A stretch of DNA of 62,585 nucleotides from Nitrospirota bacterium (GTDB lineage Bacteria > Nitrospirota > Thermodesulfovibrionia > Thermodesulfovibrionales > SM23-35): contig JACUUX010000002.1 of NCBI GenBank assembly GCA_014859105.1, forward strand, positions 98,118 to 160,702, given 5' to 3'. Position numbers and translations under genes: made by a program. Numbering within the stretch: position 1 is the stretch's first letter; each line of letters begins with the position of its first letter. Below are positions 1 to 62,585 of the stretch, in pieces. A model generated the notes under the pieces. That model saw only the letters and a list, made by a program, of their open reading frames with translations, did no database searches and was not told the DNA's origin.

Positions 1-88
1 TCGGAATTGCATATGCACAGAAAAACGAGTTAAATAAATTTTTGAACAATACCTGCATTATTTAAGTTAAACTAAACATGAGGTCACC

Positions 89-262
89 GTGATTGATTTA
101 ATCGGCAAAAACGTGGTCGTAGAAACAACAGAGACAACTTATACAGGCAAACTTGTTGAGATTGGTGAAGAGGATGTCCATCTTGTATCAGAAATAGGAT
201 GGATTGTTGTACCGGTTGAGAAAGTTACTAATATAAAAGAAATAGATAGTCAGCTCAAATAA
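89..262 (+). CDS. Sm-like (LSM fold) microprotein, 57 aa
   Basis: A 57-codon frame starts at GTG 89, with GAGGT a few bases upstream, and ends at TAA 262. The overlapping ATG at 78 hits a stop after four codons, so GTG is the sensible start. The protein reads as a compact beta-rich domain: a VIDLIGKNVVVET strand, a TGKLVEIGEEDVHLV segment and a final PVEKVTNIKEI segment. The order hydrophobic strand, G-x-L, E/D-D-x-H-L, then a valine strand resembles the Sm1 motif of Hfq/Lsm proteins. It is shorter than Hfq (about 70-80 aa) and lacks an obvious YKH motif. An RNA-binding role is inferred from fold resemblance only. It is a single gene facing the convergent rsmE across a 36-nt gap. Confidence 0.55.
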   Translation: MIDLIGKNVVVETTETTYTGKLVEIGEEDVHLVSEIGWIVVPVEKVTNIKEIDSQLK

Positions 263-298
263 AGAATCACTCTGGGCAAGACCAGTAGATTAACGAAT

Positions 299-1126
299 TC
301 AACTTAAATCGCCCAGTAAAAACTGCACAAGTGTTACTGCCGCAATTGCAGCAGTCTCAGCCATCAAAATCCTCCTGCCAAGAGATGTAATAAGGAGGCC
401 TTTATCTTTTGCAAAAGCAACTTCTTGCTTTGTGAAGCCACCCTCCGGGCCGATGGAAATATATAATCCCCCCTGCCCCCCTTTACTAAAGGGGGGTAAG
501 GGGGGCTTTGAAAAAAGGGGGGCAGGGGGGTTATATGATTGTTTTATAATCTTGACAGCATCGGATAACCGCATCCCTTCCTCTTCATAAAAAATAAAAC
601 CACCACCCTTACTTCCCCCCTTGGTAAAGGTGGACAGAGGGGTGTAGTTCTCATATGCCTGAGTAGAGAAAATATTTTTGAACTCAGCTACTTCATGAAT
701 AACCGGCACAACACTTCTTCCTGATTGTCTTGATGCTTCTTCAGCTATCTTTCTCCATCGAACGAGCTTTTTAGTCTCTCTCAATTGACTTCTCTCGGTA
801 ATAACAGGCACTATTTCTTTGACCCCGAGTTCAGTTGTTTTTTGAACAACCATATCCATCTTTTCACCTTTGAGGAGACTTTGCACAAGGGTAATGTTGA
901 GATGTGACTCAAGGTTACAGGAAAATTTTTCTATAACTTCAGTGATTATTTCTCTTCTGTCAGCCTTTACTATCGTTGTTTTGAAACACTTACCCGTTCC
1001 ATCGAAGATAGTTAAGCTATCACCTTTTCGGCATCTAAGGACAGATCTGAGATAATGCGCTTTCTCAGCGGTGATTGATATTCTATTATTCAATAAAGGA
1101 GAGGCCGGAAGGTATATCCTATGCAT
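299..1126 (-). CDS. rsmE: RsmE, 16S rRNA m3U1498 methyltransferase (repeat-expanded)
   Basis: 275 aa. RsmE is a SPOUT-class SAM-dependent enzyme that methylates N3 of U1498 in 16S rRNA. The N-terminal PUA-like part (H-Y-L-R-S-V-L-R, about residues 24-32) is followed by the SPOUT core with KTTELGV and ERSQ. The trefoil knot carries ISIGPEGGFT near residue 225 and ends LGRRILMAETA. The protein is about 30 residues longer than usual. The excess sits in two places rich in P, K and G (about residues 164-176 and 199-218), encoded by C/G-tract palindromes at 604-646 and 463-535. Both inserts keep frame and leave the GPEGG knot intact. It lies downstream of dnaJ on the same strand, so it probably belongs to the tail of the heat-shock operon. 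Confidence 0.93.
   Translation of the reverse strand: MHRIYLPASPLLNNRISITAEKAHYLRSVLRCRKGDSLTIFDGTGKCFKTTIVKADRREIITEVIEKFSCNLESHLNITLVQSLLKGEKMDMVVQKTTELGVKEIVPVITERSQLRETKKLVRWRKIAEEASRQSGRSVVPVIHEVAEFKNIFSTQAYENYTPLSTFTKGGSKGGGFIFYEEEGMRLSDAVKIIKQSYNPPAPLFSKPPLPPFSKGGQGGLYISIGPEGGFTKQEVAFAKDKGLLITSLGRRILMAETAAIAAVTLVQFLLGDLS
463..535. repeat. Palindromic C/G-tract element inside rsmE (copy 1)
   Basis: The arms are of the form TAATCCCCCCTGCCCCCC and its complement, enclosing CTTTACTAAAGGGGGG and AAGGGGGG. The structure would fold into a strong hairpin. On the minus strand it is read in frame as NPPAP-LFSKPPLPPFSKGG-QGG, immediately before the SPOUT knot of RsmE. The same core recurs at 604-646, 10827-10860 and 43215-43262. 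Confidence 0.8.
604..646. repeat. Palindromic C/G-tract element inside rsmE (copy 2)
   Basis: CACCCTTACTTCCCCCCTTG is followed by GTAAAGGTGGACAGAGGGGTG, a degenerate copy of the element at 463-535. Read on the minus strand it encodes TPLSTFTKGGSKGGG within RsmE. It is more diverged than copy 1, which suggests an older insertion. Confidence 0.7.
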
Positions 1127-1198
1127 TATTTTTTATCCAAAAATGCAATTTAATGATAACTGCATAAAAATGTCCTATTCCATGATAGTTTCCTTATC

Positions 1199-1259
1199 TG
1201 TCACTCCCGCTTGTCGGGAGTCCATCTTGAAGAAAGATTCCGGACAAGCCGGAATGACA
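1199..1259. repeat. Dispersed TGTCATTCC-type palindromic repeat
   Basis: TGTCACTCCCGCTTGTCGGG opens the unit and GGACAAGCCGGAATGACA closes it in inverted orientation. It fills most of the gap between dnaJ and rsmE. Related units lie at 10647-10747, 10794-10888, 18887-18947, 26838-26926 and 43532-43608. Confidence 0.8.
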
Positions 1260-1295
1260 AAATTGCAATCAAGATAGAACATTCTTTTACAGGTC

Positions 1296-2423
1296 TCAAT
1301 AGTTAGACAATATGTTAATTTTTATGGATGCTGAAGTAAAGAGTTCTTTTAATTTCTCTTTAAAAGACTTTGCAACATCGTCTCCGCTTATCCGTGCAAA
1401 TTCTTCAAGTAATTCCTTCTGCCTTGCAGTAAGTTTTTTTGGCACATCAATATAAACTTTTACAATCTGGTCACCCCTGGACTGACTACCGAGTTTCTGA
1501 ATACCTTTTCCCTTTAAACGAAACATCCTGCCTGAAGGTGTGACGGGAGGGATTTTTATTTTTTCTGTTCCATCAAGGGTTGGAACTTCAATCTCGGCTC
1601 CGAGGGCTGCCTGTGGGAATGATAGGGGCACCTCGCAATAACAATCATTCCCTTCCCTGTGAAAGAAAGGATGTTCAAGAACATTTAATATGATATATAG
1701 ATCACCGCGGAGACCACCATGGTAGCCCATCTCACCTTCATTAGAAATTCTGAGCCTTGAACCTGTATCTACCCCCCCGGGGATTTTTAGGCCGATTGTC
1801 TTGAATTTTTTTGTCTTGCCCTGTCCTTTACATGCCTTGCACGGGTCTGTGATGATTCTTCCCGTGCCTTCACACCTTCCACATGTTCTGGAAATACTGA
1901 AAAAACCCTGTTGAATTCTTATCTGTCCTGTCCCCCTGCAATCCGGACATGTAACAGGAGATTTACCAGGCGATGAACCTGTTCCTGAACATTCGTCGCA
2001 GGTTTCCCACCTTGGCACTTCTATAGTCTTTTCTGTCCCGAAGGCTGCTTCTGTCAGGGTTATATCGAGATTATACTTGAGGTCATTTCCTTTTGTCGGC
2101 CTCGGTCTCCTCCGACCTGTAAATGTTCCAAAGAAATCACCGAAGATATCTTCAAATATATCACCGAAACCCGTACCGAATGGGCCATAATTGTAACCTG
2201 CTCCAACGCCCTCAGCGGTTCCAAATCTGTCATAATTGGCTCTTTTTTCAGGGTCGGCCAGACATGAATAAGCCTCGTTTATTTCTTTAAACTTTTCTTC
2301 AGCTTCTTTATTATCAGGATTTCTGTCAGGATGGTATTTCAGGGCAAGCTGCCTGAAGGCCTTTTTGACATCGGCTTCAGATGCATCTCTGGATACCCCG
2401 AGTACGTCATAATAATCTTTCAT
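1296..2423 (-). CDS. dnaJ: DnaJ, Hsp40 co-chaperone
   Basis: DnaJ stimulates the DnaK ATPase and delivers unfolded clients in the cytoplasm. The protein has an N-terminal J domain with the HPD tripeptide ([10 protein letters not shown]), a Gly/Phe linker ([16 protein letters not shown]), and four zinc-binding CxxCxGxG-type repeats ([32 protein letters not shown]). A C-terminal substrate-binding and dimerisation part follows. Start placed at ATG 2423 ([10 protein letters not shown]), which matches the family. The frame opens at GTG 2435, but those extra codons lie at the edge of a repeat and no clear Shine-Dalgarno precedes either start. It is downstream of dnaK across a repeat-filled gap. Confidence 0.95.
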
Positions 2424-2436
2424 AATCATAGTCACT

Positions 2437-2522
2437 GGTCAATAGTCATTTGTCAATAGTTATAGTATAGAATTTTTTCTGTGCGAATGAGCAATGACAT
2501 TTGACTATTTGACTATTGACTA
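2437..2522. repeat. GTCAATAGTCA inverted repeat element between dnaK and dnaJ
   Basis: GGTCAATAGTCATTTGTCAA on the left and TTTGACTATTTGACTATTGA on the right form long, slightly interrupted inverted arms around an A/T-rich centre. It spans the whole dnaK-dnaJ gap and abuts the dnaJ start. A related element lies at 19501-19595. Confidence 0.75.
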
Positions 2523-2526
2523 ATTT

Positions 2527-4464
2527 TTAGCTTCCCTTTTTATCCTTATCGACATCTTCAAATTCAGCTTCAACAACTTCTTCCTCGGGCCCTTTTTCAC
2601 CGCTACCCTCACCTGTTCCAGTTCCCGTTGTACCAGCACCTGCGCCTGCCTGAGCACCGGCACCCTTGTAAATATGTTCTGCGAGTTTATGTGATTTTGT
2701 TGTCAGATTTTCAACAGCAGATTTTATTTCATCTATGTCATTGCTTGTGTCTTTTGCCTTCCTGCATCTCTCAAGTGCTTCTTCGACTTCTCTTTTTTCA
2801 GATTCGCTCAACCTGTCGCCATATTCTTTAAGAGATTTCTCAACACTATAAATCAATGTGTCAGCCTCGTTCCTTGCCTCAGCAAGTCTTTTTTTCCTTT
2901 TATCCTCTTCCGAATGTGCGTCGGCTTCTCGCGTCATCTTCTTTATCTCTTCTTCTGTAAGACCACTCGAAGCGGTAATCCTGATGGATTGCTCTTTACC
3001 TGTTCCAAGGTCTTTAGCAGAAACATGCAAGATGCCGTTTGCGTCGATATCAAAAGTGACTTCTATCTGTGGTACTCCCCTCGGGGCAGGAGGAATTCCA
3101 ACGAGTTCAAAATTCCCGAGCAGCTTGTTATCAGCAGCCATTTCCCTTTCACCCTGACATATCTTTATCGAAACAGCAGGCTGGTTGTCTGTTGCTGTTG
3201 AGAATATCTGACTTTTCCTTGTTGGAATAGTAGTATTCCTTTCTATTATTTTGGTAAAGATTCCACCGAGGGTCTCTATACCAAGGGAAAGAGGGGTAAC
3301 GTCGAGAAGCAGAACTTCTTTTACTTCTCCTTTGAGAACAGCTGCCTGAATCGCTGCGCCGATAGCAACTACCTCATCAGGGTTTACCGTCTTGTTTGGT
3401 TCTCTCCCGAAGAAATTCTGAACAGCCTGGTGTACCTTAGGTGTGCGGATCTGTCCGCCTACAAGCAATATCTCATTAATATCTGACGGAGAAAGATTTG
3501 AATCTGCTAAAGCATTTTTACATGGGCTGATTGTCTGCTCGATGAGGTCTCCTACCAGCTGTTCAAATTTTGCCCTGGACAATTTCATCAGAAGATGTTT
3601 TGGCCCTGTTGCATCAGCCGTTATAAACGGTAAATTTATCTCTGTTTCCATCGCATTCGAAAGTTCAATCTTTGCTTTTTCTGCAGCCTCTTTTAATCGC
3701 TGCAGAGCCATTTTGTCATTTCTCAGGTCTATTCCCTGATCCTTTTTAAATTCTTCCACCATCCAGTCCATAATCCTCAAATCAAAGTCATCACCGCCGA
3801 GATAGGTGTTCCCATTTGTGGCTTTTACCTCTATTACTCCTTCACCTATTTCAAGTATCGATATATCGAAAGTGCCTCCACCAAGGTCATAAACTCCAAT
3901 TTTTTCCTCTTTCTTTTTATCAATTCCATATGCAAGAGAGGCCGCCGTAGGCTCGTTTATAATCCTCAGGACGTTAAGCCCCGCAATCTTTCCCGCATCT
4001 TTAGTAGCCTGTCTCTGGCTGTCATCAAAATATGCAGGAACAGTAATAACGGCTTCAGTTATAGGTTCACCTAGATAATCCTCGGCAGCCTGTTTAAGTT
4101 TTTGAAGTATCATCGCAGATATCTCCGGTGGCGAGTAGCTTTTACCTCTTATTTCGACGTGAGCATCTCCATTGTGAGCCTCAACAATTTTATATGGAAG
4201 TCTTTTCTTCGCAAGCTCAACTTGCTGCGAATTGTATTTCCTTCCCATCAGCCTCTTTATCGAAAAGATTGTGTTTTCAGGATTTGTAATTGACTGACGC
4301 TTTGCAATCTGTCCAACAAGCCTTTCTCCTTTCTCAGTGACAGCCACGACAGACGGCGTAGTCCTGGAACCCTCCTGATTGGCTATAACAACAGGTTCTC
4401 CAGCCTGAACTACAGCTACAACAGAGTTTGTTGTGCCGAGATCTATTCCAACTGCCTTTCCCAT
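2527..4464 (-). CDS. dnaK: DnaK, Hsp70 chaperone
   Basis: 645 aa, full length. DnaK is the ATP-dependent Hsp70 chaperone, working with DnaJ and GrpE. The ATPase domain begins [17 protein letters not shown] and contains [46 protein letters not shown] and the [12 protein letters not shown] segment. The last is normally GGSTRMP in E. coli, so it is slightly variant here. The substrate-binding domain follows from about residue 390 ([17 protein letters not shown]). The tail is Gly/Ala/Thr rich and ends acidic, [18 protein letters not shown] lies about 8 nt before the ATG. It sits 31 nt downstream of grpE. Confidence 0.98.
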
Positions 4465-4495
4465 TTTAAAAAACCTCCTCTATGATGGTTTATTT

Positions 4496-5083
4496 TTATT
4501 CTTTCTCGCTTTCTTCCGTGTTATAGGCCGGCCTCTTTGAAACTGTAACAAGGGCAGGCCTCAAAACCTTATTCTGCAACATGTAGCCCTTCCTCATTTC
4601 TTCCACAACAGTATTCTCTTCTATATCATCACGTTCAATCACGGTCATAGCATGATGTACCGAAGGGTCAAAAGGTTTGCCTTCAGCATCTATGGCAGAC
4701 AACCCGAATTTCCCGAGTATTTTTTTCAGTTCTTTCAAAGTAAATTCAACCCCCTGCATAAATCCAGCAGGCACATCTTCATTCGATGCGTGTTTAAGAG
4801 CCAGCTCAAGGCTGTCAATTACGGATAGTAACTGATATATAAGATTTTCATTACCATATTTTATTAATTCTTCTTTATCTTTACTAACACGCTTTTTATA
4901 ATTTTCAAATTCTGCATACAGTCTCAGATATTTGTCATTTATCTGTCTTAGTTCATCAGCCATTTTATCACTTTCCTCTGATGACAATCTTGTATCAGAG
5001 GTCATGGCATGCTCGCTAATTTTATCTTCTGTTTCTTCAGGCTGTGATATTAATTGATTTTTATCCGATTCACGTTTCTGCAT
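4496..5083 (-). CDS. grpE: GrpE, nucleotide exchange factor of DnaK
   Basis: 195 aa. GrpE releases ADP from DnaK and acts as a dimer held by a long coiled coil. The N-terminal 45 residues are polar and probably disordered. They are followed by the coiled coil (LRQINDKYLRLYAEFENYKK, a family hallmark) and the C-terminal beta domain with GKPFDPSVHHAM and GYMLQNKVLRPALVTVSK. The gene begins 3 nt after the hrcA stop, so the two are almost certainly co-translated. Confidence 0.97.
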   Translation of the reverse strand: MQKRESDKNQLISQPEETEDKISEHAMTSDTRLSSEESDKMADELRQINDKYLRLYAEFENYKKRVSKDKEELIKYGNENLIYQLLSVIDSLELALKHASNEDVPAGFMQGVEFTLKELKKILGKFGLSAIDAEGKPFDPSVHHAMTVIERDDIEENTVVEEMRKGYMLQNKVLRPALVTVSKRPAYNTEESEKE

Positions 5084-5086
5084 CCA

Positions 5087-6121
5087 CTACCTCTCTGCGA
5101 GCATTTTTGTGATGAATTTTGCTGTATTTTCAACTATGTAGATCGCTCTTGAATAATTCATCCTCGTAGGTCCGATTATCCCCACAACGCCGATGGTTAG
5201 GTCGCCCTCTTTACAGGGTGAAACAACAACGCTCAATTTTTTCAGTTCGTCAAGCGAATTTTCCGAGCCTATTACAATCTGAACTCCCTCAGATTCTGAA
5301 AGTCTATCCAATAGCTTGATGATATTATGTTTTTCCTCTATAGCCCTTGATAATTCTCTAATTTTCTTAAGGTCAGCAAAATCTGGTAGTTCAAGCACCT
5401 CTGAAAGTCCTGAAACAAAAAGAGAACTGTAAGGAAATGTGAAAGCTTCCTGACATATCCTCATCGCCCTTGAGATAAGCCTGTAACAATTAGTTTTTTC
5501 TTTCGACATCTCCCTTATAATTCTGAGGCGGATATCATCAACAGTCTGCCCTGCAAATTCTGAATTAAGATAACCCGCAATCCTGTTTAAATCTCTTTGG
5601 GTGAAATCAGAATCCATGGTTATAATTTTATTTTTGAGAAGTCCTTCATCTGTAAATAGCACCGCTGCTATTTTATGAGTTCCCAATTTAAGAAGATTAA
5701 TCCTTCTAAGAGTAGTCATATTAGGCCTTGGAGACATTGCAATACCGAGATAATGAGACAACGTAGATAGATTTTTTGTCGTTTCACTGAGCAATGTATC
5801 TATATCGTTCTTTAATGTTTCAAGTTTTCTGTAAAGGTCATGTAAAACTTCTATGTTCGGATGATAGCTTTCTTCGGCAACGAGGGAATCCACATAGAAC
5901 CTGTACCCCAGATCTGTAGGTACTCTACCTGATGACGTATGCGGCTGTGTTAAAAATCCCAGATCTTCAAGGTCAGCCATTATATTTCTGATAGTAGCCG
6001 GAGAAAGTCCAAAAGAATATCTCTTTGTTACCGCCCTTGATCCTACAGGATCTGGGTAATTGATGTAACTCTGAACAATTGCACAAAGGATTTTTTTGTT
6101 TCTCTCACTTAACGCCTGCAT
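5087..6121 (-). CDS. hrcA: HrcA, heat-shock repressor of CIRCE
   Basis: HrcA represses the dnaK and groE operons by binding CIRCE. The N-terminal winged helix (SERNKKILCAIVQSYINYPD, then TIRNIMADLEDLGFL and SSGRVPTDLGYR) is followed by a GAF-like core. The C-terminal part holds GVVGIIGPTRMNYSRAI. Start set at ATG 6121 (344 aa). A longer reading from TTG 6136 would run through the CIRCE operator and is unlikely. The only Shine-Dalgarno-like tract, GAGAG, lies inside the CIRCE half-site. It is the first gene of hrcA-grpE-dnaK-dnaJ-rsmE and so is autoregulated. Confidence 0.96.
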   Translation of the reverse strand: MQALSERNKKILCAIVQSYINYPDPVGSRAVTKRYSFGLSPATIRNIMADLEDLGFLTQPHTSSGRVPTDLGYRFYVDSLVAEESYHPNIEVLHDLYRKLETLKNDIDTLLSETTKNLSTLSHYLGIAMSPRPNMTTLRRINLLKLGTHKIAAVLFTDEGLLKNKIITMDSDFTQRDLNRIAGYLNSEFAGQTVDDIRLRIIREMSKEKTNCYRLISRAMRICQEAFTFPYSSLFVSGLSEVLELPDFADLKKIRELSRAIEEKHNIIKLLDRLSESEGVQIVIGSENSLDELKKLSVVVSPCKEGDLTIGVVGIIGPTRMNYSRAIYIVENTAKFITKMLAER

Positions 6122-6123
6122 AT

Positions 6124-6150
6124 TTAGCACTCTCAATGCTTAAGTGCTAA
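6124..6150 (-). promoter_or_regulatory. CIRCE operator (HrcA binding site)
   Basis: TTAGCACTC, nine bases, then AAGTGCTAA. This is the consensus CIRCE inverted repeat with one mismatch in the second half (A for G at its first base). It lies 2 nt downstream of the -10 box and 2 nt upstream of the hrcA ATG, so it covers the transcription start and the ribosome binding region together. Confidence 0.95.
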
Positions 6151-6152
6151 TA

Positions 6153-6181
6153 ATTTAACAATTAACCGCCTCACCTGTCAA
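6153..6181 (-). promoter_or_regulatory. Sigma70-type promoter of the heat-shock operon
   Basis: On the minus strand there is a perfect TTGACA (6181-6176), a 17-base spacer, then TTAAAT (6158-6153, four of six consensus bases). CIRCE follows within 2 nt. This is the expected arrangement for HrcA repression by blocking RNA polymerase. Confidence 0.8.
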
Positions 6182-6210
6182 GAGTATCAGATTTTGATAA
6201 GTGCTGTTCA

Positions 6211-6489
6211 TTAGACCCTGCCTTTTTTTACTTCTTCTTCCTTGAAGAATTTTTTGTACAGCACTTCCCACTCGGGACTTCCTTCGACTATCTTTCTCGA
6301 AAAAGATTGGAGTTTCTTTCTGACCACTGAATCGATATCTTCTCCCACTTTTAATTCTGATATTATAATCCTCTTAATTTCTGCCCTTATTTTACTTTCT
6401 TCCTCGATTTTCTCAATTAATTTTCTTTCCATAAGACCCTTTAGAAGTATATGACTCAGATGCGAGATCTTCTCATTGGATAGCATCAT
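6211..6489 (-). CDS. DUF507 family protein, second copy
   Basis: 92 aa, almost entirely helical and highly charged (SNEKISHLSHILLKGLMERK, KIEEESKIRAEIKRIIISEL, then EWEVLYKKFFKEEE). The pattern of an N-terminal helix, a middle acidic helix and a final W/Y-x-x-L-(Y/F)-x-K segment matches DUF507. The start ATG overlaps the stop of the first DUF507 gene (ATGA, 6486-6489), so they are translationally coupled. The function of the family is not known. The pairing suggests a heterodimer. It ends the rpsF-ssb-rpsR operon, 30 nt before the heat-shock promoter. Confidence 0.75.
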   Translation of the reverse strand: MMLSNEKISHLSHILLKGLMERKLIEKIEEESKIRAEIKRIIISELKVGEDIDSVVRKKLQSFSRKIVEGSPEWEVLYKKFFKEEEVKKGRV

Positions 6490-6767
6490 AGTACGAGGTT
6501 TCTCTCTTTTACCAATTTTTGTTTTGTGAGTTCAAAAAGTCTCCTGTAATCTAAATGTCCTTTTTCTATTTCATCAGCATAAACTTTTAGCAATTCCCTT
6601 ACTTCTTCACAGAGCCTGTCTTCAACAGTCAGTTCATCCATAATAAGGTTTTCTGTCTCTGATAAAAGCTTTTCGACAGTTACAGCAGGTTTAAGAAGTT
6701 TTTTTGAGATGAGATTGTCAAGTATTCTTTTAGCTATGAGAGGAACCCATGTCTTCGGGATCCTCAT
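6486..6767 (-). CDS. DUF507 family protein, first copy
   Basis: 93 aa from ATG 6767, which lies 1 nt after the rpsR stop. A longer reading starting inside rpsR is rejected. The protein begins MRIPKTWVPLIAKRILDNLI and continues with ETENLIMDELTVEDRLCEEV and GHLDYRRLFELTKQKLVKER. This is the DUF507 layout of two charged helices and a terminal L-D-Y-x-x-L-F motif. It shares layout but little identity with the following gene, so the pair looks like an old duplication. Confidence 0.78.
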   Translation of the reverse strand: MRIPKTWVPLIAKRILDNLISKKLLKPAVTVEKLLSETENLIMDELTVEDRLCEEVRELLKVYADEIEKGHLDYRRLFELTKQKLVKERNLVL

Positions 6768-6768
6768 C

Positions 6769-6993
6769 CTATTTTTCTGCAAAAGCAAGCAAAGCTATAT
6801 TCCTTGCCCGCTCGATGGACTCAGTCAGCTCTCTCTGATGTTTTGCACAGGTACCGGTCATCCTTCTGGGGAGGATTTTTCCTCTTTCGGTAAGATAGTT
6901 TCTAAGAACCTTGGTATTTTTGTAGTCGATATTCTCGACTTTTTCCGAACAGAATCTACAGAATTTTCTCCTTTGAAATTTTCTCTGTTGCAA
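6769..6993 (-). CDS. rpsR: Ribosomal protein bS18, zinc-binding type
   Basis: 74 aa. S18 binds S6 on the 30S platform. The core [20 protein letters not shown] and [20 protein letters not shown] is typical. The protein keeps a CRFC pair (residues 12-15) plus a later C-x-x-H (CAKH), the zinc-ribbon form of S18. Zinc-free paralogues lack these cysteines. It follows ssb by 38 nt and is coupled to the first DUF507 gene. Confidence 0.97.
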
Positions 6994-7031
6994 AATTAAC
7001 TCCCTTCCATTTTATTTTTAAATATCTCGCA

Positions 7032-7430
7032 TTAAAACGGTTCCAGATCCGTTGTCTCTTCAGGCGGGATATCTTCTGTTTCCTCTCCAAAAGAAGTTTC
7101 CTGGCTAACATCCCTTTTTGGAAGAAATCTTACAGATTGTACAATGACTTCAAACTTGCTTTTTTGCTGCCCATTTGATTCCCATCTTCTTTGCTGCAGT
7201 CTTCCCTCGACAAGAACAGCACTGCCTTTGTTGAGATATTTACTGCATGTTTCTGCCTGTCTTCCAAAGACTACGTTATCTATAAACATTGTTTCCTGCT
7301 TCATTTGATCAGATTGTTTATATCTGTAATTCACAGCAAGTCTAAAAGATGCCACAGGTGTACCCTGTGGAGTATACCTCAATTCAGGGTCTTTTGTAAG
7401 ATTCCCTATGAGAATTATTTTGTTATACAT
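7032..7430 (-). CDS. ssb: Single-stranded DNA-binding protein
   Basis: 132 aa. The OB fold starts MYNKIILIGNLTKDPELRYT and includes TPQGTPVASFRLAVN, SKYLNKGSAVLVEGRLQQRR and the QSVRFLP strand. The acidic tail ends DIPPEETTDLEPF, close to the conserved D-D-x-P-F tip that recruits SSB partners. The ATG directly follows the rpsF stop with no gap. The rpsF-ssb-rpsR order is widely conserved. Confidence 0.96.
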   Translation of the reverse strand: MYNKIILIGNLTKDPELRYTPQGTPVASFRLAVNYRYKQSDQMKQETMFIDNVVFGRQAETCSKYLNKGSAVLVEGRLQQRRWESNGQQKSKFEVIVQSVRFLPKRDVSQETSFGEETEDIPPEETTDLEPF

Positions 7431-7784
7431 TTAATCTTGAGTTTTCTGTTCTGCAGGTTCAGAAACAACTTCAGCCTTGTTAAGGGCTCGCGTCTGTTTG
7501 GCACTGAGCTTTATTATCATAAATTTTATTATAGCATCAAAGACCTTATAAAACTCCTCAAGCTTTTTAATTGTTGCAGGGGGGGTCTTGTAAAATAACA
7601 GAACATATAATCCTTTTTTGTGTTTATCAATCTCGTAAGCAAGTTTCCTCCTGCCCCATACATCAACCTTCAAAACCTCACCGCCCTGACTCACGATAAG
7701 TTCCTTTATTTTTGTAATGGCAGCCTCGGCTTCTTCGTCGTTAAGCTCTGCATTCAGGATAACAATGTTCTCATATACATTCAT
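7431..7784 (-). CDS. rpsF: Ribosomal protein bS6
   Basis: 117 aa from ATG 7784 (MNVYENIVILNAEL), preceded by AAGGAGA at 8 nt. An upstream extension of 19 codons has no family match. The ferredoxin-like fold shows GGEVLKVDVWGRRKLAYEID and KHKKGLYVLLFYKTPPATIK. The C-terminus ends polar (VVSEPAEQKTQD), as is common for S6. It is first in the operon and divergent from gppA. Confidence 0.95.
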   Translation of the reverse strand: MNVYENIVILNAELNDEEAEAAITKIKELIVSQGGEVLKVDVWGRRKLAYEIDKHKKGLYVLLFYKTPPATIKKLEEFYKVFDAIIKFMIIKLSAKQTRALNKAEVVSEPAEQKTQD

Positions 7785-7921
7785 CAAAAATCTCCTTGTA
7801 AATTTTCTTGTACGTTTATGTAAAAAGAATAATAAATGCAAATTTTATAACATAGCAGAAAAAATAAAATCAACCCTTCCTGACTTTTTCAGCATGTTAT
7901 GTTATTTAACGGATTGTTGTT

Positions 7922-7927
7922 TATAAT
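7922..7927 (+). promoter_or_regulatory. -10 box just upstream of gppA (leaderless candidate)
   Basis: A perfect TATAAT lies 8 nt before the ATG at 7936 with no Shine-Dalgarno between. No good -35 hexamer is seen 16-19 nt upstream. If it is used, transcription would begin at or just before the start codon. Confidence 0.45.
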
Positions 7928-7935
7928 ACCTCATA

Positions 7936-8904
7936 ATGTATCTTTTTGCATCTATAGATGTTGGGGCTAATACATTAAGGCTTTTGATTGGCAAGATCGA
8001 GAATAACAGGATAATAGATATATTTTATGAAAGGAAGATAACACGTTTAGGCACAGGGGTTAACCAGACGGGCAAACTCCAGCAGGAAAATATTGAGACC
8101 TCATTATCGGTACTTAGAGAATTCTCTTCTGTTATTTCAAGATATAATGTCAAACACGTTAAAGCAGTTGCTACAAGTGCATTGCGTGAAGCATCTAATC
8201 CGGATATTTTCATAGAGAGGGTATTCAGAGAAACAGGCATCCTGATAGAGGTTATCCAGGGTGAAAAAGAAGCAGACCTCGCACTTAAAGGAATTATCTC
8301 ATCCTGTTCTGACCCGACATCTCTTAAACAACCTTTATTTATAGTCGACATGGGAGGAGGAAGCACCGAATGGATTCTCTATAGAGGTAAAAAAACAATT
8401 GAGAGGGGAAGTATTCCCATCGGTGTTATAAAACTTTCTGAGAGTTATATTAAATCCGACCCTGTTTCAGAAGGTGATATTATAAAAATTAAAGATAAAA
8501 CCATTTCTTTTTTGGAAGATATCAGAAACAAAATCGGTCAGCATTTAGAAAAACATACCATATTTATAGGGACTGCAGGAACTTTCACAACTATCGCATC
8601 AATTGATCTCGGTCTCGAGGGTTATTCAAGGGAAAAAATACACCTTCATAAAATATCCGTGGAGAGATTACACGAAATGAGCAGAAAACTGCTATCTCTT
8701 TCGCTGCAGAAAAGAAAAAAAATTATGGGTCTGGAACCTGAAAGGGCAGACTTGATAATACCTGGCTTAGTCTTTACAATTAGTATCATGGAATTTTTAA
8801 AATTCAACGAATTAACTGTGAGCGATTACGGACTTCTCGAGGGAATTCTTTTTGATATAAAGGAGAAATTTGAAAAAAATATTTCAGAGACCGGAAAGCC
8901 TTAA
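7936..8904 (+). CDS. Ppx/GppA exopolyphosphatase family protein
   Basis: 322 aa, the short single-module form (E. coli Ppx and GppA are about 500 aa and carry an extra HD-like domain). The ASKHA ATPase fold shows ASIDVGANTLRLLIGKI (phosphate 1), KAVATSALREASN, the VDMGGGSTEWIL phosphate 2 loop and FIGTAGTFTTIA. It hydrolyses polyphosphate or pppGpp; the substrate cannot be told from the sequence. Its end overlaps korB by 35 nt. Confidence 0.92.
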   Translation: MYLFASIDVGANTLRLLIGKIENNRIIDIFYERKITRLGTGVNQTGKLQQENIETSLSVLREFSSVISRYNVKHVKAVATSALREASNPDIFIERVFRETGILIEVIQGEKEADLALKGIISSCSDPTSLKQPLFIVDMGGGSTEWILYRGKKTIERGSIPIGVIKLSESYIKSDPVSEGDIIKIKDKTISFLEDIRNKIGQHLEKHTIFIGTAGTFTTIASIDLGLEGYSREKIHLHKISVERLHEMSRKLLSLSLQKRKKIMGLEPERADLIIPGLVFTISIMEFLKFNELTVSDYGLLEGILFDIKEKFEKNISETGKP

Positions 8905-9616
8905 ACGGGTATCTTTCAGATACTGTCCTGGATGCGGCCACAGCCTGATCCACAGGTTGATTGCAGAATGCATTGACAGTTTAGGCATCAGGGAAAAGGT
9001 CATCGGAATCGCTCCTGTCGGATGTGCTGTTTTCGCTTATGATTATTTCAATTTCGACATTCTTGAAGTTGCACATGGCAGGCCGCCTGCAGCAGCAACC
9101 GGGCTTAAGCGCGCGATTCCTGACAGGATAATCTTTTCTTATCAGGGCGATGGTGACCTTGCTGCAATCGGGACAGCAGAGATAATCCATGCTGCCAACA
9201 GAGGTGAGAATATCTCTGTATTCTTTATAAATAATGCCACATATGGGATGACAGGAGGACAGATGGCACCTACCACACTCCCCGGCCAGAAAACATCTAC
9301 AACACCTTCTGGAAGAAATTCAAAAAAAGACGGTTATCCATTACGTGTGTCAGAACTGCTTTCAACGATTGAAGGGGCATCTTTTATCGCAAGAACCGCC
9401 CTGGATTCATATAAAAACCTGATTATTACAAAAAAGGCTATAGAGAAATCGTTCAGATACCAGATTGAAGACAAAGGGTTCAGCCTCGTTGAGATACTCT
9501 CCCCCTGTCCTGTAGACTGGAAACTTTCGCCTCTGGATTCTCTGAAATGGATTAAAAAAGAGATGATATCTGTATTTCCACTCGGAACTTTTAGAGACAA
9601 ATTTAAGGAGAATTAG
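8870..9616 (+). CDS. korB: 2-oxoacid:ferredoxin oxidoreductase, beta subunit (KorB-like)
   Basis: 248 aa. This subunit holds thiamine diphosphate in enzymes that oxidise 2-oxoacids to acyl-CoA with ferredoxin. FRYCPGCGHSLIHRLIAECI is the N-terminal hallmark. The TPP motif is QGDGDLAAIGTAEIIHAANR, followed by FINNATYGMTGGQMAPTTL. SPCPVDWKLSP near the end resembles the 2-oxoglutarate enzyme. Translation starts at TTG 8870, AAAGGAG lies 4 nt upstream, and the start is inside gppA. The alpha subunit gene is not adjacent, which is unusual. Confidence 0.9.
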   Translation: MKKIFQRPESLKRVSFRYCPGCGHSLIHRLIAECIDSLGIREKVIGIAPVGCAVFAYDYFNFDILEVAHGRPPAAATGLKRAIPDRIIFSYQGDGDLAAIGTAEIIHAANRGENISVFFINNATYGMTGGQMAPTTLPGQKTSTTPSGRNSKKDGYPLRVSELLSTIEGASFIARTALDSYKNLIITKKAIEKSFRYQIEDKGFSLVEILSPCPVDWKLSPLDSLKWIKKEMISVFPLGTFRDKFKEN

Positions 9617-10174
9617 CTGGAAAGCAGGATTATAATCGGAGGTTTTGGCGGGCAGGGTATATTGTTTTTTGGAAAAATAATTGCGTATGCAGGCATGCTC
9701 GAAGGTAAAGAGGTAACATGGTTCCCCTCCTACGGAGCGGAAGTGAGAGGAGGCACCGCAAACTGCACTGTAATTATTTCAGATGAACTCATAGGTTCTC
9801 CTGTTGTTACAAATCCTGACATATTGATCGTGATGAGTGACGCCTCTCTTAATAAATTTATTCCAAATCTGAAACATAGCGGACTTTTTTTATATGATTC
9901 ATCCATTATCAAAAATTATGTAACGCGTGATGATATAGAAATAATAGATGTCCCTGCAACAGAAATAGCAAGCAAAATTGGAAATACAAAATCTGCCAAT
10001 ATGGTATTACTCGGTGTGTTAGTTGCAAAGACAGGTTTATTGAAGAAGATTTCTGTATTAGAGGCAATTGAGAATTCGCTGCCGGACAGGAAAAAGAAAG
10101 TAATCGAAAACAACAAAAAAGCAATTATTAAAGGGATGGGATACATTGAAGATAAGAAAGGCCAGGATAACTGA
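9617..10174 (+). CDS. korC: 2-oxoacid:ferredoxin oxidoreductase, gamma subunit (CTG start)
   Basis: 185 aa as annotated here. The first in-frame ATG/GTG/TTG is TTG 9662, but that start would cut off the conserved N-terminal IIIGGFGGQGILFFGKII. In-frame codons extend back to 9617, directly after the korB TAG. The codon there is CTG. AAGGAG at 9605-9610 lies 6 nt upstream, an ideal distance, so CTG is the best start. The body contains WFPSYGAEVRGGTANCTVII, diagnostic of the gamma subunit. The 3' end overlaps the next gene by 29 nt. Confidence 0.88.
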   Translation: MESRIIIGGFGGQGILFFGKIIAYAGMLEGKEVTWFPSYGAEVRGGTANCTVIISDELIGSPVVTNPDILIVMSDASLNKFIPNLKHSGLFLYDSSIIKNYVTRDDIEIIDVPATEIASKIGNTKSANMVLLGVLVAKTGLLKKISVLEAIENSLPDRKKKVIENNKKAIIKGMGYIEDKKGQDN

Positions 10175-10598
10175 TTTAAAGCAGGTTCATAAACTCATAA
10201 ACGATTTCGCAAGAAGAGAAGCTATGCTACCCCGGTCTCTCAATGAGCTTTATGAAACGCTCAGGGATTTCTGTATATATGATGACAGGGAAGAGATCTG
10301 TGGGGTCTGCGCATTACATATCATGTGGGAAGACCTGGCGGAGATACGTTCACTGGCAGTTGACAGTAAATATCAAAACAAAGGGATAGGAAAGAACCTT
10401 GTCAAACAATGCCTTAAAGAAGCGAAGATGCTGGGTATTAAGAGAGTTTTTGCTTTAACATACCATCCGGAATTCTTTAAAAAATTGGGATTTGAAGATA
10501 TTGACAAAGCACGCCTTCCCCAGAAGATCTGGGGAGACTGCCTGCGATGCCCCAAGTTCCCGGAATGTGATGAACATGCAGTAATTATTAACCTGTAA
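10146..10598 (+). CDS. GNAT N-acetyltransferase, short ArgA-like (N-acetylglutamate synthase candidate)
   Basis: 150 aa. The GNAT fold begins KIRKARITDLKQVHKLINDF. The acetyl-CoA loop is RSLAVDSKYQNKGIGKNLVK, and FALTYHPEFFKKLGFEDIDK follows. The C-terminal CLRCPKFPECDEHAVI is typical of short stand-alone ArgA-type acetyltransferases in anaerobes, which make N-acetylglutamate for arginine synthesis. The start is TTG 10146 inside korC. The substrate is inferred from family resemblance. Confidence 0.8.
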   Translation: MKIRKARITDLKQVHKLINDFARREAMLPRSLNELYETLRDFCIYDDREEICGVCALHIMWEDLAEIRSLAVDSKYQNKGIGKNLVKQCLKEAKMLGIKRVFALTYHPEFFKKLGFEDIDKARLPQKIWGDCLRCPKFPECDEHAVIINL

Positions 10599-10620
10599 TT
10601 ACACTGTTGACCCGCATCTA

Positions 10621-10928
10621 TTCATAGCGAACTCTGTTCCAATAGGTGTCATTCCCGTGTGTCGGGAATCTTTTTTTAAGATTCCGAACCGATCCCCGAC
10701 TATGCGGGGACAAGAGTCGGAAGGATGCCGGACAAGCCGGCATGACAAAAAACCAAACCAAAGATCTTAAAAGTTGTTTAAGTTTTTCAATTCTGTCATT
10801 CTGGCTTGTCCAGAATCTTTCTTTGAACAACCCCCTAACCCCCTTTACTAAGGGGGATTCAGAAGGATTCCCGACACACGGGAATGACGGGTTAACGTAT
10901 CAACCATTGGAACGGAGTTCGCTATGAA
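10621..10928. repeat. 308-bp composite inverted repeat
   Basis: The outer arms of 23 nt (TTCATAGCGAACTCTGTTCC... at 10621-10643 and its complement at 10906-10928) differ at one base. Inside are two complete TGTCATTCC-type palindromes, 10647-10747 and 10794-10888. The first arm of one (GTCATTCCCGTGTGTCGGGA) pairs perfectly with the last arm of the other. A copy of the CCCCCTTTACTAAGGGGG element lies at 10827-10860. No gene is seen between the acetyltransferase and the membrane protein; the gap is wholly repeat. Confidence 0.85.
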
Positions 10929-10944
10929 TTATTTAGGTTAGAAG

Positions 10945-11526
10945 CTATCGAAAGTGAAATCTGCCCTTGCTAAAGTAGAAAGCGGATAGAAGAAAAAGAA
11001 GGGTTCCCATATTTTCCAACAACTCTTCAATAAAATTATTTGTATTCTTGGTTATACTGAATATGCCTTCATCAAATGGCCATGCAAGAACATAAAACAG
11101 ACAGCCCAGTACAAAATACCTGCCCGGTGCATTCTTTACAATGACAGCGTACTCTTTCAAAGAGGCTTTGAATTTTCTGATAAAAGCATATATAAACAGC
11201 AACCATCCAAGGGAGAGTATTAAATCCCTGCCCTTTGTGCTTAAAATAATAATGAATCGAGGCGCAGAAAGAGGTCTTAAATCAACCTCTCTCATGATAA
11301 GTGTCAGAAAAAAAAGCAGAAAGAAAATAATTGGGGAACTACAGACTCTCTCTTTAAAAAATCTCAAGAAAATAAAGAAGAGTGCCATAAAAAGGAACAC
11401 AACTTGCATGTTTTCAATGAGATTGTTCTCACTGACTATCGAGGGATCTCTCTGCCAGAGCACAAAAAGTATAGAAGAGTTCAACAGGAAAAGAATGATC
11501 AGGCGAATTAATTCAACTCCCTTCAT
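10945..11526 (-). CDS. Hypothetical multipass membrane protein, 193 aa
   Basis: About six hydrophobic segments: ELIRLIILFLLNSSILFVLW, MQVVFLFMALFFIFLRFF, SPIIFFLLFFLTLIM, LILSLGWLLFIYAFI, YFVLGCLFYVLAWPF and MGTLLFLLSAFYF. Polar residues are concentrated between segments: ENNLIENMQ, REVDLRP and NNFIEELLENMG. The acidic ENxxE and EELLEN motifs near membrane faces are conspicuous. I do not recognise the family. It stands alone between repeat blocks, divergent from the acetyltransferase. Confidence 0.6.
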   Translation of the reverse strand: MKGVELIRLIILFLLNSSILFVLWQRDPSIVSENNLIENMQVVFLFMALFFIFLRFFKERVCSSPIIFFLLFFLTLIMREVDLRPLSAPRFIIILSTKGRDLILSLGWLLFIYAFIRKFKASLKEYAVIVKNAPGRYFVLGCLFYVLAWPFDEGIFSITKNTNNFIEELLENMGTLLFLLSAFYFSKGRFHFR

Positions 11527-11607
11527 AAATTACGTGCAATAATCCTTTCAGATACTCAATCAGCAACTATAATCATCACAATTATAACAGATCGTAAAGG
11601 CGTGCAC

Positions 11608-11723
11608 TAACCCGGATTATTCATAAAATTTTTAGCAGATACAGTATTTAAGCGGATTTATCCCAAAAGCTTTCGGGATACCCCGGAAGCCCCGATCTTA
11701 TCGGGGCTGAGAATGAGCGAAAA
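11608..11723. repeat. CCGGATTATTCATAAAAT element, copy 1
   Basis: Opens TAACCCGGATTATTCATAAA, continues AGCAGATACAGTATTTAAGC, then two hairpins (CCAAAAGCTTTCGGG and AGCCCCGATCTTATCGGGGCT) and GAGAATGAGCGAAAAT. Copies at 54936-55030 and 56574-56728 share this order. It lies directly beyond the rubredoxin stop. Confidence 0.75.
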
Positions 11724-11750
11724 TGTTATGCCTTTCATTGAATCGTCACA

Positions 11751-11912
11751 TTAATCTATCTTCTCAAAAGAATCCTTTGGAGCACCGCAAACAGGGCATA
11801 CCCAGTTATCAGGCAGCTGTTCGAAAGGCGTTCCCGGTTTTATGCCTGAATCAGGATCTCCATATTCAGGGTCGTATACGTATCCACAGACAGTGCATTT
11901 GTATTTGCCCAT
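11751..11912 (-). CDS. Rubredoxin
   Basis: 53 aa, a small electron carrier with one Fe(Cys)4 centre. The two iron knuckles are [10 protein letters not shown] (residues 6-15) and [11 protein letters not shown] (residues 39-49). The [18 protein letters not shown] segment is classic. GGAGATGTAAA precedes ATG 11912. It typically serves oxygen or superoxide reduction in anaerobes, but no partner enzyme is adjacent. Confidence 0.96.
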
Positions 11913-11937
11913 TTTACATCTCCTTTTGCATATATAC

Positions 11938-12067
11938 TACCTAAATTGAGCGATTCTTTTGACAAATCAAGGACAGCCGTCTCGGCTGTCCTACCGAAAA
12001 GCAAGCCTTTAAACCCGTAGGACAGGCGTCTCGCCTGTCTCAGCGAATAAATCGCTCAATTTAGGTA
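11938..12067. repeat. 130-bp nested-palindrome MITE-like element
   Basis: Perfect 18-bp terminal inverted repeats, TACCTAAATTGAGCGATT (11938-11955) and its complement (12050-12067). Inside are two further hairpins, GGACAGCCGTCTCGGCTGTCC and GACAGGCGTCTCGCCTGTC, which also pair with each other (GTAGGACAG). It lies between the hisI stop and the rubredoxin gene and has no coding capacity. Confidence 0.88.
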
Positions 12068-12075
12068 TAAAAGAA

Positions 12076-12399
12076 TTATTTAAGTGCAATACTTCTGTAA
12101 AAACATGTCCTGTGACCCGTATGGCAGGCACCGGAGCCATGTTGAATTACCTTGATTAGTAAAGTATCTTCGTCACAATCATAAAGGATTTCCTTTACCT
12201 CCTGAACATGTCCGGATGTTTCCCCCTTCTTCCAGTATTTCTGACGTGAGCGTGACCAGAAGTGTGTGTATCCTGTCTCCAGCGTCATCTCAAGGGATTT
12301 CCTGTTCATGTAAGCTAACATCAAGACATCCCCATTTTGTATATCCTGAATTATTGCAGGTATCAGGCCTTTTTCGTCATACTTAAACTCTGGTATCAT
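12076..12399 (-). CDS. hisI: HisI, phosphoribosyl-AMP cyclohydrolase
   Basis: 107 aa. The enzyme opens the adenine ring of PR-AMP in histidine synthesis and is a zinc protein. [20 protein letters not shown] and [19 protein letters not shown] are family hallmarks. The metal ligands [12 protein letters not shown] and [13 protein letters not shown] are present. It lacks the fused HisE domain. It stands alone here with hisS far away, so the rest of the pathway is elsewhere. Confidence 0.96.
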
Positions 12400-12481
12400 T
12401 CTACCTCCCCTCTGAAATTTTTAAACCAAAGATGACTCACTTTCTAAGAATCTAATATCGCAAATTTAAAACTGTATACAA

Positions 12482-13405
12482 TTAAGTACCATTTCCACCC
12501 AAGTTTTGATTTATATCAAACTCATCAATTATCAGTTTTTTAAGGATTTCCACTACCAATGGGTATAAATTATGCCAGAGGATTATTTGGTCAAAATTTC
12601 CTCCGGGATGAAACAGAGAATGGCGAGTTTGAATAATGTTATCTACTATTGACTTGTTAAATTCTTTGATTTCTATCCCTAATTTAATTTTATCAATACC
12701 CAGTATGTCTTTAAGGTACTCATATAATTTCGTTTGTCTATTTTTATCTCTCTTTTTATAGCCTACAATTTTGAGAATAGTATCCTTTTTATCGTTGACC
12801 TCCATTGTTTCAGCAAGTGCTCTAATTTTGTTTTTATCTTCTTCGGAAAATAAAGGAGTTGACGCAAATTTAACTTTATATCTTTCGGAATATTCAAGAT
12901 GTTCTAAGATCAAAAACCAATGGAAAAATTTTGATCTCGGCAATTCTGCTCTTAGCCCCTCGTAAAAATATTCAAGTAATTCTGGATATTTGCAAGAATT
13001 TAATTTAAGCGTTGAAATATCAAACTTTACACCTGATGACATCCCCATTTTAATAGGAAAGTTAACATCGTCTATATTAACTTCAAAAAGATCTATATCA
13101 AAATAAAATGTTCCATGATGAGGATTAACTGCTTGTTCACTTAAATTTAAGTAAAAGGATATTTTCTGTGAAATATATAGTAATAGCAGTCGTATTTTTT
13201 CAATGTCAATTTTTTCTGAAATATTAATTTTAAGAGTAAACACTTCATTTAATTTATCAATACTAATAGATGAAATGTTTTTGTTTAACAAACTAATATT
13301 TATAAATGAAGCGAAATTTGTAAGTTCAATCTCATTTCTATGTTGATAATCAAAACTACTAAAAAAATGTGATGTTTTAATGTAAAATGGACAAGTAATT
13401 TTCAT
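12482..13405 (-). CDS. Hypothetical protein with HEPN-like C-terminus
   Basis: 307 aa, A/T-rich and rich in I, K and N. The N-terminal half looks beta-rich (TSHFFSSFDYQ, IELTNFASFINISLLNKNIS) and the C-terminal half helical. Near residue 273 is TRHSLFHPGGNF. The RHSLFH is an R-x4-H motif in the position and context seen in HEPN nucleases of the ApeA or abortive-infection kind. It is last in a same-strand run with vapBC and the restriction gene, 50 nt after the C-terminal piece, so a defence role is plausible. The RNase assignment is inference from the motif only. Confidence 0.6.
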   Translation of the reverse strand: MKITCPFYIKTSHFFSSFDYQHRNEIELTNFASFINISLLNKNISSISIDKLNEVFTLKINISEKIDIEKIRLLLLYISQKISFYLNLSEQAVNPHHGTFYFDIDLFEVNIDDVNFPIKMGMSSGVKFDISTLKLNSCKYPELLEYFYEGLRAELPRSKFFHWFLILEHLEYSERYKVKFASTPLFSEEDKNKIRALAETMEVNDKKDTILKIVGYKKRDKNRQTKLYEYLKDILGIDKIKLGIEIKEFNKSIVDNIIQTRHSLFHPGGNFDQIILWHNLYPLVVEILKKLIIDEFDINQNLGGNGT

Positions 13406-13454
13406 AGAACCTTATTTTCTCTATTATTAGGTTTATATGACTATCTCATTTGTT

Positions 13455-13907
13455 TTAAAAAACTTTTCCCTCCACAACCTCAATTTCCTCATCCGTCAAC
13501 CCATACAACCTATAAACTACATGGTCTATCAGATTATCAGTAGCCCTGATTTTATCTTTTAGGGGTTTAAGCACCGCCATGCTTTCATTAAAATGTTTTT
13601 CTAACGATTCCTGAAATTTACGCTTTGTTGGATCTATGGAAAGTTTTTGCGCATTCTTCTTCAAAACAGCAAGAATGGCTATGATATCTCCTCTATGGTA
13701 ATCTTTAAGGACAGTCTTACCAACAAGGTCATCTATCTGACATCCTATTTCACGCTCAAGCCATTTGAGAAAACCCTTGATTTCCTCATTTTTTGATCTG
13801 ATGAGTTCGATCATCTGCTCGGCAAGATATGCAAGAAGGTCATGAACGGTATCATTACGGTTTTCGCTTAGTTCTTTATCAACCCAATTCAAAATATCAA
13901 GACTCAT
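13455..13907 (-). CDS. C-terminal domain of the type IIG restriction enzyme, separately started
   Basis: 150 aa from ATG 13907, which lies 2 nt after the Fic stop, with AAGGAG in the last Fic codons as Shine-Dalgarno. A longer start at 13940 inside fic is possible but worse. The protein (VHDLLAYLAEQMIELIRSKN, FLKWLEREIGCQIDDL, then LIDHVVYRLYGLTDEEIEVV) matches what normally ends Eco57I-like type IIG enzymes and the DNA-contacting helical region before it. The upstream ORF breaks off its own type IIG sequence near residue 1150. So this piece probably completes the enzyme after interruption by the Fic module. Confidence 0.68.
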   Translation of the reverse strand: MSLDILNWVDKELSENRNDTVHDLLAYLAEQMIELIRSKNEEIKGFLKWLEREIGCQIDDLVGKTVLKDYHRGDIIAILAVLKKNAQKLSIDPTKRKFQESLEKHFNESMAVLKPLKDKIRATDNLIDHVVYRLYGLTDEEIEVVEGKVF

Positions 13908-13909
13908 CC

Positions 13910-16900
13910 TTACTCCTTCATTCCGAGCCTTTTCTTCCATATATTTATGAGCGGCTGCCAGTTGAAATAATCTGCTTCAGAAAGTGCATTTAGGTATTCC
14001 AACTTCTCATTTACATTTCCTTCATTGGGAACAAGTTGCACAGGCGGTAAATCAAGCCTGTAAAGGAGTGCAAAAAGCAGTATCCTTGCAACCCTTCCGT
14101 TGAAATCAAGAAATGGATGAATACTCAAGAGACGGCCTTCTGCAAATGACAGGGTTTCCAGCAGAATATCTGTTACAGGCGGTTTTTCCCCTATAGCTGA
14201 CAGCCTTGATTCAAGGTCCTCACAGTATTGTTGCATCAGACCAGGGACTTCAAAAAACGGCGGAGGTGCATGTTTGCTCACGGTAACATTTCTGTCTCTA
14301 TATCTACCAGCCCAGGAAGGGAAAAGCTCTCCAAATGCATCTTTGTGAAGCTTGCAAATGAATTCAGAGGTTACTTTCAATTCGTCAGGCTTCAATTGAA
14401 GAAGGTACGCCATTACTCTTTCGACACCTTTTGCAAGATACGGGGCTAACTCACTGTATGACCTAATTCCGAGGCTGGATTCTATGAAGCGAGTGGTTGA
14501 GGCGTACCTTTCAATGTCTTCAGATACTCTTTCAGCATCTCCAGGTTTACGTGTTCGCTTTCGAATGCCATGGACGCGCTTACTTGCCGTGGGATGCTTT
14601 CCAGATAAAGCTTTTTCTTCTCTTCCGGAGTCAAGTTCTCCCTCCAGTGCTCTACTGTGTTGATCTTTGTTTTCCGCTTTTTCATATATATAACCCTTCC
14701 CAAAATCTACCATATAGTTTTTATAAAGTTCAATAGCCTCATCAACCCTTCCTATTCGTTCTTGTTTAGGGGTTGTAAAGGACATTGGTAGCATTGGCAT
14801 TGAGTCAATCTCATAAGCATTTACGTGGTTATTTGTGCTTGTGAGCCTGAACCTCCACTCCCACAATGATGAGTTTAATAAAGCAAGAATAGCAAAAAGA
14901 TTATATTCTTTGGGTTTGACGATATAGTTAATAGTGTCTGAACAAAAGTTATCTTTTTCAATAATGGTTGCTATGATTCTCCGCCAGTTGTCTATTGCTG
15001 ACCCTCTCTGATAACCAATGCGACTATATTTGAAGTCATATGCCTTAGTATTTTTACCATGAGCATCAAGAAACCTTTTGACATCAAGGTACATGGGTGT
15101 TCCCTGTTTTGGCTCTTCTTGAAATTCATAACGATTTATATGAGCACCTCTTAAAATAATCTGTCCTTTATCTTTATCAGTTAAAAACTCAGAGTGTTCA
15201 GTAAGGTTAACTTCACCCTGCTGAGATGGTGCAAAGTGTTTAAGCATGACTCCATTGGAAACTCTTTTCATTTTCAGAGCAAGGTGAAAGTCCTCTGCGG
15301 TCATGTTGGGATAGCTCGGAATACTTAGATTCTCTTTATCGAACTCTTCGATTTGAGATGGCTTAATTGATAGAGAAATTGAAACTTCCAGTATGTCTTT
15401 GCCTGGATGGATTCTAATAAAGAATAAAGATGGTTTTTCTTTTCTAAGAATATATACGCATGTTGACAGCTTTGCCTCCGGAAATACTCTGTCTGTAGGA
15501 TCATCTTTTTGAGGGAATGCCTCTATTTTCTGCAAGTAATTCTTTTTGAGCATAAACTCCCGTAGAGGTTTAGCTTGTTTATCACCTAACAATGCCATTG
15601 GGACAATAAATCCATGCATGCCTTTATCTTTGAGAAGGTTTAAGGATAAAATGCTAAAGAAGCGATAAAAATTAAGTTTACTTCCAATAGCTGGACCATA
15701 TTTTACATTCTGTGAAAAGAACTCTTTTTCTGGTTTGACGTCTCTTCCCTGCTCAAGTTCTGACAAAACATCATAGGGCGGATTTCCTATAACACAATCA
15801 AATCCCGGATTTTCTTTAGGGCTTCCGTCTTCATTGAAGAATATTTCTGGAAACTCAAGTTCCCAGTGGAAGAACCTTCTCTCTGTGGCGATAGTTTCAG
15901 AATTTTCGAGTAAAGAACTGAGTTTTGGTATATGTTCTTTACCATCAGGGCTTTGCAGAGTACTGACAATAAAGTTATATATCTTGTTTGACATGACTAT
16001 TTTTGCTTTCTTTTTTTCAGCAATCTCAGTGCCGGGGCCAAATATATCTAACTGGAATTTGTATTGGTCTTTTAAAAGTTCTTCAAATACCTGCTCTTTT
16101 TCTTCAAGACTATTCCCAAAAAATAAACTTGTCCATAAATCAGCAATCTCTCTGTATTTATTCAATTCCTCCACAAGGTTTTTAAATGTTTTTTCCTTTG
16201 CCTTTATATCAGAGAGTTTTTCACTCGGCATATCTTCAATTGCCTGAAAACCTTTGACTATTGCTGTAATATCCTCCTTGAATTTGGATGTATCAAAAAG
16301 AACAAGCTGTTCATTGGGCAAGTCAGCTTTCTTCTTGCCCTTAGGCTGTGGCAAGTAATTCAAGTCGCTTATTCTTGCTCCAATCAGTGAATTTCCGCAT
16401 CTAAGATGATGGTCTAAAAAATTGAGGGGCTGGCTTTTATCAACAGTTTTAAGCCAGAGGGAAAGTTTTGCAAGTTCAACAGCAAGCTCTTTTATATCCA
16501 CCCCGTATATGCATGATTCTACTACTCTACGTTTCCAATAATTAACTTCATCCTCAGCCTCTTCTTTTGATGTTTTTAGTTGTGTTGTTGGATGATAGGC
16601 AATTTCGTCAGCGAGATATTGAACAGTTTCGACAAGGAAGTGTCCAGAACCCATTGCAGGATCACAGATGTTGAGCTTAAGAATTTCTCTGGCGAAAGAG
16701 TCATTCTTTTCGCCTTTATGGTGCTTGTGAATATTTTCATCTATCTCTTTAAGGATAGGTTTAAGTGTATTTTCAACGATGTATTTAACGATATAATCAG
16801 GTGTATAATATGCCCCAATTGCCTTCCTTTCACCTTTGTCATTCCTGAGCACGACGTCGCCGTTTTCAAAGGTAAACTTGTGCTCTAAAAGGCCCTCATA

Positions 16901-18160
16901 AACCGTTCCGAGATGCCTTTCCCCAAGACCTTTATAGTCAATACTATGCTCTTCACCATTCTTGTCAGTACGGCAGGAGAGTTCATAAATTATTTCTGAA
17001 AGGATATTATCTCCAACCTTTTTTTCTTCAAAAAATGGATATCTCTCAGGATCGAAAAGTCCCCCGTTGTACCTCGGTATTTTCAATTCCCTGTTAAGTT
17101 TTTCATTATCACCATTAATAAGGTGAAAGAGGGCTGATAATTCATCGTATAATGTGGTTTTTGCATTTATAAAGTCGCCTATTTCCTGTCTTACCTTGTC
17201 TTTTATCCGCTGGATTCCGTAATGCCTGTAGTATTTTGTCAGTGGATTGGTAGGAAGTAAATCTCTTGCCTCTGCATTAAGCACAAAAAGAATTCTGTAT
17301 AGAAGAATAAGGCTATAATGATATATTGAGTCAAGGTCTTTCTCTGTGAGATGATTCTCCTCCCTGAATAAAAATCCCTGTCCGAGCCATTCAACACACT
17401 TGAAAACCTTTTCTCGAAGGTCTTTTTCAACATCTTCCTGAAACCTGAGGGATTCCTCAAAGATATGATCAAGGAGACACTTACCCAAACTATCCTTAAT
17501 AAAGGCACCAGGTCTAAAGAGTGTATAGAAATACTTAAATTTTTGTAGGTCACCGAGACATTTTTCCAAATCTATCTCAAAAAATTTGCCTGAACGTCCT
17601 TCCTTAAAATAAAGCCTCCACTCCTTGCCATTCGTAAGTATTCCCCACCTGATATGTTCTGACTCATTTAGATAATCTCTTATCTGCTGGTGTGGATACC
17701 TGCCTTTTGGCGCTTTCCATGTACCTGAGGAAGGCTGGTTCAGGTTATGGTCCCATCGCTTTGCTTCTGCGATTGAAATTGCTAATTTGTACTTTTTACG
17801 TGAAGAAGATTCAAAAGCCTTGTCAGCATCTTTTCGGCTCGAATAGAGAAAATAATCTGGTACCTGCCTGCGTTCTGTCTCTGGAATTTTTGTCTGGTTT
17901 AAATAGCCAAAACCCAGTTCATTAAAAACCTTATCTATAAATCTCCGTTCGGTATTTGCCTCATTTCCTTTTCTCAGACCAACAATGTTCTTTTCGTATA
18001 AATCCCGAATAGCCTTATATATCGGTAGTACTTTTTCATCTGATAGCCAGATATTTGATCCAGCCTGTGGGAGACGTTCTAAAAGGTAATGGGTAGAAAA
18101 AATGCTTGCAGTTATCCAGATATTATTGAGTAAATTCTGCTGTAGTTTATTATGAGGCAT
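13910..18160 (-). CDS. Type IIG restriction-methyltransferase read through into a Fic domain
   Basis: 1416 aa. Residues 1-1150 are a type IIG enzyme: a PD-(D/E)xK nuclease (VPDYFLYSS near 100, IAEAKRW near 132), then an N6-adenine methyltransferase with motif I ICDPAMGSGHFL (about 498-509) and motif IV IGNPPY (about 791-796), then a recognition region (IGYQRGSAIDNWRRIIAT). Residues 1155-1225 are odd: basic, repetitive and unlike the family. They are the off-frame reading of a 67-codon antitoxin gene. From about 1220 to the end is a Fic domain with HPFLDFNGR at 1348-1356 (consensus HxFxDGNGR, with Phe for the first Gly). No ATG, GTG or TTG in this frame precedes the Fic domain until about residue 1250. 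Fic is therefore made as a fusion or from a rare start such as ATT. It starts 16 nt after the vapC stop, without a clear Shine-Dalgarno. Confidence 0.85.
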   Translation of the reverse strand: MPHNKLQQNLLNNIWITASIFSTHYLLERLPQAGSNIWLSDEKVLPIYKAIRDLYEKNIVGLRKGNEANTERRFIDKVFNELGFGYLNQTKIPETERRQVPDYFLYSSRKDADKAFESSSRKKYKLAISIAEAKRWDHNLNQPSSGTWKAPKGRYPHQQIRDYLNESEHIRWGILTNGKEWRLYFKEGRSGKFFEIDLEKCLGDLQKFKYFYTLFRPGAFIKDSLGKCLLDHIFEESLRFQEDVEKDLREKVFKCVEWLGQGFLFREENHLTEKDLDSIYHYSLILLYRILFVLNAEARDLLPTNPLTKYYRHYGIQRIKDKVRQEIGDFINAKTTLYDELSALFHLINGDNEKLNRELKIPRYNGGLFDPERYPFFEEKKVGDNILSEIIYELSCRTDKNGEEHSIDYKGLGERHLGTVYEGLLEHKFTFENGDVVLRNDKGERKAIGAYYTPDYIVKYIVENTLKPILKEIDENIHKHHKGEKNDSFAREILKLNICDPAMGSGHFLVETVQYLADEIAYHPTTQLKTSKEEAEDEVNYWKRRVVESCIYGVDIKELAVELAKLSLWLKTVDKSQPLNFLDHHLRCGNSLIGARISDLNYLPQPKGKKKADLPNEQLVLFDTSKFKEDITAIVKGFQAIEDMPSEKLSDIKAKEKTFKNLVEELNKYREIADLWTSLFFGNSLEEKEQVFEELLKDQYKFQLDIFGPGTEIAEKKKAKIVMSNKIYNFIVSTLQSPDGKEHIPKLSSLLENSETIATERRFFHWELEFPEIFFNEDGSPKENPGFDCVIGNPPYDVLSELEQGRDVKPEKEFFSQNVKYGPAIGSKLNFYRFFSILSLNLLKDKGMHGFIVPMALLGDKQAKPLREFMLKKNYLQKIEAFPQKDDPTDRVFPEAKLSTCVYILRKEKPSLFFIRIHPGKDILEVSISLSIKPSQIEEFDKENLSIPSYPNMTAEDFHLALKMKRVSNGVMLKHFAPSQQGEVNLTEHSEFLTDKDKGQIILRGAHINRYEFQEEPKQGTPMYLDVKRFLDAHGKNTKAYDFKYSRIGYQRGSAIDNWRRIIATIIEKDNFCSDTINYIVKPKEYNLFAILALLNSSLWEWRFRLTSTNNHVNAYEIDSMPMLPMSFTTPKQERIGRVDEAIELYKNYMVDFGKGYIYEKAENKDQHSRALEGELDSGREEKALSGKHPTASKRVHGIRKRTRKPGDAERVSEDIERYASTTRFIESSLGIRSYSELAPYLAKGVERVMAYLLQLKPDELKVTSEFICKLHKDAFGELFPSWAGRYRDRNVTVSKHAPPPFFEVPGLMQQYCEDLESRLSAIGEKPPVTDILLETLSFAEGRLLSIHPFLDFNGRVARILLFALLYRLDLPPVQLVPNEGNVNEKLEYLNALSEADYFNWQPLINIWKKRLGMKE
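14482..14685 (-). CDS. Fic-associated antitoxin candidate, overlapping in another frame
   Basis: 67 aa from ATG 14685, preceded by GGGAAGGG at about 8 nt. The start MKKRKTKINTVEHWRENLTP is followed by EEKKKLYLESIPRQ and VSASMAFESEHVNLEMLKEY. SMAFES fits the S/T-x3-E inhibitory helix of Fic antitoxins (class I), though the residue after E is Ser rather than Gly or Asn. It is read in a different frame from the 1416-residue ORF and lies immediately before the Fic domain, the usual antitoxin-toxin order. Its composition looks like a natural protein, while the other frame here does not. Which frames are used needs proteomics. Confidence 0.6.
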   Translation of the reverse strand: MKKRKTKINTVEHWRENLTPEEKKKLYLESIPRQVSASMAFESEHVNLEMLKEYLKTLKGTPQPLAS

Positions 18161-18176
18161 GTTTTGTTATTTTATT

Positions 18177-18581
18177 TTAGAACCTTACTTTATAAAGTTT
18201 TAACCCGCTTATACCTGCAATAGTATTAAAGTCTATATCGTTATGCAAAAGGATCAGATTATTTTCTAGGGCAATCTGGGATATCAACAGGTCAATGGTG
18301 CTTCTTATAGTAAATCCATTTTTTCTGCACTTCCTATAAAGTTCAGCAGCCGCAATATAAGAATCAACACCCTTGAGGGAATATATAGGAAAAGCCATCA
18401 AAGATTTTTTGATCTCATTAAACTCTTTGCCGTCTTTTATACCCTGGAGGATTTCTGTTATTGTTATATCAGCGAGTGCTAAATCTTCTTCGTTGCTTAT
18501 AAGATGTTCAAGCTCTTTATCAAAAGGTGAGATAGTGTGATTAAGGAACTCAATAAAAGCACTGGTATCAATTAGTATCAA
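18177..18581 (-). CDS. vapC: VapC-type PIN-domain toxin
   Basis: 134 aa. PIN ribonucleases of VapBC systems cut tRNA or rRNA when free of antitoxin. The acidic site is visible: D5 (LIDTSAFIEFL), E43 (ITEILQG), D97 (STIDLLIS) and D115/D117 (HNDIDF). The start overlaps the vapB stop by 14 nt. The restriction gene follows after 16 nt, so one transcript may carry both. Confidence 0.92.
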   Translation of the reverse strand: MILIDTSAFIEFLNHTISPFDKELEHLISNEEDLALADITITEILQGIKDGKEFNEIKKSLMAFPIYSLKGVDSYIAAAELYRKCRKNGFTIRSTIDLLISQIALENNLILLHNDIDFNTIAGISGLKLYKVRF

Positions 18582-18780
18582 ATCTCTTCCGTCTCATTTC
18601 TCTAAGGTTCCCTTCCCATAATCCTTTATGTCTTATTGTAAGAAGCTTTTTTCTCTTTAGATGTTTTACAAGCTCCCTCAAGGCTAAATCAACAATATCT
18701 TTTTTTGTTTTTAACGAGGTCAGCCCTTTAGCCTCTTTTATAATTTCATCATCAAGGACGATATTGGTTCTTATCTGCAT
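18568..18780 (-). CDS. vapB: VapB-type antitoxin
   Basis: 70 aa. The N-terminus MQIRTNIVLDDEIIKEAKGL and TKKDIVDLALRELVKHLKRK match VapB antitoxins of the DUF2191 kind, a ribbon-helix-helix DNA-binding domain. The C-terminal tail (LLTIRHKGLWEGNLREMRRK) should wrap the VapC active site. GAGGT lies just upstream of the ATG. It is the first gene of the leftward defence run. Confidence 0.9.
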   Translation of the reverse strand: MQIRTNIVLDDEIIKEAKGLTSLKTKKDIVDLALRELVKHLKRKKLLTIRHKGLWEGNLREMRRKRFDTN

Positions 18781-18886
18781 ATTTACCTCCTCACCCTAAA
18801 GGATAACATATAATGTGTATAATTTCAAGGAAGTTATGTGTATTTTAAAATTCAAGAATGGTTGCATCAAAATCTCTGTTGATTAT

Positions 18887-18947
18887 TGTCATGCTGGCCT
18901 GTCCAGCATCTTTCTTTAAAAAGGATTCCAGACAAGCTGGAATGACA
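18887..18947. repeat. TGTCATTCC-type palindromic repeat
   Basis: TGTCATGCTGGCCTGTCCAG on the left and CAGACAAGCTGGAATGACA on the right are inverted. It lies between vapB and the adenosine-specific kinase gene. Confidence 0.8.
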
Positions 18948-18990
18948 GTCACTGTGAACTTATTTATGAACGCCTTAGTGTCTATATATA

Positions 18991-19473
18991 CTACAACTTA
19001 TACCCTATTTTTCTCAGAAACTCCTTTCTATGTGCTTTATCCTCGGCACCCTCAACACCTTTTGGAGAAAAGCCGTCAATTACACCGAGTATCCCTTTGC
19101 CTTGAGACGTTTCAGCCACAACCACCTCAACAGGATTCGCGCTTGCACAAAAAATCGTGCAGACTTCGGCACAGTTCTTTATCTGGTTTAAAACATTTAT
19201 AGGAAAAGCATCTTTGAGAAGGATACAAAAAACATGGCCTGCACCTATTTCCTGCAAATTCTTTATGGAAACATGTATAAGCTGATCATCGTTGCCCTCT
19301 GTTCTTATAAGGCATGGCCCCGAAGCTTCTGTGAATGCCATACCAAATTTTGCCTGTGGTACAGCAGTGACAATGATTTCATAAAGATCCTCTGCTGTTT
19401 TTATAAAATGTGTCTGCCCAAGGATAATATTGCATCCTTCCGGAATGTCTATTCTGACAGATGTTAATTCCAT
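18991..19473 (-). CDS. Adenosine-specific kinase family protein
   Basis: 160 aa, the PAE2307/DUF355 family, whose archaeal founder binds AMP and phosphorylates adenosine. Typical segments are LGQTHFIKTAEDLYEIIVTA, KFGMAFTEASGPCLIRTEGN, GAGHVFCILLKDAFPINVLN and FCASANPVEVVVAETSQGKG. The GxxD loop VIDGFSPKGVEG follows. Length and order match the family in full. GAGGAGGG lies before ATG 19473. Family membership is firm; the reaction in this organism is inferred. Confidence 0.9.
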   Translation of the reverse strand: MELTSVRIDIPEGCNIILGQTHFIKTAEDLYEIIVTAVPQAKFGMAFTEASGPCLIRTEGNDDQLIHVSIKNLQEIGAGHVFCILLKDAFPINVLNQIKNCAEVCTIFCASANPVEVVVAETSQGKGILGVIDGFSPKGVEGAEDKAHRKEFLRKIGYKL

Positions 19474-19500
19474 AAACCCTCCTCTTTAAAATATTCATTA

Positions 19501-19595
19501 GTCAAAGGGCAATAGTCATTTGCTATGGTATATTAGCATTCGGTTATTTATTAAAATAATAAATTCCTTTTGATTTCTATTTGACCATTGACTGA
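19501..19595. repeat. GTCAATAGTCA-type inverted repeat, second copy
   Basis: GTCAAAGGGCAATAGTCATT at the left and ATTTGACCATTGACTGACG at the right form decayed inverted arms around an A/T-rich core. It is related to the element at 2437-2522. The remainder of the 19474-19756 gap is A/T-rich with no gene; TATGAT lies just before the next start. Confidence 0.65.
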
Positions 19596-19756
19596 CGATT
19601 AATGGCCTTATTTGCTATGCTATAATGAAAATAAATTTTTCGGAAGATGTCAAGACTGATAGGCTAAAAAAATATGAATGACGGTTAAAGTAAGATATTC
19701 TTGTACTTCGGTTAGAAAATTCATTCATTTTTAATTAAATGATTTAATATGATAAT

Positions 19757-20368
19757 ATGCTGGACTTTAAAAATATCTGCCACAAAGTTATAAAGAGAAG
19801 GTCTGCAAAATACCTGGCTTTTCAAATACTCTTTGTTGCATGTTGTCTTTTTCTTTCACGCGCTCTCTCAATCGGTGCTGAAATAAAAGGACCTGAAATA
19901 AAATTGCAGAACAACGTTATTTATGTCACAACTGCCCTTCTGCTAGATGAAAAACATGTTCAGGAAATAAAGAACGGGATAGAAAAGGAATTCAGATTCT
20001 ATATAGGTATTTTCAGATCATGGGGATTCTGGCCGGATGAATTCGTATTCGGCAAATCTTACATCAGAACCTTAAAATGCGACCCTGTTAAAACAGAATA
20101 CATCGCTACATCCAATGATGGAAGCAGAATAATAGAAAAAAGGTTTAAGGCGTTTGAATCCATGGTGAACTGGGTGGTAAGCATAGAAGATCTCAAGCTT
20201 ATGAATACGCAAGAACTTGAACCGGGAACATATTATGTCAGGGTAACTGTCGAATCCAAAATAAGGAAACTGCCACCTGTTATAGGATATTTTTTGATAT
20301 TTTTGCCTGAGAATGAATTCAAGATCAAAAAGAATTCATCCACTTTTAATATAGGGCCGAAAAAATGA
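19757..20368 (+). CDS. DUF4390 domain protein
   Basis: 203 aa. An N-terminal hydrophobic stretch (FQILFVACCLFLSRALSIGA, about residues 23-42) suggests a signal peptide or anchor, with the rest periplasmic. The body is beta-rich: NNVIYVTTALLLDEKHVQEI, GIEKEFRFYIGIFRSWGFWP, then LEPGTYYVRVTVESKIRKLP and IGYFLIFLPENEF. This order is that of DUF4390, a family usually coded next to NtrY-like kinases. The stop overlaps the kinase start (ATGA), so it may be a periplasmic partner of that sensor. Its function is unknown. Confidence 0.8.
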   Translation: MLDFKNICHKVIKRRSAKYLAFQILFVACCLFLSRALSIGAEIKGPEIKLQNNVIYVTTALLLDEKHVQEIKNGIEKEFRFYIGIFRSWGFWPDEFVFGKSYIRTLKCDPVKTEYIATSNDGSRIIEKRFKAFESMVNWVVSIEDLKLMNTQELEPGTYYVRVTVESKIRKLPPVIGYFLIFLPENEFKIKKNSSTFNIGPKK

Positions 20369-22389
20369 AAAGATTACGCTCCGGTTTCTTCCTTGTTATT
20401 CTGTCCCTTGCAGTCATTATATCTTTTGGTATTCAACTGCATTACATGAGACTCGAATCAATTTCTTTTCTCACCAGGCTCATTCTTCTTCTTCCGCTCA
20501 ATCTCACTGTAATAGCCCTTTTCACACTGATGTTCTTTGTCGGCAAAAGCCTTGTAAAGCTTTATATTGAAAGAAAACAAAAGATACCTGGATATAAGTT
20601 TAAAACAAAACTTGTGGTCATACTTGTTGTGCTTACCTTAATTCCTGCCTGCTTTCTTTTTATTCTAACCAGCGGACTTATTACAAATTATATAGAAAGA
20701 TGGTTTGCTCCACAAATCAGAAAGCCCCTTGACAGTTCAATAGAGATCGCAAAAGCTGTTTATGACATCGAACGGCAGAATACACTGGATTATGCAAAGG
20801 CACTTTCTGCCGGGAAAACAATCGCGGGTGATTATGGTGATTATACTGTAAAACACTTTTCCAAGATACCGGATGATTCTACCGAGACAATAAAGGCCGG
20901 ATTTGAAGGGAAGGCGGGGACCGAAATCATATCCGGAAGGGATAGAGACATAGTCAGGGCGGTTGTGCCCGAGCACGGGGCAGGCAGGCAGACAGGAGTA
21001 ATGGTAGTTGAATCTTATATACCCATGCATATTAAAGAGAATACTGAAAATATCAAAGAAGCTTACGAATCTTATTTAGCACTCGAGTCATGGAAGGTGC
21101 CTATAAAAATAAATTATATCCTTACAATTGGCTTCCTTACCCTGATAGTCGTTTTTATGGCCCTCTGGGTCGCTCTCAGAATTTCATATAGGATAACAGA
21201 CCCGATACAAAACCTTGCACAGGCAACAGAACAGGTCGCAGCTGGCAACCTTAATACAAAAGTATCACTTGATAGAGATGATGAAATAGGCTACCTTGTG
21301 AATTCATTTAACGATATGGTAAGAAAATTAAAAGAGGGCAAGGAGGAGATCCAATCAGCTTATCTTTACATTAAAAATATACTCGACAATATAAACTCGG
21401 GTGTGATTATGCTGGATACATCGGGAAATATATCTATGATCAATGGTGCTGCATGTGAAATACTTAATATAAAGCCGGAAGATTTTGTCAACAAAAGTTA
21501 CAGGGAACTTATCTCAAGGATTAATTCCACAGAGCTTCATAATCTTGTCAGCAGCATTGAAGGACGGGTGTTTAAACCGGGAAGAAAACAGGTAAAGGCC
21601 ATATTAGGTGACAGGAGGGCCACCCTTCTGGTTTTTATAACAAGCCTTAAAGATTCCCAGAAATATATCGGACTCCTTGTAGTATTTGAAGATATCACTG
21701 ATGTTCTGGAAGCTCAAAAGGCATTGACATGGCAGGACATTGCCAGAAAGATAGCTCATGAAATAAAGAACACCCTTACCCCGATTAAGCTCTCAACCGA
21801 ACGTATGATAAAGAAGTGGGAAAATAAAGATTCTGATTTTGACCAGGCATTTCAAAGGTCTGCGAAAACCATAGTAAGAGAGGTTGAAAGTCTGAGAAGA
21901 CTTGTAGACGCATTTACAAGGTTTGGAAAAATGCCAAAGATAAGTAAAAAACCGGCAGATATATCTACTATGATTGATGAAATAGTCAATCTCTATAAAG
22001 AATATAAAGATATAGAGATAAAAGTTTCAATACCGGAAAATCCTCCTGCTATAGAACTGGACGAAGAACAGTTCAGAAGAGTTATGATAAATATAATTGA
22101 TAATGCAACACAGGCAATAACCAATAGCGGCACGATTAATGTTACACTCGATTTTGACATGTCATCTAATACGGCTTATATAAATATCTCCGACAATGGA
22201 CCCGGCATAGGAGACGAGGATAAAGACAGGTTGTTTCAACCTTATTTTTCGACGAAAAAGAATGGCACAGGTTTAGGACTTGCAATAGCTAACAGGATTA
22301 TTTCAGAGCATGGGGGTTATATAAGGGTGAAGGATAACATACCCCGTGGTACTGTATTCGCTATAGAAATGCCTATAAAGGAGAGCTGA
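20365..22389 (+). CDS. NtrY-like membrane sensor histidine kinase
   Basis: 674 aa. Three N-terminal membrane helices (about residues 7-26, 35-62, 85-108), a periplasmic sensing region, and a fourth helix near 245-268. HAMP follows (RISYRITDPIQNLAQATEQV), then PAS (YIKNILDNINSGVIMLDTSG). The HisKA box ARKIAHEIKNTLTPIKLS carries the phospho-accepting His, in the NtrY form with LTPI. The ATPase boxes are NIIDNATQAI (N), DNGPGIG (G1) and GTGLGLAIANRIISEHGG (G2). The response regulator begins immediately after its stop. NtrY kinases sense nitrogen, redox or envelope state; the signal here is unknown. Confidence 0.92.
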   Translation: MKRLRSGFFLVILSLAVIISFGIQLHYMRLESISFLTRLILLLPLNLTVIALFTLMFFVGKSLVKLYIERKQKIPGYKFKTKLVVILVVLTLIPACFLFILTSGLITNYIERWFAPQIRKPLDSSIEIAKAVYDIERQNTLDYAKALSAGKTIAGDYGDYTVKHFSKIPDDSTETIKAGFEGKAGTEIISGRDRDIVRAVVPEHGAGRQTGVMVVESYIPMHIKENTENIKEAYESYLALESWKVPIKINYILTIGFLTLIVVFMALWVALRISYRITDPIQNLAQATEQVAAGNLNTKVSLDRDDEIGYLVNSFNDMVRKLKEGKEEIQSAYLYIKNILDNINSGVIMLDTSGNISMINGAACEILNIKPEDFVNKSYRELISRINSTELHNLVSSIEGRVFKPGRKQVKAILGDRRATLLVFITSLKDSQKYIGLLVVFEDITDVLEAQKALTWQDIARKIAHEIKNTLTPIKLSTERMIKKWENKDSDFDQAFQRSAKTIVREVESLRRLVDAFTRFGKMPKISKKPADISTMIDEIVNLYKEYKDIEIKVSIPENPPAIELDEEQFRRVMINIIDNATQAITNSGTINVTLDFDMSSNTAYINISDNGPGIGDEDKDRLFQPYFSTKKNGTGLGLAIANRIISEHGGYIRVKDNIPRGTVFAIEMPIKES

Positions 22390-23733
22390 ATGATAGAGCC
22401 GGTAGTTCTTATAGTAGATGATGAAGAGGGTATTCGCGAAAGTCTGTCAGATATACTTCAGGACGATGGTTATGGCATTCTGACCTCAGGCTCAGGTGAA
22501 GAAGCAATAAAAGCCCTGAGAGCTCAGAATCCTGATCTGGTATTCCTGGACATATGGCTTCCGGGTATGGACGGCATCCAGACACTTAAAGAGATTAAAG
22601 AAATTAATCCAGACCTGCCCGTAATTATGATTTCAGGTCATGGAAATATAGAACTTGCTGTCAAGGCCACGAAAATGGGTGCTTATGACTTTCTTGAAAA
22701 ACCACTTTCTCTAGATAGAATCCTTTTAGCCACAAAAAGAGCAATCGAAAGAAAAACCCTCGAGATGGAAAACAGGGTACTCAAGCAAAATTTAAAAAAA
22801 CAGCAGAGACTTGTAGGCGACTCTCAAAAAATGAACCAGCTTCAGGAACAGATGGATATGGCAGCAAAAAGCAACAGCAGGGTATTGATACTCGGTGAGA
22901 GTGGTTCCGGCAAAGAACTTGTTGCACATATACTTCATGAAAAAAGCAGCAGGGCCGAAAAACCCTTTGTTGAGGTAAACTGTGCTGCAATCCCGCAGGA
23001 ACTTATAGAGAGCGAACTTTTCGGTCATGAAAAGGGTTCTTTCACCGGAGCTTTTGAGAGGAAGAAAGGAAAATTTGAACTGGCAGATGAAGGCACATTG
23101 TTCCTTGACGAGGTCGGTGATATGTCACTCACTACTCAATCAAAGGTGCTTCGTGTAATAGAAACGCAGGAGTTTCAACGTGTTGGAGGCAGTAAGAATA
23201 TAAAGGTAGACGTGAGAATCATTGCAGCTACCAATAAAGACCTCTTTGAAGAGGTGAAAAAAAGCACATTCAGAGAGGATCTTTTTTACAGACTCCATGT
23301 CATTCCCATAATTGTTCCTCCCCTCAGGGAAAGGAAAGAAGATATACCGGAACTTGTAGAATATTTCCTGGGGTATTTTGCTACTGAATACGGGCAGAAA
23401 CCCAAGAAAATAACTCCCGAAGCCCTGAAAGCTTTTGAGTCATATGATTGGCCCGGAAATATAAGGGAGTTAAGAAATGTAATAGAAAGACTTGTCATAA
23501 TGACCCAGTCAGATGTTATAACACCAAAAAATATTATCATCGAAGGTGCGTCTCGATCAGATTATTTTTCGTTTAAAACCCTTAAAGAGGCAAGGGAATC
23601 ATTCGAAAAAGATTTCATAATAAAAAAGCTTGAGGAAAATAACTGGAATATCTCAAAAACAGCAGAAATTCTTAATATCGAGAGAAGCAATCTCCACAGA
23701 AAAATCAAGGCGTATGATATAAAGACGCCCTGA
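22390..23733 (+). CDS. NtrX/NtrC-family sigma54-dependent response regulator
   Basis: 447 aa. The receiver domain carries DDEEGIRESLSDIL, the phosphorylated Asp in FLDIWLPGMDGIQTL, and EKPLSLDRIL. The AAA+ domain has Walker A GESGSGKELVAHIL, the sigma54 loop FGHEKGSFTGAFERKKG (GSFTGA in place of GAFTGA) and Walker B GTLFLDEVGDM. A Fis-type helix-turn-helix closes the protein (NNWNISKTAEILNIERSNLH). It activates sigma54 promoters after phosphorylation by the adjacent kinase. Its stop abuts the stop of the convergent pyk, leaving no room for a terminator. Confidence 0.93.
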   Translation: MIEPVVLIVDDEEGIRESLSDILQDDGYGILTSGSGEEAIKALRAQNPDLVFLDIWLPGMDGIQTLKEIKEINPDLPVIMISGHGNIELAVKATKMGAYDFLEKPLSLDRILLATKRAIERKTLEMENRVLKQNLKKQQRLVGDSQKMNQLQEQMDMAAKSNSRVLILGESGSGKELVAHILHEKSSRAEKPFVEVNCAAIPQELIESELFGHEKGSFTGAFERKKGKFELADEGTLFLDEVGDMSLTTQSKVLRVIETQEFQRVGGSKNIKVDVRIIAATNKDLFEEVKKSTFREDLFYRLHVIPIIVPPLRERKEDIPELVEYFLGYFATEYGQKPKKITPEALKAFESYDWPGNIRELRNVIERLVIMTQSDVITPKNIIIEGASRSDYFSFKTLKEARESFEKDFIIKKLEENNWNISKTAEILNIERSNLHRKIKAYDIKTP

Positions 23734-25149
23734 CTATATTTCACCTATCCTGTGAAGTTTCATAAAGTTAGTCTTTCCCTGTATTGTGAGGGGAGAACTT
23801 GAGGTTATTACAATACTGTCACCTTTTTTAATAATACGTTCTTCGATGAGAGACCTCTCCACATTTGATATCATTTCGTCAATAGTTGCAGGCAATTTTA
23901 AAATTTTTGGTATAACCCCCCAATAAAGGCACATCCTGCTTCTTATTATTTCATCAGGTGTGAAAGCTATAATCGGAACCTTTGGCCTGAACTTCGACAC
24001 AAGTCCCGCTGTAAATCCAGATTGTGTAAAGGCAACAAGTGCCTTTGCCCCAATATACTCTGCAGCCCCGCATGCTGCATCTGCCGTGGCTTCTGCAAAT
24101 GTTTTTCCGCGAATATATGAAGACTTATATTCTTTTCTGAATTCTGTATATCTTATAATTCTGTCCATCGTTTTCAGTGCATTAAGCGGATATTTTCCTG
24201 TTGCTGTCTCTGCCGAAAGCATAAGGGCATCAGTTCCGTCAATCACCGCATTTGCAACATCTGTGGTCTCAGCACGTGTTGGCCTCATATGGTCTGTCAT
24301 TGATTCGAGCATCTGCGTTGCGGTAATAACAATTTTTCCTCTTTTATTTGCCTTATCAATCAAAGCCTTCTGTATTAAGGGAACTTCCTCCGCAGGTATC
24401 TCGACGCCGAGGTCTCCCCTTGCCACCATTATTCCATCAGCTTCTGAAAAAATCTCATCAATATTTGATAGTGCTTCCGGCTTTTCAATCTTTGCTATGA
24501 GAGGGACATGCTGATTCCTTCCTTTAAGCCACTCTTTAACTTTGCGGAGATCGCCGGCATTTCGCACAAAAGATATGGCAACATAATCAACACCCATACG
24601 AAGTCCGAATATAAGGTCATTTTCATCTTTCTCTGTAAATGATCTGGCTGATAATTTTACGCGCGGTAGATTTACACCCTTCCTGCTCTTTAATATTCCT
24701 CCTTCGATTACTCTGGCCTTTACTGCATTTTTCTCTTTACCGATCACTGATAACTGTATCAGACCATCGTCGAGAAGTATTCTGTCTCCCTGTTTGGTAT
24801 CCCTGAGGAGGGCAGGATAAGAAATGGATATCCTGTTATGATTACCGACCACCTCCTCCCGTGGCATTAAAAGAAGCGTCTTCCCCCTTTTTAATTCAAT
24901 TTCACCGCCTTCAATAAGTCCAACCCTGATCTTAATACCCTGAAGGTCCTGTAGTATTGATACCGGCTTTTTATGTTTCTGTGAAACATCTCTTACAAGT
25001 TTGATTGTCTTTTTATGTGTGGGATGATCACCATGGGAGAAATTGAGCCTCGCAACATTCATCCCGTTCTTTATCAATGATGTTATTACCTCTCTGCCTG
25101 ATGAGGATGGTCCTATTGTACAAACTATCTTTGCATTTCTATATTTCAT
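23734..25149 (-). CDS. pyk: Pyruvate kinase
   Basis: 471 aa. Pyk converts PEP and ADP to pyruvate and ATP. The N-terminal strand NAKIVCTIGPSS, MNVARLNFSHGDHPTH, the active-site region IAKIEKPEALSNIDEIF, ADGIMVARGDLGVEIP and the LMLSAETATGKYP loop are all present. The C-terminal allosteric domain ends KGDSIVITSSSPLTIQGKTN. Length is standard. Confidence 0.97.
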   Translation of the reverse strand: MKYRNAKIVCTIGPSSSGREVITSLIKNGMNVARLNFSHGDHPTHKKTIKLVRDVSQKHKKPVSILQDLQGIKIRVGLIEGGEIELKRGKTLLLMPREEVVGNHNRISISYPALLRDTKQGDRILLDDGLIQLSVIGKEKNAVKARVIEGGILKSRKGVNLPRVKLSARSFTEKDENDLIFGLRMGVDYVAISFVRNAGDLRKVKEWLKGRNQHVPLIAKIEKPEALSNIDEIFSEADGIMVARGDLGVEIPAEEVPLIQKALIDKANKRGKIVITATQMLESMTDHMRPTRAETTDVANAVIDGTDALMLSAETATGKYPLNALKTMDRIIRYTEFRKEYKSSYIRGKTFAEATADAACGAAEYIGAKALVAFTQSGFTAGLVSKFRPKVPIIAFTPDEIIRSRMCLYWGVIPKILKLPATIDEMISNVERSLIEERIIKKGDSIVITSSSPLTIQGKTNFMKLHRIGEI

Positions 25150-25184
25150 TACTTTTCATTATGCCGAATACTGAATTTTTCGAA

Positions 25185-26753
25185 TTATTTAATAAACTCG
25201 TGTGTAATTCCCTTTTCTTTTTTTCTAAGTATTATATGCCTCTCCCAATCTTCGCTCCTATGCGGGTAATCGGTCCTGTAGTGTGCCCCGACACTTCCCT
25301 TCCTCAAAACAGCTGCTTCGGCAATCAATTCTGCAACTGTCAGTATGTTCTGTAGTTCAAGCTCCCGCCTTTTTTTGAATGTATAATTAAATACAAAAGA
25401 CCATTTCCCCATGTTTTCTCTTGTATTAGCAAGTGATTCACCACATCTTATTATCCCTACCCTTTCCCACATTAATTTTCTTAAAGAATGCCTTATTTCC
25501 TCTGCATCGAAATTCTGTTTTATCGTGTCAGGCTTTAATGTCATTTTAATCTTTTCTTCAGAAGTCTGTAATTCATAACCTGCCGCTGCCTCTCCCGCCC
25601 TTGCACCGAAAACAAGGCCTTCGAGAAGACTATTCGATGCCAGCCTGTTTGCTCCATGTACACCTGTGCATGCAACTTCGCCTGCTGCATAAAGTCCTTT
25701 GATATTTGTAGCGCCGAAAATGTCTGTTTTTATTCCACCCATAATATAATGAGCTGCTGGAGAAACGGGTACGAGTTCCTTTGTAATGTCAATATCATAT
25801 TGAAGACATGTAGCATAAATCCTCGGGAACCTGTTCTTAATAAAATTGACATCAAGATGCGTAAGATCCAGATAGACATGGCTGCTTTTTGTTCTCACCA
25901 TCTGCGAAATAATTGCCCTTGAAACCACGTCTCTCGGTGCAAGCTCAGCATCAGGATGATATTTCTTCATAAATATTTCTCCGTTAATGTTCCTCAAAAT
26001 TGCACCTTCTCCGCGCATTGCTTCACTCAGTAAAAACTGAGGTGCAGACGGTGCAAAAAGAACTGTAGGGTGGAACTGAATAAATTCCATATCCTCAAGT
26101 ATTGCACCTGCTCTGAATGCAATGGCTATCCCGTCTCCTGTTGAAACAGCAGGGTTGGTCGTCCTTGAATAAATCTGTCCCGCCCCACCGGTAGCAAGTA
26201 CTGTCGCTTTTGCAAAAAGGGCTATCCTTTCACCTCCGATTAAAATATATGCACCATAACACCCGTCATCATAGACAATTAAATCTTCAGTAAATGCAAA
26301 GGGATATTTTCTGACCGAAGGAAAGGAGCGTACCTTTTTGAGAAGTACTCTCTCAAGCTCCTTACCTGTTGAATCACCATGTGCATGAAGTATCCTTTTC
26401 CTCGAATGAGCTGCTTCCATTGTGAAGTCTAATTTCGTTCCCTCTTTATCAAACTCTGCACCCCATGAAATAAGTTCGAGTATCCTCTCAGGTCCTTCTT
26501 CAACGAGTACTCTGACAGCTTCTTCCCTGCAAAGGCCATCACCTGCCTTTAATGTATCCTCATAATGGATACCTACTTCATCTTCATCGCTCAAGGCAAC
26601 GGCGATGCCCCCCTGGGCATATTCTGTGCTGCTCTCCGCAGGCCTGTCCTTTGTTACCACGATCACATCGCCATGAGGTGCTAATTCTATTGCAGCCCTC
26701 AAGCCCGCAACGCCGCTCCCAATGATGAGAAAATCAACTTTTTCCTTTTTCAT
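25185..26753 (-). CDS. nadB: NadB, L-aspartate oxidase
   Basis: 522 aa. NadB is a flavoprotein that oxidises L-aspartate to iminoaspartate, the first step of NAD synthesis; fumarate can serve as acceptor in anaerobes. The FAD-binding motif IIGSGVAGLRAAIELA, the STEYAQGGIAVALSDEDEVG loop, HGDSTGKELERVLL and AAGEVACTGVHGANRLASNS are typical. The C-terminal helical domain includes VGIIRCGESLANT and HYRTDYPHR. NadA and nadC are not adjacent. Confidence 0.95.
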   Translation of the reverse strand: MKKEKVDFLIIGSGVAGLRAAIELAPHGDVIVVTKDRPAESSTEYAQGGIAVALSDEDEVGIHYEDTLKAGDGLCREEAVRVLVEEGPERILELISWGAEFDKEGTKLDFTMEAAHSRKRILHAHGDSTGKELERVLLKKVRSFPSVRKYPFAFTEDLIVYDDGCYGAYILIGGERIALFAKATVLATGGAGQIYSRTTNPAVSTGDGIAIAFRAGAILEDMEFIQFHPTVLFAPSAPQFLLSEAMRGEGAILRNINGEIFMKKYHPDAELAPRDVVSRAIISQMVRTKSSHVYLDLTHLDVNFIKNRFPRIYATCLQYDIDITKELVPVSPAAHYIMGGIKTDIFGATNIKGLYAAGEVACTGVHGANRLASNSLLEGLVFGARAGEAAAGYELQTSEEKIKMTLKPDTIKQNFDAEEIRHSLRKLMWERVGIIRCGESLANTRENMGKWSFVFNYTFKKRRELELQNILTVAELIAEAAVLRKGSVGAHYRTDYPHRSEDWERHIILRKKEKGITHEFIK

Positions 26754-26837
26754 AATAACTTAGAGCATAAAAGATAAAAGTCATGAAATCAAGTATGATA
26801 AATAAATTATTGATAGCTGCATAACTGATGTCCTTTT

Positions 26838-26926
26838 TGTAGCCATTCCGGACTTGATCCGGAATCCAGTGCTTTCTGGATTCCGGCTGGAGTTTATCCC
26901 GTACTTGATACGGGGCAGGAATGACA
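26838..26926. repeat. TGTCATTCC-type palindromic repeat
   Basis: TTGTAGCCATTCCGGACTTG to GGCAGGAATGACA. Internal hairpins are CCGGACTTGATCCGG, GGAATCCAGTGCTTTCTGGATTCC and CCCGTACTTGATACGGG. It fills much of the 26754-27057 gap; the right part of the gap holds the promoter of the next gene. Confidence 0.75.
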
Positions 26927-26963
26927 GGAGTTTAACGAAACACAGGACATTAATTTTATAGGT

Positions 26964-26993
26964 TTCAATAGTTCTATTTTTATTATGTATAAT
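26964..26993 (+). promoter_or_regulatory. Sigma70-like promoter of the DUF362 gene
   Basis: TTCAAT, an 18-base spacer, then a perfect TATAAT at 26988-26993. It leaves a leader of about 55 nt that ends with AAGGAGGT 6 nt before ATG 27058. Confidence 0.5.
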
Positions 26994-27057
26994 ATGGACA
27001 GGAAAATAAAACAGTTGCAATTTTGGGATTGTGATTTGACCTTTAAGGAGGTCTCTT

Positions 27058-28179
27058 ATGTCAAAAGTATATTTAGCATCTGCAAGGGCATTGAAATGGA
27101 AATATGATGACAGCATGCCCGGAAAACTTGAGAGGCTGCTGAAGGACTTTAATCTGTCTGATTATTTTGAGCCAAAGGAATGGGTTGCTGTTAAGACACA
27201 TTTCGGCTCTGAGGGTGCACATAGAATAGTAAGGCCTGTCTTTTTAAGAAAGGTTGTTGAAGCACTTAAAAGCATCGGGGCAAAACCATTCGTGACAGAT
27301 ACGGTGAGAATTAAAGGTCTTGATTATCTTGAGGTAGCAAACCAGAATGGAATAAATCATCTTTCAGTAGGCGCACCTGTAGTCCTTGGTGACGGGCTAT
27401 ATGGAAATGACAGTATAATGGTTAAAGCAGGGGAAATACTCGGCGAAATTGCTGTTGCGAGTGTCATATACGATGTGCCTGCAATGGTTGTCTGCTCCCA
27501 TGTCAAAGGGCATATTCAAGCAGGATACGGGGGTGCGATAAAAAATATTGCCATGGGGGGTGTGAGTTCAAAACACAGGGAATGTGGATGGAAATGCGGG
27601 AGAGGTGCGATGCATACAATTGGAGAGGGGAAGCTGATATGGGACAAAGAAAGATGTGAAATCTGTTATCAATGTGTAGAAGTATGTCCGCTTGAAAGCA
27701 TAAAATTTGAAAACGAACTCTTTGAGTATAAGGAAGAAGACTGCTGGAGGTGCGGCAGATGTACGAGGGTCTGTCCATCGGGAGCACTTTCCCTGCCGGG
27801 TGATGACGAAAGGTTTATGCGATCAATGGCAGAGTCTGCAAAGACTGTCCTGAATACTTTCAATAAGGGCAAGGTTATCTATATCAATTTTCTTACAGAA
27901 ATTCAGCCTGAATGCGACTGTATGCCTGTAGCAGATGTGCCTGTTATACAGGATCAGGGCATACTGGTTTCGGATGACATTGTTTCGATTGAACAGGCAA
28001 GCGTGGATATGCTTCTTAAAGCCCCTCCGGTGCCTCAATCCGCATCTGATGAAAAAGAGATAATAAAAGGCGAGGATATCCTGTTCAGACTTGCCGAAAA
28101 ACCATACTGGATTCAGATTGAAGAATGTGAAAATCTTGGACTGGGAAGCAGGAAATATGAACTTATTGAAATCAAATGA
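27058..28179 (+). CDS. DUF362 domain ferredoxin-type protein
   Basis: 373 aa. Residues 1-200 are a DUF362 domain (FEPKEWVAVKTHFGSEGAHR, GAKPFVTDTVRIKG, VVCSHVKGHIQAGYGGAIKN). It is followed by two 4Fe-4S motifs: CEICYQCVEVCPLESI (about residues 201-216) and CWRCGRCTRVCPSGAL (about 226-241). The later part has no clear family but keeps more cysteines (ECDCMP, IEECENLGLG). DUF362 proteins are common in strict anaerobes and are probably iron-sulfur electron carriers or maturation factors. The Shine-Dalgarno is strong. Confidence 0.88.
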   Translation: MSKVYLASARALKWKYDDSMPGKLERLLKDFNLSDYFEPKEWVAVKTHFGSEGAHRIVRPVFLRKVVEALKSIGAKPFVTDTVRIKGLDYLEVANQNGINHLSVGAPVVLGDGLYGNDSIMVKAGEILGEIAVASVIYDVPAMVVCSHVKGHIQAGYGGAIKNIAMGGVSSKHRECGWKCGRGAMHTIGEGKLIWDKERCEICYQCVEVCPLESIKFENELFEYKEEDCWRCGRCTRVCPSGALSLPGDDERFMRSMAESAKTVLNTFNKGKVIYINFLTEIQPECDCMPVADVPVIQDQGILVSDDIVSIEQASVDMLLKAPPVPQSASDEKEIIKGEDILFRLAEKPYWIQIEECENLGLGSRKYELIEIK

Positions 28180-28228
28180 AATTAAAAACTGCTGCTTTAA
28201 TTATTTTGTAAAGGAAAATTCTCATTCC

Positions 28229-28756
28229 ATGCTATTAAGATATCTTTACACGATGTTAATCTTATGCTTAGCAGTATTCACGGTCGTCTTTTTTTATTGT
28301 ACTGTTCCTGTGAAGGCGTCGGAAACATCAATTATAGCTGATAAGGTTATCGTGATTAAAAGCAAAAGGCTTTTAGTGTTAATGAGAGAAGGTGAGATAT
28401 TAAAGGCTTACAGAGTTGCCCTGGGGAAAAAACCTGTCGGTCGTAAAACAAATGCTGGGGATAAAAAAACTCCGGAGGGTGTTTATTTTATTGATTACAG
28501 AAATCCTGAAAGTAGATTCCACAAATCACTCCGCATATCTTATCCGAATGAATCCGACATACTGAATGCAGAGAAGAGCGAGAGAACCCCTGGTGGTGAT
28601 ATCATGATTCACGGACTTCCGGATAACCTGAAAGAATTGGATACACTGCACAGATTCTCTGACTGGACAGATGGATGTATAGCCGTTACTAATTCTGAAA
28701 TAGAAGAAATCTGGACACTTGTTCCCGATGGCACAACTGTAGAAATTAAACCTTAA
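28229..28756 (+). CDS. L,D-transpeptidase (YkuD) with signal segment
   Basis: 175 aa from ATG 28229. Starts at 28091 or 28157 inside the previous gene are also open. An N-terminal hydrophobic stretch (YTMLILCLAVFTVVFFYC) directs export. The YkuD domain runs from VIVIKSKRLLVLMREGEILK. The catalytic centre is MIHGLP and WTDGCIAVTN, with Cys as nucleophile. It should form 3-3 crosslinks or attach proteins to peptidoglycan in the periplasm. Confidence 0.85.
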   Translation: MLLRYLYTMLILCLAVFTVVFFYCTVPVKASETSIIADKVIVIKSKRLLVLMREGEILKAYRVALGKKPVGRKTNAGDKKTPEGVYFIDYRNPESRFHKSLRISYPNESDILNAEKSERTPGGDIMIHGLPDNLKELDTLHRFSDWTDGCIAVTNSEIEEIWTLVPDGTTVEIKP

Positions 28757-28773
28757 TCTCTGAAGCACTCATG

Positions 28774-29307
28774 CTAATAAATTAAATCAAACAGCCTCTC
28801 TGCATGTTTCTTATCGATATCTCTGAGGATAATATATTCCTTATAAGCTGCCATTTTATCTCCATTAAGATAATGCGCAATGCCAAGATTATAATGTGCG
28901 TCAGGATTATCAGGATCAATCTCCACTGCTTTCTTAAATGCTTCCCGGGCCTCTGAATAATTACCATTTAAAATATAAGCTGTCCCGAGTTTATTGTAAA
29001 CAGAAAAGTAATCTGGTTTTATCTGGACTACTTTTTTATAAACGTCAATAGCTTCGTTATATTTCCCAAGCTTATAATAGGCTACGCCGAGGTTAACGTA
29101 CGCTTTTACAAAATCAGGTTTAATCTCTATTGATTTTTTATATGTTTTTATTGCTTCTTCAAGCATATTTAATCTTTCATAAGCACGGCCAAAAAGAAAA
29201 TACTCATCTGCATTTAGAGAAAACACACTCTCTTCAGCATAAACATTAGAACATGTTAAAATTAATATAAACAGAAAAGTGAATCTCAAATCAAAAATAC
29301 CTCGCAT
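28774..29307 (-). CDS. Exported TPR-repeat protein
   Basis: 177 aa. A signal peptide (FDLRFTFLFILILTCSNVYA) is followed by four TPR units: DEYFLFGRAYERLNMLEEAI, KAYVNLGVAYYKLGKYNEAI, SVYNKLGTAYILNGNYSEAR and DAHYNLGIAHYLNGDKMAAY. TPRs are protein-binding scaffolds. Partners are unknown. It is convergent with the transpeptidase gene, with an 18-nt gap. Confidence 0.85.
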   Translation of the reverse strand: MRGIFDLRFTFLFILILTCSNVYAEESVFSLNADEYFLFGRAYERLNMLEEAIKTYKKSIEIKPDFVKAYVNLGVAYYKLGKYNEAIDVYKKVVQIKPDYFSVYNKLGTAYILNGNYSEAREAFKKAVEIDPDNPDAHYNLGIAHYLNGDKMAAYKEYIILRDIDKKHAERLFDLIY

Positions 29308-29484
29308 CTGAATAAATATCTGCTAAATAAAAATTTTAACGCATATAAAAAAATTAAGTTATCGAAAAATAATTTTTTTCCGCCACTGCGGATCAGACGA
29401 GTCTGACACGACATCTGCATTATATATAAAAGCGTTTTGCTATAATGAATAATGGCGTTTGAATATGCATAAGGAGTGTAATCA

Positions 29485-30702
29485 ATGGCAAATGAAGACC
29501 TTTCAAAACTGAAAATAGATAAAACTGCCGACATATATCGCCCGAGGAAACGCAGGAAATTCATCTATTGGGCATTGATAATAATTATGGTTTTAATATC
29601 AGGAATTCTTTATGCCCACGGTGTCTTCACTCCCACCGTTGAAGTTGAAGTTACCAACGTCAGCAGGATTTATCCGTCACAGACCTTTACCATTTTGAAT
29701 GCGAGTGGTTATGTAGTAGCTCAGCGCAAGGCTGCCGTTGCTTCGAAGGTCACAGGGCGTATTGTATCTCTGTCAGTCGAGGAAGGAAACCGGGTCAAAA
29801 AAGGTGAAATAATTGCACGGTTAGAAAACGAAGATGTTCTTGCTTCAAAGAAACAGGCAGAGGCTAACCTTAATGTTGCACGATACAATCTGGAACAGGT
29901 AAAAGCTGAACTGGATGATGCCATGCTTTCCTTTAACCGTATGAAAGATTTGTATAAACAGGGTTTTGTCTCCAAGGCCAATTATGACGCTGCTGAAGCA
30001 CGTTATAAAAAGGCAATCGCTGCAGTCGAAGCAGCCGAAGCTTCGGTTAAGGCAGGTACGGCAGCACTTAAGGCAGCTGAAGTTGCTCTTGAATACACTT
30101 TAATTCGTGCTCCATTTGATGCCGTTGTTTTAACGAAAAACGCCGATATAGGTGATATTGTAACTCCCATAGGCGCAGCTGCTGATGCCAAGGCCGCTGT
30201 AGTTACTATTGCTGATATGGGTTCCCTCCAGGTTGAGGTTGATGTTTCTGAATCAAACATCCATCAAGTCAGAGCAGGACAGCCTTGCGAAATTCTACTT
30301 GATGCCCTGCCCGAGTCACGTTTCCGTGGAGTAGTTCATATGATAGTGCCTACCGCCGACCGTACCAAAGCTACCGTGTTAGTTAAAGTGCGATTCATAG
30401 ATAAAGACAAAAGTATATTGCCGGAAATGAGCGCTAAGGTTGCTTTTCTTTCAAGAGAGATAGCAGATGATGAGTATAAACCCCTCACAGCACTTAAAAA
30501 GGAGACTGTAATCACGCGTAACGGAAGGAATTTTGTCTTCCTTGTTAAAGAAAACCGTGCAATAGAAACACCTGTAACTGTCGGGGAGGAGCTTGGTGAT
30601 ATGGTGAAGGTTCTGAGCGGAGTTAAAGACGGTGACAGAGCTGTTTTGAAACCACTGGATAAAATAAAAGATGGTTCAAAGATAAAGATTTCTGAAAGGT
30701 AA
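29485..30702 (+). CDS. Periplasmic adaptor (membrane fusion protein) of a MacAB-type exporter
   Basis: 405 aa. One N-terminal membrane helix (FIYWALIIIMVLISGILYAH, about residues 27-46), then a biotinyl-lipoyl half (GRIVSLSVEEGNRVKKGEII), a long coiled-coil hairpin rich in Ala and Lys (about 115-200), and the second lipoyl half (FDAVVLTKNADIGDIVTP). A beta-barrel and membrane-proximal domain close it. It is followed without a gap by an ATPase and two FtsX-type permeases. AAGGAG precedes the ATG. Confidence 0.92.
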   Translation: MANEDLSKLKIDKTADIYRPRKRRKFIYWALIIIMVLISGILYAHGVFTPTVEVEVTNVSRIYPSQTFTILNASGYVVAQRKAAVASKVTGRIVSLSVEEGNRVKKGEIIARLENEDVLASKKQAEANLNVARYNLEQVKAELDDAMLSFNRMKDLYKQGFVSKANYDAAEARYKKAIAAVEAAEASVKAGTAALKAAEVALEYTLIRAPFDAVVLTKNADIGDIVTPIGAAADAKAAVVTIADMGSLQVEVDVSESNIHQVRAGQPCEILLDALPESRFRGVVHMIVPTADRTKATVLVKVRFIDKDKSILPEMSAKVAFLSREIADDEYKPLTALKKETVITRNGRNFVFLVKENRAIETPVTVGEELGDMVKVLSGVKDGDRAVLKPLDKIKDGSKIKISER

Positions 30703-31401
30703 ATGGATAGATTCACGATAGTTGAAATCAGGCACCTGAATAAGTCCTATCGAAGAGGAAACCAGATTTTACCTGTACTGACTGGAATATCGCTGGATAT
30801 TGAAGAAGGGGAATTTTTAACATTAATGGGGCCATCCGGCTCCGGTAAAACAACCCTCTTAAATCTTATCGCCGGGATAGACAAGGCTGACAGCGGCACA
30901 ATAAAAGTCGGCGGAATAGATATTACTTCACTCTCTGAAACAGAGCTTGCTCAATGGCGCGCATTAAATGTTGGTTTTATTTTTCAATTTTATAATCTGA
31001 TTCCGGTATTGACTGCCTTTCAAAATGTGGAACTTCCGCTCCTCCTTACAGGGCTTTCGAAAAAAGAACGCCGGGCACATGTTGAAACCGCTTTGCGGAT
31101 AGTAAACCTTTCTGACCGGATGGACCATTATCCCGGTCAGCTCTCCGGCGGACAGCAGCAGCGTGTAGCTATTGCACGCGCTATTATAACTGACCCGGCT
31201 ATCCTTGTGGCTGATGAACCTACAGGCGATCTTGACCGTATTTCAGCAATCGACGTTCTTGAATTGATGGAACGTCTCAATCGCGAGCTCGGCAAAACTA
31301 TTATTATGGTAACCCATGATCCGAGGGCTGCAAAAAAAGCCCGTATAATCATGCATCTCGATAAAGGTGTTTTGAATGCACATCCTCAAATTGATTTTTA
31401 A
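30703..31401 (+). CDS. ABC transporter ATPase, MacB/LolD type
   Basis: 232 aa. Walker A GPSGSGKTTLLNLIAG, Q-loop FIFQFYNLIPVLTAFQNVEL, signature LSGGQQQRVAIARAI, Walker B ILVADEPTGDLD and the switch His in VTHDPRAAKKA. Loops are typical of the lipoprotein/MacB family, which work by mechanotransmission. It starts directly at the codon after the adaptor stop and overlaps the first permease by 26 nt. Confidence 0.95.
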   Translation: MDRFTIVEIRHLNKSYRRGNQILPVLTGISLDIEEGEFLTLMGPSGSGKTTLLNLIAGIDKADSGTIKVGGIDITSLSETELAQWRALNVGFIFQFYNLIPVLTAFQNVELPLLLTGLSKKERRAHVETALRIVNLSDRMDHYPGQLSGGQQQRVAIARAIITDPAILVADEPTGDLDRISAIDVLELMERLNRELGKTIIMVTHDPRAAKKARIIMHLDKGVLNAHPQIDF

Positions 31402-32533
31402 AAATTCATTCCGGCATAAGCTCCGTAGTTCGCTGACTATACTCGGCGTTGCAATCGCTATACTTGCCTTTGGTCTGCTCAGAACAGTAATTAGCACATG
31501 GTATTTAGGTGTGGAAACAGCATCTGCAAGCAGGCTTGTAACAAGAAATGCTGTCTCACTCGTATTCCCGTTACCTCTTTCTTATAAAGAGAGAATCCGG
31601 CAGATCGAAGGAGTAAAAAGCGTTTCATACGGAACATGGTTTGGAGGTCTTTATATCGATGAAAAACATTTCTTCGCCAATTATGCGGTAGAACCTAAAA
31701 CATACCTTGGGATGTATCCCGAGCTAACACTCCTGCCTGATCAGAAGGCAGCATTCTTCCGGGACCGAAAATCAGCAGTTGCCGGACTTAAACTGGCAGA
31801 AAGATATGGATGGAAGATCGGTGATATTATAACTTTGAAAGGAACGATATTCCCGGGCACCTGGGATTTTGTTCTGCATGGTATATATAAGGGGCGTGAT
31901 CAAAACGTAGATGAAACCGCTTTTTTCTTTCACTGGGAATATCTTAATGAGGCAGTTAAAAAAGTCAGCCATTCATGGGTGGACCAGGTAGGCTGGTATA
32001 TGATCGAGATAACTGACCCGAACCTGGCGGCAGATGTATCTCTAAAAATTGATCAAAACTTTAAAAACTCCCTGGCAGAAACATTAACCGAAACTGAAAA
32101 GGCATTCACCCTGAGTTTTATTTCAATGACGGAGGCAATAGTAATAGCAATTCAGCTAGTTTCCTTTGTCATCATATTTATCATTATGGCAGTGGTTGCC
32201 AACACCATGGCGATGACAGCCCGTGAACGAATCGGAGAATACGCAATTTTTAAAACACTCGGGTTTGGTGGCTTCCATGTTGCAGGACTGATATTCGGTG
32301 AATCACTGTTTATAACCATGCTGGGCTCTGTTCTTGGTATCGTACTCACCTTCCCTGCAGCCAAAATCTTCAGCAAGGCGTTAAGTGCATATTTCCCGGT
32401 TTTTAATGTTGAGACCGAAACCATCTACATGGACGTAGGAGCATCTTTAATTGTCGCTTGTGTAGCAGCAATCTTCCCAACGTGGAGAGCCATAAATATC
32501 AGGATAGCTGACGGGCTCAGGAGGATAGGATAG
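31376..32533 (+). CDS. FtsX/MacB-type ABC permease 1
   Basis: 385 aa. N-terminal membrane helix (SSLTILGVAIAILAFGLLRT), a periplasmic domain of about 200 residues, and three C-terminal helices (LVSFVIIFIIMAVVANTMAM, LIFGESLFITMLGSVLGIVL, GASLIVACVAAIFPTWRAIN). This is the FtsX topology. RERIGEYAIFKTLGFGGFHV is the conserved coupling region. It pairs with permease 2 as a probable heterodimer. Confidence 0.92.
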   Translation: MHILKLIFKNSFRHKLRSSLTILGVAIAILAFGLLRTVISTWYLGVETASASRLVTRNAVSLVFPLPLSYKERIRQIEGVKSVSYGTWFGGLYIDEKHFFANYAVEPKTYLGMYPELTLLPDQKAAFFRDRKSAVAGLKLAERYGWKIGDIITLKGTIFPGTWDFVLHGIYKGRDQNVDETAFFFHWEYLNEAVKKVSHSWVDQVGWYMIEITDPNLAADVSLKIDQNFKNSLAETLTETEKAFTLSFISMTEAIVIAIQLVSFVIIFIIMAVVANTMAMTARERIGEYAIFKTLGFGGFHVAGLIFGESLFITMLGSVLGIVLTFPAAKIFSKALSAYFPVFNVETETIYMDVGASLIVACVAAIFPTWRAINIRIADGLRRIG

Positions 32534-32535
32534 AA

Positions 32536-33702
32536 ATGAAAATTCCATTTTCATACAGTCTCCGGAATCTCTGGACCCGGCGGCTTACCACTGTACTAAC
32601 CGCCTCCGGCATGGCATTAGTGGTTTTTGTGTTTGCAGCAGTTCTAATGCTCGCCGAGGGGCTACAAAAGACACTTGTTGAAACCGGTTCTTATGATAAT
32701 GTCGTGGTAATCCGTAAAGCATCGAGTTCAGAGGTTCAGAGTGGTGTTGAACGCCTCCAGGCTTCAATAGTCGAAACCCTACCTGAAATTGCTGTAGGAG
32801 CGGACGGCAAACAACTTATTGCAAAAGAATTGATAGTATTGATCTCCCTTTCCAAAAGGGGAACAGATAAACCTTCTAATGTTGTTATTCGAGGAATCGA
32901 AGAACACTCTATAACCATCCGTCCACGGGTTAAGCTCGTTGCGGGGCGTATGCCGAAGCCAGGGTTGTCTGAAGTCATCACGGGGTTAAGCATTGCTAAA
33001 CGGTTTGAAGGAGGCGGCATTGGAGAAACACTCCGTTTTGGTATGAGGGACTGGACTGTTGTGGGCGTATTTGATGCAGGAAATACGGGCTACAGTTCCG
33101 AGATATGGGGTGATGTTATTCAGCTCATGCAGGCTTTCAGAAGACCAGTTTACTCATCAGTGATATTCCGCTTGCGCGACAGCTCGGAATTCGAAAAAGT
33201 CAAATCAAGGATAGAAAATAACCCGCGCCTGACCTTAGAGGCGATGAGGGAGACAGAATATTACAGGAAACAGTCAGAGATGATGGCTAAATTCCTGCGT
33301 ATACTTGGTTTATCACTGACGATAATTTTTTCGCTCGGTGCGATTATAGGTGCCATGATTACCATGTATTCTGCTGTGGCCAACCGTGTTTTCGAAATAG
33401 GTACTTTGCGCGCCCTCGGTTTTCAACGAAAGAGCATACTGGCAGCATTTCTTATGGAATCTCTTTTTCTCAGTTTACTGGGAGGTTTTGTCGGACTGAT
33501 TTTTGCTTCTTTGCTTCAGCTTTATACCGTCTCTACGCTCAATTTCCAGACTTTTTCCGAACTCGCCTTTTCTTTTACTTTAACCTTCGAAATCATATAT
33601 CAGGCCATGACTTTTTCCCTGATCATGGGGTTTTTAGGCGGCCTTCTTCCGGCCATCAGGGCATCCCGCATGAATATAGTTGACGCGCTGAGGGCAAGCT
33701 GA
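32536..33702 (+). CDS. FtsX/MacB-type ABC permease 2
   Basis: 388 aa with the same topology as permease 1: a first helix near residues 18-45 (ASGMALVVFVFAAVLMLAEG), a periplasmic domain, and helices at the end (GLSLTIIFSLGAIIGAMITM, SLFLSLLGGFVGLIFASLLQ). FEIGTLRALGFQRKSILAAF is the coupling segment. It begins 2 nt after permease 1. The exported substrate is not predictable; macrolides, lipoproteins and peptides are all handled by this family. Confidence 0.92.
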   Translation: MKIPFSYSLRNLWTRRLTTVLTASGMALVVFVFAAVLMLAEGLQKTLVETGSYDNVVVIRKASSSEVQSGVERLQASIVETLPEIAVGADGKQLIAKELIVLISLSKRGTDKPSNVVIRGIEEHSITIRPRVKLVAGRMPKPGLSEVITGLSIAKRFEGGGIGETLRFGMRDWTVVGVFDAGNTGYSSEIWGDVIQLMQAFRRPVYSSVIFRLRDSSEFEKVKSRIENNPRLTLEAMRETEYYRKQSEMMAKFLRILGLSLTIIFSLGAIIGAMITMYSAVANRVFEIGTLRALGFQRKSILAAFLMESLFLSLLGGFVGLIFASLLQLYTVSTLNFQTFSELAFSFTLTFEIIYQAMTFSLIMGFLGGLLPAIRASRMNIVDALRAS

Positions 33703-33707
33703 TAGAA

Positions 33708-35519
33708 CTAACCCGGCTTATTATCGGTGCGCCTTCTGCCTGCTTCGAGTATCTTCTTCCTCAACCTGACGGATTCAGGCGTGACCTCTACAAGTTCGTC
33801 TTCCTTGATAAATTCAATCGCCTGCTCCAGACTCATAATCTTCGGCGGTATCAACTGCAGCGCCTCGTCCGCGTTGGCTGCACGCATATTTGTCTGTTTC
33901 TTTTCCTTTATGACGTTCACGTCGAGGTCATTCGCCCTTGAATTCTCTCCTATGATCATACCCTCGTAGACAGGGGTATTTTCCTTGATGAAGAGTGTCC
34001 CCCTCGGCTGCAGGTGGAAAAGCGCGTAGGTAGTTGAAACGCCCTGCCTGTCGGCAACAAGCGCGCCTGTCTGCCTCTTTGAGATAGGACCGTGCCATGG
34101 CTCATAGCCGTCGAAGAGATGATTAAGCAGGCCCGTTCCCCTTGTATCAGTCATGAATTCCGACCTGAAACCGATCAACCCCCTTGAGGGGATCCTGAAT
34201 TCAAGCCTCACCCTTCCGAAGCCGTTATTATGCATCTTCTGCATCCTGCCTTTTCTCATACCTAACTGATGGGTGACAACGCCTGTATAATTCTCAGGCA
34301 CGTCTATCACCAGCAATTCCATAGGTTCATTAAGAACACCGTTTACCGTCTTTGTCAACGTCTCGGGCATTGCAACAGAAAGCTCATAACCCTCCCGCCT
34401 CATCATCTCTATGAGTATCGCAAGCTGAAGCTCTCCGCGGCCCATAACCTTTAAATAATCGGTCTCTTCAAAGTCTACTTTGATCGCTACGTTATAGAGA
34501 AGCTCTTTTTCGAGTCTTTCACGTAATTTTCTGGATGTAACATATCTGCCCTCTCTTCCCGCAAAAGGCGACGTGTTGACGGAAAATACTATCGAAATGG
34601 TCGGCTCATCAACCTTTATCCGGGGCAAAGGCTTTGGGTCTTCAGCATCTGTAACGGTATCTCCTATATTTATACCTTCGATCCCCGAGAGGGCTATAAT
34701 CTCTCCGGCAGACGCCTCTTCAGCCGGAACCCTGTCCATCCCATCGAATGTATAAAGTGATGACACCTTTGTCTTCGATATCTCACCGTCTCCCTTTACC
34801 ATGGCGACATTAGTGCCCACCTTCACCGAGCCCGAGAATATGCGTCCTATGGCAAGCCTCCCGACGTAGTTGTCATAGTCTATGTTGGTGACGAGTATCT
34901 GTAACGGACCTTTGCTTTCGCCTGCAGGGGGCGGTATGGTCTTCATTATCGTGTCAAAGAGCGGCTCAAGATCATCCGAGACTTCGTCCATGCTCAGTTT
35001 TGCATAGCCCTGCTTTGCATTTGTATAGAGGACGGGGAATTCGAGTTGATCCTCTGTTGCATCGAGGTCGATGAAAAGGTCATACACCTCATTAAGGACA
35101 GCCTGTATCCTTGCATCGGACCTGTCTATCTTGTTGATGACGAGGATCGGGGGGAGCTTGAGTTCGAGAGCCTTTTTCAGGACGAACCTCGTCTGCGGAA
35201 GAGGGCCTTCGGAAGCGTCAACAAGCAACAGTACACCGTCGACCATCTTTAAAGTCCTTTCGACCTCGCCGCCGAAGTCCGCATGTCCGGGGGTGTCCAC
35301 AAGATTGATCTTCGTCCCGTTAAACCTTACCGCTGCATTCTTCGCCATAATCGTTATCCCGCGTTCCCTCTCAAGGTCGATATTGTCCATAATGCGCTCC
35401 TGCACCCTTTCGTTGGTGCGGAAGATACCGGACTGCTTCATCATCCCGTCGACGAGCGTGGTTTTGCCATGGTCGACATGGGCGATAATAGCGATATTCC
35501 TCAAATCAGTTCGTCTCAT
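33708..35519 (-). CDS. typA: TypA/BipA, ribosome-associated GTPase
   Basis: 603 aa. An EF-G-like GTPase involved in ribosome assembly and stress growth. G1 [15 protein letters not shown]2 RGITI, G3 [17 protein letters not shown] and G4 NKIDRSDA are intact. The family-specific C-terminal part includes [40 protein letters not shown] and [20 protein letters not shown]. It faces the ABC permease gene convergently with only 5 nt between stops. Confidence 0.97.
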
Positions 35520-35766
35520 AAAAAAGCATACTCTTTTCTGTCTTCAGAATAATCTAATGCGCCTGCCCCGCGCTGTGAGAACAAAAGACAAATTTGTTTA
35601 TTTCGAGTATCAATCGAGATTCAATGGCAATGTCACGGGCAGGACAAAGCAATGATACCAGAATTTATATTTTACCGAAACGGGAAGACAAAAAGATAGG
35701 GAGAGGGCATATGCCTGATAACAATTGCATTTTCCGGGTTAAACTTTATTTGTTATACTAACGCCC

Positions 35767-36045
35767 ATGAACATAGGATTGTGCGGAAGCCACAGAACAG
35801 GGAAACCCACCCTGGCAGAGGCGATCTCACGGAAAACAGTAATGCCGTTTGTAACGGCCGGAACTTCGGAGGTCTTCAGGAAATACGGGATGGATCCGTC
35901 CGAACCGATGGACTTCAGGAAGAGACTATGGATTCAACACAAAATACCGGACACTGCCGAAAAGCAGAAAAATGAAAATAGGGCATTTCAATGGGTGACC
36001 CTATGGCATGCTATGTTAACAGGAAGATGCATCGCTAAGGATTAG
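35767..36045 (+). pseudogene. Truncated P-loop ATPase fragment
   Basis: 92 codons. The first 55 (MNIGLCGSHRTGKPTLAEAI and FRKYGMDPSEPMDFRKRL) look like the start of a deoxynucleoside-kinase or AAA-type NTPase. The Walker A is GSHRTGKPT where GxxxxGKT/S is expected, so a key Thr/Ser is replaced by Pro. After ITDTAEKQ-like codons the frame loses resemblance to any protein. TATACT lies 7 nt before the ATG with no Shine-Dalgarno. Probably a decayed gene. Confidence 0.5.
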
Positions 36046-36158
36046 CCAGCCTGCTCCCGGAGATTATCGACAAATTAACACCTGATGGAAAAGTGCCTGA
36101 GAGTGATATGATATCGCAGGGGTTTAACATGTTGAAAAACAAATTTTTCGGTAGTTAG
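36039..36158 (+). pseudogene. Unidentified C-terminal gene fragment
   Basis: An open frame without start codon reads ASLLPEIIDKLTPDGKVPES, then DMISQGFNMLKNKFFGS and TAG. It looks like natural protein, with balanced composition, but I do not recognise it. It follows the ATPase fragment directly and may be its displaced end or the remnant of a different gene. The stretch from 36159 to 36313 shows nothing further except the DUF481 ribosome binding site. Confidence 0.35.
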
Positions 36159-36313
36159 AACCTTATATCACCCTGAATTCACAAGATATTATTGTAAGAA
36201 TCCCTTTATGACGCTCGTTGACTGTTAATGTGTGCTGATACTGAAGTATGAGAGCTTATGTTGTAAATAATGGTTGTCCTGGACAGCCTCAATGAAATTT
36301 ACAGGAGGAAACA

Positions 36314-37321
36314 ATGATTAAGAAGAGGTATCTGTTGTATGTCATTTGTATCTTTTTCTTTGCATGCTGTAGAGTTGCAGCGGCCGACCAGATAACGCTC
36401 GAGAACGGCGATGTCTTAACGGGAACTATTGAAAAGGCAATGTCGGGAAAGTTGACGTTGAAGACCGAGTACGCAGGATCAGTTGAGATTGATGTTACAA
36501 AAATCAGGAAGATATCGAGTACATCTCCTGTTGAGATCCACCTCCAGAACGGTGAGATACTGAAAGGACAGATCAGGGCTATGGAGGACAGCAAAGTGCT
36601 GATCGAGCCAAGCGACCAGAGAGAAACCACGGCCGTGGACTGGGAAAAAATAGCATCCATTAACCCCGCTCCATCCAAATGGACAGGCAGCATCACATTA
36701 GCCGGGAATGCACAAACGGGAAATGTCCATAGGAACGGCGCATCGCTGATTCTTGATGCTTCAAGAAAGACCCAGATAGACAGATTCAGTCTCGGTTATC
36801 AATTCAACTATGCCCATGAGGACGATGGGGTTACAGCACGCAATCACTATGGTTTTCTGAAGTATGATTATTTCTTTACACAAAAATTCTATGGCTTTCT
36901 CGGCATGGAACTCCTGAGCGATACCTTTCGGGATCTGAAGCTCAGGGTCTCTGTTGGTCCGGGCGCTGGTTACCAGATATGGGATGATGCGATCAAGTTC
37001 CTCTCGGTTGAAGCAGGATTGTCATATATTAACGAGACCCATGAAATCGGTGATGACAATGATTTCCTCACGCTCAGACTCGGGGGTGACTTTCGTTACC
37101 AACTGGCGAGTTTCATCATCTTCTCAGACAGGCTGCTCATTTATCCGCGTCTCGACCATATAGGACGGTATATTCTTCGCAATGAAGCTGCACTTACCGC
37201 GCCTGTGGGCTCTGGTTGGGCGTTGAGGCTCGGCAATATCCTTGATCGCGACAGTAATCCTTCTTCGGGAATAGCAAAGAATGATATTCAGTGGGTGCTG
37301 GGCGTCCAATATTCTTTCTGA
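36314..37321 (+). CDS. DUF481 outer-membrane-type protein
   Basis: 335 aa. A signal peptide (YLLYVICIFFFACCRVAAAD, cleaved near residue 24) is followed by a small Sm-like or SH3-like beta module (ITLENGDVLTGTIEKAMSGK and VEIHLQNGEILKGQI). DUF481 then runs from about residue 125 (WTGSITLAGNAQTGNV) with alternating beta strands to a terminal aromatic, VLGVQYSF, as in outer membrane beta barrels. ACAGGAGGAAACA precedes the ATG. The function of DUF481 is unknown; salt and stress links are reported for family members. Confidence 0.88.
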   Translation: MIKKRYLLYVICIFFFACCRVAAADQITLENGDVLTGTIEKAMSGKLTLKTEYAGSVEIDVTKIRKISSTSPVEIHLQNGEILKGQIRAMEDSKVLIEPSDQRETTAVDWEKIASINPAPSKWTGSITLAGNAQTGNVHRNGASLILDASRKTQIDRFSLGYQFNYAHEDDGVTARNHYGFLKYDYFFTQKFYGFLGMELLSDTFRDLKLRVSVGPGAGYQIWDDAIKFLSVEAGLSYINETHEIGDDNDFLTLRLGGDFRYQLASFIIFSDRLLIYPRLDHIGRYILRNEAALTAPVGSGWALRLGNILDRDSNPSSGIAKNDIQWVLGVQYSF

Positions 37322-37667
37322 TGACTGATTTTTGTGAGTAACCCGATAGTGAATTGTCAATTTCTTTCTATGGTCAATTTTGCGAAATTGTGCTCAATAT
37401 TGCGAAAAAAGGTATACTACCTTCGGGGGAAAAGATGCACGAGCATTCCGGAGAAGCCACGAGAGAAATGTTCTTCCTGGCACAAACACCTCGCGAGGTT
37501 CTGATAGACGGCAAAAGTTCATATAGAAAGTCACAAACTGCAGGCTTTGACCCTATAAAACTTATGTCTGATATCAGATATGGTAATATGTAAGACCCAC
37601 TCGATTCGCATTATTTTGATCTATCGTTTATAAAAAAGGGGATACTCAAGCTGCTTAACTTACTATT
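37322..37667. other. 346-bp gap with weak coding signal only
   Basis: It holds two near-identical TTGCGAAA words (37379-37411), a TATACT, and a 52-codon frame from ATG 37435 to 37593 preceded by GGGGGA (EATREMFFLAQTPREVLIDG is its middle). The frame has no recognised family, and I cannot say it is a gene. No repeat family of this window is present. Confidence 0.3.
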
Positions 37668-39170
37668 TTATTGAGATTTCTTTGCTTTTATTGAATTAAC
37701 CCATTCTTCTATTTCACGTGCAGCAATTTCACGTCCTCCTAATCCAAGAGCTATGGCGACTGCAACTGCAATTGCTCCAAACAATAATCCAAAAGTCAAG
37801 TTAATGATGTCATTTGCCAGCCCCATCTGTCTTAATGACATTGCACCCGCCAAAACAAGAATAGCAAGGCGTGCTGACAGAGCTAAAAGCTTAGCCTGAG
37901 CTGTATTGGAGGTGAGGATTGCTTTGCCAACAAAATTTGCAAGGAAAAGTCCAATGGCAAAGATAATGAGTCCCAGGATAATATGTCCGGCGAGAAGGAT
38001 AAACTGTGAAATAAGAGTCGATAGTTGTTCAAACGCTAGTTGGTTTGCCGCTTCCATGATCGCAAAAAGCAGTATGCCTAACAGGACTAAATAACCAACA
38101 ATGGCTGATGGTGTCATCTTTCCCTCGGTAACCTCTTTGCCCATGCCCAGTTTTGCAAGAATTGCATTAAACCCAATCCCAGAGAGGAGATTTGATACTA
38201 AATTGGAAACGACCCGGCCGATTATGTATGAAAGAACCAGAATCAGGCTTGCGACAAAGATATTCGGGATTGCTGTGGTGATCATTTCGAGCATTTTGCT
38301 GGCCGGTTGTGTTAGTGCATCTAATTGGAGAGCGTTAAGTGCGGCAACCAGAACCGGGATAAGAATCAGCACGTATATGATAAGCCCTATAATATTGGAG
38401 AGAGATTGTTTTCCAAGTATAGACGTCAGACCTACACGTTCACTCAGCTTTTCAGTGCCGATAGAGTCAAGTAACCTTATCACGATCTTCTGGATTATTC
38501 GAGCTACAAACCATCCAGCAAATAGAATCACTGCTGCGGTTATCAGATTAGGAAGGAAATTAAGAACTTTATTGAGCATGCTCTGAACTGGGCTCAGCAA
38601 TCCAATTAACCCTAAGGTGCTCAATATTGCAGGAAGGAAAAGTAAAAAGACCAACCAGTAAATAGCATCTGACAAAGTCTTTGTCAGAGGAAGTTTTTCC
38701 TTCTCGATTCCAGCTTTGCCCGAAAGACGCTCATCGAGGTTTGTTGCACTTAAAAGTTTTGTGACAAACAGCTTCATCACTCTTGCTACTACCCACGCAA
38801 TGAGGATTAAAACCACAGCGCCCAGCAATTGAGGAACAAATTCAAACAATCTGTTAAGAAAATTGTTTAGAGGTTCAGTGATGAGCGTAATGCCGAGTAT
38901 CTGGAAAAATGCAACTAGTACAAAAAGCATGAGGAGATAGAACACACCTTTTGAGATACTTTTTTCTACATTCATAGTCTGGGCTTTTTCCTCGCTGGCT
39001 ATCCATTTAGCAATCCGATTGTCCAAGGTTGTGCGATGTAGGATATTCCGAACAGCTGCTGCAATTACAAGAGCGATAAACCATCCAAGGATAAGGACTG
39101 CCACGGCACCGACAAGTTGTGGAACGTAAGCCCCCGTTAGTTGAGTTATTTGTTGAACGAAAGTTTCCAT
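37668..39170 (-). CDS. Conserved-TM-helix repeat protein (mechanosensitive-channel related)
   Basis: 500 aa from ATG 39170, preceded by AAAGGAGGACAGGC. An upstream start at 39290 is rejected. Five repeats of one helical unit follow the scheme P-x-L-(V/I)-x-A-(V/I)-x-(V/I)-L-x-x-(G/A)-W: YVPQLVGAVAVLILGWFIAL, FVPQLLGAVVLILIAWVVAR, FLPNLITAAVILFAGWFVAR, AIPNIFVASLILVLSYIIGR, and LAGHIILGLIIFAIGLFLAN. Between repeats are small amphipathic helices with LDxRL-type ends. This is the PF05552-type TM-helix family (CmpX-like) and lacks the MscS beta domain. It may form a channel or scaffold. Confidence 0.85.
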   Translation of the reverse strand: METFVQQITQLTGAYVPQLVGAVAVLILGWFIALVIAAAVRNILHRTTLDNRIAKWIASEEKAQTMNVEKSISKGVFYLLMLFVLVAFFQILGITLITEPLNNFLNRLFEFVPQLLGAVVLILIAWVVARVMKLFVTKLLSATNLDERLSGKAGIEKEKLPLTKTLSDAIYWLVFLLFLPAILSTLGLIGLLSPVQSMLNKVLNFLPNLITAAVILFAGWFVARIIQKIVIRLLDSIGTEKLSERVGLTSILGKQSLSNIIGLIIYVLILIPVLVAALNALQLDALTQPASKMLEMITTAIPNIFVASLILVLSYIIGRVVSNLVSNLLSGIGFNAILAKLGMGKEVTEGKMTPSAIVGYLVLLGILLFAIMEAANQLAFEQLSTLISQFILLAGHIILGLIIFAIGLFLANFVGKAILTSNTAQAKLLALSARLAILVLAGAMSLRQMGLANDIINLTFGLLFGAIAVAVAIALGLGGREIAAREIEEWVNSIKAKKSQ

Positions 39171-39663
39171 GCCTGTCCTCCTTTCATTGAATATTATGCT
39201 TGTGTATCCCCTGTAAACAATATAGGTTAATACGTCTTCTATGTCAAATAGAGCACGGGGTCGTTTCGCGCGAATCTTCTTTGCACACACATGTTTAATT
39301 TGTAATCTTCATTTCATTGAGATTATCCGTAGCACAGAGTTGATTAAAGAAATATATGTTTTGCTTAAAAATGATTTTGACTTTCCGATCATTACGCTGG
39401 AGTTCTTTCGGAAATCTTTACTGTTGCAGTAAATTTAAATGCATTGAGTAGCAGGTATTATTTAGACACAATTAGAATCATTAAGAGCGTGTCTTTCGCG
39501 AGGAAATATGGATAATAAGCATGCCTCATGGTTGCAGGCACGGTTTTATCCATATCATTCCATCCGCCCCTTAAAGGGCTCCCTGAACTCCACCGGAAAA
39601 GCAAAAGACTCTTGTCGTTGTGCCTGCCTGTTAAAAATTTATTCGGTGTCTTATACTTAAACG
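39171..39663. other. 493-bp intergenic region with a stem-loop
   Basis: ATATGGATAA at 39506-39515 and TTATCCATAT at 39546-39555 are perfect inverted arms. Between them is GCATGCCTCATGGTTGCAGG, which could pair further. A short CCCCTTAAAGGGG palindrome follows at about 39567-39579. No protein frame here resembles a gene. It could be a decayed mobile element or the leader of the xseA-like fragment. Confidence 0.45.
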
Positions 39664-39864
39664 ATGGAATATTTTACACTGAGTGAACTTGCCTCACTGA
39701 TTAAATCAGCAATTCAATCAACTTTTTATGATGACTACTGGGTCATTGCTGAAATAGCCCAGGTCAAACGGTGGCTACAACATCACTTATTTAAATGGGA
39801 AAGTTCTGAAAGATTCGGGCTCTGTCAAGAGGGGTTAGAATTATCTGAGGATGCAGATCATTAA
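39664..39864 (+). pseudogene. N-terminal fragment of exonuclease VII large subunit (xseA)
   Basis: 66 codons. The first 38 (YFTLSELASLIKSAIQSTFY, then DDYWVIAEIAQVKRW) match the OB-fold start of XseA, where T-x-S-E-L-N-x-x-I-K and W-V-x-G-E-I-S-N-x-K are expected. After that, the sequence is unrelated and stops. Full XseA is 400-450 aa, so this is a remnant. It is convergent with hisS. Confidence 0.6.
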
Positions 39865-39882
39865 TTAAACCGAAAAATGCAG

Positions 39883-41139
39883 TCAGAGATAAGGGGCTAT
39901 AAAGAAATTGTACACTTCATTGAATGATATCTCGCCCTGCGTTCTGTCTGAAAGTCGCTTCCATTTTAATTTACCAGAATTGATCTCATCGTCACCTATT
40001 ATCAAAACATATTCTGCAGATAGTCTGTCAGCCTTTCTCATCTGGCTTTTTAGTGAATGACCTGAATATCCAACTTCAACCCATATCCCTTTTCCCCTGA
40101 GAGTGCTTGCAATCACGAGACCCTCTTTTTCTGCAGGGCTACCGATCGTGGCAATAAAAACTGCGGGGGCGGGGATTTCCCGGTTTCCTGATGACTTAAG
40201 AAGTGATGTAATCCTTTCCATTCCTGCAGCAAAGCCGATGGCAGGCGTAGGGGGCCCTCCAAAGTCTTCTACAAGCTTATCATAACGTCCACCTGCAGCA
40301 ACTGCATTTTGCGAACCGAGGTGTTCGCAAGTAACTTCAAATGTCGTCCTTGTATAATAATCGAGTCCTCTTACCATATTCGGGTTTATTACATAGGGGA
40401 TATTGAGCAATTTTAGAAATGACAGGAAGGTATCAAAATGTTTTCTGCAATTGCTGCACAGGAATTCTGTAACACGTGGTGCCCGCTGCCTCAATTGAAT
40501 ACATTCGTCAACCTTACAGTCGAGGATTCTGAGAGGGTTTTGTTCGAATCTCCTTTTGCAATCAGGACAGAATCCGTTAATTTTGTCCGAGAAAAAATTC
40601 AGCAGTGCTTTTTTATAATCAGGCCTGCATTTTTCGCAGCCGATTGAATTAACTTCGAAATTGAGATTCTTGAGTCCGAGCCTTTCAAAAAAGAGTTTGA
40701 GCATTGAGATAATCTCTGAATCGATCTTCGGGTCTTCGACACCAAACGCTTCTGCACCTATCTGAAAAAACTGTCTGAACCTTCCAGCCTGTGGCCTTTC
40801 ATACCGGAACATCGGGCCGTAATAAAAGAATTTCTGTGGAGGGGGTAAGGTATATAAGTGGTTTTCTATATAGCACCTGACAGCAGGTGCAGTGCCTTCA
40901 GGACGGAGTGTGATATGCCTTCCTGCTTTATCGGTGAATGTGTACATTTCTTTTTCAACAATGTCAGTGGTTTCACCTATGCTTCTTATAAAAATCTCTG
41001 TTGCCTCAATGATAGGAGGCCTTAATTCCTGGAACCCGTATGCTGAGAATATGTCTTTTACCGCTTTTTCGACCTTCTGCCATATGAATATATCGGGAGG
41101 GAGAATATCATGGACACCCTTGAGGGCAGTATATTTCAT
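39883..41139 (-). CDS. hisS: Histidyl-tRNA synthetase
   Basis: 418 aa, a class II synthetase. KGVHDILPPDIFIWQKVEKA, motif 2 FYYGPMFRYERPQAGRFRQF, GAEAFGVEDPKIDSEII, the His-specific LDYYTRTTFEVTCEHLGSQN, and motif 3 AIGFAAGMERI are all present. The middle has a Cys-rich insertion (CEKC, CPDC and CSNC pairs near residues 168-235), a zinc-ribbon-like element seen in some bacterial HisRS. Its ATG overlaps the divIVA stop (ATGA). Confidence 0.96.
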   Translation of the reverse strand: MKYTALKGVHDILPPDIFIWQKVEKAVKDIFSAYGFQELRPPIIEATEIFIRSIGETTDIVEKEMYTFTDKAGRHITLRPEGTAPAVRCYIENHLYTLPPPQKFFYYGPMFRYERPQAGRFRQFFQIGAEAFGVEDPKIDSEIISMLKLFFERLGLKNLNFEVNSIGCEKCRPDYKKALLNFFSDKINGFCPDCKRRFEQNPLRILDCKVDECIQLRQRAPRVTEFLCSNCRKHFDTFLSFLKLLNIPYVINPNMVRGLDYYTRTTFEVTCEHLGSQNAVAAGGRYDKLVEDFGGPPTPAIGFAAGMERITSLLKSSGNREIPAPAVFIATIGSPAEKEGLVIASTLRGKGIWVEVGYSGHSLKSQMRKADRLSAEYVLIIGDDEINSGKLKWKRLSDRTQGEISFNEVYNFFIAPYL

Positions 41140-41615
41140 TCTGTTTTTAATCCCCTCTCCCCCTCCTCTCTTTCCTTGTCGAACTCGATCATTTTCAAAT
41201 GTCCCTCGACCAGCCTTTTCAGTTCTTCCTTGAAATGTCGCCTTATCCCTTTCAGGTCGACTATATCCTCATGGATTTTTATAACCTTTTCCTGTGCCTC
41301 TTTAAGCAATGAATCCGCCCTGAGTTCTGCCTCTTTCACGATCAGTTCTGCTTCTTTTCTTGCATTGATCTTGTAATCCTCTACCATCTGCTGTGCTGTC
41401 AGAAGGGTTTCTCTCAATGTAGTTTCCATGTCTCTATACTCTTTCACCTGGTTTTCCAGTCTCTGTATGCTTTCCTTAAGGGTTGCATTCTCTCTGAGGA
41501 GGTCTTCCATTTCTTCCCGGATTATCTCAAGAAATGCATATACCTCTTCTACATCAAACCCCCTGAATTTCATGGGGAACTGTTTCTGCTGAATATCAAG
41601 CGGTGTTATTCTCAT
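41136..41615 (-). CDS. DivIVA-domain coiled-coil protein
   Basis: 159 aa. The N-terminal membrane-binding motif ITPLDIQQKQFPMKFRGFDV and EEVYAFLEIIREEMEDLL is diagnostic for DivIVA. The rest is a long coiled coil. DivIVA proteins mark negatively curved membrane in Gram-positives and organise division or polar growth; in other phyla the role is less clear. The order yggS-proC-yggT-divIVA is common. It overlaps yggT and hisS by ATGA. Confidence 0.9.
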   Translation of the reverse strand: MRITPLDIQQKQFPMKFRGFDVEEVYAFLEIIREEMEDLLRENATLKESIQRLENQVKEYRDMETTLRETLLTAQQMVEDYKINARKEAELIVKEAELRADSLLKEAQEKVIKIHEDIVDLKGIRRHFKEELKRLVEGHLKMIEFDKEREEGERGLKTE

Positions 41616-41926
41616 AAAATAATGCCTCCTTTTAATTTGTAGGCAAACTCTATTAATGACCGTATAAGAAAATACTTTACAAACAAGATAGCGAGTATTA
41701 TAAGCATGGGCGATATATCAATAATACCGAGCCTGTATCCGATGGCCCTCCTGACCGGTCTCAATACAGGGTCTGTGACTGCACGCAGAAACCTGACTAT
41801 AGGATTGTATGGATCAGGATTAACCCAGGTTATTAATGCCGAGATGATTATTATCCACATATATACAGTGAGTAAGATATCCAGGATATTGGCTAACGCA
41901 ATAAGTAAATTTGCAAAAATAAACAT
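41612..41926 (-). CDS. YggT family membrane protein
   Basis: 104 aa with two membrane helices (ALANILDILLTVYMWIIIIS and ISPMLIILAILFVKYFLI). The loop motif WVNPDPYNPIVRFLRAVTDP and VLRPVRR is the YggT signature, originally linked to osmotic or division roles. It is coupled to divIVA. Confidence 0.93.
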   Translation of the reverse strand: MFIFANLLIALANILDILLTVYMWIIIISALITWVNPDPYNPIVRFLRAVTDPVLRPVRRAIGYRLGIIDISPMLIILAILFVKYFLIRSLIEFAYKLKGGIIL

Positions 41927-41953
41927 AAAACCTCCTGCTATTTTAATATACTG

Positions 41954-42742
41954 TTACGACTTTCTTCCAAGCTCTTCTGACTTTTTCTTTGCTGCTGAAA
42001 GAACAGCTATTACTAAATCTTTGAACCCTTTTTCCTCAAAAACCTTTAGGCCTGCTGCTGTAGTTCCACCGGGAGAAGTAACCATCACTCTTAATTTATC
42101 GGCGGATATTCCGCTTTCAAGGAGTTTCGCAGTACCTGCAAATGTCTGGATGGCCAGTTCAGCAGAAATTTCCCTGCTCAGCCCTATCTCAACACCTGCA
42201 TCTATCATATGCTCAACAAACAAAGCAAAAAATGCAGGCCCGCTTCCAGAGAGAGCAGTAACAGCATCGATATATTTTTCGGGCAATACCAGCACTCTGC
42301 CTATTGACATGAAAATATCCCTTATAATCCCCATTTCCTTATCATGAATGCACTCGCACATTGAGAGCACAGATATTCCTTCTTGAACAAGTGCGGGTGT
42401 ATTAGGCATCACACGTACAATCTTTGAAGTCCTAAGTCTTGATGTAAGGTAAGAGAGTGTTATGCCGGCGGCAATCGAAACAATTAGATGATCTTTTGAG
42501 ATTAAATCGGATATCTCAGCAGTAACTTCATCCATATTCTGTGGTTTTACAGCAAGTATGACAATATAACAATTCCTGACAACCTCTTTATTATCAGAAG
42601 TGGTTTTTACATTGTATGTCTTTTTAAGATACGAAAGCCTGTCATCCCTCGGGTCAGAGACCGTTATATCCTTTATATTGCGCTGCAATATTCCCTTTAT
42701 CATCGCTTCTGCCATGTTCCCGCCGCCAATAAAACCGATCAT
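41954..42742 (-). CDS. proC: ProC, pyrroline-5-carboxylate reductase
   Basis: 262 aa from ATG 42742 (MIGFIGGGNMAEAMIKGIL), with AGGAGAT 6 nt upstream; a start at 42763 inside yggS is less good. NAD(P)-binding GGGNM is followed by VILAVKPQNMDEV, RVMPNTPALVQEGISVL and the active-site LSGSGPAFFALFVEHMID. VTSPGGTTAAGLKVFEEKGF closes the substrate site. It makes proline from P5C. Confidence 0.95.
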   Translation of the reverse strand: MIGFIGGGNMAEAMIKGILQRNIKDITVSDPRDDRLSYLKKTYNVKTTSDNKEVVRNCYIVILAVKPQNMDEVTAEISDLISKDHLIVSIAAGITLSYLTSRLRTSKIVRVMPNTPALVQEGISVLSMCECIHDKEMGIIRDIFMSIGRVLVLPEKYIDAVTALSGSGPAFFALFVEHMIDAGVEIGLSREISAELAIQTFAGTAKLLESGISADKLRVMVTSPGGTTAAGLKVFEEKGFKDLVIAVLSAAKKKSEELGRKS

Positions 42743-42746
42743 GAAT

Positions 42747-43481
42747 TTATCTCCTGGCCCCAAATATCGCTCTGCCTATTCTAACCATGGTTGCGCCTTC
42801 CAGGATTGCAACCTCGAAATCATTTGTCATTCCCATGGAAAGTTCCGGCAGTTTATATCCAAGCCTCTCGGCTTTGTCTCTCAATTCCCTCAATTCTATA
42901 AAATAAGGCCTTGCTTTTTCAGGGTCATCAAAGAATTGAGGCATGGTCATCAGGCCTTCAAGCTTCAGGTTTTCCATATTAGATACAGCTTTAATTAAAT
43001 CCATAAGTTTTTCTTTCGAAATGCCATGCTTCGTCTCCTCTTCCGAGAGTTTTACCTGTATCAAAACCCGCTGTGTTTTTCCTTCTCTTTCGGCATATTT
43101 ATTTATCAATTCTGCGATATCGGCCGAATCAATTGTCTGTATCATATCAAAAAGCTGCACCGCTGTCTTCGCCTTGTTTTTCTGAAGGTATCCGATCAGG
43201 TGCCATTCAAGCTCAAATCCCCCCCACCCCCCTTTATTAAAAGTGGGCGGGAGGGGATTAATTTGAGATTTGAGATTTGAGATTTTCTCTTTTGCCTCCT
43301 GGACCCTGTTTTCTCCAAATATTCTCAAGCCTAAATCTATGGCTTCCATTATTCTTTCGGAAATAACCGTCTTTGTAACAGCAACAAGTTTTACATCAAA
43401 AGGGCTCCTTCCAGATCTTATTGCAGCAGAGGATATCCTTCTGTATAAGTTTTTTATATTTTCGAGAAGCCTGGTATCCAT
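42747..43481 (-). CDS. yggS: YggS, PLP homeostasis protein (repeat-expanded)
   Basis: 244 aa. A PLP-binding barrel with no enzymatic activity found, acting in vitamin B6 and amino-acid homeostasis. [20 protein letters not shown] has the PLP-lysine, and [28 protein letters not shown] and [20 protein letters not shown] follow. The segment [20 protein letters not shown] (about residues 69-88) is absent from relatives. It is encoded by three tandem ATTTGAG copies and a C/G-tract palindrome (43215-43281). It is inserted exactly between two conserved blocks. Confidence 0.93.
43215..43281. repeat. C/G-tract palindrome plus ATTTGAG tandem repeat inside yggS
   Basis: AATCCCCCCCACCCCCCTTT then ATTAAAAGTGGGCGGGAGGGG form a hairpin of the same family as 463-535. 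Three exact 7-bp ATTTGAG units follow at 43261-43281. Together they add about 22 codons without shifting frame. Confidence 0.8.
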
Positions 43482-43531
43482 AGCCTGAAAATATTATATA
43501 CTAAGAAGACCATAAGTAATCCTACATTCAA

Positions 43532-43608
43532 TGTCTTTTCCGCTTGTCGGGAATCTTTCCGACTTGTTCGGAATCTTAAAGAAGGATGCTGGTCAAGCCA
43601 GCATGACA
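43532..43608. repeat. TGTCATTCC-type palindromic repeat
   Basis: TGTCTTTTCCGCTTGTCGGG opens and AGCCAGCATGACA closes the unit, with an internal GGAATC-type repetition. It lies in the gap between yggS and the radical SAM gene. Confidence 0.72.
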
Positions 43609-43654
43609 GAAATAAGGCACACATGCGGCAAGACCACAGGGAATTGCGAGATCA

Positions 43655-45289
43655 TTAAACAAAAGAGAGGGCTTCCTGATACTCGGCCCGTAATTTTTCT
43701 TTACTGATTCCGATATCAATAAAATCCCATGGAAGGATTTCATTGAATCCTTTTTTTCTGAAGATATAAAAGTCTTTATTAATACCCACATTTTCTGCCG
43801 CTTTTGTCCAGTCTTCAGTCTTTGACATTTCTTCGATTACTCCTGAGACCCTTCTGTCACCCATAGAGAATAATCCCTGCATATATGCATATTTCGGGAC
43901 ATCATGGAATACCTTAATACCTTTTAGATTTTGAAATCCTTTTTTGATAATCTTTAACCTTCTTTTAACTTCAACCGGATGCTCCATAGGATGCCACTGG
44001 AATGGTGTAAATGGTTTTGGTACAAAAGTGCTGATGCTTAGGGTAATATTCCTTTTTTCGGAGATATCCCCTATTTTTTTTACGAGGTGAACTATACCCT
44101 CAATATCTTCACTTGTTTCTGTCGGCAATCCTACCATGAAATAAAGCCTGAGTGTTTCTATCCCCTCTAAGAAAAGCAATTCTGAGGTACGTAGTATATC
44201 CTCCTCCGAGATCTTTTTATCAATGACCTTCCTTAATCGTTCTGTCCCTGCTTCGGGTGCGATAGAAATACTCTTACGGCCTCTCATAAAGCTCACCAAT
44301 TCAGCACTCTTTTCACTTGCACGCAGGGATGTAATCGAAAAATCAACGCCGTTTACCTTAAGTACTTCACTTATATACGGATAATCTGAGAGTGAAGGGC
44401 CTATCAGGCCTATTCTTCTTGTTTTATCCTTTGCTGCTTTTACCTCATTTTTTATTGCCTCTAAATCCTTCTTTCTCGGCGGGTTGTATATTTTTCCTGC
44501 AACACAGAACCTGCAGTTCCACGGACACCCCCTCATTGTCTCTATAAGATACATGTCAGAGAATTCAGTTTCAGATGTGATGACCGATGTTGTAATTTTT
44601 GATTCCGAGATATTTCTGATATAACGTCTCTTTATTATCCCGGAAGCTCCTGCTGAATGTTGTCTTCCTGATATTTTTCCTTCGGCATCATAAGATATGC
44701 TGTAGAATCGGGGAACATATATACCTTCAACATTGCATACATTCTTAAGAACCTCTAATCTGTCTGATGACGATCTGTAGACATCTATAAATTCGTAAAG
44801 CATCTCATCTGCTTCACCTATAAAACAGATGTCAAAAAAATCGGCAACAGGTTCAGGATTAAAGAATGTGCATACGCCACCCATAATGATTACAGGATGA
44901 TATGATTTTCTTTCAGAGCTTCTGAGGGGGATTTTTGATAACTCAAAAATTTTTATAATATTGGGATAGTCGTTTTCAAAAGAGACGGAAAAGGCAATTA
45001 TATCGAAGCGATTAAGGGTTCTCTTTGATTCCATTGAGAAGAGTTCTGTATCAGTCCGTATATATTCATTGATATTACTGCCGTCCGGAAGAAAAGCCCG
45101 TTCACAGACAACATCCTTAAGACTGTTCAGAAGGCCGTAAATGCCCTGAAAGCCGAGATTGGACATTCCAACGTGGTATGTATTCGGATAGACAAGGGCA
45201 ATGTTAATTTTCCCTCCCGGATCTTTATATATAGTTCCTTTTTCTTTAGACAGGAGAAAGTCTATTTTTTTTTTCAGTTTCTGGCTCAT
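43655..45289 (-). CDS. B12-binding-type radical SAM protein (TIGR03960-like)
   Basis: 544 aa from ATG 45289, whose ATG overlaps the DUF3786 stop (ATGA). An N-terminal cobalamin-binding-like Rossmann half includes INIALVYPNTYHVGMSNLGF and GGVCTFFNPEPVADFFDICF. The radical SAM core carries ETMRGCPWNCRFCVAGKIY, with the three SAM-cluster Cys as C-x3-C-x2-C. ISIAPEAGTERLRKVIDK and FMVGLPTETSEDIEG follow. Family members are often fused or adjacent to DUF2344 proteins of unknown function. Its reaction is unknown. Confidence 0.9.
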   Translation of the reverse strand: MSQKLKKKIDFLLSKEKGTIYKDPGGKINIALVYPNTYHVGMSNLGFQGIYGLLNSLKDVVCERAFLPDGSNINEYIRTDTELFSMESKRTLNRFDIIAFSVSFENDYPNIIKIFELSKIPLRSSERKSYHPVIIMGGVCTFFNPEPVADFFDICFIGEADEMLYEFIDVYRSSSDRLEVLKNVCNVEGIYVPRFYSISYDAEGKISGRQHSAGASGIIKRRYIRNISESKITTSVITSETEFSDMYLIETMRGCPWNCRFCVAGKIYNPPRKKDLEAIKNEVKAAKDKTRRIGLIGPSLSDYPYISEVLKVNGVDFSITSLRASEKSAELVSFMRGRKSISIAPEAGTERLRKVIDKKISEEDILRTSELLFLEGIETLRLYFMVGLPTETSEDIEGIVHLVKKIGDISEKRNITLSISTFVPKPFTPFQWHPMEHPVEVKRRLKIIKKGFQNLKGIKVFHDVPKYAYMQGLFSMGDRRVSGVIEEMSKTEDWTKAAENVGINKDFYIFRKKGFNEILPWDFIDIGISKEKLRAEYQEALSFV

Positions 45290-45888
45290 AGCATTACCAG
45301 AACACTCAGCATTGCCGTCGACCATATAATATCAAGCGGAAGTTGAACCTCGCATGATGAATCCAGGAGCAAATCTGCCCTTGCTGGAAATTCTTCGTCC
45401 TTAACCCATAAAATTAGAATCACAGGGATCCTGGGCAGGGGGCTAAGCTTTATTGAAGCATCTCCGTAAAGTAAAGTTTCGCCGCAGATCTCTCTTCCCC
45501 TTTTTAAAAAAACTTGTTTATCATCTTGAAATTTTTCGGCCATTCTGTCTAAAGGCAGGATATGACTTCCCCTGAAAAACAAATCGCCGCCTTTAAGATC
45601 TTCTGGCTTTATAAGTCTTCCCGTGAGTGAGATATCCTTTGCATTAATTAAGTACCAGAGGCAGGAGTAAATAAAAAAATAACCATATTTATTAATTAAT
45701 ACTTCTCCCGAAGGTGTGAGGCTTCTGATGATTCTTTCGTCAGTATTTATTGAAAAATCGGCACAGAATGATCTTAATATGTAACAATACGTTTTTTCAT
45801 CAAACCTTACAGATGCATTTTTACAAACAGCTACTGTATCAAGACTTTTCAATATTTCCCATGCTTTTTCTATTCCGGGAGTGAGCAT
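45286..45888 (-). CDS. DUF3786 domain protein
   Basis: 200 aa from ATG 45888 (MLTPGIEKAWEILKSLD). LKGGDLFFRGSHILPLDRMA, GREICGETLLYGDASIKLSP and LPRIPVILILWVKDEEFPAR match DUF3786, common in anaerobes and often with iron-sulfur or corrinoid functions nearby. Coupled by ATGA to the radical SAM gene, so a joint role is probable. A start at 45906 is also open. Confidence 0.75.
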   Translation of the reverse strand: MLTPGIEKAWEILKSLDTVAVCKNASVRFDEKTYCYILRSFCADFSINTDERIIRSLTPSGEVLINKYGYFFIYSCLWYLINAKDISLTGRLIKPEDLKGGDLFFRGSHILPLDRMAEKFQDDKQVFLKRGREICGETLLYGDASIKLSPLPRIPVILILWVKDEEFPARADLLLDSSCEVQLPLDIIWSTAMLSVLVML

Positions 45889-46049
45889 ATAGAAATGATA
45901 ACACAATTATCGGCGCTCAACTGAATTTCCTGGCAAACATATTTTTAAGTTTACGGGATTCCTCTTTCTATAGAGCAGTTGAAGAAAATGGCGATGCCAA
46001 TGGGGAAAAAGTGATAAGGGAGGATTAAAGGGGGATTTTTACAATAACT

Positions 46050-46925
46050 CTATAATCTTCCTTCCTCTCGCAGGCTATTTATTATCTCCTGAATTTTCGG
46101 CAGTGCATCGAGTGCTGCCTTTTCGCCTTCAAGTATTGCCTCATGCCTCTTTGAAAAATCAGCACTGCCTATATACCCGATTTTTGGACGGATTACAACA
46201 TCTGCCTTTGAAAGCTGTATAGCTGAAAGTTTTGAATACATTATGTTTATTGCCTGAAGTATAGTTTCAATTGTCCCCCTCGGCGGAGATGATTCGACGT
46301 CACTCGATAGGTCCACAGCAATGACTATATCTGCTCCGAGCCTCCTTGCAGCATCAACAGCTACAGGACTCACAGTACCGCCGTCCACATACATTCTTCC
46401 GGAAATATTTACAGGCCTGAATATACCCGGTATCGAACAACTCGCCCTTACCGCAGTGCCTGTATTTCCAATTCCGAACACTACCTCATTGCCGCTTTGA
46501 ATATCAGTAGAAACAGCATAAAAGGGTATCTTTAACTTTTCCATCGGGGTGTTCCTCAGTATGTTATTTAGATAAACTTCAAGTTTTTCTCCTTTTATAA
46601 ACCCATTATCAGGCAGGGTTAAATCAATAACGTCGTCTCTCCTGATAGCGAAAGATATTTTTTGAAGCTCAAATGCATTATATCCATAAGCATATAGAGC
46701 CCCCACAAAACTCCCTGCACTTGTGCCTACAATCATATGAACGGGTATGTTATTTGACTCGATTACCTTTAATACTCCTATATGTGCAAAACCTTTTGAT
46801 GCACCTGCACCGAGGACAATCGCTATTTTAGCCGGCGCGGGAGGCGGCTGAATTTCCACAGGAGCACATGAAAAGACAGATATAAGAATAAACAAATAAA
46901 CTGATATTTTTAATACTTTAATCAT
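46050..46925 (-). CDS. Patatin-like phospholipase lipoprotein (RssA family)
   Basis: 291 aa. The signal peptide ends with lipobox VFSC, with Cys20 as lipid-modified residue. The patatin domain has the oxyanion loop IVLGAGASKGFAHIGVLK, the nucleophile elbow GTSAG (Ser69) and the catalytic Asp in YVDGGTVSPVAVDA. AIVIAVDL follows. It is a membrane-anchored Ser-Asp lipase or acyl hydrolase, probably acting on phospholipid in the envelope. Confidence 0.92.
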   Translation of the reverse strand: MIKVLKISVYLFILISVFSCAPVEIQPPPAPAKIAIVLGAGASKGFAHIGVLKVIESNNIPVHMIVGTSAGSFVGALYAYGYNAFELQKISFAIRRDDVIDLTLPDNGFIKGEKLEVYLNNILRNTPMEKLKIPFYAVSTDIQSGNEVVFGIGNTGTAVRASCSIPGIFRPVNISGRMYVDGGTVSPVAVDAARRLGADIVIAVDLSSDVESSPPRGTIETILQAINIMYSKLSAIQLSKADVVIRPKIGYIGSADFSKRHEAILEGEKAALDALPKIQEIINSLREEGRL

Positions 46926-47013
46926 TTAAGCTTTCAATGTGAGTCTATCAAATTACGCCCAAATCTTATTTATTAATAAATAAGAAAGAACTTAAAGTGT
47001 TAAAATTATATCT

Positions 47014-47754
47014 GTGAATATTATAACAGCAAAAGGCTTAACAAAATATTATAACTCTCTCAAAGCGGTTGACAATATAGATTTTGAAATAGTGAATGGT
47101 GAATGTTTCGGTTTCCTCGGTCCGAATGGAGCAGGGAAGACAACGGTGATGCGTATAATCTATTGCTTCATGCCGCCGAGTTCCGGGGATGTACGGGTAT
47201 TCGGCATGGACGTTACCAAAAACCCAAGCCGGATAAAAGCCCGTATAGGTGTCATGCCTCAGGAAGACAACCTCGACCCGGATCTTACAGTGTTTGAAAA
47301 CCTCATCGTATATGCGCGGTATTTTGACATTCGCAAAAAAAATTCTTCGCCACTCGCGTGGGAACTCCTTGACTTTGTCGGGTTGAAAGAGAAAGCACAT
47401 GTTCGTATAAAGAGTCTCTCAGGGGGGATGAAACGCGGACTGATCCTTGCACGGTCATTAATGAATAATCCTGAACTGCTCATTCTTGATGAGCCTACAA
47501 CAGGTCTTGATCCCCACAGCAGGCGCACTGTGTGGGAGAAAATGAACCTTCTCAAATCAAAAGGCACCACCCTTATCCTCACCACGCATTACATGGAAGA
47601 AGCAGAAAAGCTTTGCGACAGGGTGGCGATTATGGATTCAGGCAAGATTGTAACCATCGGTACTCCATCAAGACTCATGAGGTTGCACGGAGGAAATCTT
47701 GAAGAAGTGTATCTTAAGTTGACAGGTCGACAACTTGTGGAGACGGTTGTTTAA
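47014..47754 (+). CDS. ABC-2 transporter ATPase (NodI/CcmA-like)
   Basis: 246 aa from GTG 47014. Walker A GPNGAGKTTVMRII, signature LSGGMKRGLILARSL, Walker B LLILDEPTTGLDPHSRR and the switch TTHYMEEAEKLCDRV. SRLMRLHGGNLEEVYLKLTG near the end resembles the NodI/DrrA exporters. There is no clear Shine-Dalgarno. The permease begins 43 nt downstream. Confidence 0.93.
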   Translation: MNIITAKGLTKYYNSLKAVDNIDFEIVNGECFGFLGPNGAGKTTVMRIIYCFMPPSSGDVRVFGMDVTKNPSRIKARIGVMPQEDNLDPDLTVFENLIVYARYFDIRKKNSSPLAWELLDFVGLKEKAHVRIKSLSGGMKRGLILARSLMNNPELLILDEPTTGLDPHSRRTVWEKMNLLKSKGTTLILTTHYMEEAEKLCDRVAIMDSGKIVTIGTPSRLMRLHGGNLEEVYLKLTGRQLVETVV

Positions 47755-47797
47755 CTTTTTATCATCATTATTACCAATGATGACCGGATATTTTTAA

Positions 47798-48553
47798 ATG
47801 AAAATTAAACGAGTATTCAGGGTCTGGCAGAGGCATTTTACGGTGTATACAAAACTCTATAAGTCAAGTATTGCCCTTAACTTTGTTGAACCGGTTCTTT
47901 ACCTTGCTGCACTGGGGCTCGGACTTGGCGCGTTTATTCGGGAAATCAACGGAGTCCCCTACATAAAATTCATCGCACCCGGTATCATTGCGTCATCTTC
48001 CATGTTTGCTGCAATCTATGAATGTACTTATGGCACATATATCAGAATGACATATCAGAAGACTTTTGACGCAATACTTGCAACACCAGTGAATCTCGAT
48101 GATCTTATCGCGGGTGAACTCATGTGGGGAGCTACAAAAAGCGTGATGTACGGCACGGTAATTATTATAGTGATTTCTCTTTTCGGGCTTGTTGATTCCC
48201 CATTAATCATACTTGCTATCCCTGTCCTTTTCATAACCGGCCTTATTTTTTCAGAGATATCTGTAATTTTTACAGCTGTTATCCCCGGTATAGATTCTTT
48301 TAACTATTTCTATACCCTTCTCATGACCCCCATGTTTCTTTTTTCCGGCATCTTTTTCCCTCTGGATAGCCTGCCCCCTGTTATTTCGAAGATCGCATTT
48401 TTCACACCGCTGTATCATCTCGTAAATATATGCAGGGCGTTTGCGTCAGGCCAGATAGCAATTGTTTCAGGGGATTTGCTGTGGGTTCTTGCAGTAGCGA
48501 TTCTGCTTTCTCCTTATCCTTTCAGGCTTATGAGGAGGAGGATACTTAAGTAA
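47798..48553 (+). CDS. ABC-2 permease (NodJ-like)
   Basis: 251 aa with six membrane helices. SIALNFVEPVLYLAALGLGL is typical of the NodJ branch. FLFSGIFFPLDSLPPVISKI and FFTPLYHLVNICRAFASGQI are the ABC2 signature region. It exports an unknown substrate, in other species lipo-oligosaccharides or antibiotics. Its start is 43 nt after the ATPase stop. Confidence 0.92.
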   Translation: MKIKRVFRVWQRHFTVYTKLYKSSIALNFVEPVLYLAALGLGLGAFIREINGVPYIKFIAPGIIASSSMFAAIYECTYGTYIRMTYQKTFDAILATPVNLDDLIAGELMWGATKSVMYGTVIIIVISLFGLVDSPLIILAIPVLFITGLIFSEISVIFTAVIPGIDSFNYFYTLLMTPMFLFSGIFFPLDSLPPVISKIAFFTPLYHLVNICRAFASGQIAIVSGDLLWVLAVAILLSPYPFRLMRRRILK

Positions 48554-48611
48554 CCCTTACCCGATTTTATTTGACAGATTTAAAGCAGATATCGAATTCA
48601 ACACCTGCACA

Positions 48612-48640
48612 TTGACGTGGTATAAATTTTACCGCATAAT
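48612..48640 (+). promoter_or_regulatory. Sigma70-like promoter of the K+ channel gene
   Basis: TTGACG (48612-48617), exactly 17 bases, then CATAAT (48635-48640). Each box has one mismatch to consensus. The ATG follows at 48660, leaving a leader of about 12 nt. Confidence 0.6.
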
Positions 48641-48659
48641 CAATTAAAGAAAAATATCC

Positions 48660-50342
48660 ATGAAATTTGTAACCTCACAACTTATGTACTTTTTGCAAAA
48701 TAAGATGACGAAAAGAAACATCCGCCTTCTTTTCAAGATCCTGTTAATCATATCATTTACCATCGCTTTATATAGCATTCTATTCCATTTTATCATGGAG
48801 TATGAGGGAAGAAAATATTCATGTATTACAGGCCTTTACTGGACATTGACCACTATGTCGACACTCGGCTTTGGTGATATAACCTTTACGTCTGATTTAG
48901 GACGTCTGTTTTCAAGTTTTGTACTCCTGTCAGGAATTGTCTTTCTGCTGGTAATGCTTCCGTTTACCTTTATCCGTTTTTTTTATGCTCCCTGGTTAGA
49001 GGCCCAATCCCAATCAAGAACACCGCGTGAATTGCCTTTTAATACATCCGGTCATGTTATCATCACAAATTTCGACCCTGTTTCAACCAGTCTCATAGAA
49101 AAACTGAAGCAATATAATTTCCCTTATGTAATAGCCCTGACAGACCAGCAGAGGGCATCTGAACTCTATGACATGAACTACAGAGTCGTAGTCGGTGACC
49201 TTGACAGGCCCGAGACATACAAGAGACTCCGGATAGAAAATGCTGCACTTCTTGTAGTCAATAACGATGATATGCTCAATACGAATATAATATCTACCGT
49301 TAGGGAACTCTCTGAAAATGTCCCAATAGTCACCAGTGCTGATGCAGAGGATTCCGTAGATATTCTTCAGCTTGCCGGTGCTACACATGTCTTTCAATTT
49401 ACCAGAATGCTCGGAGAATCCTTAGCGCGGCATGCGCCTGGAGTATCTACAAAGGCAAACATTATTGGCAGGTTCGGCCCGTTGCTCATTGCTGAAGCGC
49501 CTGTAATGAGAACTCCTTTTGAGGGGAAGAAACTTATTGAGAGCAGATTGAGGGAGACAGCGGGTGTCAATGTAGTCGGTATCTGGCAGAGGGGCAAATT
49601 CGAAATTCCTAATGCAGATACACTTATTCATCCTGCAAGTATCCTTTTGCTTGCCGGCTCCGATGAGCAATTTAAAAAATATGATAAGTTGACCGGCAGT
49701 TTTCTTACTTTTTCTACTCCTGTAGTGATACTCGGAGGAGGACGTGTGGGGCAGGCGGTAGCAAGCGCGTTAGCAGAGCGCGGGATAGATTATAGAATTG
49801 TAGAGAAGAAAAAACATCTTATTGAAGACAGCAAAAAGTACATCCTGGGAAGCGCAGCAGATATCAACACCCTCATTCAGGCAGGGATAAATGAGGGTCC
49901 TGCAGTATTTATTACGACTCACGATGACGATATAAATATCTATCTTACGATCTACTGCAGAAAGCTAAGAGCGGATATGCAGATTATCAGCAGAGCGAAT
50001 CTTGACCGTAACATAAATACACTTTATTCTGCAGGTGCTGATCTGGTTATGTCATATGCTTCAATGGGAGCTAACAGTATTATTAATATATTGAAGCCAG
50101 ACGAAATCCTGATGCTCGCCGAGGGATTAAATATCTTCCGCATGCACGTGCCTTCGTCACTTATAGGCAAACCTCTTTATGATACCAAAATAAGAGAAAA
50201 AACAGGATGCAATGTTGTTGCCATACATTCTCACGACACTTTCAGTATAAACCCTGACCCGTCTGTACTGCTCATGAAAGACGAGGAGTTAATTCTAATA
50301 GGAACTGCAGAGGCAGAGAAGAAATTTATGCAAAATTTATGA
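48660..50342 (+). CDS. Two-helix potassium channel with double TrkA (RCK) domains
   Basis: 560 aa. Helix 1 (FKILLIISFTIALYSILFHF), pore loop YWTLTTMSTLGFGDI with selectivity filter TLGFGD at residues 68-73 (usual TVGYGD), helix 2 (FSSFVLLSGIVFLLVMLPFT). Two cytoplasmic TrkA-N domains follow: VIITNFDPVSTSLIEKLKQY and VVILGGGRVGQAVASALAER. Each is followed by a TrkA-C type domain (FEGKKLIESRLRETAGVNVV and LIGKPLYDTKIREKTGCNVV). The first Rossmann loop is degenerate (TNFDPVS), the second intact (GGGRVG), so only one may bind nucleotide. Confidence 0.93.
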   Translation: MKFVTSQLMYFLQNKMTKRNIRLLFKILLIISFTIALYSILFHFIMEYEGRKYSCITGLYWTLTTMSTLGFGDITFTSDLGRLFSSFVLLSGIVFLLVMLPFTFIRFFYAPWLEAQSQSRTPRELPFNTSGHVIITNFDPVSTSLIEKLKQYNFPYVIALTDQQRASELYDMNYRVVVGDLDRPETYKRLRIENAALLVVNNDDMLNTNIISTVRELSENVPIVTSADAEDSVDILQLAGATHVFQFTRMLGESLARHAPGVSTKANIIGRFGPLLIAEAPVMRTPFEGKKLIESRLRETAGVNVVGIWQRGKFEIPNADTLIHPASILLLAGSDEQFKKYDKLTGSFLTFSTPVVILGGGRVGQAVASALAERGIDYRIVEKKKHLIEDSKKYILGSAADINTLIQAGINEGPAVFITTHDDDINIYLTIYCRKLRADMQIISRANLDRNINTLYSAGADLVMSYASMGANSIINILKPDEILMLAEGLNIFRMHVPSSLIGKPLYDTKIREKTGCNVVAIHSHDTFSINPDPSVLLMKDEELILIGTAEAEKKFMQNL

Positions 50343-50359
50343 ATTAAAAGGGTTAGGCA

Positions 50360-51292
50360 TCAGCGAGGCAATGCCACAGTCTTCAACGCAAACATTAGAC
50401 CGTGCTTTTTCAGCAATTCTATCTGCTCCTTATTATGCACAAGGAGGGCACCGGCAAATCCCAGCGAGTTGATTGATATCGAATCGAAAAACTCCCGGGC
50501 TCTCGGTATTATGAGCATCCAGTGCCTTGTTAAGAGAAGGCAATAGGGTGCTGACTGTTTTTTTAAAATTTCAGCATCTGGAGTATTAAGTCCCGCTTCT
50601 CTGAGCATAATGGAATAAAGCTTAAAGGTTTTTCTTGCAGCAGCATAAGTTGAGGAAATGATGTCATCCGGAAGCCAGGAAAAAAAATGGAGGAAGGGAA
50701 ATCCGTGTATGATACCGGGACCGCTGGGAAACTTTGCCTCTGCAAGTAAAGGCTCTATAGGAACCTCGGGGCCTTCCGGGGCGAGGGGAAGAGGAACCAT
50801 CTGGAGATGTTTGTGCCTCTGGCTTGCACCTGCAGCCCCGCCGCCATTATAAAACCCAAGTCCACTGTATTCAGCCATACATGCCCAGAGTGCCTCAAAA
50901 TCCTCTATGGTGAGGAGGGCTTCCTGGTCTTCAAAATGCCTTGTGACGATGAGTAGATGGTGCTCGACGACATTGAATTTATTGAGCAGGGCAATGTGAG
51001 ATTCAGAAACATCAGACACGAAAAGATTCCCGTCATAGGGCAGGAAGGGGTTCTCTGATTTTCCTGATACAGAAGCTTCTTCCATCTTTCGCCTTGCCTC
51101 TTCCTTTCGTTTCAGGCTCGAAAGGATCCTGACAAAAAAACGTATTCCGCTGTCTTCCACGAATTCATAGTCAGTTGGAATCGGCAGGAGTGCACCGCTG
51201 CGGATTGCCCGTTCTGTCGTTCGCACGATATCCTGCCACAGGGTTCCTTTCTTCAACAATATCTGTGAATCCTTCCTCATCTCAGGAGTCAT
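50360..51292 (-). CDS. Ap4A phosphorylase / ATP adenylyltransferase (APA1/2-like)
   Basis: 310 aa. FNVVEHHLLIVTRHFEDQEA and GAAGASQRHKHLQMVPLPLA carry the HIT-like HxHxQ catalytic centre (HKHLQ). The C-terminal ATP-adenylyltransferase part includes APYCLLLTRHWMLIIPRARE and INSLGFAGALLVHNKEQIEL. These enzymes cleave diadenosine tetraphosphate by phosphorolysis to ADP and ATP. Length matches the fungal and cyanobacterial forms. It is convergent with the K+ channel, 17 nt apart. Confidence 0.9.
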   Translation of the reverse strand: MTPEMRKDSQILLKKGTLWQDIVRTTERAIRSGALLPIPTDYEFVEDSGIRFFVRILSSLKRKEEARRKMEEASVSGKSENPFLPYDGNLFVSDVSESHIALLNKFNVVEHHLLIVTRHFEDQEALLTIEDFEALWACMAEYSGLGFYNGGGAAGASQRHKHLQMVPLPLAPEGPEVPIEPLLAEAKFPSGPGIIHGFPFLHFFSWLPDDIISSTYAAARKTFKLYSIMLREAGLNTPDAEILKKQSAPYCLLLTRHWMLIIPRAREFFDSISINSLGFAGALLVHNKEQIELLKKHGLMFALKTVALPR

Positions 51293-51408
51293 TTTATTTC
51301 TGTAGACCTTTTCATATGCGTGTCCTCAATTTTCTCAGGAACACTAATAGTTAGTCAACGGATAATACCTGATCTTCAGCTATGTTTCTTATAACATATG
51401 TTCAGTTC

Positions 51409-51414
51409 TATAAT
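51409..51414 (+). promoter_or_regulatory. -10 box 6 nt before the ATG of the following gene
   Basis: A perfect TATAAT at 51409-51414 precedes ATG 51421 with only ATATGA between. There is no Shine-Dalgarno. A leaderless transcript is implied. Confidence 0.45.
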
Positions 51415-51420
51415 ATATGA

Positions 51421-52059
51421 ATGAGCTTTTCTTTGAGCCGGAGATGGGTGCGTAAAAAAATTTCTGAACTGGATAAGGCAAGAGAGCCCTACCATATTGC
51501 TGCCCTGGTGCACATTTATATGGGCACCCTGACACTTGAGGAGATAGCAGCATGTGCAGGATTGAGCCTTGAAATGTTGCAAAGTTTGAGGGCAAACGCA
51601 AAATTTATGCGTCTGGTTGATACTTTCAAAAGAGAATTCACCGGCTATTTCAGGGAGGACCTCTTGATTAACGACCGCAATTCGGAAGAATACGATTCCG
51701 TTGCATCCGACTATTCAATGATCGAAGAGGTGGGCAGAATGCAGATCAGGGTGCCGCTTTTCACAAAGCTCAGAAACCTTGCGGAGAGCATAAAAAGTAA
51801 AAGCATATATAATCTTAAAACCGATAAGTATGACCTCATGCTATTTAAGAGACTCTTCTTGTTCTTTATATTCACAGAAAAGTATATACAGACTCGTTCG
51901 GCAGATTCTCTGTCTGTTATGAAACAGATTGCAGAAGAAATTGTATGGCCGGCACTCGACCTGGATATGAAAGAGATTGACAGAATACTGAATGAGCCAT
52001 TTGAGATAAAGGAAAAGCGTTTGAAAGATCTGAGGAAAAGTCTCGATGAGATTTTTTGA
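51421..52059 (+). CDS. Hypothetical protein with helix-turn-helix-like N-terminus
   Basis: 212 aa, all helical and charged. Residues 25-60 (AALVHIYMGTLTLEEIAACA and GLSLEMLQSLR) resemble a helix-turn-helix, but no DNA-binding family is clear. The later part contains LINDRNSEEYDSVASDYSMI and EIVWPALDLDMKEIDRILNE. It is a well-formed gene by composition and runs on its own between the Ap4A gene (divergent) and the MFS gene. I do not recognise it. Confidence 0.65.
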   Translation: MSFSLSRRWVRKKISELDKAREPYHIAALVHIYMGTLTLEEIAACAGLSLEMLQSLRANAKFMRLVDTFKREFTGYFREDLLINDRNSEEYDSVASDYSMIEEVGRMQIRVPLFTKLRNLAESIKSKSIYNLKTDKYDLMLFKRLFLFFIFTEKYIQTRSADSLSVMKQIAEEIVWPALDLDMKEIDRILNEPFEIKEKRLKDLRKSLDEIF

Positions 52060-52181
52060 TCCGTTCTAGTATATCCTGCCAACAGAAAGATCTATCGCCT
52101 TTATATTTTTTATTCATACATGGTAGTTTCAGGGTTTTTTGCGTTTGATCCATTTAATCGGGGCGAACCGCACATATCAGG

Positions 52182-52187
52182 TATAAT
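52182..52187 (+). promoter_or_regulatory. -10 box 5 nt before the MFS start
   Basis: A perfect TATAAT at 52182-52187, then AAACA, then ATG 52193. No Shine-Dalgarno is present and no -35 hexamer is recognisable. Confidence 0.45.
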
Positions 52188-52192
52188 AAACA

Positions 52193-53587
52193 ATGTCAGC
52201 AGAGAAAGTTATCAGCAAACGTGCTACGTTAATTGTTGTTATCATAGCCTCTTTCCTGACCCCCTTCATGGGGTCTTCTGTAAATATCGCTCTTCCGTCA
52301 ATCGGTAATGAATTTAAGATGGATGCAGTTTTGCTAAGCTGGGTACCAACGTCATTTATTCTGGCGGCAGTGGCGTTCCTGATACCTTTTGGGAGAGTTG
52401 CAGATATCTACGGCAGAAAAAAAATTTTTGCTATCGGTATAACCGTTTTCACATTTTCGGCTTTTTTCATCGGTATCTCAACTTCAGCCACAGAATTAAT
52501 ACTGTTCAGAGTTTTTCAGGGTCTGGGAAGCGCCATGGTCTTTGGTACAGGCATCGCAATACTCACTTCGGTATTCCCTGCTAATGAACGTGGCAAGGCA
52601 CTTGGATTAAATGTTGCCTCCGTTTATCTGGGACTTTCTTTAGGGCCGTTTTTAGGCGGATTGTTTACTCAGTATTTTGGCTGGAGGAGCATCTTTTTCC
52701 TGAATATTCCTATTGGTTTATTTATCATCGTGCTGATTTTATTTAAACTTCAAGAAGAATGGTCTGAGGCTAGAGGAGAGAAATTCGACTACGCAGGCTC
52801 CGTGCTTTACAGTCTCTCGATAATATTATTAATGTACGGGCTTTCTCTGCTTCCAGAATTCACGGCTGTCTGGTTCACAGGAACCGGCATTTTAGGATTT
52901 CTTATATTCGTAAGAAGAGAGAAACAGTTTAAAAGCCCTTTATTTGATATAGCACTCTTTCGTTACAACAGGGTCTTTGCACTTTCCAGCCTGGCTGCGC
53001 TGGTTATTTACAGCGGGTCATACGGTGTTAACTTTATTTTAAGCCTCTATCTGCAGCTTACAAAAGGGCTCTCTCCTCAGGATGCAGGTCTTGTCCTTGT
53101 CTCACAGCCTTTAGTAATGGCTGTTTTTTCCCCTTTTGCAGGCAGGCTCTCGGACAGGATAGAACCGAGGGTAGTTGCTTCAGCCGGCATGGCATCAACA
53201 GCAATCGGCCTTTTTCTTTTTATCTTTTTGACTGAGAATTCAAGCCTCGTTTTCATCATTACAGGACTTTTCCTGATCGGATTCGGGTTCGCACTTTTCT
53301 CTTCTCCAAATACAAATGCAATCATGAGTTCCATTGAAAAAAGATTTTACGGTGTGGCATCAGGCACTGTGGCAACAGTGAGGTTAATGGGTCAGATGTT
53401 AAGCATGTCGATAATCATGGTGATATTCGGACTTTTTATCGGAAGGATGCAGATTACCCCTGACCTGTATCAACCCTTTCTTAAAAGTGCTAAATCCGTA
53501 TTCGTTATTTTTACCGCGCTCTGTACAGGAGGTATATTCGCATCACTTGCGCGCGGCAATGTGCGGGAGAGAGCAGAGCAGGAGTAA
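52193..53587 (+). CDS. MFS exporter, 14-helix drug:H+ antiporter (EmrB/QacA type)
   Basis: 464 aa with about 14 hydrophobic helices. Motif A LIPFGRVADIYGRKKIFAIG, motif B LFRVFQGLGSAMVFGTGIAI and motif C LGLNVASVYLGLSLGPFLGG are clear. ITPFMGSSVNIALPSIGNEF-like residues at the start (FLTPFMGSSVNIALPSIG) are the DHA2 D1 motif. It probably exports hydrophobic compounds or solutes. Only the -10 box precedes it. Confidence 0.93.
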   Translation: MSAEKVISKRATLIVVIIASFLTPFMGSSVNIALPSIGNEFKMDAVLLSWVPTSFILAAVAFLIPFGRVADIYGRKKIFAIGITVFTFSAFFIGISTSATELILFRVFQGLGSAMVFGTGIAILTSVFPANERGKALGLNVASVYLGLSLGPFLGGLFTQYFGWRSIFFLNIPIGLFIIVLILFKLQEEWSEARGEKFDYAGSVLYSLSIILLMYGLSLLPEFTAVWFTGTGILGFLIFVRREKQFKSPLFDIALFRYNRVFALSSLAALVIYSGSYGVNFILSLYLQLTKGLSPQDAGLVLVSQPLVMAVFSPFAGRLSDRIEPRVVASAGMASTAIGLFLFIFLTENSSLVFIITGLFLIGFGFALFSSPNTNAIMSSIEKRFYGVASGTVATVRLMGQMLSMSIIMVIFGLFIGRMQITPDLYQPFLKSAKSVFVIFTALCTGGIFASLARGNVRERAEQE

Positions 53588-53673
53588 AGGATTTGACAAA
53601 TCCCGGATGCTTACTTTATGATTTTTTTCTATTTCAAAGTTAACGCGGATAATGCAGACAGTGCTCAAAGTTA

Positions 53674-53765
53674 ATCCGTGATACGTGTCCGTTATACGTT
53701 ATCCGTAGACTTTTATAATATTATCATTTCTTTACGGTCACGGAAAACTGACACGCATCACGGAT
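53674..53765. repeat. ATCCGTGATACGTGTC inverted repeat
   Basis: Arms of 16 nt: ATCCGTGATACGTGTC at 53674-53689 and GACACGCATCACGGAT at 53750-53765, with one mismatch. Inside, CGTTATACGTTATCCGT repeats the theme. It lies in the 53588-53859 gap between the MFS gene and glyQ; a GGATTTGACAAATCC hairpin at 53589-53603 follows the MFS stop. Confidence 0.7.
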
Positions 53766-53772
53766 GATAAAG

Positions 53773-53833
53773 GTATCGAAAAATAAATTTTCTCACAACA
53801 TCTGCATTATATTAAATGCATTTTTCGGGTTAA
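53773..53833. repeat. ATCGAAAAATAA...ACATCTGCATTATAT element before glyQ
   Basis: TATCGAAAAATAAATTTTCT and CAACATCTGCATTATATTAA recur before the adaptor gene at 29360-29427 in the same order, where a longer linker separates them. TTTTTCGGGTT follows in this copy. The shared words suggest a small dispersed element or a shared promoter module. Confidence 0.5.
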
Positions 53834-53859
53834 TAAATATAAAATAAAACGAGGCCTTA

Positions 53860-54753
53860 ATGTATTTTCAGGATCTGATCTTAAATCTACATCAATTCTG
53901 GTCAGGAAAGGGCTGTATCCTTCTACAGCCGTATGATATTGAAGTTGGTGCCGGGACTTTCCATCCCGCAACTTTCTTCAGGGTATTAGGCCCGGAACCA
54001 TGGAAAACAGCCTATGTTGAACCATCGAGAAGGCCTACGGATGGTAGATACGGAGAGAACCCGAACAGGCTCCAGCATTACTATCAATATCAGGTCATAA
54101 TAAAACCCTCGCCGCCGGACAGCCAGGAGGTATATCTCGAGAGTCTATCTTATTTGGGCATTAATCCACTCAAACATGACATCAGGTTCGTGGAGGACGA
54201 CTGGGAATCACCCACACTCGGGGCATGGGGTCTCGGATGGGAGGTATGGCTTGACGGCATGGAAATTACACAATTCACATATTTCCAGCAGGTCGGGGGT
54301 ATAGACCTTAAACCTGTATCACTTGAATTGACATACGGACTTGAAAGGATCGCCATGTATCTGCAGGAGGTTGACAATGTTTTTAACCTTCAATGGTGTA
54401 AGGGGATTAAATACGGAGAAATACACCATACAGGTGAAGTTGAATTTTCAAAATACAATTTCGACTACGCCGATACCGAACTTCTTGCAAAACAATTCGA
54501 TGCATATGAAAAAGAATCCATCAGGCTTAACAAACTCGGGCTTGTACTTCCATCATATGAGTTCTGCCTTAAATGCTCACACACATTCAACCTGCTCGAT
54601 GCAAGGGGTGCGATCTCTGTTTCCGAACGAACAGGCTATATTGCCCGCGTGAGAAACCTTGCAAGACTGTGTGCAAGGGCATATGACAGGCAGAGGGAAG
54701 AAATGGGCTTCCCGCTTCTTAACCCAGGTAATGCGGATATTGCTCAAAAATGA
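53860..54753 (+). CDS. glyQ: Glycyl-tRNA synthetase alpha subunit
   Basis: 297 aa. The class II catalytic subunit of the alpha2beta2 enzyme. [60 protein letters not shown] and [20 protein letters not shown] are all typical. [20 protein letters not shown] and [20 protein letters not shown] close it. The beta subunit gene, normally directly downstream, is absent here and must lie elsewhere. The stop overlaps the start of a 33-codon membrane peptide. Confidence 0.97.
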
Positions 54754-54851
54754 TTGCCTTATTATTCTTTATTCTTGTTGCTCTGACAGTCATTGCTGTC
54801 ATATTCAGCGTTGTTTTCTGGATAAGGGACAGAAAAGACGATCGTGACTGA
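54750..54851 (+). CDS. 33-aa single-helix membrane peptide coupled to glyQ
   Basis: ATG 54750 overlaps the glyQ TGA (ATGA), ends at TGA 54851. The peptide is [20 protein letters not shown] followed by [13 protein letters not shown]: one membrane helix and a charged C-terminal tail, as in small membrane regulators. Stop-start overlap is the usual sign of translational coupling. Function unknown. Confidence 0.5.
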
Positions 54852-54935
54852 AATAATCCCGGGATAGAACCGCCCTTTTTACAGATTGCTCGAACAAAAC
54901 AACAGTTGCGGATGGATCAACCTGAAAAATTCAGT

Positions 54936-55030
54936 TAGCCCGGATTATTCATAAAATTATTGGCAGATACAGTATTTAAGCGGTTTTATCCCGAAAGCTT
55001 TCGGGATACCTCAAGGCCCCGATCTTGAGA
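54936..55030. repeat. CCGGATTATTCATAAAAT element, copy 2
   Basis: TAGCCCGGATTATTCATAAA, TTATTGGCAGATACAGTATT and TCCCGAAAGCTTTCGGGATA follow the order of the copy at 11608-11723, but the GAGAATGAGCGAAAAT end is missing. Right after GGCCCCGATCTTGAG it runs into the sugar-dehydrogenase fragment, so the element and the fragment are directly joined. Confidence 0.75.
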
Positions 55031-55032
55031 CT

Positions 55033-55222
55033 GTGTCGCAATTAGTGCACAAGCCTGTCTATTCCTATGGCCACAGAAACCCTCAGGGTCTTGCGTGGCA
55101 CCCGGAGAAAGGTAACCTTTTTGCGTCCGAACACGGGCCTTCAGGAGAATTCGGCCGGTTTGCCCATGATGAGATCAATATCATCATAAAAGGCGGCAAC
55201 TACGGCTGGCCTGAGGTCATCG
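55033..55222 (+). pseudogene. Fragment of PQQ-dependent soluble sugar dehydrogenase
   Basis: About 63 codons that read VYSYGHRNPQGLAWHPEKGN, LFASEHGPSGEFGRFAHDEI and NIIIKGGNYGWPEVIGAH. These are the most conserved region of PQQ-dependent aldose sugar dehydrogenases (YliI/Asd-like, about 350-400 aa). Both ends are missing; the codons after GAH are unrelated. A free-standing start ATG is absent, so this is a relic. Confidence 0.8.
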
Positions 55223-55285
55223 GTGCTCACATATACCATCTCTTTTTTCATTTGTAAATGTATTTTTCGGGTTTATAATAGATTT

Positions 55286-55969
55286 ATGAATAAATTAATT
55301 GAAGAACCTTTATTGAGAGAAAAACTGCATGTCTTCAGAGACAGGAAAAAGGCAGGGCGTCTTCTCGCAGAAAAATTAAAAAAATACAGGTATACTGATA
55401 CTGTAGTGATGGGTATCCCATCCGGAGGAGTTCCCGTTGCGGCGGAGATATCCGGTTACCTCAATTTTCCGATGGATTTAATAATAGTGAGGAAAATCCA
55501 GATACCTTTCAATCCTGAAGCAGGATTCGGTGCTATGGACCCGGATGGTGGAATTATTCTTAATGAAAAACTTTTGAGCCGGCTCTATATTACCGAAGAC
55601 GAAATAAAAAAACAGATTAACAGGACAAAGGAAGTTATAAAAAAGAGAAATCAATTGTTCAGGGGAGAAAGATCTTTTACATCCATGAAGAATAAAAATG
55701 TCATTCTTGCAGACGACGGTCTGGCATCCGGTTTCACGATGCTTGCAGCTACCAGATTTTTTAGAAGAAAACACCCGTCAAAAATTATTGTTGCAGTTCC
55801 CACTGCTTCAGAAAAAACCGTGGATTTTATCCTCCCGGAAACCGATGAACTGGTATGTCTTAATATTCGAAGCGGGTTTCCATTTGCTGTAGCCGATGCC
55901 TATATTAACTGGTATGATCTTTCGGATGAAGAGGTTTTGGATATCTTAAGGAAGAGTGGCAGCGAATAA
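55286..55969 (+). CDS. Phosphoribosyltransferase family protein
   Basis: 227 aa from ATG 55286 (MNKLIEEPLLREKLHVFRDR), with TATAAT 6 nt upstream and no Shine-Dalgarno. TVVMGIPSGGVPVAAEISGY, IQIPFNPEAGFGAMDPDGGI and the PRPP loop VILADDGLASGFTMLAATRF match the DUF1269-independent PRTase family often near stress genes. VPTASEKTVDFILPETDEL follows. The substrate base is unknown. The membrane methyltransferase gene begins at the next base after its stop. Confidence 0.85.
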   Translation: MNKLIEEPLLREKLHVFRDRKKAGRLLAEKLKKYRYTDTVVMGIPSGGVPVAAEISGYLNFPMDLIIVRKIQIPFNPEAGFGAMDPDGGIILNEKLLSRLYITEDEIKKQINRTKEVIKKRNQLFRGERSFTSMKNKNVILADDGLASGFTMLAATRFFRRKHPSKIIVAVPTASEKTVDFILPETDELVCLNIRSGFPFAVADAYINWYDLSDEEVLDILRKSGSE

Positions 55970-56554
55970 ATGTTAACAGATTTCCTTGTTATTATAACCA
56001 TACTATTCTGGATTGTGATACCGATTTTCTGGATTCCTGTGCATTTTGCCATAAAATTTTTTAAGAAACTTGGCCTTCTTACATATCTGGTTCCCGTGGT
56101 CGCCTGGATGCCAATAGCATATCTGATTTACAAAAACAGGATTTATCTTCTCCAGTTTAGAGTAGATCTCCCGATAAGCTTAAATATATCCGGGGCACTC
56201 TTTTTATTGTTCGGGATATTCCTCCACATCTGGACAGCCAGATTGCTCGGGCTGTGGGGGATTATAGGAGTACCGGAGGTGTATTATGCAGTCAAAGAAA
56301 GACTTGTGACAGAAGGGCCTTTTTCAGTAGTAAGGCATCCTACCTATCTTGCCCATACCTTTATATTCTTAGGTGTTTTCCTCGTAACCGGAGTAATATC
56401 TGTCGGTATCATGGTATTGTTGGATTTTATTATAGTTAATGCCGTAATTATTCCTCTGGAAGAAAAAGAATTATTGAGCCGTTTTGGTGAAGAATATAAA
56501 GTTTATAAAAAGAATATACCTGCTCGATTTTTTCCGTGGTTTCGTGGTAAATAA
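55970..56554 (+). CDS. Membrane methyltransferase, isoprenylcysteine carboxyl methyltransferase (ICMT)-like
   Basis: 194 aa with about five helices. The SAM-binding end VRHPTYLAHTFIFLGVFLVT and LEEKELLSRFGEEYKVYKKN is the hallmark of the ICMT/PEMT-like family, and IPARFFPWF follows. In bacteria these methylate lipids or small molecules rather than prenylated proteins. The start is at the base after the PRTase stop. Confidence 0.85.
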   Translation: MLTDFLVIITILFWIVIPIFWIPVHFAIKFFKKLGLLTYLVPVVAWMPIAYLIYKNRIYLLQFRVDLPISLNISGALFLLFGIFLHIWTARLLGLWGIIGVPEVYYAVKERLVTEGPFSVVRHPTYLAHTFIFLGVFLVTGVISVGIMVLLDFIIVNAVIIPLEEKELLSRFGEEYKVYKKNIPARFFPWFRGK

Positions 56555-56573
56555 AAGTATTCTAACCCTTTTA

Positions 56574-56728
56574 GTTCATAAATTTTTGCATATATTGGCA
56601 GATACTGTATTTAAGCGGGTTTAAATTCTTTCTTCGAAAGAATTTACCTCGGAAGCCCCGATCTTATCGGGCTGAGAATGAGCGAAAATACTGTATCTGC
56701 CAATAATTTTATGAATAATCCGGGCTAA
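56574..56728. repeat. CCGGATTATTCATAAAAT element, copy 3, complete inverted repeat
   Basis: The left arm is TTCATAAATTTTTGCATATA followed by TTGGCAGATACTGTATT. The right arm is AATACTGTATCTGCCAATAA followed by TTTTATGAATAATCCGGGC, its inverse. Between lie AAATTCTTTCTTCGAAAGAATT and AGCCCCGATCTTATCGGGCT hairpins. Only this copy keeps both ends, and it shows that the element is a terminal inverted repeat unit of about 155 bp. Confidence 0.8.
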
Positions 56729-56789
56729 CTCTCTTAATATTACTATGCAGGAAAATCAGGTCTATGTTAGAATCTAAAACAGCACAGCC

Positions 56790-56951
56790 ATGAAGTTCAC
56801 CATTTTTGATGCAGGTTCTGTGAGTATAAAGCTTATTGTCCTTTATGAAAAAGAGAACAAGCTCTACATCCGGGATGAGAGACATAGAGGACATCCTCTC
56901 ACTGTTGTGTTTGACCTGCTAAAAAAAATCGTTCATACAGGAAGTCTATGA
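56790..56951 (+). CDS. 53-aa ASKHA-like N-terminal fragment before the activase
   Basis: ATG 56790 to TGA 56951, with its stop overlapping the activase start (ATGATG). MKFTIFDAGSVSIKLIVLYE resembles the phosphate-1 loop of an actin-like ATPase (D-x-G-S-x-S-x-K), which is also how the large activase begins (TIGLDIGKISFKAVLLDD). The second half, RGHPLTVVFDLLKKIVH, is plausible protein. It may be a truncated duplicate of that domain or a real leader gene. Confidence 0.45.
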   Translation: MKFTIFDAGSVSIKLIVLYEKENKLYIRDERHRGHPLTVVFDLLKKIVHTGSL

Positions 56952-59900
56952 TGTCTATTAAGCGAACAATCGGTTTAGATATAGGAAAGATAAGCTTCAA
57001 AGCAGTACTTCTGGACGACAAAAGGCAGGTCAAAAAAACTTTCTGGAAAAAACACCAGCAGGAAATCGAAAAAGTCTGGCAAGACCTCAAGCAGGAGTGG
57101 CAAATCAGTGAGGAAGATCAGGTTATTGTTACCGGCAGGTTTCGCAAGTTGCTGCCTTATCCTTCAATAGTCGAAAAAGTTGCTCAGGAAAAGGCTGTCC
57201 GTTTTCTTTATCCGAATGGACAAGTTACGCTTCTTCGTCTGGGAGGCGGTGGTTTTTCGGTCCTTAAAACAAAAAATAACAGCCCGAGTGAATTTAAACA
57301 AAATCCCAGATGTGCAGCCGGGGTTGGCAGCTTTCTTGATCAAATTCTAAAGAGGGTAGGGTTAAACCTTCTCGAAGTCGATGAAGTAACAGAAAAGGCC
57401 AATGGCATAGAAATCACCTCGCGTTGCGGGGTAACAATGAAGACTGATTTTACCCACCTTTTAAATCAGGGAAATAAAATTGAGGAGGTAATAGCCGGCT
57501 TGCTTGATTCTTCAGCAAGAAATGTCATTTCACTGGCTATGAAATCCCGGATTTCCTCAGAGGTTTTACTCATCGGCGGATTATCGGTTTCAAAACGTAT
57601 TGTCCAGACTATCAAAAAAAGTCTGCCTGAAGTTACAGTAAGAGTGCCTCCTCATGCTTTATTTTTTGAGGCCTTAGGAGCGGCACTGATTGGATCAGGA
57701 GAAACCCTGCCACAAACCAGAACCGATTCGCATTTAACTTATCTGCCAGGTCTTAAAAATTACATGGATTTAGTTACCAAAATTGACTTTCGAGGACATG
57801 GAGAATATAAAGAAGATTTAATTGTAGGCCTGGATATCGGCTCAACCGGTTCAAAACTGATTATCATTGGCGAAAATCCTGTGTTAGAGGTTTACGTGGA
57901 AACCAAAGGTCAGCCGGTACAGGCAGCGAAAAATCTGGTTCAGCAAATTCCGGCTAAATATTTTGACCATATTAAAGCTGTTGGTTGCACCGGGTCGGGC
58001 CGGGAGATTGTAGCTTCACTTCTAAGGGCTTCTTTACCCGAAGAGACCTATGAGCAAATCTTTGTCCTCAACGAAATAGCTGCCCATGCTCACGGAGCCC
58101 TCTATTATGATTCCGGAGTTGATACAGTTGTTGATATTGGTGGTCAGGATGCAAAATTTATCCGCCTCGAAAAAGGCCGTGTGATCGATTCCTGTATGAA
58201 CACTGTCTGCTCAGCGGGCACCGGTTCATTTTTAGCCGAACAGCTGCAACTCTTTGGTATCGAAGATGTCATACAATTCGGTGAAATCGCTCTCAACTCT
58301 CCCCGGGCAGTGGATTTAGGTCAGCACTGTGCTGTTTTTGTGGCTGAACAAATCGACGAAGCGAAAAGAAAAGGTGCAAAAATAGAGGAAATAGTGGCTG
58401 GACTTTACTACTCTATCATCCTCAACTATAACAATCGTGTAAAAGGACTCAGAGATTATGGCCAGAGAATTTTTCTTCAGGGGAAGCCAGCTGAAAATTT
58501 AGCTCTGGCCTGTGCATTAGCGAAAGTCAGCGGCCAGCCAATTGTGGTTCCTCCTTCTCCTGGAAGCATGGGAGCTTTAGGAATTGCCCTTCTGACAAAA
58601 AATGAACTTGGGAAAGATTTAAAGACAAAGCCTTTTCTTGACTTAAAGGGATTTCTCGAAAGCCGGATTTTGGAGAGGAAAGAATTTCGCTGTCAGTCAA
58701 AGGAAGGTTGCGTGGAAGGAAATCTCTGTCCGATTCAGGTAATTACAGTCAATACAGGCGATAAAACAAGCAAATTCTTCTGGGGCGGCGCCTGTGACAA
58801 GTATGAAAAAATTGGCAAAAGCACTGTAATGTCCCGGGCTCCCAGGCCTTTCGTTGAAAGAGAAAAATTAATATGGGAGTTAATAAATAATGAACGAAAA
58901 GGATCAGATAAAGTCGTCGGGATTGCACAGGGACTGGAAATTGAAGAGATTCTGCCACTTGTGATCACCTTTTTTCAGGAATTTGGATTCAGAATTAAGC
59001 TTCCCGGGAGAAGCTCCTTGAAATCACTTGAACAAGGAGCCAAGCTCTGCCAGGCAACCTTTTGCGCTCCACTTCAGCTTCTGGCTGGAAACGCAAAGGA
59101 ACTTGAAAAAGAAGACTTCCTATTTCTCCCTAAAATCATAGAGATTCCTGGCACGGAAGAAGAAAAGAGGTGTTATGTCTGTCCTCTATCACAGGCAGCA
59201 CCGGACCTCTTTACTCCAAGATTATCAGCAAAGGTGCTGCGCCCATTTTTGAATTTTAAAGATGGGTATCATAAAAATCTCGGAGAATTCCTCAAGTTAG
59301 GTTTGCAGCTTGGCTGCTCACCCCTGAAAGCTTTAAATGCTTTTAAAAAAGCTGTTAAGATTCAAGAAGAATTTGAACACGAACTTCAGGAGATCGGGAA
59401 AAGGGCTCTGTCTTTTGCTGAAAAAAACAAGATTCCTGTTGTTGCAGTTTTAGGGCATCCCTATATTGTCTATTCATCTTTGTTATCTGCTGGTATTCCC
59501 GAGGTAATCCAGGAAAAAGGAGCTATAGCTCTTCCGGCCGAATGTTATCCCTTGAATAATCAAAGTCCGGTTCTTGAAAATATATACTGGGGATATGGCC
59601 AACGCCTGTTAAGAGCTGCTTTTGAGATAAGACAACAGCCAAATGTCTTTCCCCTCTGGCTTTCAGTCTATTCATGCGGACCGGACAGTTTTTTACTTCA
59701 TTTTTTCCAGTATCTCAGTCAGGACAAACCTTATACCATCCTTGAAACAGACGCTTATACAGGGCAGGCAGGCTTTAAAACAAGAATTGAAGCCTTTTTA
59801 TACAACATCAAACAGTATCAGCAGGGAGAAAATCCTCAGGATAGCGGACTTCCTGACCTGAGACGCTTTGAAATCGAGGGGGAAATTCTAAGCCAGGTTG

Positions 59901-61120
59901 AGAAAAACCGCAGGGTACTGATTCCCCGTATGGGAGATGGCGCGCGAATCGTAGCTGCCCTTCTGAAAGCAGGTATGGGGATAGATAGTGAAGCCCTGCC
60001 GGTAGCAGACTCCGAGAGCCTGGAAATCGGCAGGAAATATACTTCGGGTAAGGAATGTCTGCCTATGATTGTAACAATTGGAAATTTGCTCAAACAGGTC
60101 AGCAATAATCAAGAGAATTTCTATTATTTTATGCCACGGGCTGGGGGGCCATGTCGCTTTGGTCAGTACCAGTTGCTTACAAAACTTATTCTTGAAAGGC
60201 TCGGCCTTTCTGAAAGAGTAAAAGTCATCTCACCGAGTTCAGGGACCGGTTATCGATTCAGTGAACAGATGGGGGCAGCTATGATAGCGAAATCATGGTC
60301 ATCTATCGTTCTTGTTGACCTTTTGAGAGATGCCTTGATGGAGACAAGACCGGGAGAAAAAATTTCCGGGGATAGCGACGAAATCTTCGAAAGATATCTG
60401 ACCGAAACCGAAAGGGCAATTCTGGAATCTCCTAATGATTGGTCGGGCTATAAAAACTTCTGGGGAATAAAAAGCCTGGCAAAAAGGGCAGCCGAAGACT
60501 TTAAAAAAATTCCAAAAAATAAAGGGGAGAAAAAGCCTGAGATACTTGTGACCGGCGAGATTTATGTCAGATTGGATGATTTTTCCAACAGTAATGTAAT
60601 AAGAGAACTGGAAGCTCTCGGTGCGAAAGTAAAGCTGGCACCCTTCAGGGAATGGATAAACTATACAACCTTCCAGCGGAGGAAGAGATTAACTGTTCAG
60701 AAACAGAAGCGATGGAAAGTTTATTTGACATGGCTTCTCCAGCGAAGAATTGAACATGAACTCTTTGAAATTTTTGCCAGAGTTTTCGGCTGGCCGGAAG
60801 ACCACAGTGTCGATGAGATTCTGAATGCTGCTAAACCCTACCTGAGCAAGCTACGGCCACTTGGAGAGTCAGCTCTGACTATCGGACTACCTCTATTGCT
60901 CTGGCAAAAAAGAGAAATAGACGGGATAGTTGTAGTAGGTCCCTTTGAATGTATGCCGACCAGAATTGCTGAAACCCAGTTAGCTCTGATTTCAGAACAA
61001 ACAGGATTGCCGGTCTTAAATCTTGATTTCTCCGGAGAACCGCTCGACAGGGTGCTCATGGAAAGTTTTATATGGGACTTAAAAAACCCAAATAGCTTTT
61101 CAACAGAAAATCACAGTTAG
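56948..61120 (+). CDS. Giant CoA-enzyme activase (BcrAD/BadFG/HgdC type, 1390 aa)
   Basis: 1390 aa. Two actin-like ATPase domains in tandem (about residues 6-265 and 293-560), each with a phosphate loop (TIGLDIGKISFKAVLL; VGLDIGSTGSKLIIIG) and cluster cysteines. In domain 1 these are RCAAGVGSFLDQ and SRCGVTM, in domain 2 CSAGTGSFLAEQ and GQHCAVFVAEQ. These match the two Cys per subunit that hold the bridging 4Fe-4S cluster in activators of 2-hydroxyacyl-CoA dehydratases and benzoyl-CoA reductases. After that come a Cys-rich segment (CQSKEGCVEGNLCPIQ, WGGACDKYEK), a DUF2229-type domain (GIAQGLEIEEILPLVITFFQ), and a C-terminal HgdB-like part. It acts by ATP-driven electron transfer to a partner. 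No partner gene is adjacent. Confidence 0.9.
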   Translation: MMSIKRTIGLDIGKISFKAVLLDDKRQVKKTFWKKHQQEIEKVWQDLKQEWQISEEDQVIVTGRFRKLLPYPSIVEKVAQEKAVRFLYPNGQVTLLRLGGGGFSVLKTKNNSPSEFKQNPRCAAGVGSFLDQILKRVGLNLLEVDEVTEKANGIEITSRCGVTMKTDFTHLLNQGNKIEEVIAGLLDSSARNVISLAMKSRISSEVLLIGGLSVSKRIVQTIKKSLPEVTVRVPPHALFFEALGAALIGSGETLPQTRTDSHLTYLPGLKNYMDLVTKIDFRGHGEYKEDLIVGLDIGSTGSKLIIIGENPVLEVYVETKGQPVQAAKNLVQQIPAKYFDHIKAVGCTGSGREIVASLLRASLPEETYEQIFVLNEIAAHAHGALYYDSGVDTVVDIGGQDAKFIRLEKGRVIDSCMNTVCSAGTGSFLAEQLQLFGIEDVIQFGEIALNSPRAVDLGQHCAVFVAEQIDEAKRKGAKIEEIVAGLYYSIILNYNNRVKGLRDYGQRIFLQGKPAENLALACALAKVSGQPIVVPPSPGSMGALGIALLTKNELGKDLKTKPFLDLKGFLESRILERKEFRCQSKEGCVEGNLCPIQVITVNTGDKTSKFFWGGACDKYEKIGKSTVMSRAPRPFVEREKLIWELINNERKGSDKVVGIAQGLEIEEILPLVITFFQEFGFRIKLPGRSSLKSLEQGAKLCQATFCAPLQLLAGNAKELEKEDFLFLPKIIEIPGTEEEKRCYVCPLSQAAPDLFTPRLSAKVLRPFLNFKDGYHKNLGEFLKLGLQLGCSPLKALNAFKKAVKIQEEFEHELQEIGKRALSFAEKNKIPVVAVLGHPYIVYSSLLSAGIPEVIQEKGAIALPAECYPLNNQSPVLENIYWGYGQRLLRAAFEIRQQPNVFPLWLSVYSCGPDSFLLHFFQYLSQDKPYTILETDAYTGQAGFKTRIEAFLYNIKQYQQGENPQDSGLPDLRRFEIEGEILSQVEKNRRVLIPRMGDGARIVAALLKAGMGIDSEALPVADSESLEIGRKYTSGKECLPMIVTIGNLLKQVSNNQENFYYFMPRAGGPCRFGQYQLLTKLILERLGLSERVKVISPSSGTGYRFSEQMGAAMIAKSWSSIVLVDLLRDALMETRPGEKISGDSDEIFERYLTETERAILESPNDWSGYKNFWGIKSLAKRAAEDFKKIPKNKGEKKPEILVTGEIYVRLDDFSNSNVIRELEALGAKVKLAPFREWINYTTFQRRKRLTVQKQKRWKVYLTWLLQRRIEHELFEIFARVFGWPEDHSVDEILNAAKPYLSKLRPLGESALTIGLPLLLWQKREIDGIVVVGPFECMPTRIAETQLALISEQTGLPVLNLDFSGEPLDRVLMESFIWDLKNPNSFSTENHS

Positions 61121-61304
61121 TAGCAAAAAGCCCCGGTGCTTGCCTTACCTCTAAAATTATGTATAATAAACATTCAGGCCGTTCATTGAGATACGCTCAA
61201 AGCATTTATGAAACAAGCTGAGGCATTTATTCAGGAGTCGGAAGTAAGGAGTTAAATAGTTTATAACTTTTTATTTATGATTCTTGATATAGAGGAGGAC
61301 ATGT

Positions 61305-61403
61305 GTGGGAAACGTAAAGAAATGGCGCAAGGATAAAATGAGCAAGCATAAACACAAGAAATTGAGAAAGAAGACAAAATTCCAGAGAAGAAAGAGCAAG
61401 TAA
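61305..61403 (+). CDS. AURKAIP1/COX24-domain microprotein (bS22-like)
   Basis: 32 aa from GTG 61305, with GAGGAGGA 5 nt before. The peptide VGNVKKWRKDKMSKHKHKKL and RKKTKFQRRKSK is almost all Lys/Arg/His, with the order (K)-x-x-R-K-x-K-M-S-K-x-K-H-x-K-L-x-R-K-T-x-x-Q-R-R-K. This matches the small ribosomal peptide called bS22 in mycobacteria and COX24/AURKAIP1 in mitochondria. It would bind rRNA in the 30S subunit. Too short for most gene finders. Confidence 0.8.
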   Translation: MGNVKKWRKDKMSKHKHKKLRKKTKFQRRKSK

Positions 61404-61500
61404 ATTTAATGCTGTAATAAAATCTGTAAATTCTGAACTATCAAGGGCATTAATCTAAAGTTAGTGATATAAAAGCTCAAAATGGCCATCAAAGATGTCA

Positions 61501-61527
61501 CCCTGAACTTGCTTCAGGGTCTTTTTT
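61501..61527 (+). terminator. Possible rho-independent terminator
   Basis: CCCTGAACTTGCTTCAGGG (61501-61519) is a 7-bp stem with a 5-base loop, followed by TCTTTTTT. It also resembles the ATGTCACCCTGAA repeat words, so it may be repeat-derived. It would end the bS22 transcript. Confidence 0.5.
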
Positions 61528-61617
61528 CAGAGATTCTCAATTAAGGCTTTTCCCTATAAAGGATTGGGTTCAGACGGACAAAAGATTGACCTATAAAGTT
61601 GAAGATATCATTTGAGT

Positions 61618-62585
61618 ATGTTTACACCTTTTACAACAACAGGCATCGGAAGCCTTCCTGATACTGACCCGGATGAGGCATGCAGTCTTGTCCTCAAGAC
61701 ATTCGACATACCTTTCTGGCCTCAGCTCCCCAGGTTGAGATTTCATGAACTAATGGTCCCCCAGTTCTCTGAAGGCATTCCTTTTTTAAAGATTGACGAA
61801 AAAAAAGAAAAGATATGGATAGAAAGAGACCAGAGCAATGCACTTACAGAATTTTATGAAACTTATACAGATGATCTTGAAATAGCCGTCTCGGAAAAAT
61901 ATTCAGCCGGGCTTCATTCATTTATAAAGAAAATAAAGAATAAACATTTTCATTTTTTAAAAGGTCAAATCACCGGTCCACTTACATTTACCCTCGGACT
62001 TAAGGACTCTGAAGGAAAATTAATTTATTTTGATGAAGAGTTACGTGAAATTTTGCTTATGGTCCTAAAGGCAAAAATCAGATGGCAGATAAGACTTTTG
62101 AAGCAGTATGCAGACAAAGTAGTAATGTTCATAGATGAGCCCATTCTCTCAGCAATAGGTACTTCAAGCTATCTCGGTGTTAATACTTCAGAGGCGGAAA
62201 GACTCTTGAGTGAAACATCAGATGTTGTAAAGCAGGCAGGAAGTATTCCCGGAATACATTGCTGTGGCAAGGCTGACTGGCCTCTGATAATAAAAAGTGG
62301 AATTAAGATCATCAGTTTCGATGCTTACGATTATTCTGAGACAATTTCGATATATCCCGCAGAATTTGCCGAATTTCTTAATGGCGGTGGATATCTTGCA
62401 TGGGGTATAGTCCCCACAACTGATTCAATAAGAGATGAAAATACTGATTCTATAAAGAAAAGATTTGATGAAATTATGGAAAGATTATCAAAGTCGATAC
62501 CGGCGGAACTTTTACAGTCACAGATACTACTGACACCGTCATGCGGTGCAGGCTCAAGGAGTGTTGAAGAGACTGTAAAGATATT
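61618..62585 (+). CDS. Methionine-synthase-type methyltransferase (MetE C-terminal-like), 3' end cut
   Basis: 322 codons from ATG 61618, running off the window. TTTGIGSLPDTDPDEACSLV is the N-terminal signature of core-MetE and uroporphyrinogen-decarboxylase-like methyltransferases. QITGPLTFTLGL, VVMFIDEPILSAIGTS, GIHCCGKADWPLII (zinc ligands His and Cys), ISFDAYDY, LAWGIVPTTDS and LTPSCGAGSRSVEE are all seen. It lacks the folate-binding N-terminal half of MetE, so it is of the MesD or corrinoid-dependent core type. The methyl donor is unclear. Confidence 0.85.
   Translation, partial: MFTPFTTTGIGSLPDTDPDEACSLVLKTFDIPFWPQLPRLRFHELMVPQFSEGIPFLKIDEKKEKIWIERDQSNALTEFYETYTDDLEIAVSEKYSAGLHSFIKKIKNKHFHFLKGQITGPLTFTLGLKDSEGKLIYFDEELREILLMVLKAKIRWQIRLLKQYADKVVMFIDEPILSAIGTSSYLGVNTSEAERLLSETSDVVKQAGSIPGIHCCGKADWPLIIKSGIKIISFDAYDYSETISIYPAEFAEFLNGGGYLAWGIVPTTDSIRDENTDSIKKRFDEIMERLSKSIPAELLQSQILLTPSCGAGSRSVEETVKI

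Follow-up and report, generated by a model that had tools for sequence, protein, structure and literature searches.

A short palindromic DNA element is found in frame within the rsmE gene of a Nitrospirota bacterium and recurs in many unrelated genes of the same genome. We consider it probable (roughly 0.8) that the family consists of non-autonomous palindromic mobile elements, which would be moved in trans, be selected for reading frame and survive as near-neutral inserts in protein loops. The window, that is the whole stretch of DNA that was analysed, is 62,585 nucleotides long, and rsmE is its first minus-strand gene. Copies were scored with a covariance model, R1, built from 22 aligned copies. 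The features of the rsmE region are as follows.

299-1126, minus strand: rsmE, encoding the 16S rRNA m3U1498 methyltransferase (ORF, 275 aa), host of both insertions
463-510, unstranded: pristine full palindrome, AAT C6 TG C6 TTTACTAAA G6 TAA G6 (R1 model and inverted repeats)
511-534, unstranded: third half arm, which gives a three-arm form and reads NPPAPLFS (inverted pair I1, 17 nt, 100%)
600-647, unstranded: decayed relic reading NYTPLSTFTKGGSKGGG, frame kept (R1 12.8 bits; diverged insertions at the same site in G013 and G009)

The element at 463-535 is made up of the full palindrome, whose minus-strand reading is KPPLPPFSKGGQGGLY, and the third half arm, in which AAAGGGGGGCAGGGGGG at 514-530 is perfectly complementary to 468-484; a similar three-arm form was seen in another copy of the same genome (L002). 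In the search of the window this element scored 69.7 bits (E 9e-20), and its RNA fold of -43.1 kcal/mol (z -4.9) was equalled by none of 200 shuffles. Element copies in other host genes gave fold z values of -3.3 and -4.3. The initial annotation had described two hairpins, at 463-535 and 604-646, lying wholly in the rsmE frame and encoding the same type of peptide just ahead of the catalytic knot. It can be seen that, first, both segments do lie wholly in the frame, and 463-535 is a strong palindrome, but the other is no significant hairpin: the segment 600-647 gave a fold z of -0.46 with 60 of 200 shuffles as good, and an R1 E value of 0.1 in the search of the window. We call this segment a decayed copy because orthologs in two other genera have a NYPP..PL.KG..KG insertion at the same place. 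Secondly, the larger insert encodes exactly PPLPPFSKGGQGG, but the smaller one reads TPLSTFTKGGSKGG. Thirdly, only the larger insert, which is nearer the C-terminus, stands directly ahead of the IGPEGG knot motif, while the smaller one is placed one strand and one helix upstream of it. Finally, the added length, put at about 30 residues, comes to 35, as judged by the 240-aa protein of a relative with neither insert (L032/G014).

The host protein otherwise appears to be an ordinary RsmE. It contains the Pfam domains PF04452 and PF20260, and the NCBIfam equivalog NF008692 covers residues 1-274 with a score above its cut-off. An AlphaFold model computed from 12 sequences had a mean pLDDT of 81.7, and its best Foldseek matches were solved RsmE structures. 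Values below 50 were confined to residues 162-174, 200-212 and 214-218, which are the two inserts. The fold is thus predicted to be intact, with both inserts as low-confidence loops. Elsewhere in the protein, residue 255, within the RIL(R)AETA motif of the SPOUT knot, is Met, and all 11 of the other aligned orthologs show Arg at this position; a change of activity is possible on the strength of this substitution.

Beyond rsmE, the unit is about 45 bp long and has the form AAT-C6-(2/3 nt)-C6-TTTANTAAA-G6-(2/3 nt)-G6-ATT, usually with one additional base. It corresponds to 15 codons with the typical reading NPPxPPxxKGGxGG[FLI]. A genome-wide search for the motif and a count of its coding fraction had been proposed along with the initial description. 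The search found 56 distinct places in the 3.16-Mb genome (R1, E<1e-3), so that the family is multi-copy and RsmE is one of many hosts; at 45 of the 56 the copy lies ten codons or more inside an ORF of at least 100 aa, with an open frame throughout. The proposed likeness to Rickettsia palindromic elements is borne out to the extent that the sequences place the family in frame in about 45 genes. Among about 30 host genes scanned for protein families, most match a conserved one. The hosts include chorismate synthase (aroC), carbamoyl-phosphate synthase (carB), FGAM synthase (purL), DapF, TruB, DnaX, MutL, SMC, FPP (farnesyl-diphosphate) synthase, a PrmC-type methyltransferase, QueC, uracil-DNA glycosylase, a P-type ATPase, KDO transferase, class III and class I/II aminotransferases, a glycosyltransferase 9 fusion, a NuoG-like protein, NAD(P)H-hydrate dehydratase and a PilM/PilN-type protein. 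In AroC, CarB, FGAM synthase, DapF, TruB, DnaX, MutL, SMC, FPP synthase, the PrmC-type protein and QueC, full domain or equivalog matches span the insert; in FPP synthase and MutL the family match breaks at the element and resumes beyond it. A composite element (PESPHTPLWKRGAEGDFKGGMGGF) is present in frame in mutL (L070:3144-4922), and G001 and G013 have the same composite type at aroC. Assembly artefact was considered and rejected, since in-frame copies interrupt single genes in many independent MAGs. The window itself holds a second copy, which adjoins a tandem repeat.

43214-43261, unstranded: second window copy, in frame in a YggS-family PLP-enzyme gene (ORF 42747-43481, minus strand; R1 41.8 bits)
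43261-43285, unstranded: 7-bp tandem repeat (ATTTGAG)n, immediately next to the second window copy

The YggS-family host matches TIGR00044 over residues 7-243.

The intragenic rate is close to that of random 48-mers from the same regions, 78% of which lie equally deep inside ORFs (coding statistics are from 416 kb of regions, mostly centred on elements and 87% covered by long ORFs), and insertion therefore seems to be blind to genes. Gene-breaking copies were not evident in the sampled 416 kb. If only one third of in-gene insertions survived, 54% of copies would be expected to be intragenic, and the probability of at least 45 of 56 would be 5e-5; with survival of two thirds, the probability is 0.07. 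The element might also be removed from the mRNA in an intron-like manner, or bypassed by the ribosome at the hairpin, so that the proteins would be normal. The very stable predicted mRNA hairpin and the nature of the hosts, which are core enzymes, would suit such a process. However, the intragenic copies, decayed ones included, keep an open frame, which would be needless if they were skipped, and the RsmE inserts are predicted to form flexible loops that the fold can accommodate. Removal or bypass therefore seems very improbable, and translation of near-neutral inserts is preferred.

Matches to the element are widespread and patchy. Among 61 related genomes 37 have matches (E<1e-5), very unevenly distributed: there are dozens in several genera of the family and none in others of the order. 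At E<1e-8, matches were found in 35 of 118 Nitrospirota genomes, some of them outside the class, and in 24 of 99 genomes of a second phylum, that of a Desulfobacterales MAG. The element had first been placed in a lineage different from that of Rickettsia; Nitrospirota is indeed such a lineage, but the family is not confined to it. Eight genomes of other lineages that have rsmE relatives contained the element in none. Spread by phage is unsupported, an exact core match being found in just two viral contigs. These data bear on the idea that template switching and slippage produced the segments on the spot, within C/G-rich loops, with no mobile element involved. Neighbouring 7-bp tandem repeats and the rapid replacement of whole loops between congeners speak for a local origin. 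Against it, unrelated genes, genomes and phyla have in common one consensus, including the AAT...ATT ends and the TTTANTAAA centre, and this requires copying from a common source. We therefore give local origin only a slight chance and return to mobile copies as the preferred explanation.

Comparison of orthologs provides a more direct view of mobility. Among aligned RsmE orthologs of the same family and order, the larger insert is absent in L032, G009 and G015, and a C/G element is present there in G004 and G013. G016, a congener of G004, is without the RsmE element and keeps the neighbouring GACTGTCCC repeat, which is also found in G004. Alignments revealed orthologs without the insert for AroC and CarB as well. 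In G004, element copies are nested inside other repeats: inside the GACTGTCCC repeat, as between TGTCCCAGATTTACGGACC and AATCGGGACTGTCCCC, and, in another case, in the loop of a different C/G palindrome. At the level of sequence comparison, the orthologs with and without the element, the nested copies and the patchy distribution together show mobility. At the first RsmE site, G009 and G013 have the degenerate insert in common with the RsmE of the window. Since this insert is common to three genera, its insertion most likely predates their split; its palindrome has decayed and the frame is still open. Other repeat families occupy the first RsmE site in frame in G029 (L131) and G032 (L135). The repeats in L135 and L131 are of the RSARNDKSEGARND type and the GTVPDLPP...GVESGLS type. 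The two RsmE loops thus admit insertions of several repeat families.

An opposite reading would be that the PP/KGG segments are ancient conserved loops and that the palindrome is a by-product of PP..KGG..GG codons. The occupation of the two RsmE loops and of the aroC and carB loops in several genera could be taken in this sense. It had been pointed out at the outset that such a loop would be indicated if these residues were found in diverse relatives whose DNA is not palindromic there. Instead, most RsmE orthologs are without these residues; where the residues are present, that loop contains the element, a decayed copy of it or some other repeat family. More generally, the segment is absent from most orthologs, congeners of the carriers included, and the 45-bp sequence recurs across dozens of unrelated genes, in other phyla too. 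Copies in the same slot are also far too similar in DNA for ancient loops: comparing G000 with G004, 42 of 46 aligned positions match at aroC and 43 of 48 at carB (about 90%), versus only about 41% identity at four-fold sites in either gene. An ancient-loop origin thus seems scarcely conceivable. The same figures indicate that the loops have been re-invaded or homogenised by other copies and were not inherited unattended.

Homogenisation leads to another possibility, namely that every slot was filled a single time, in the distant past, and has been kept pristine by gene conversion, not by new transposition. G000 and G004 share the element-bearing loop in aroC, carB and uracil-DNA glycosylase, and the aroC loop is also occupied in G001 and G013 (G000 and G004 have simple copies at this site, G001 and G013 composite ones). 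Moreover, the sequence is homogeneous though synonymous sites are near-saturated. On the other side, the RsmE relic of three genera has escaped homogenisation, G019, a congener of the carrier G001, has an ordinary aroC loop, and tracts of 45 bp are short for efficient homologous recombination. We hold gene conversion as the sole source of pristine copies to be unlikely, with a minor chance left to it, and favour continuing transposition. No target-site duplication was visible in the flanks of the elements, and no flank motif was found there beyond the AAT/ATT ends. The G004/G016 pairs offered no clean empty site, the unoccupied loop usually holding a different repeat. At L178:1968, L180:605 and L164:2279, the flanks are nearly identical to those in L233, L234 and L235 of G016, with a completely different repeat in the loop. 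Such swaps between G004 and G016 suggest, as far as sequence comparison can tell, a fast turnover of surface loops.

In the scheme that we propose, a Y1/HUH enzyme of the REP-associated (RAYT) type would most likely mobilise the element in trans, with a single-stranded hairpin as the moving form. As a best guess, and as the weakest part of the scheme, we infer a RAYT-type transposase because the element is palindromic, target duplication is not evident and RAYT-like genes are present in the genome. A 332-aa protein scored 77.8 bits against the NCBI REP_Tyr_transpos model, whose cut-off is 80. Counts of elements and of Y1_Tnp matches over the 61 genomes gave a Spearman coefficient of 0.55, with kinship ignored; the model matches G043 at 22 places although that genome gave no Y1_Tnp match, and G056 has seven Y1_Tnp matches and no element. 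No element was found beside the RAYT-like genes examined in L156-L158, and 4 kb around the RAYT-like gene in L156 gave no R1 match. Both L084 and L082 have a Y1_Tnp match some 3 kb from an element, with no evident link between the two. After insertion, copies whose length is not a multiple of three or whose frame is not open would be purged, a selection suggested by a record that is all in frame. Insertions tolerated in surface loops would persist as near-neutral disordered inserts, to which the predicted RsmE model and the intact host families point. The same permissive loops would then be re-invaded or homogenised repeatedly by other copies. RsmE might represent both stages, one loop with an old, decayed insertion and the next with a recent, pristine one.

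Rickettsia palindromic elements (RPE) are the closest parallel. They are about 100-150 bp long, nearly half of them lie in coding genes, in frame and at solvent-exposed positions, and the Rickettsia guanylate kinase is translated and active with its palindromic insert (PMC10969869, PMC3767692, PMC2229807). RPE, especially RPE-1 to RPE-3, and the present family are alike as dispersed hairpin repeats in frame in conserved genes, and RPE also comprise several families with possible hot-spot loops (PMC10969869, PMC2229807, PMC3767692). In contrast to RPE, the unit here is about 45 bp with C6/G6 tracts and adjoining 7-bp tandem repeats, about 80% of the copies are intragenic compared with about half, and the carriers are environmental Nitrospirota and members of another phylum, whereas those of RPE are obligate intracellular Rickettsiales. 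The element is not an RPE by length or by host lineage, as set against the published RPE descriptions. With REP/REPIN sequences it has in common short hairpins, many copies, no visible target-site duplication and RAYT-like genes in the genome. REPs lie mainly outside genes and for the most part belong to GTAG- or CGTC-tagged superfamilies (PMC3733652). By contrast, 45 of 56 copies here are intragenic, no element flanks the RAYT-like gene in L156, and a GTAG or CGTC tag was not evident in the flanks, whose composition shows only the AAT/ATT ends. The elements are thus not REPs by placement or tag. Bacterial MITEs (ERIC, Correia and Yersinia palindromic sequences) are likewise non-autonomous palindromic repeats, some of them fused in frame with genes (PMC2229807). 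Unlike them, the present unit is less than half the size and lies in genes as a rule; no target-site duplication was visible in the flanks, and no parent insertion sequence came to light. Cyanobacterial small dispersed repeats are very small and mobile, and those genomes are also known for heptanucleotide tandem repeats; by this description they resemble the present family in both respects. In the open-access literature, with most subscription papers outside it, no earlier report of the family was found, including by its peptide and core DNA strings. Selfish palindromes within genes have until now been regarded as peculiar to Rickettsia, a genus whose life is obligately intracellular and whose genome is decaying. 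The present, smaller family behaves likewise in environmental bacteria of two phyla, in genes for replication, repair and core biosynthesis, so that whether mobile DNA seeds protein loops becomes testable by comparison of many genomes. Annotators of proteins from these groups should note that a PPxPPxxKGGxGG segment is probably a translated mobile element.

The codon phase of the copies is strongly biased. In two genomes, where an intragenic copy could be read without a stop either as NPP or as IPP, the frame in use is NPP in 29 copies and IPP in 2 (binomial P 5e-7, the copies being perhaps not fully independent). This bias does not follow from random insertion combined with selection against stop codons, and because the NPP and IPP peptides are similar, selection on peptide composition is no obvious cause. 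A reading frame inherited with the slot would fit it, which is a further point for gene conversion. The sampled regions contain 18 exact tandem arrays with periods between 4 and 12; of these, 17 have period 7, and 7 of the 17 lie within 40 bp of an element, compared with 0.45 expected from random placement in the same regions. Examples are found at 43261-43285 of the window and at L163:2217-2239, L166:2021-2045, L176:2078-2097 and L178:1950-1969; several of the arrays appear to be translated inside host genes. Neutral transposition alone would be insufficient if the 29:2 bias, the reuse of the same loops across genera and the loop swaps between congeners are taken together. A bolder and doubtful proposal is that the unit is a coding-adapted cassette of 15 codons, whose insertion or spread would be tied to codon phase by an undescribed targeting or slot-copying process, and which may, together with the 7-bp repeats, keep rewriting housekeeping proteins at their surface loops, in two phyla or more.

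A related repeat lies outside the coding hosts.

10827-10871, unstranded: related short C/G palindrome in a multi-copy, apparently intergenic repeat (R1 22.2 bits, about 13 places in the genome)

An Rfam scan of the window gave no match. The surrounding repeat, about 250-300 bp long at window positions 10646-10927, contains ATTCCCG hairpins (CAAAGATCTTAAAAG...TTCGCTATGAATT) and has about 13 copies in the genome, apparently intergenic; the C/G palindrome in its middle is nearly identical to the element. A hairpin repeat, GTCACTCCCGCTTGTCGGGAGTC...GACAAGCCGGAATGACA, at window positions 1196-1260 between rsmE and dnaJ resembles the hairpins at 10646-10927.
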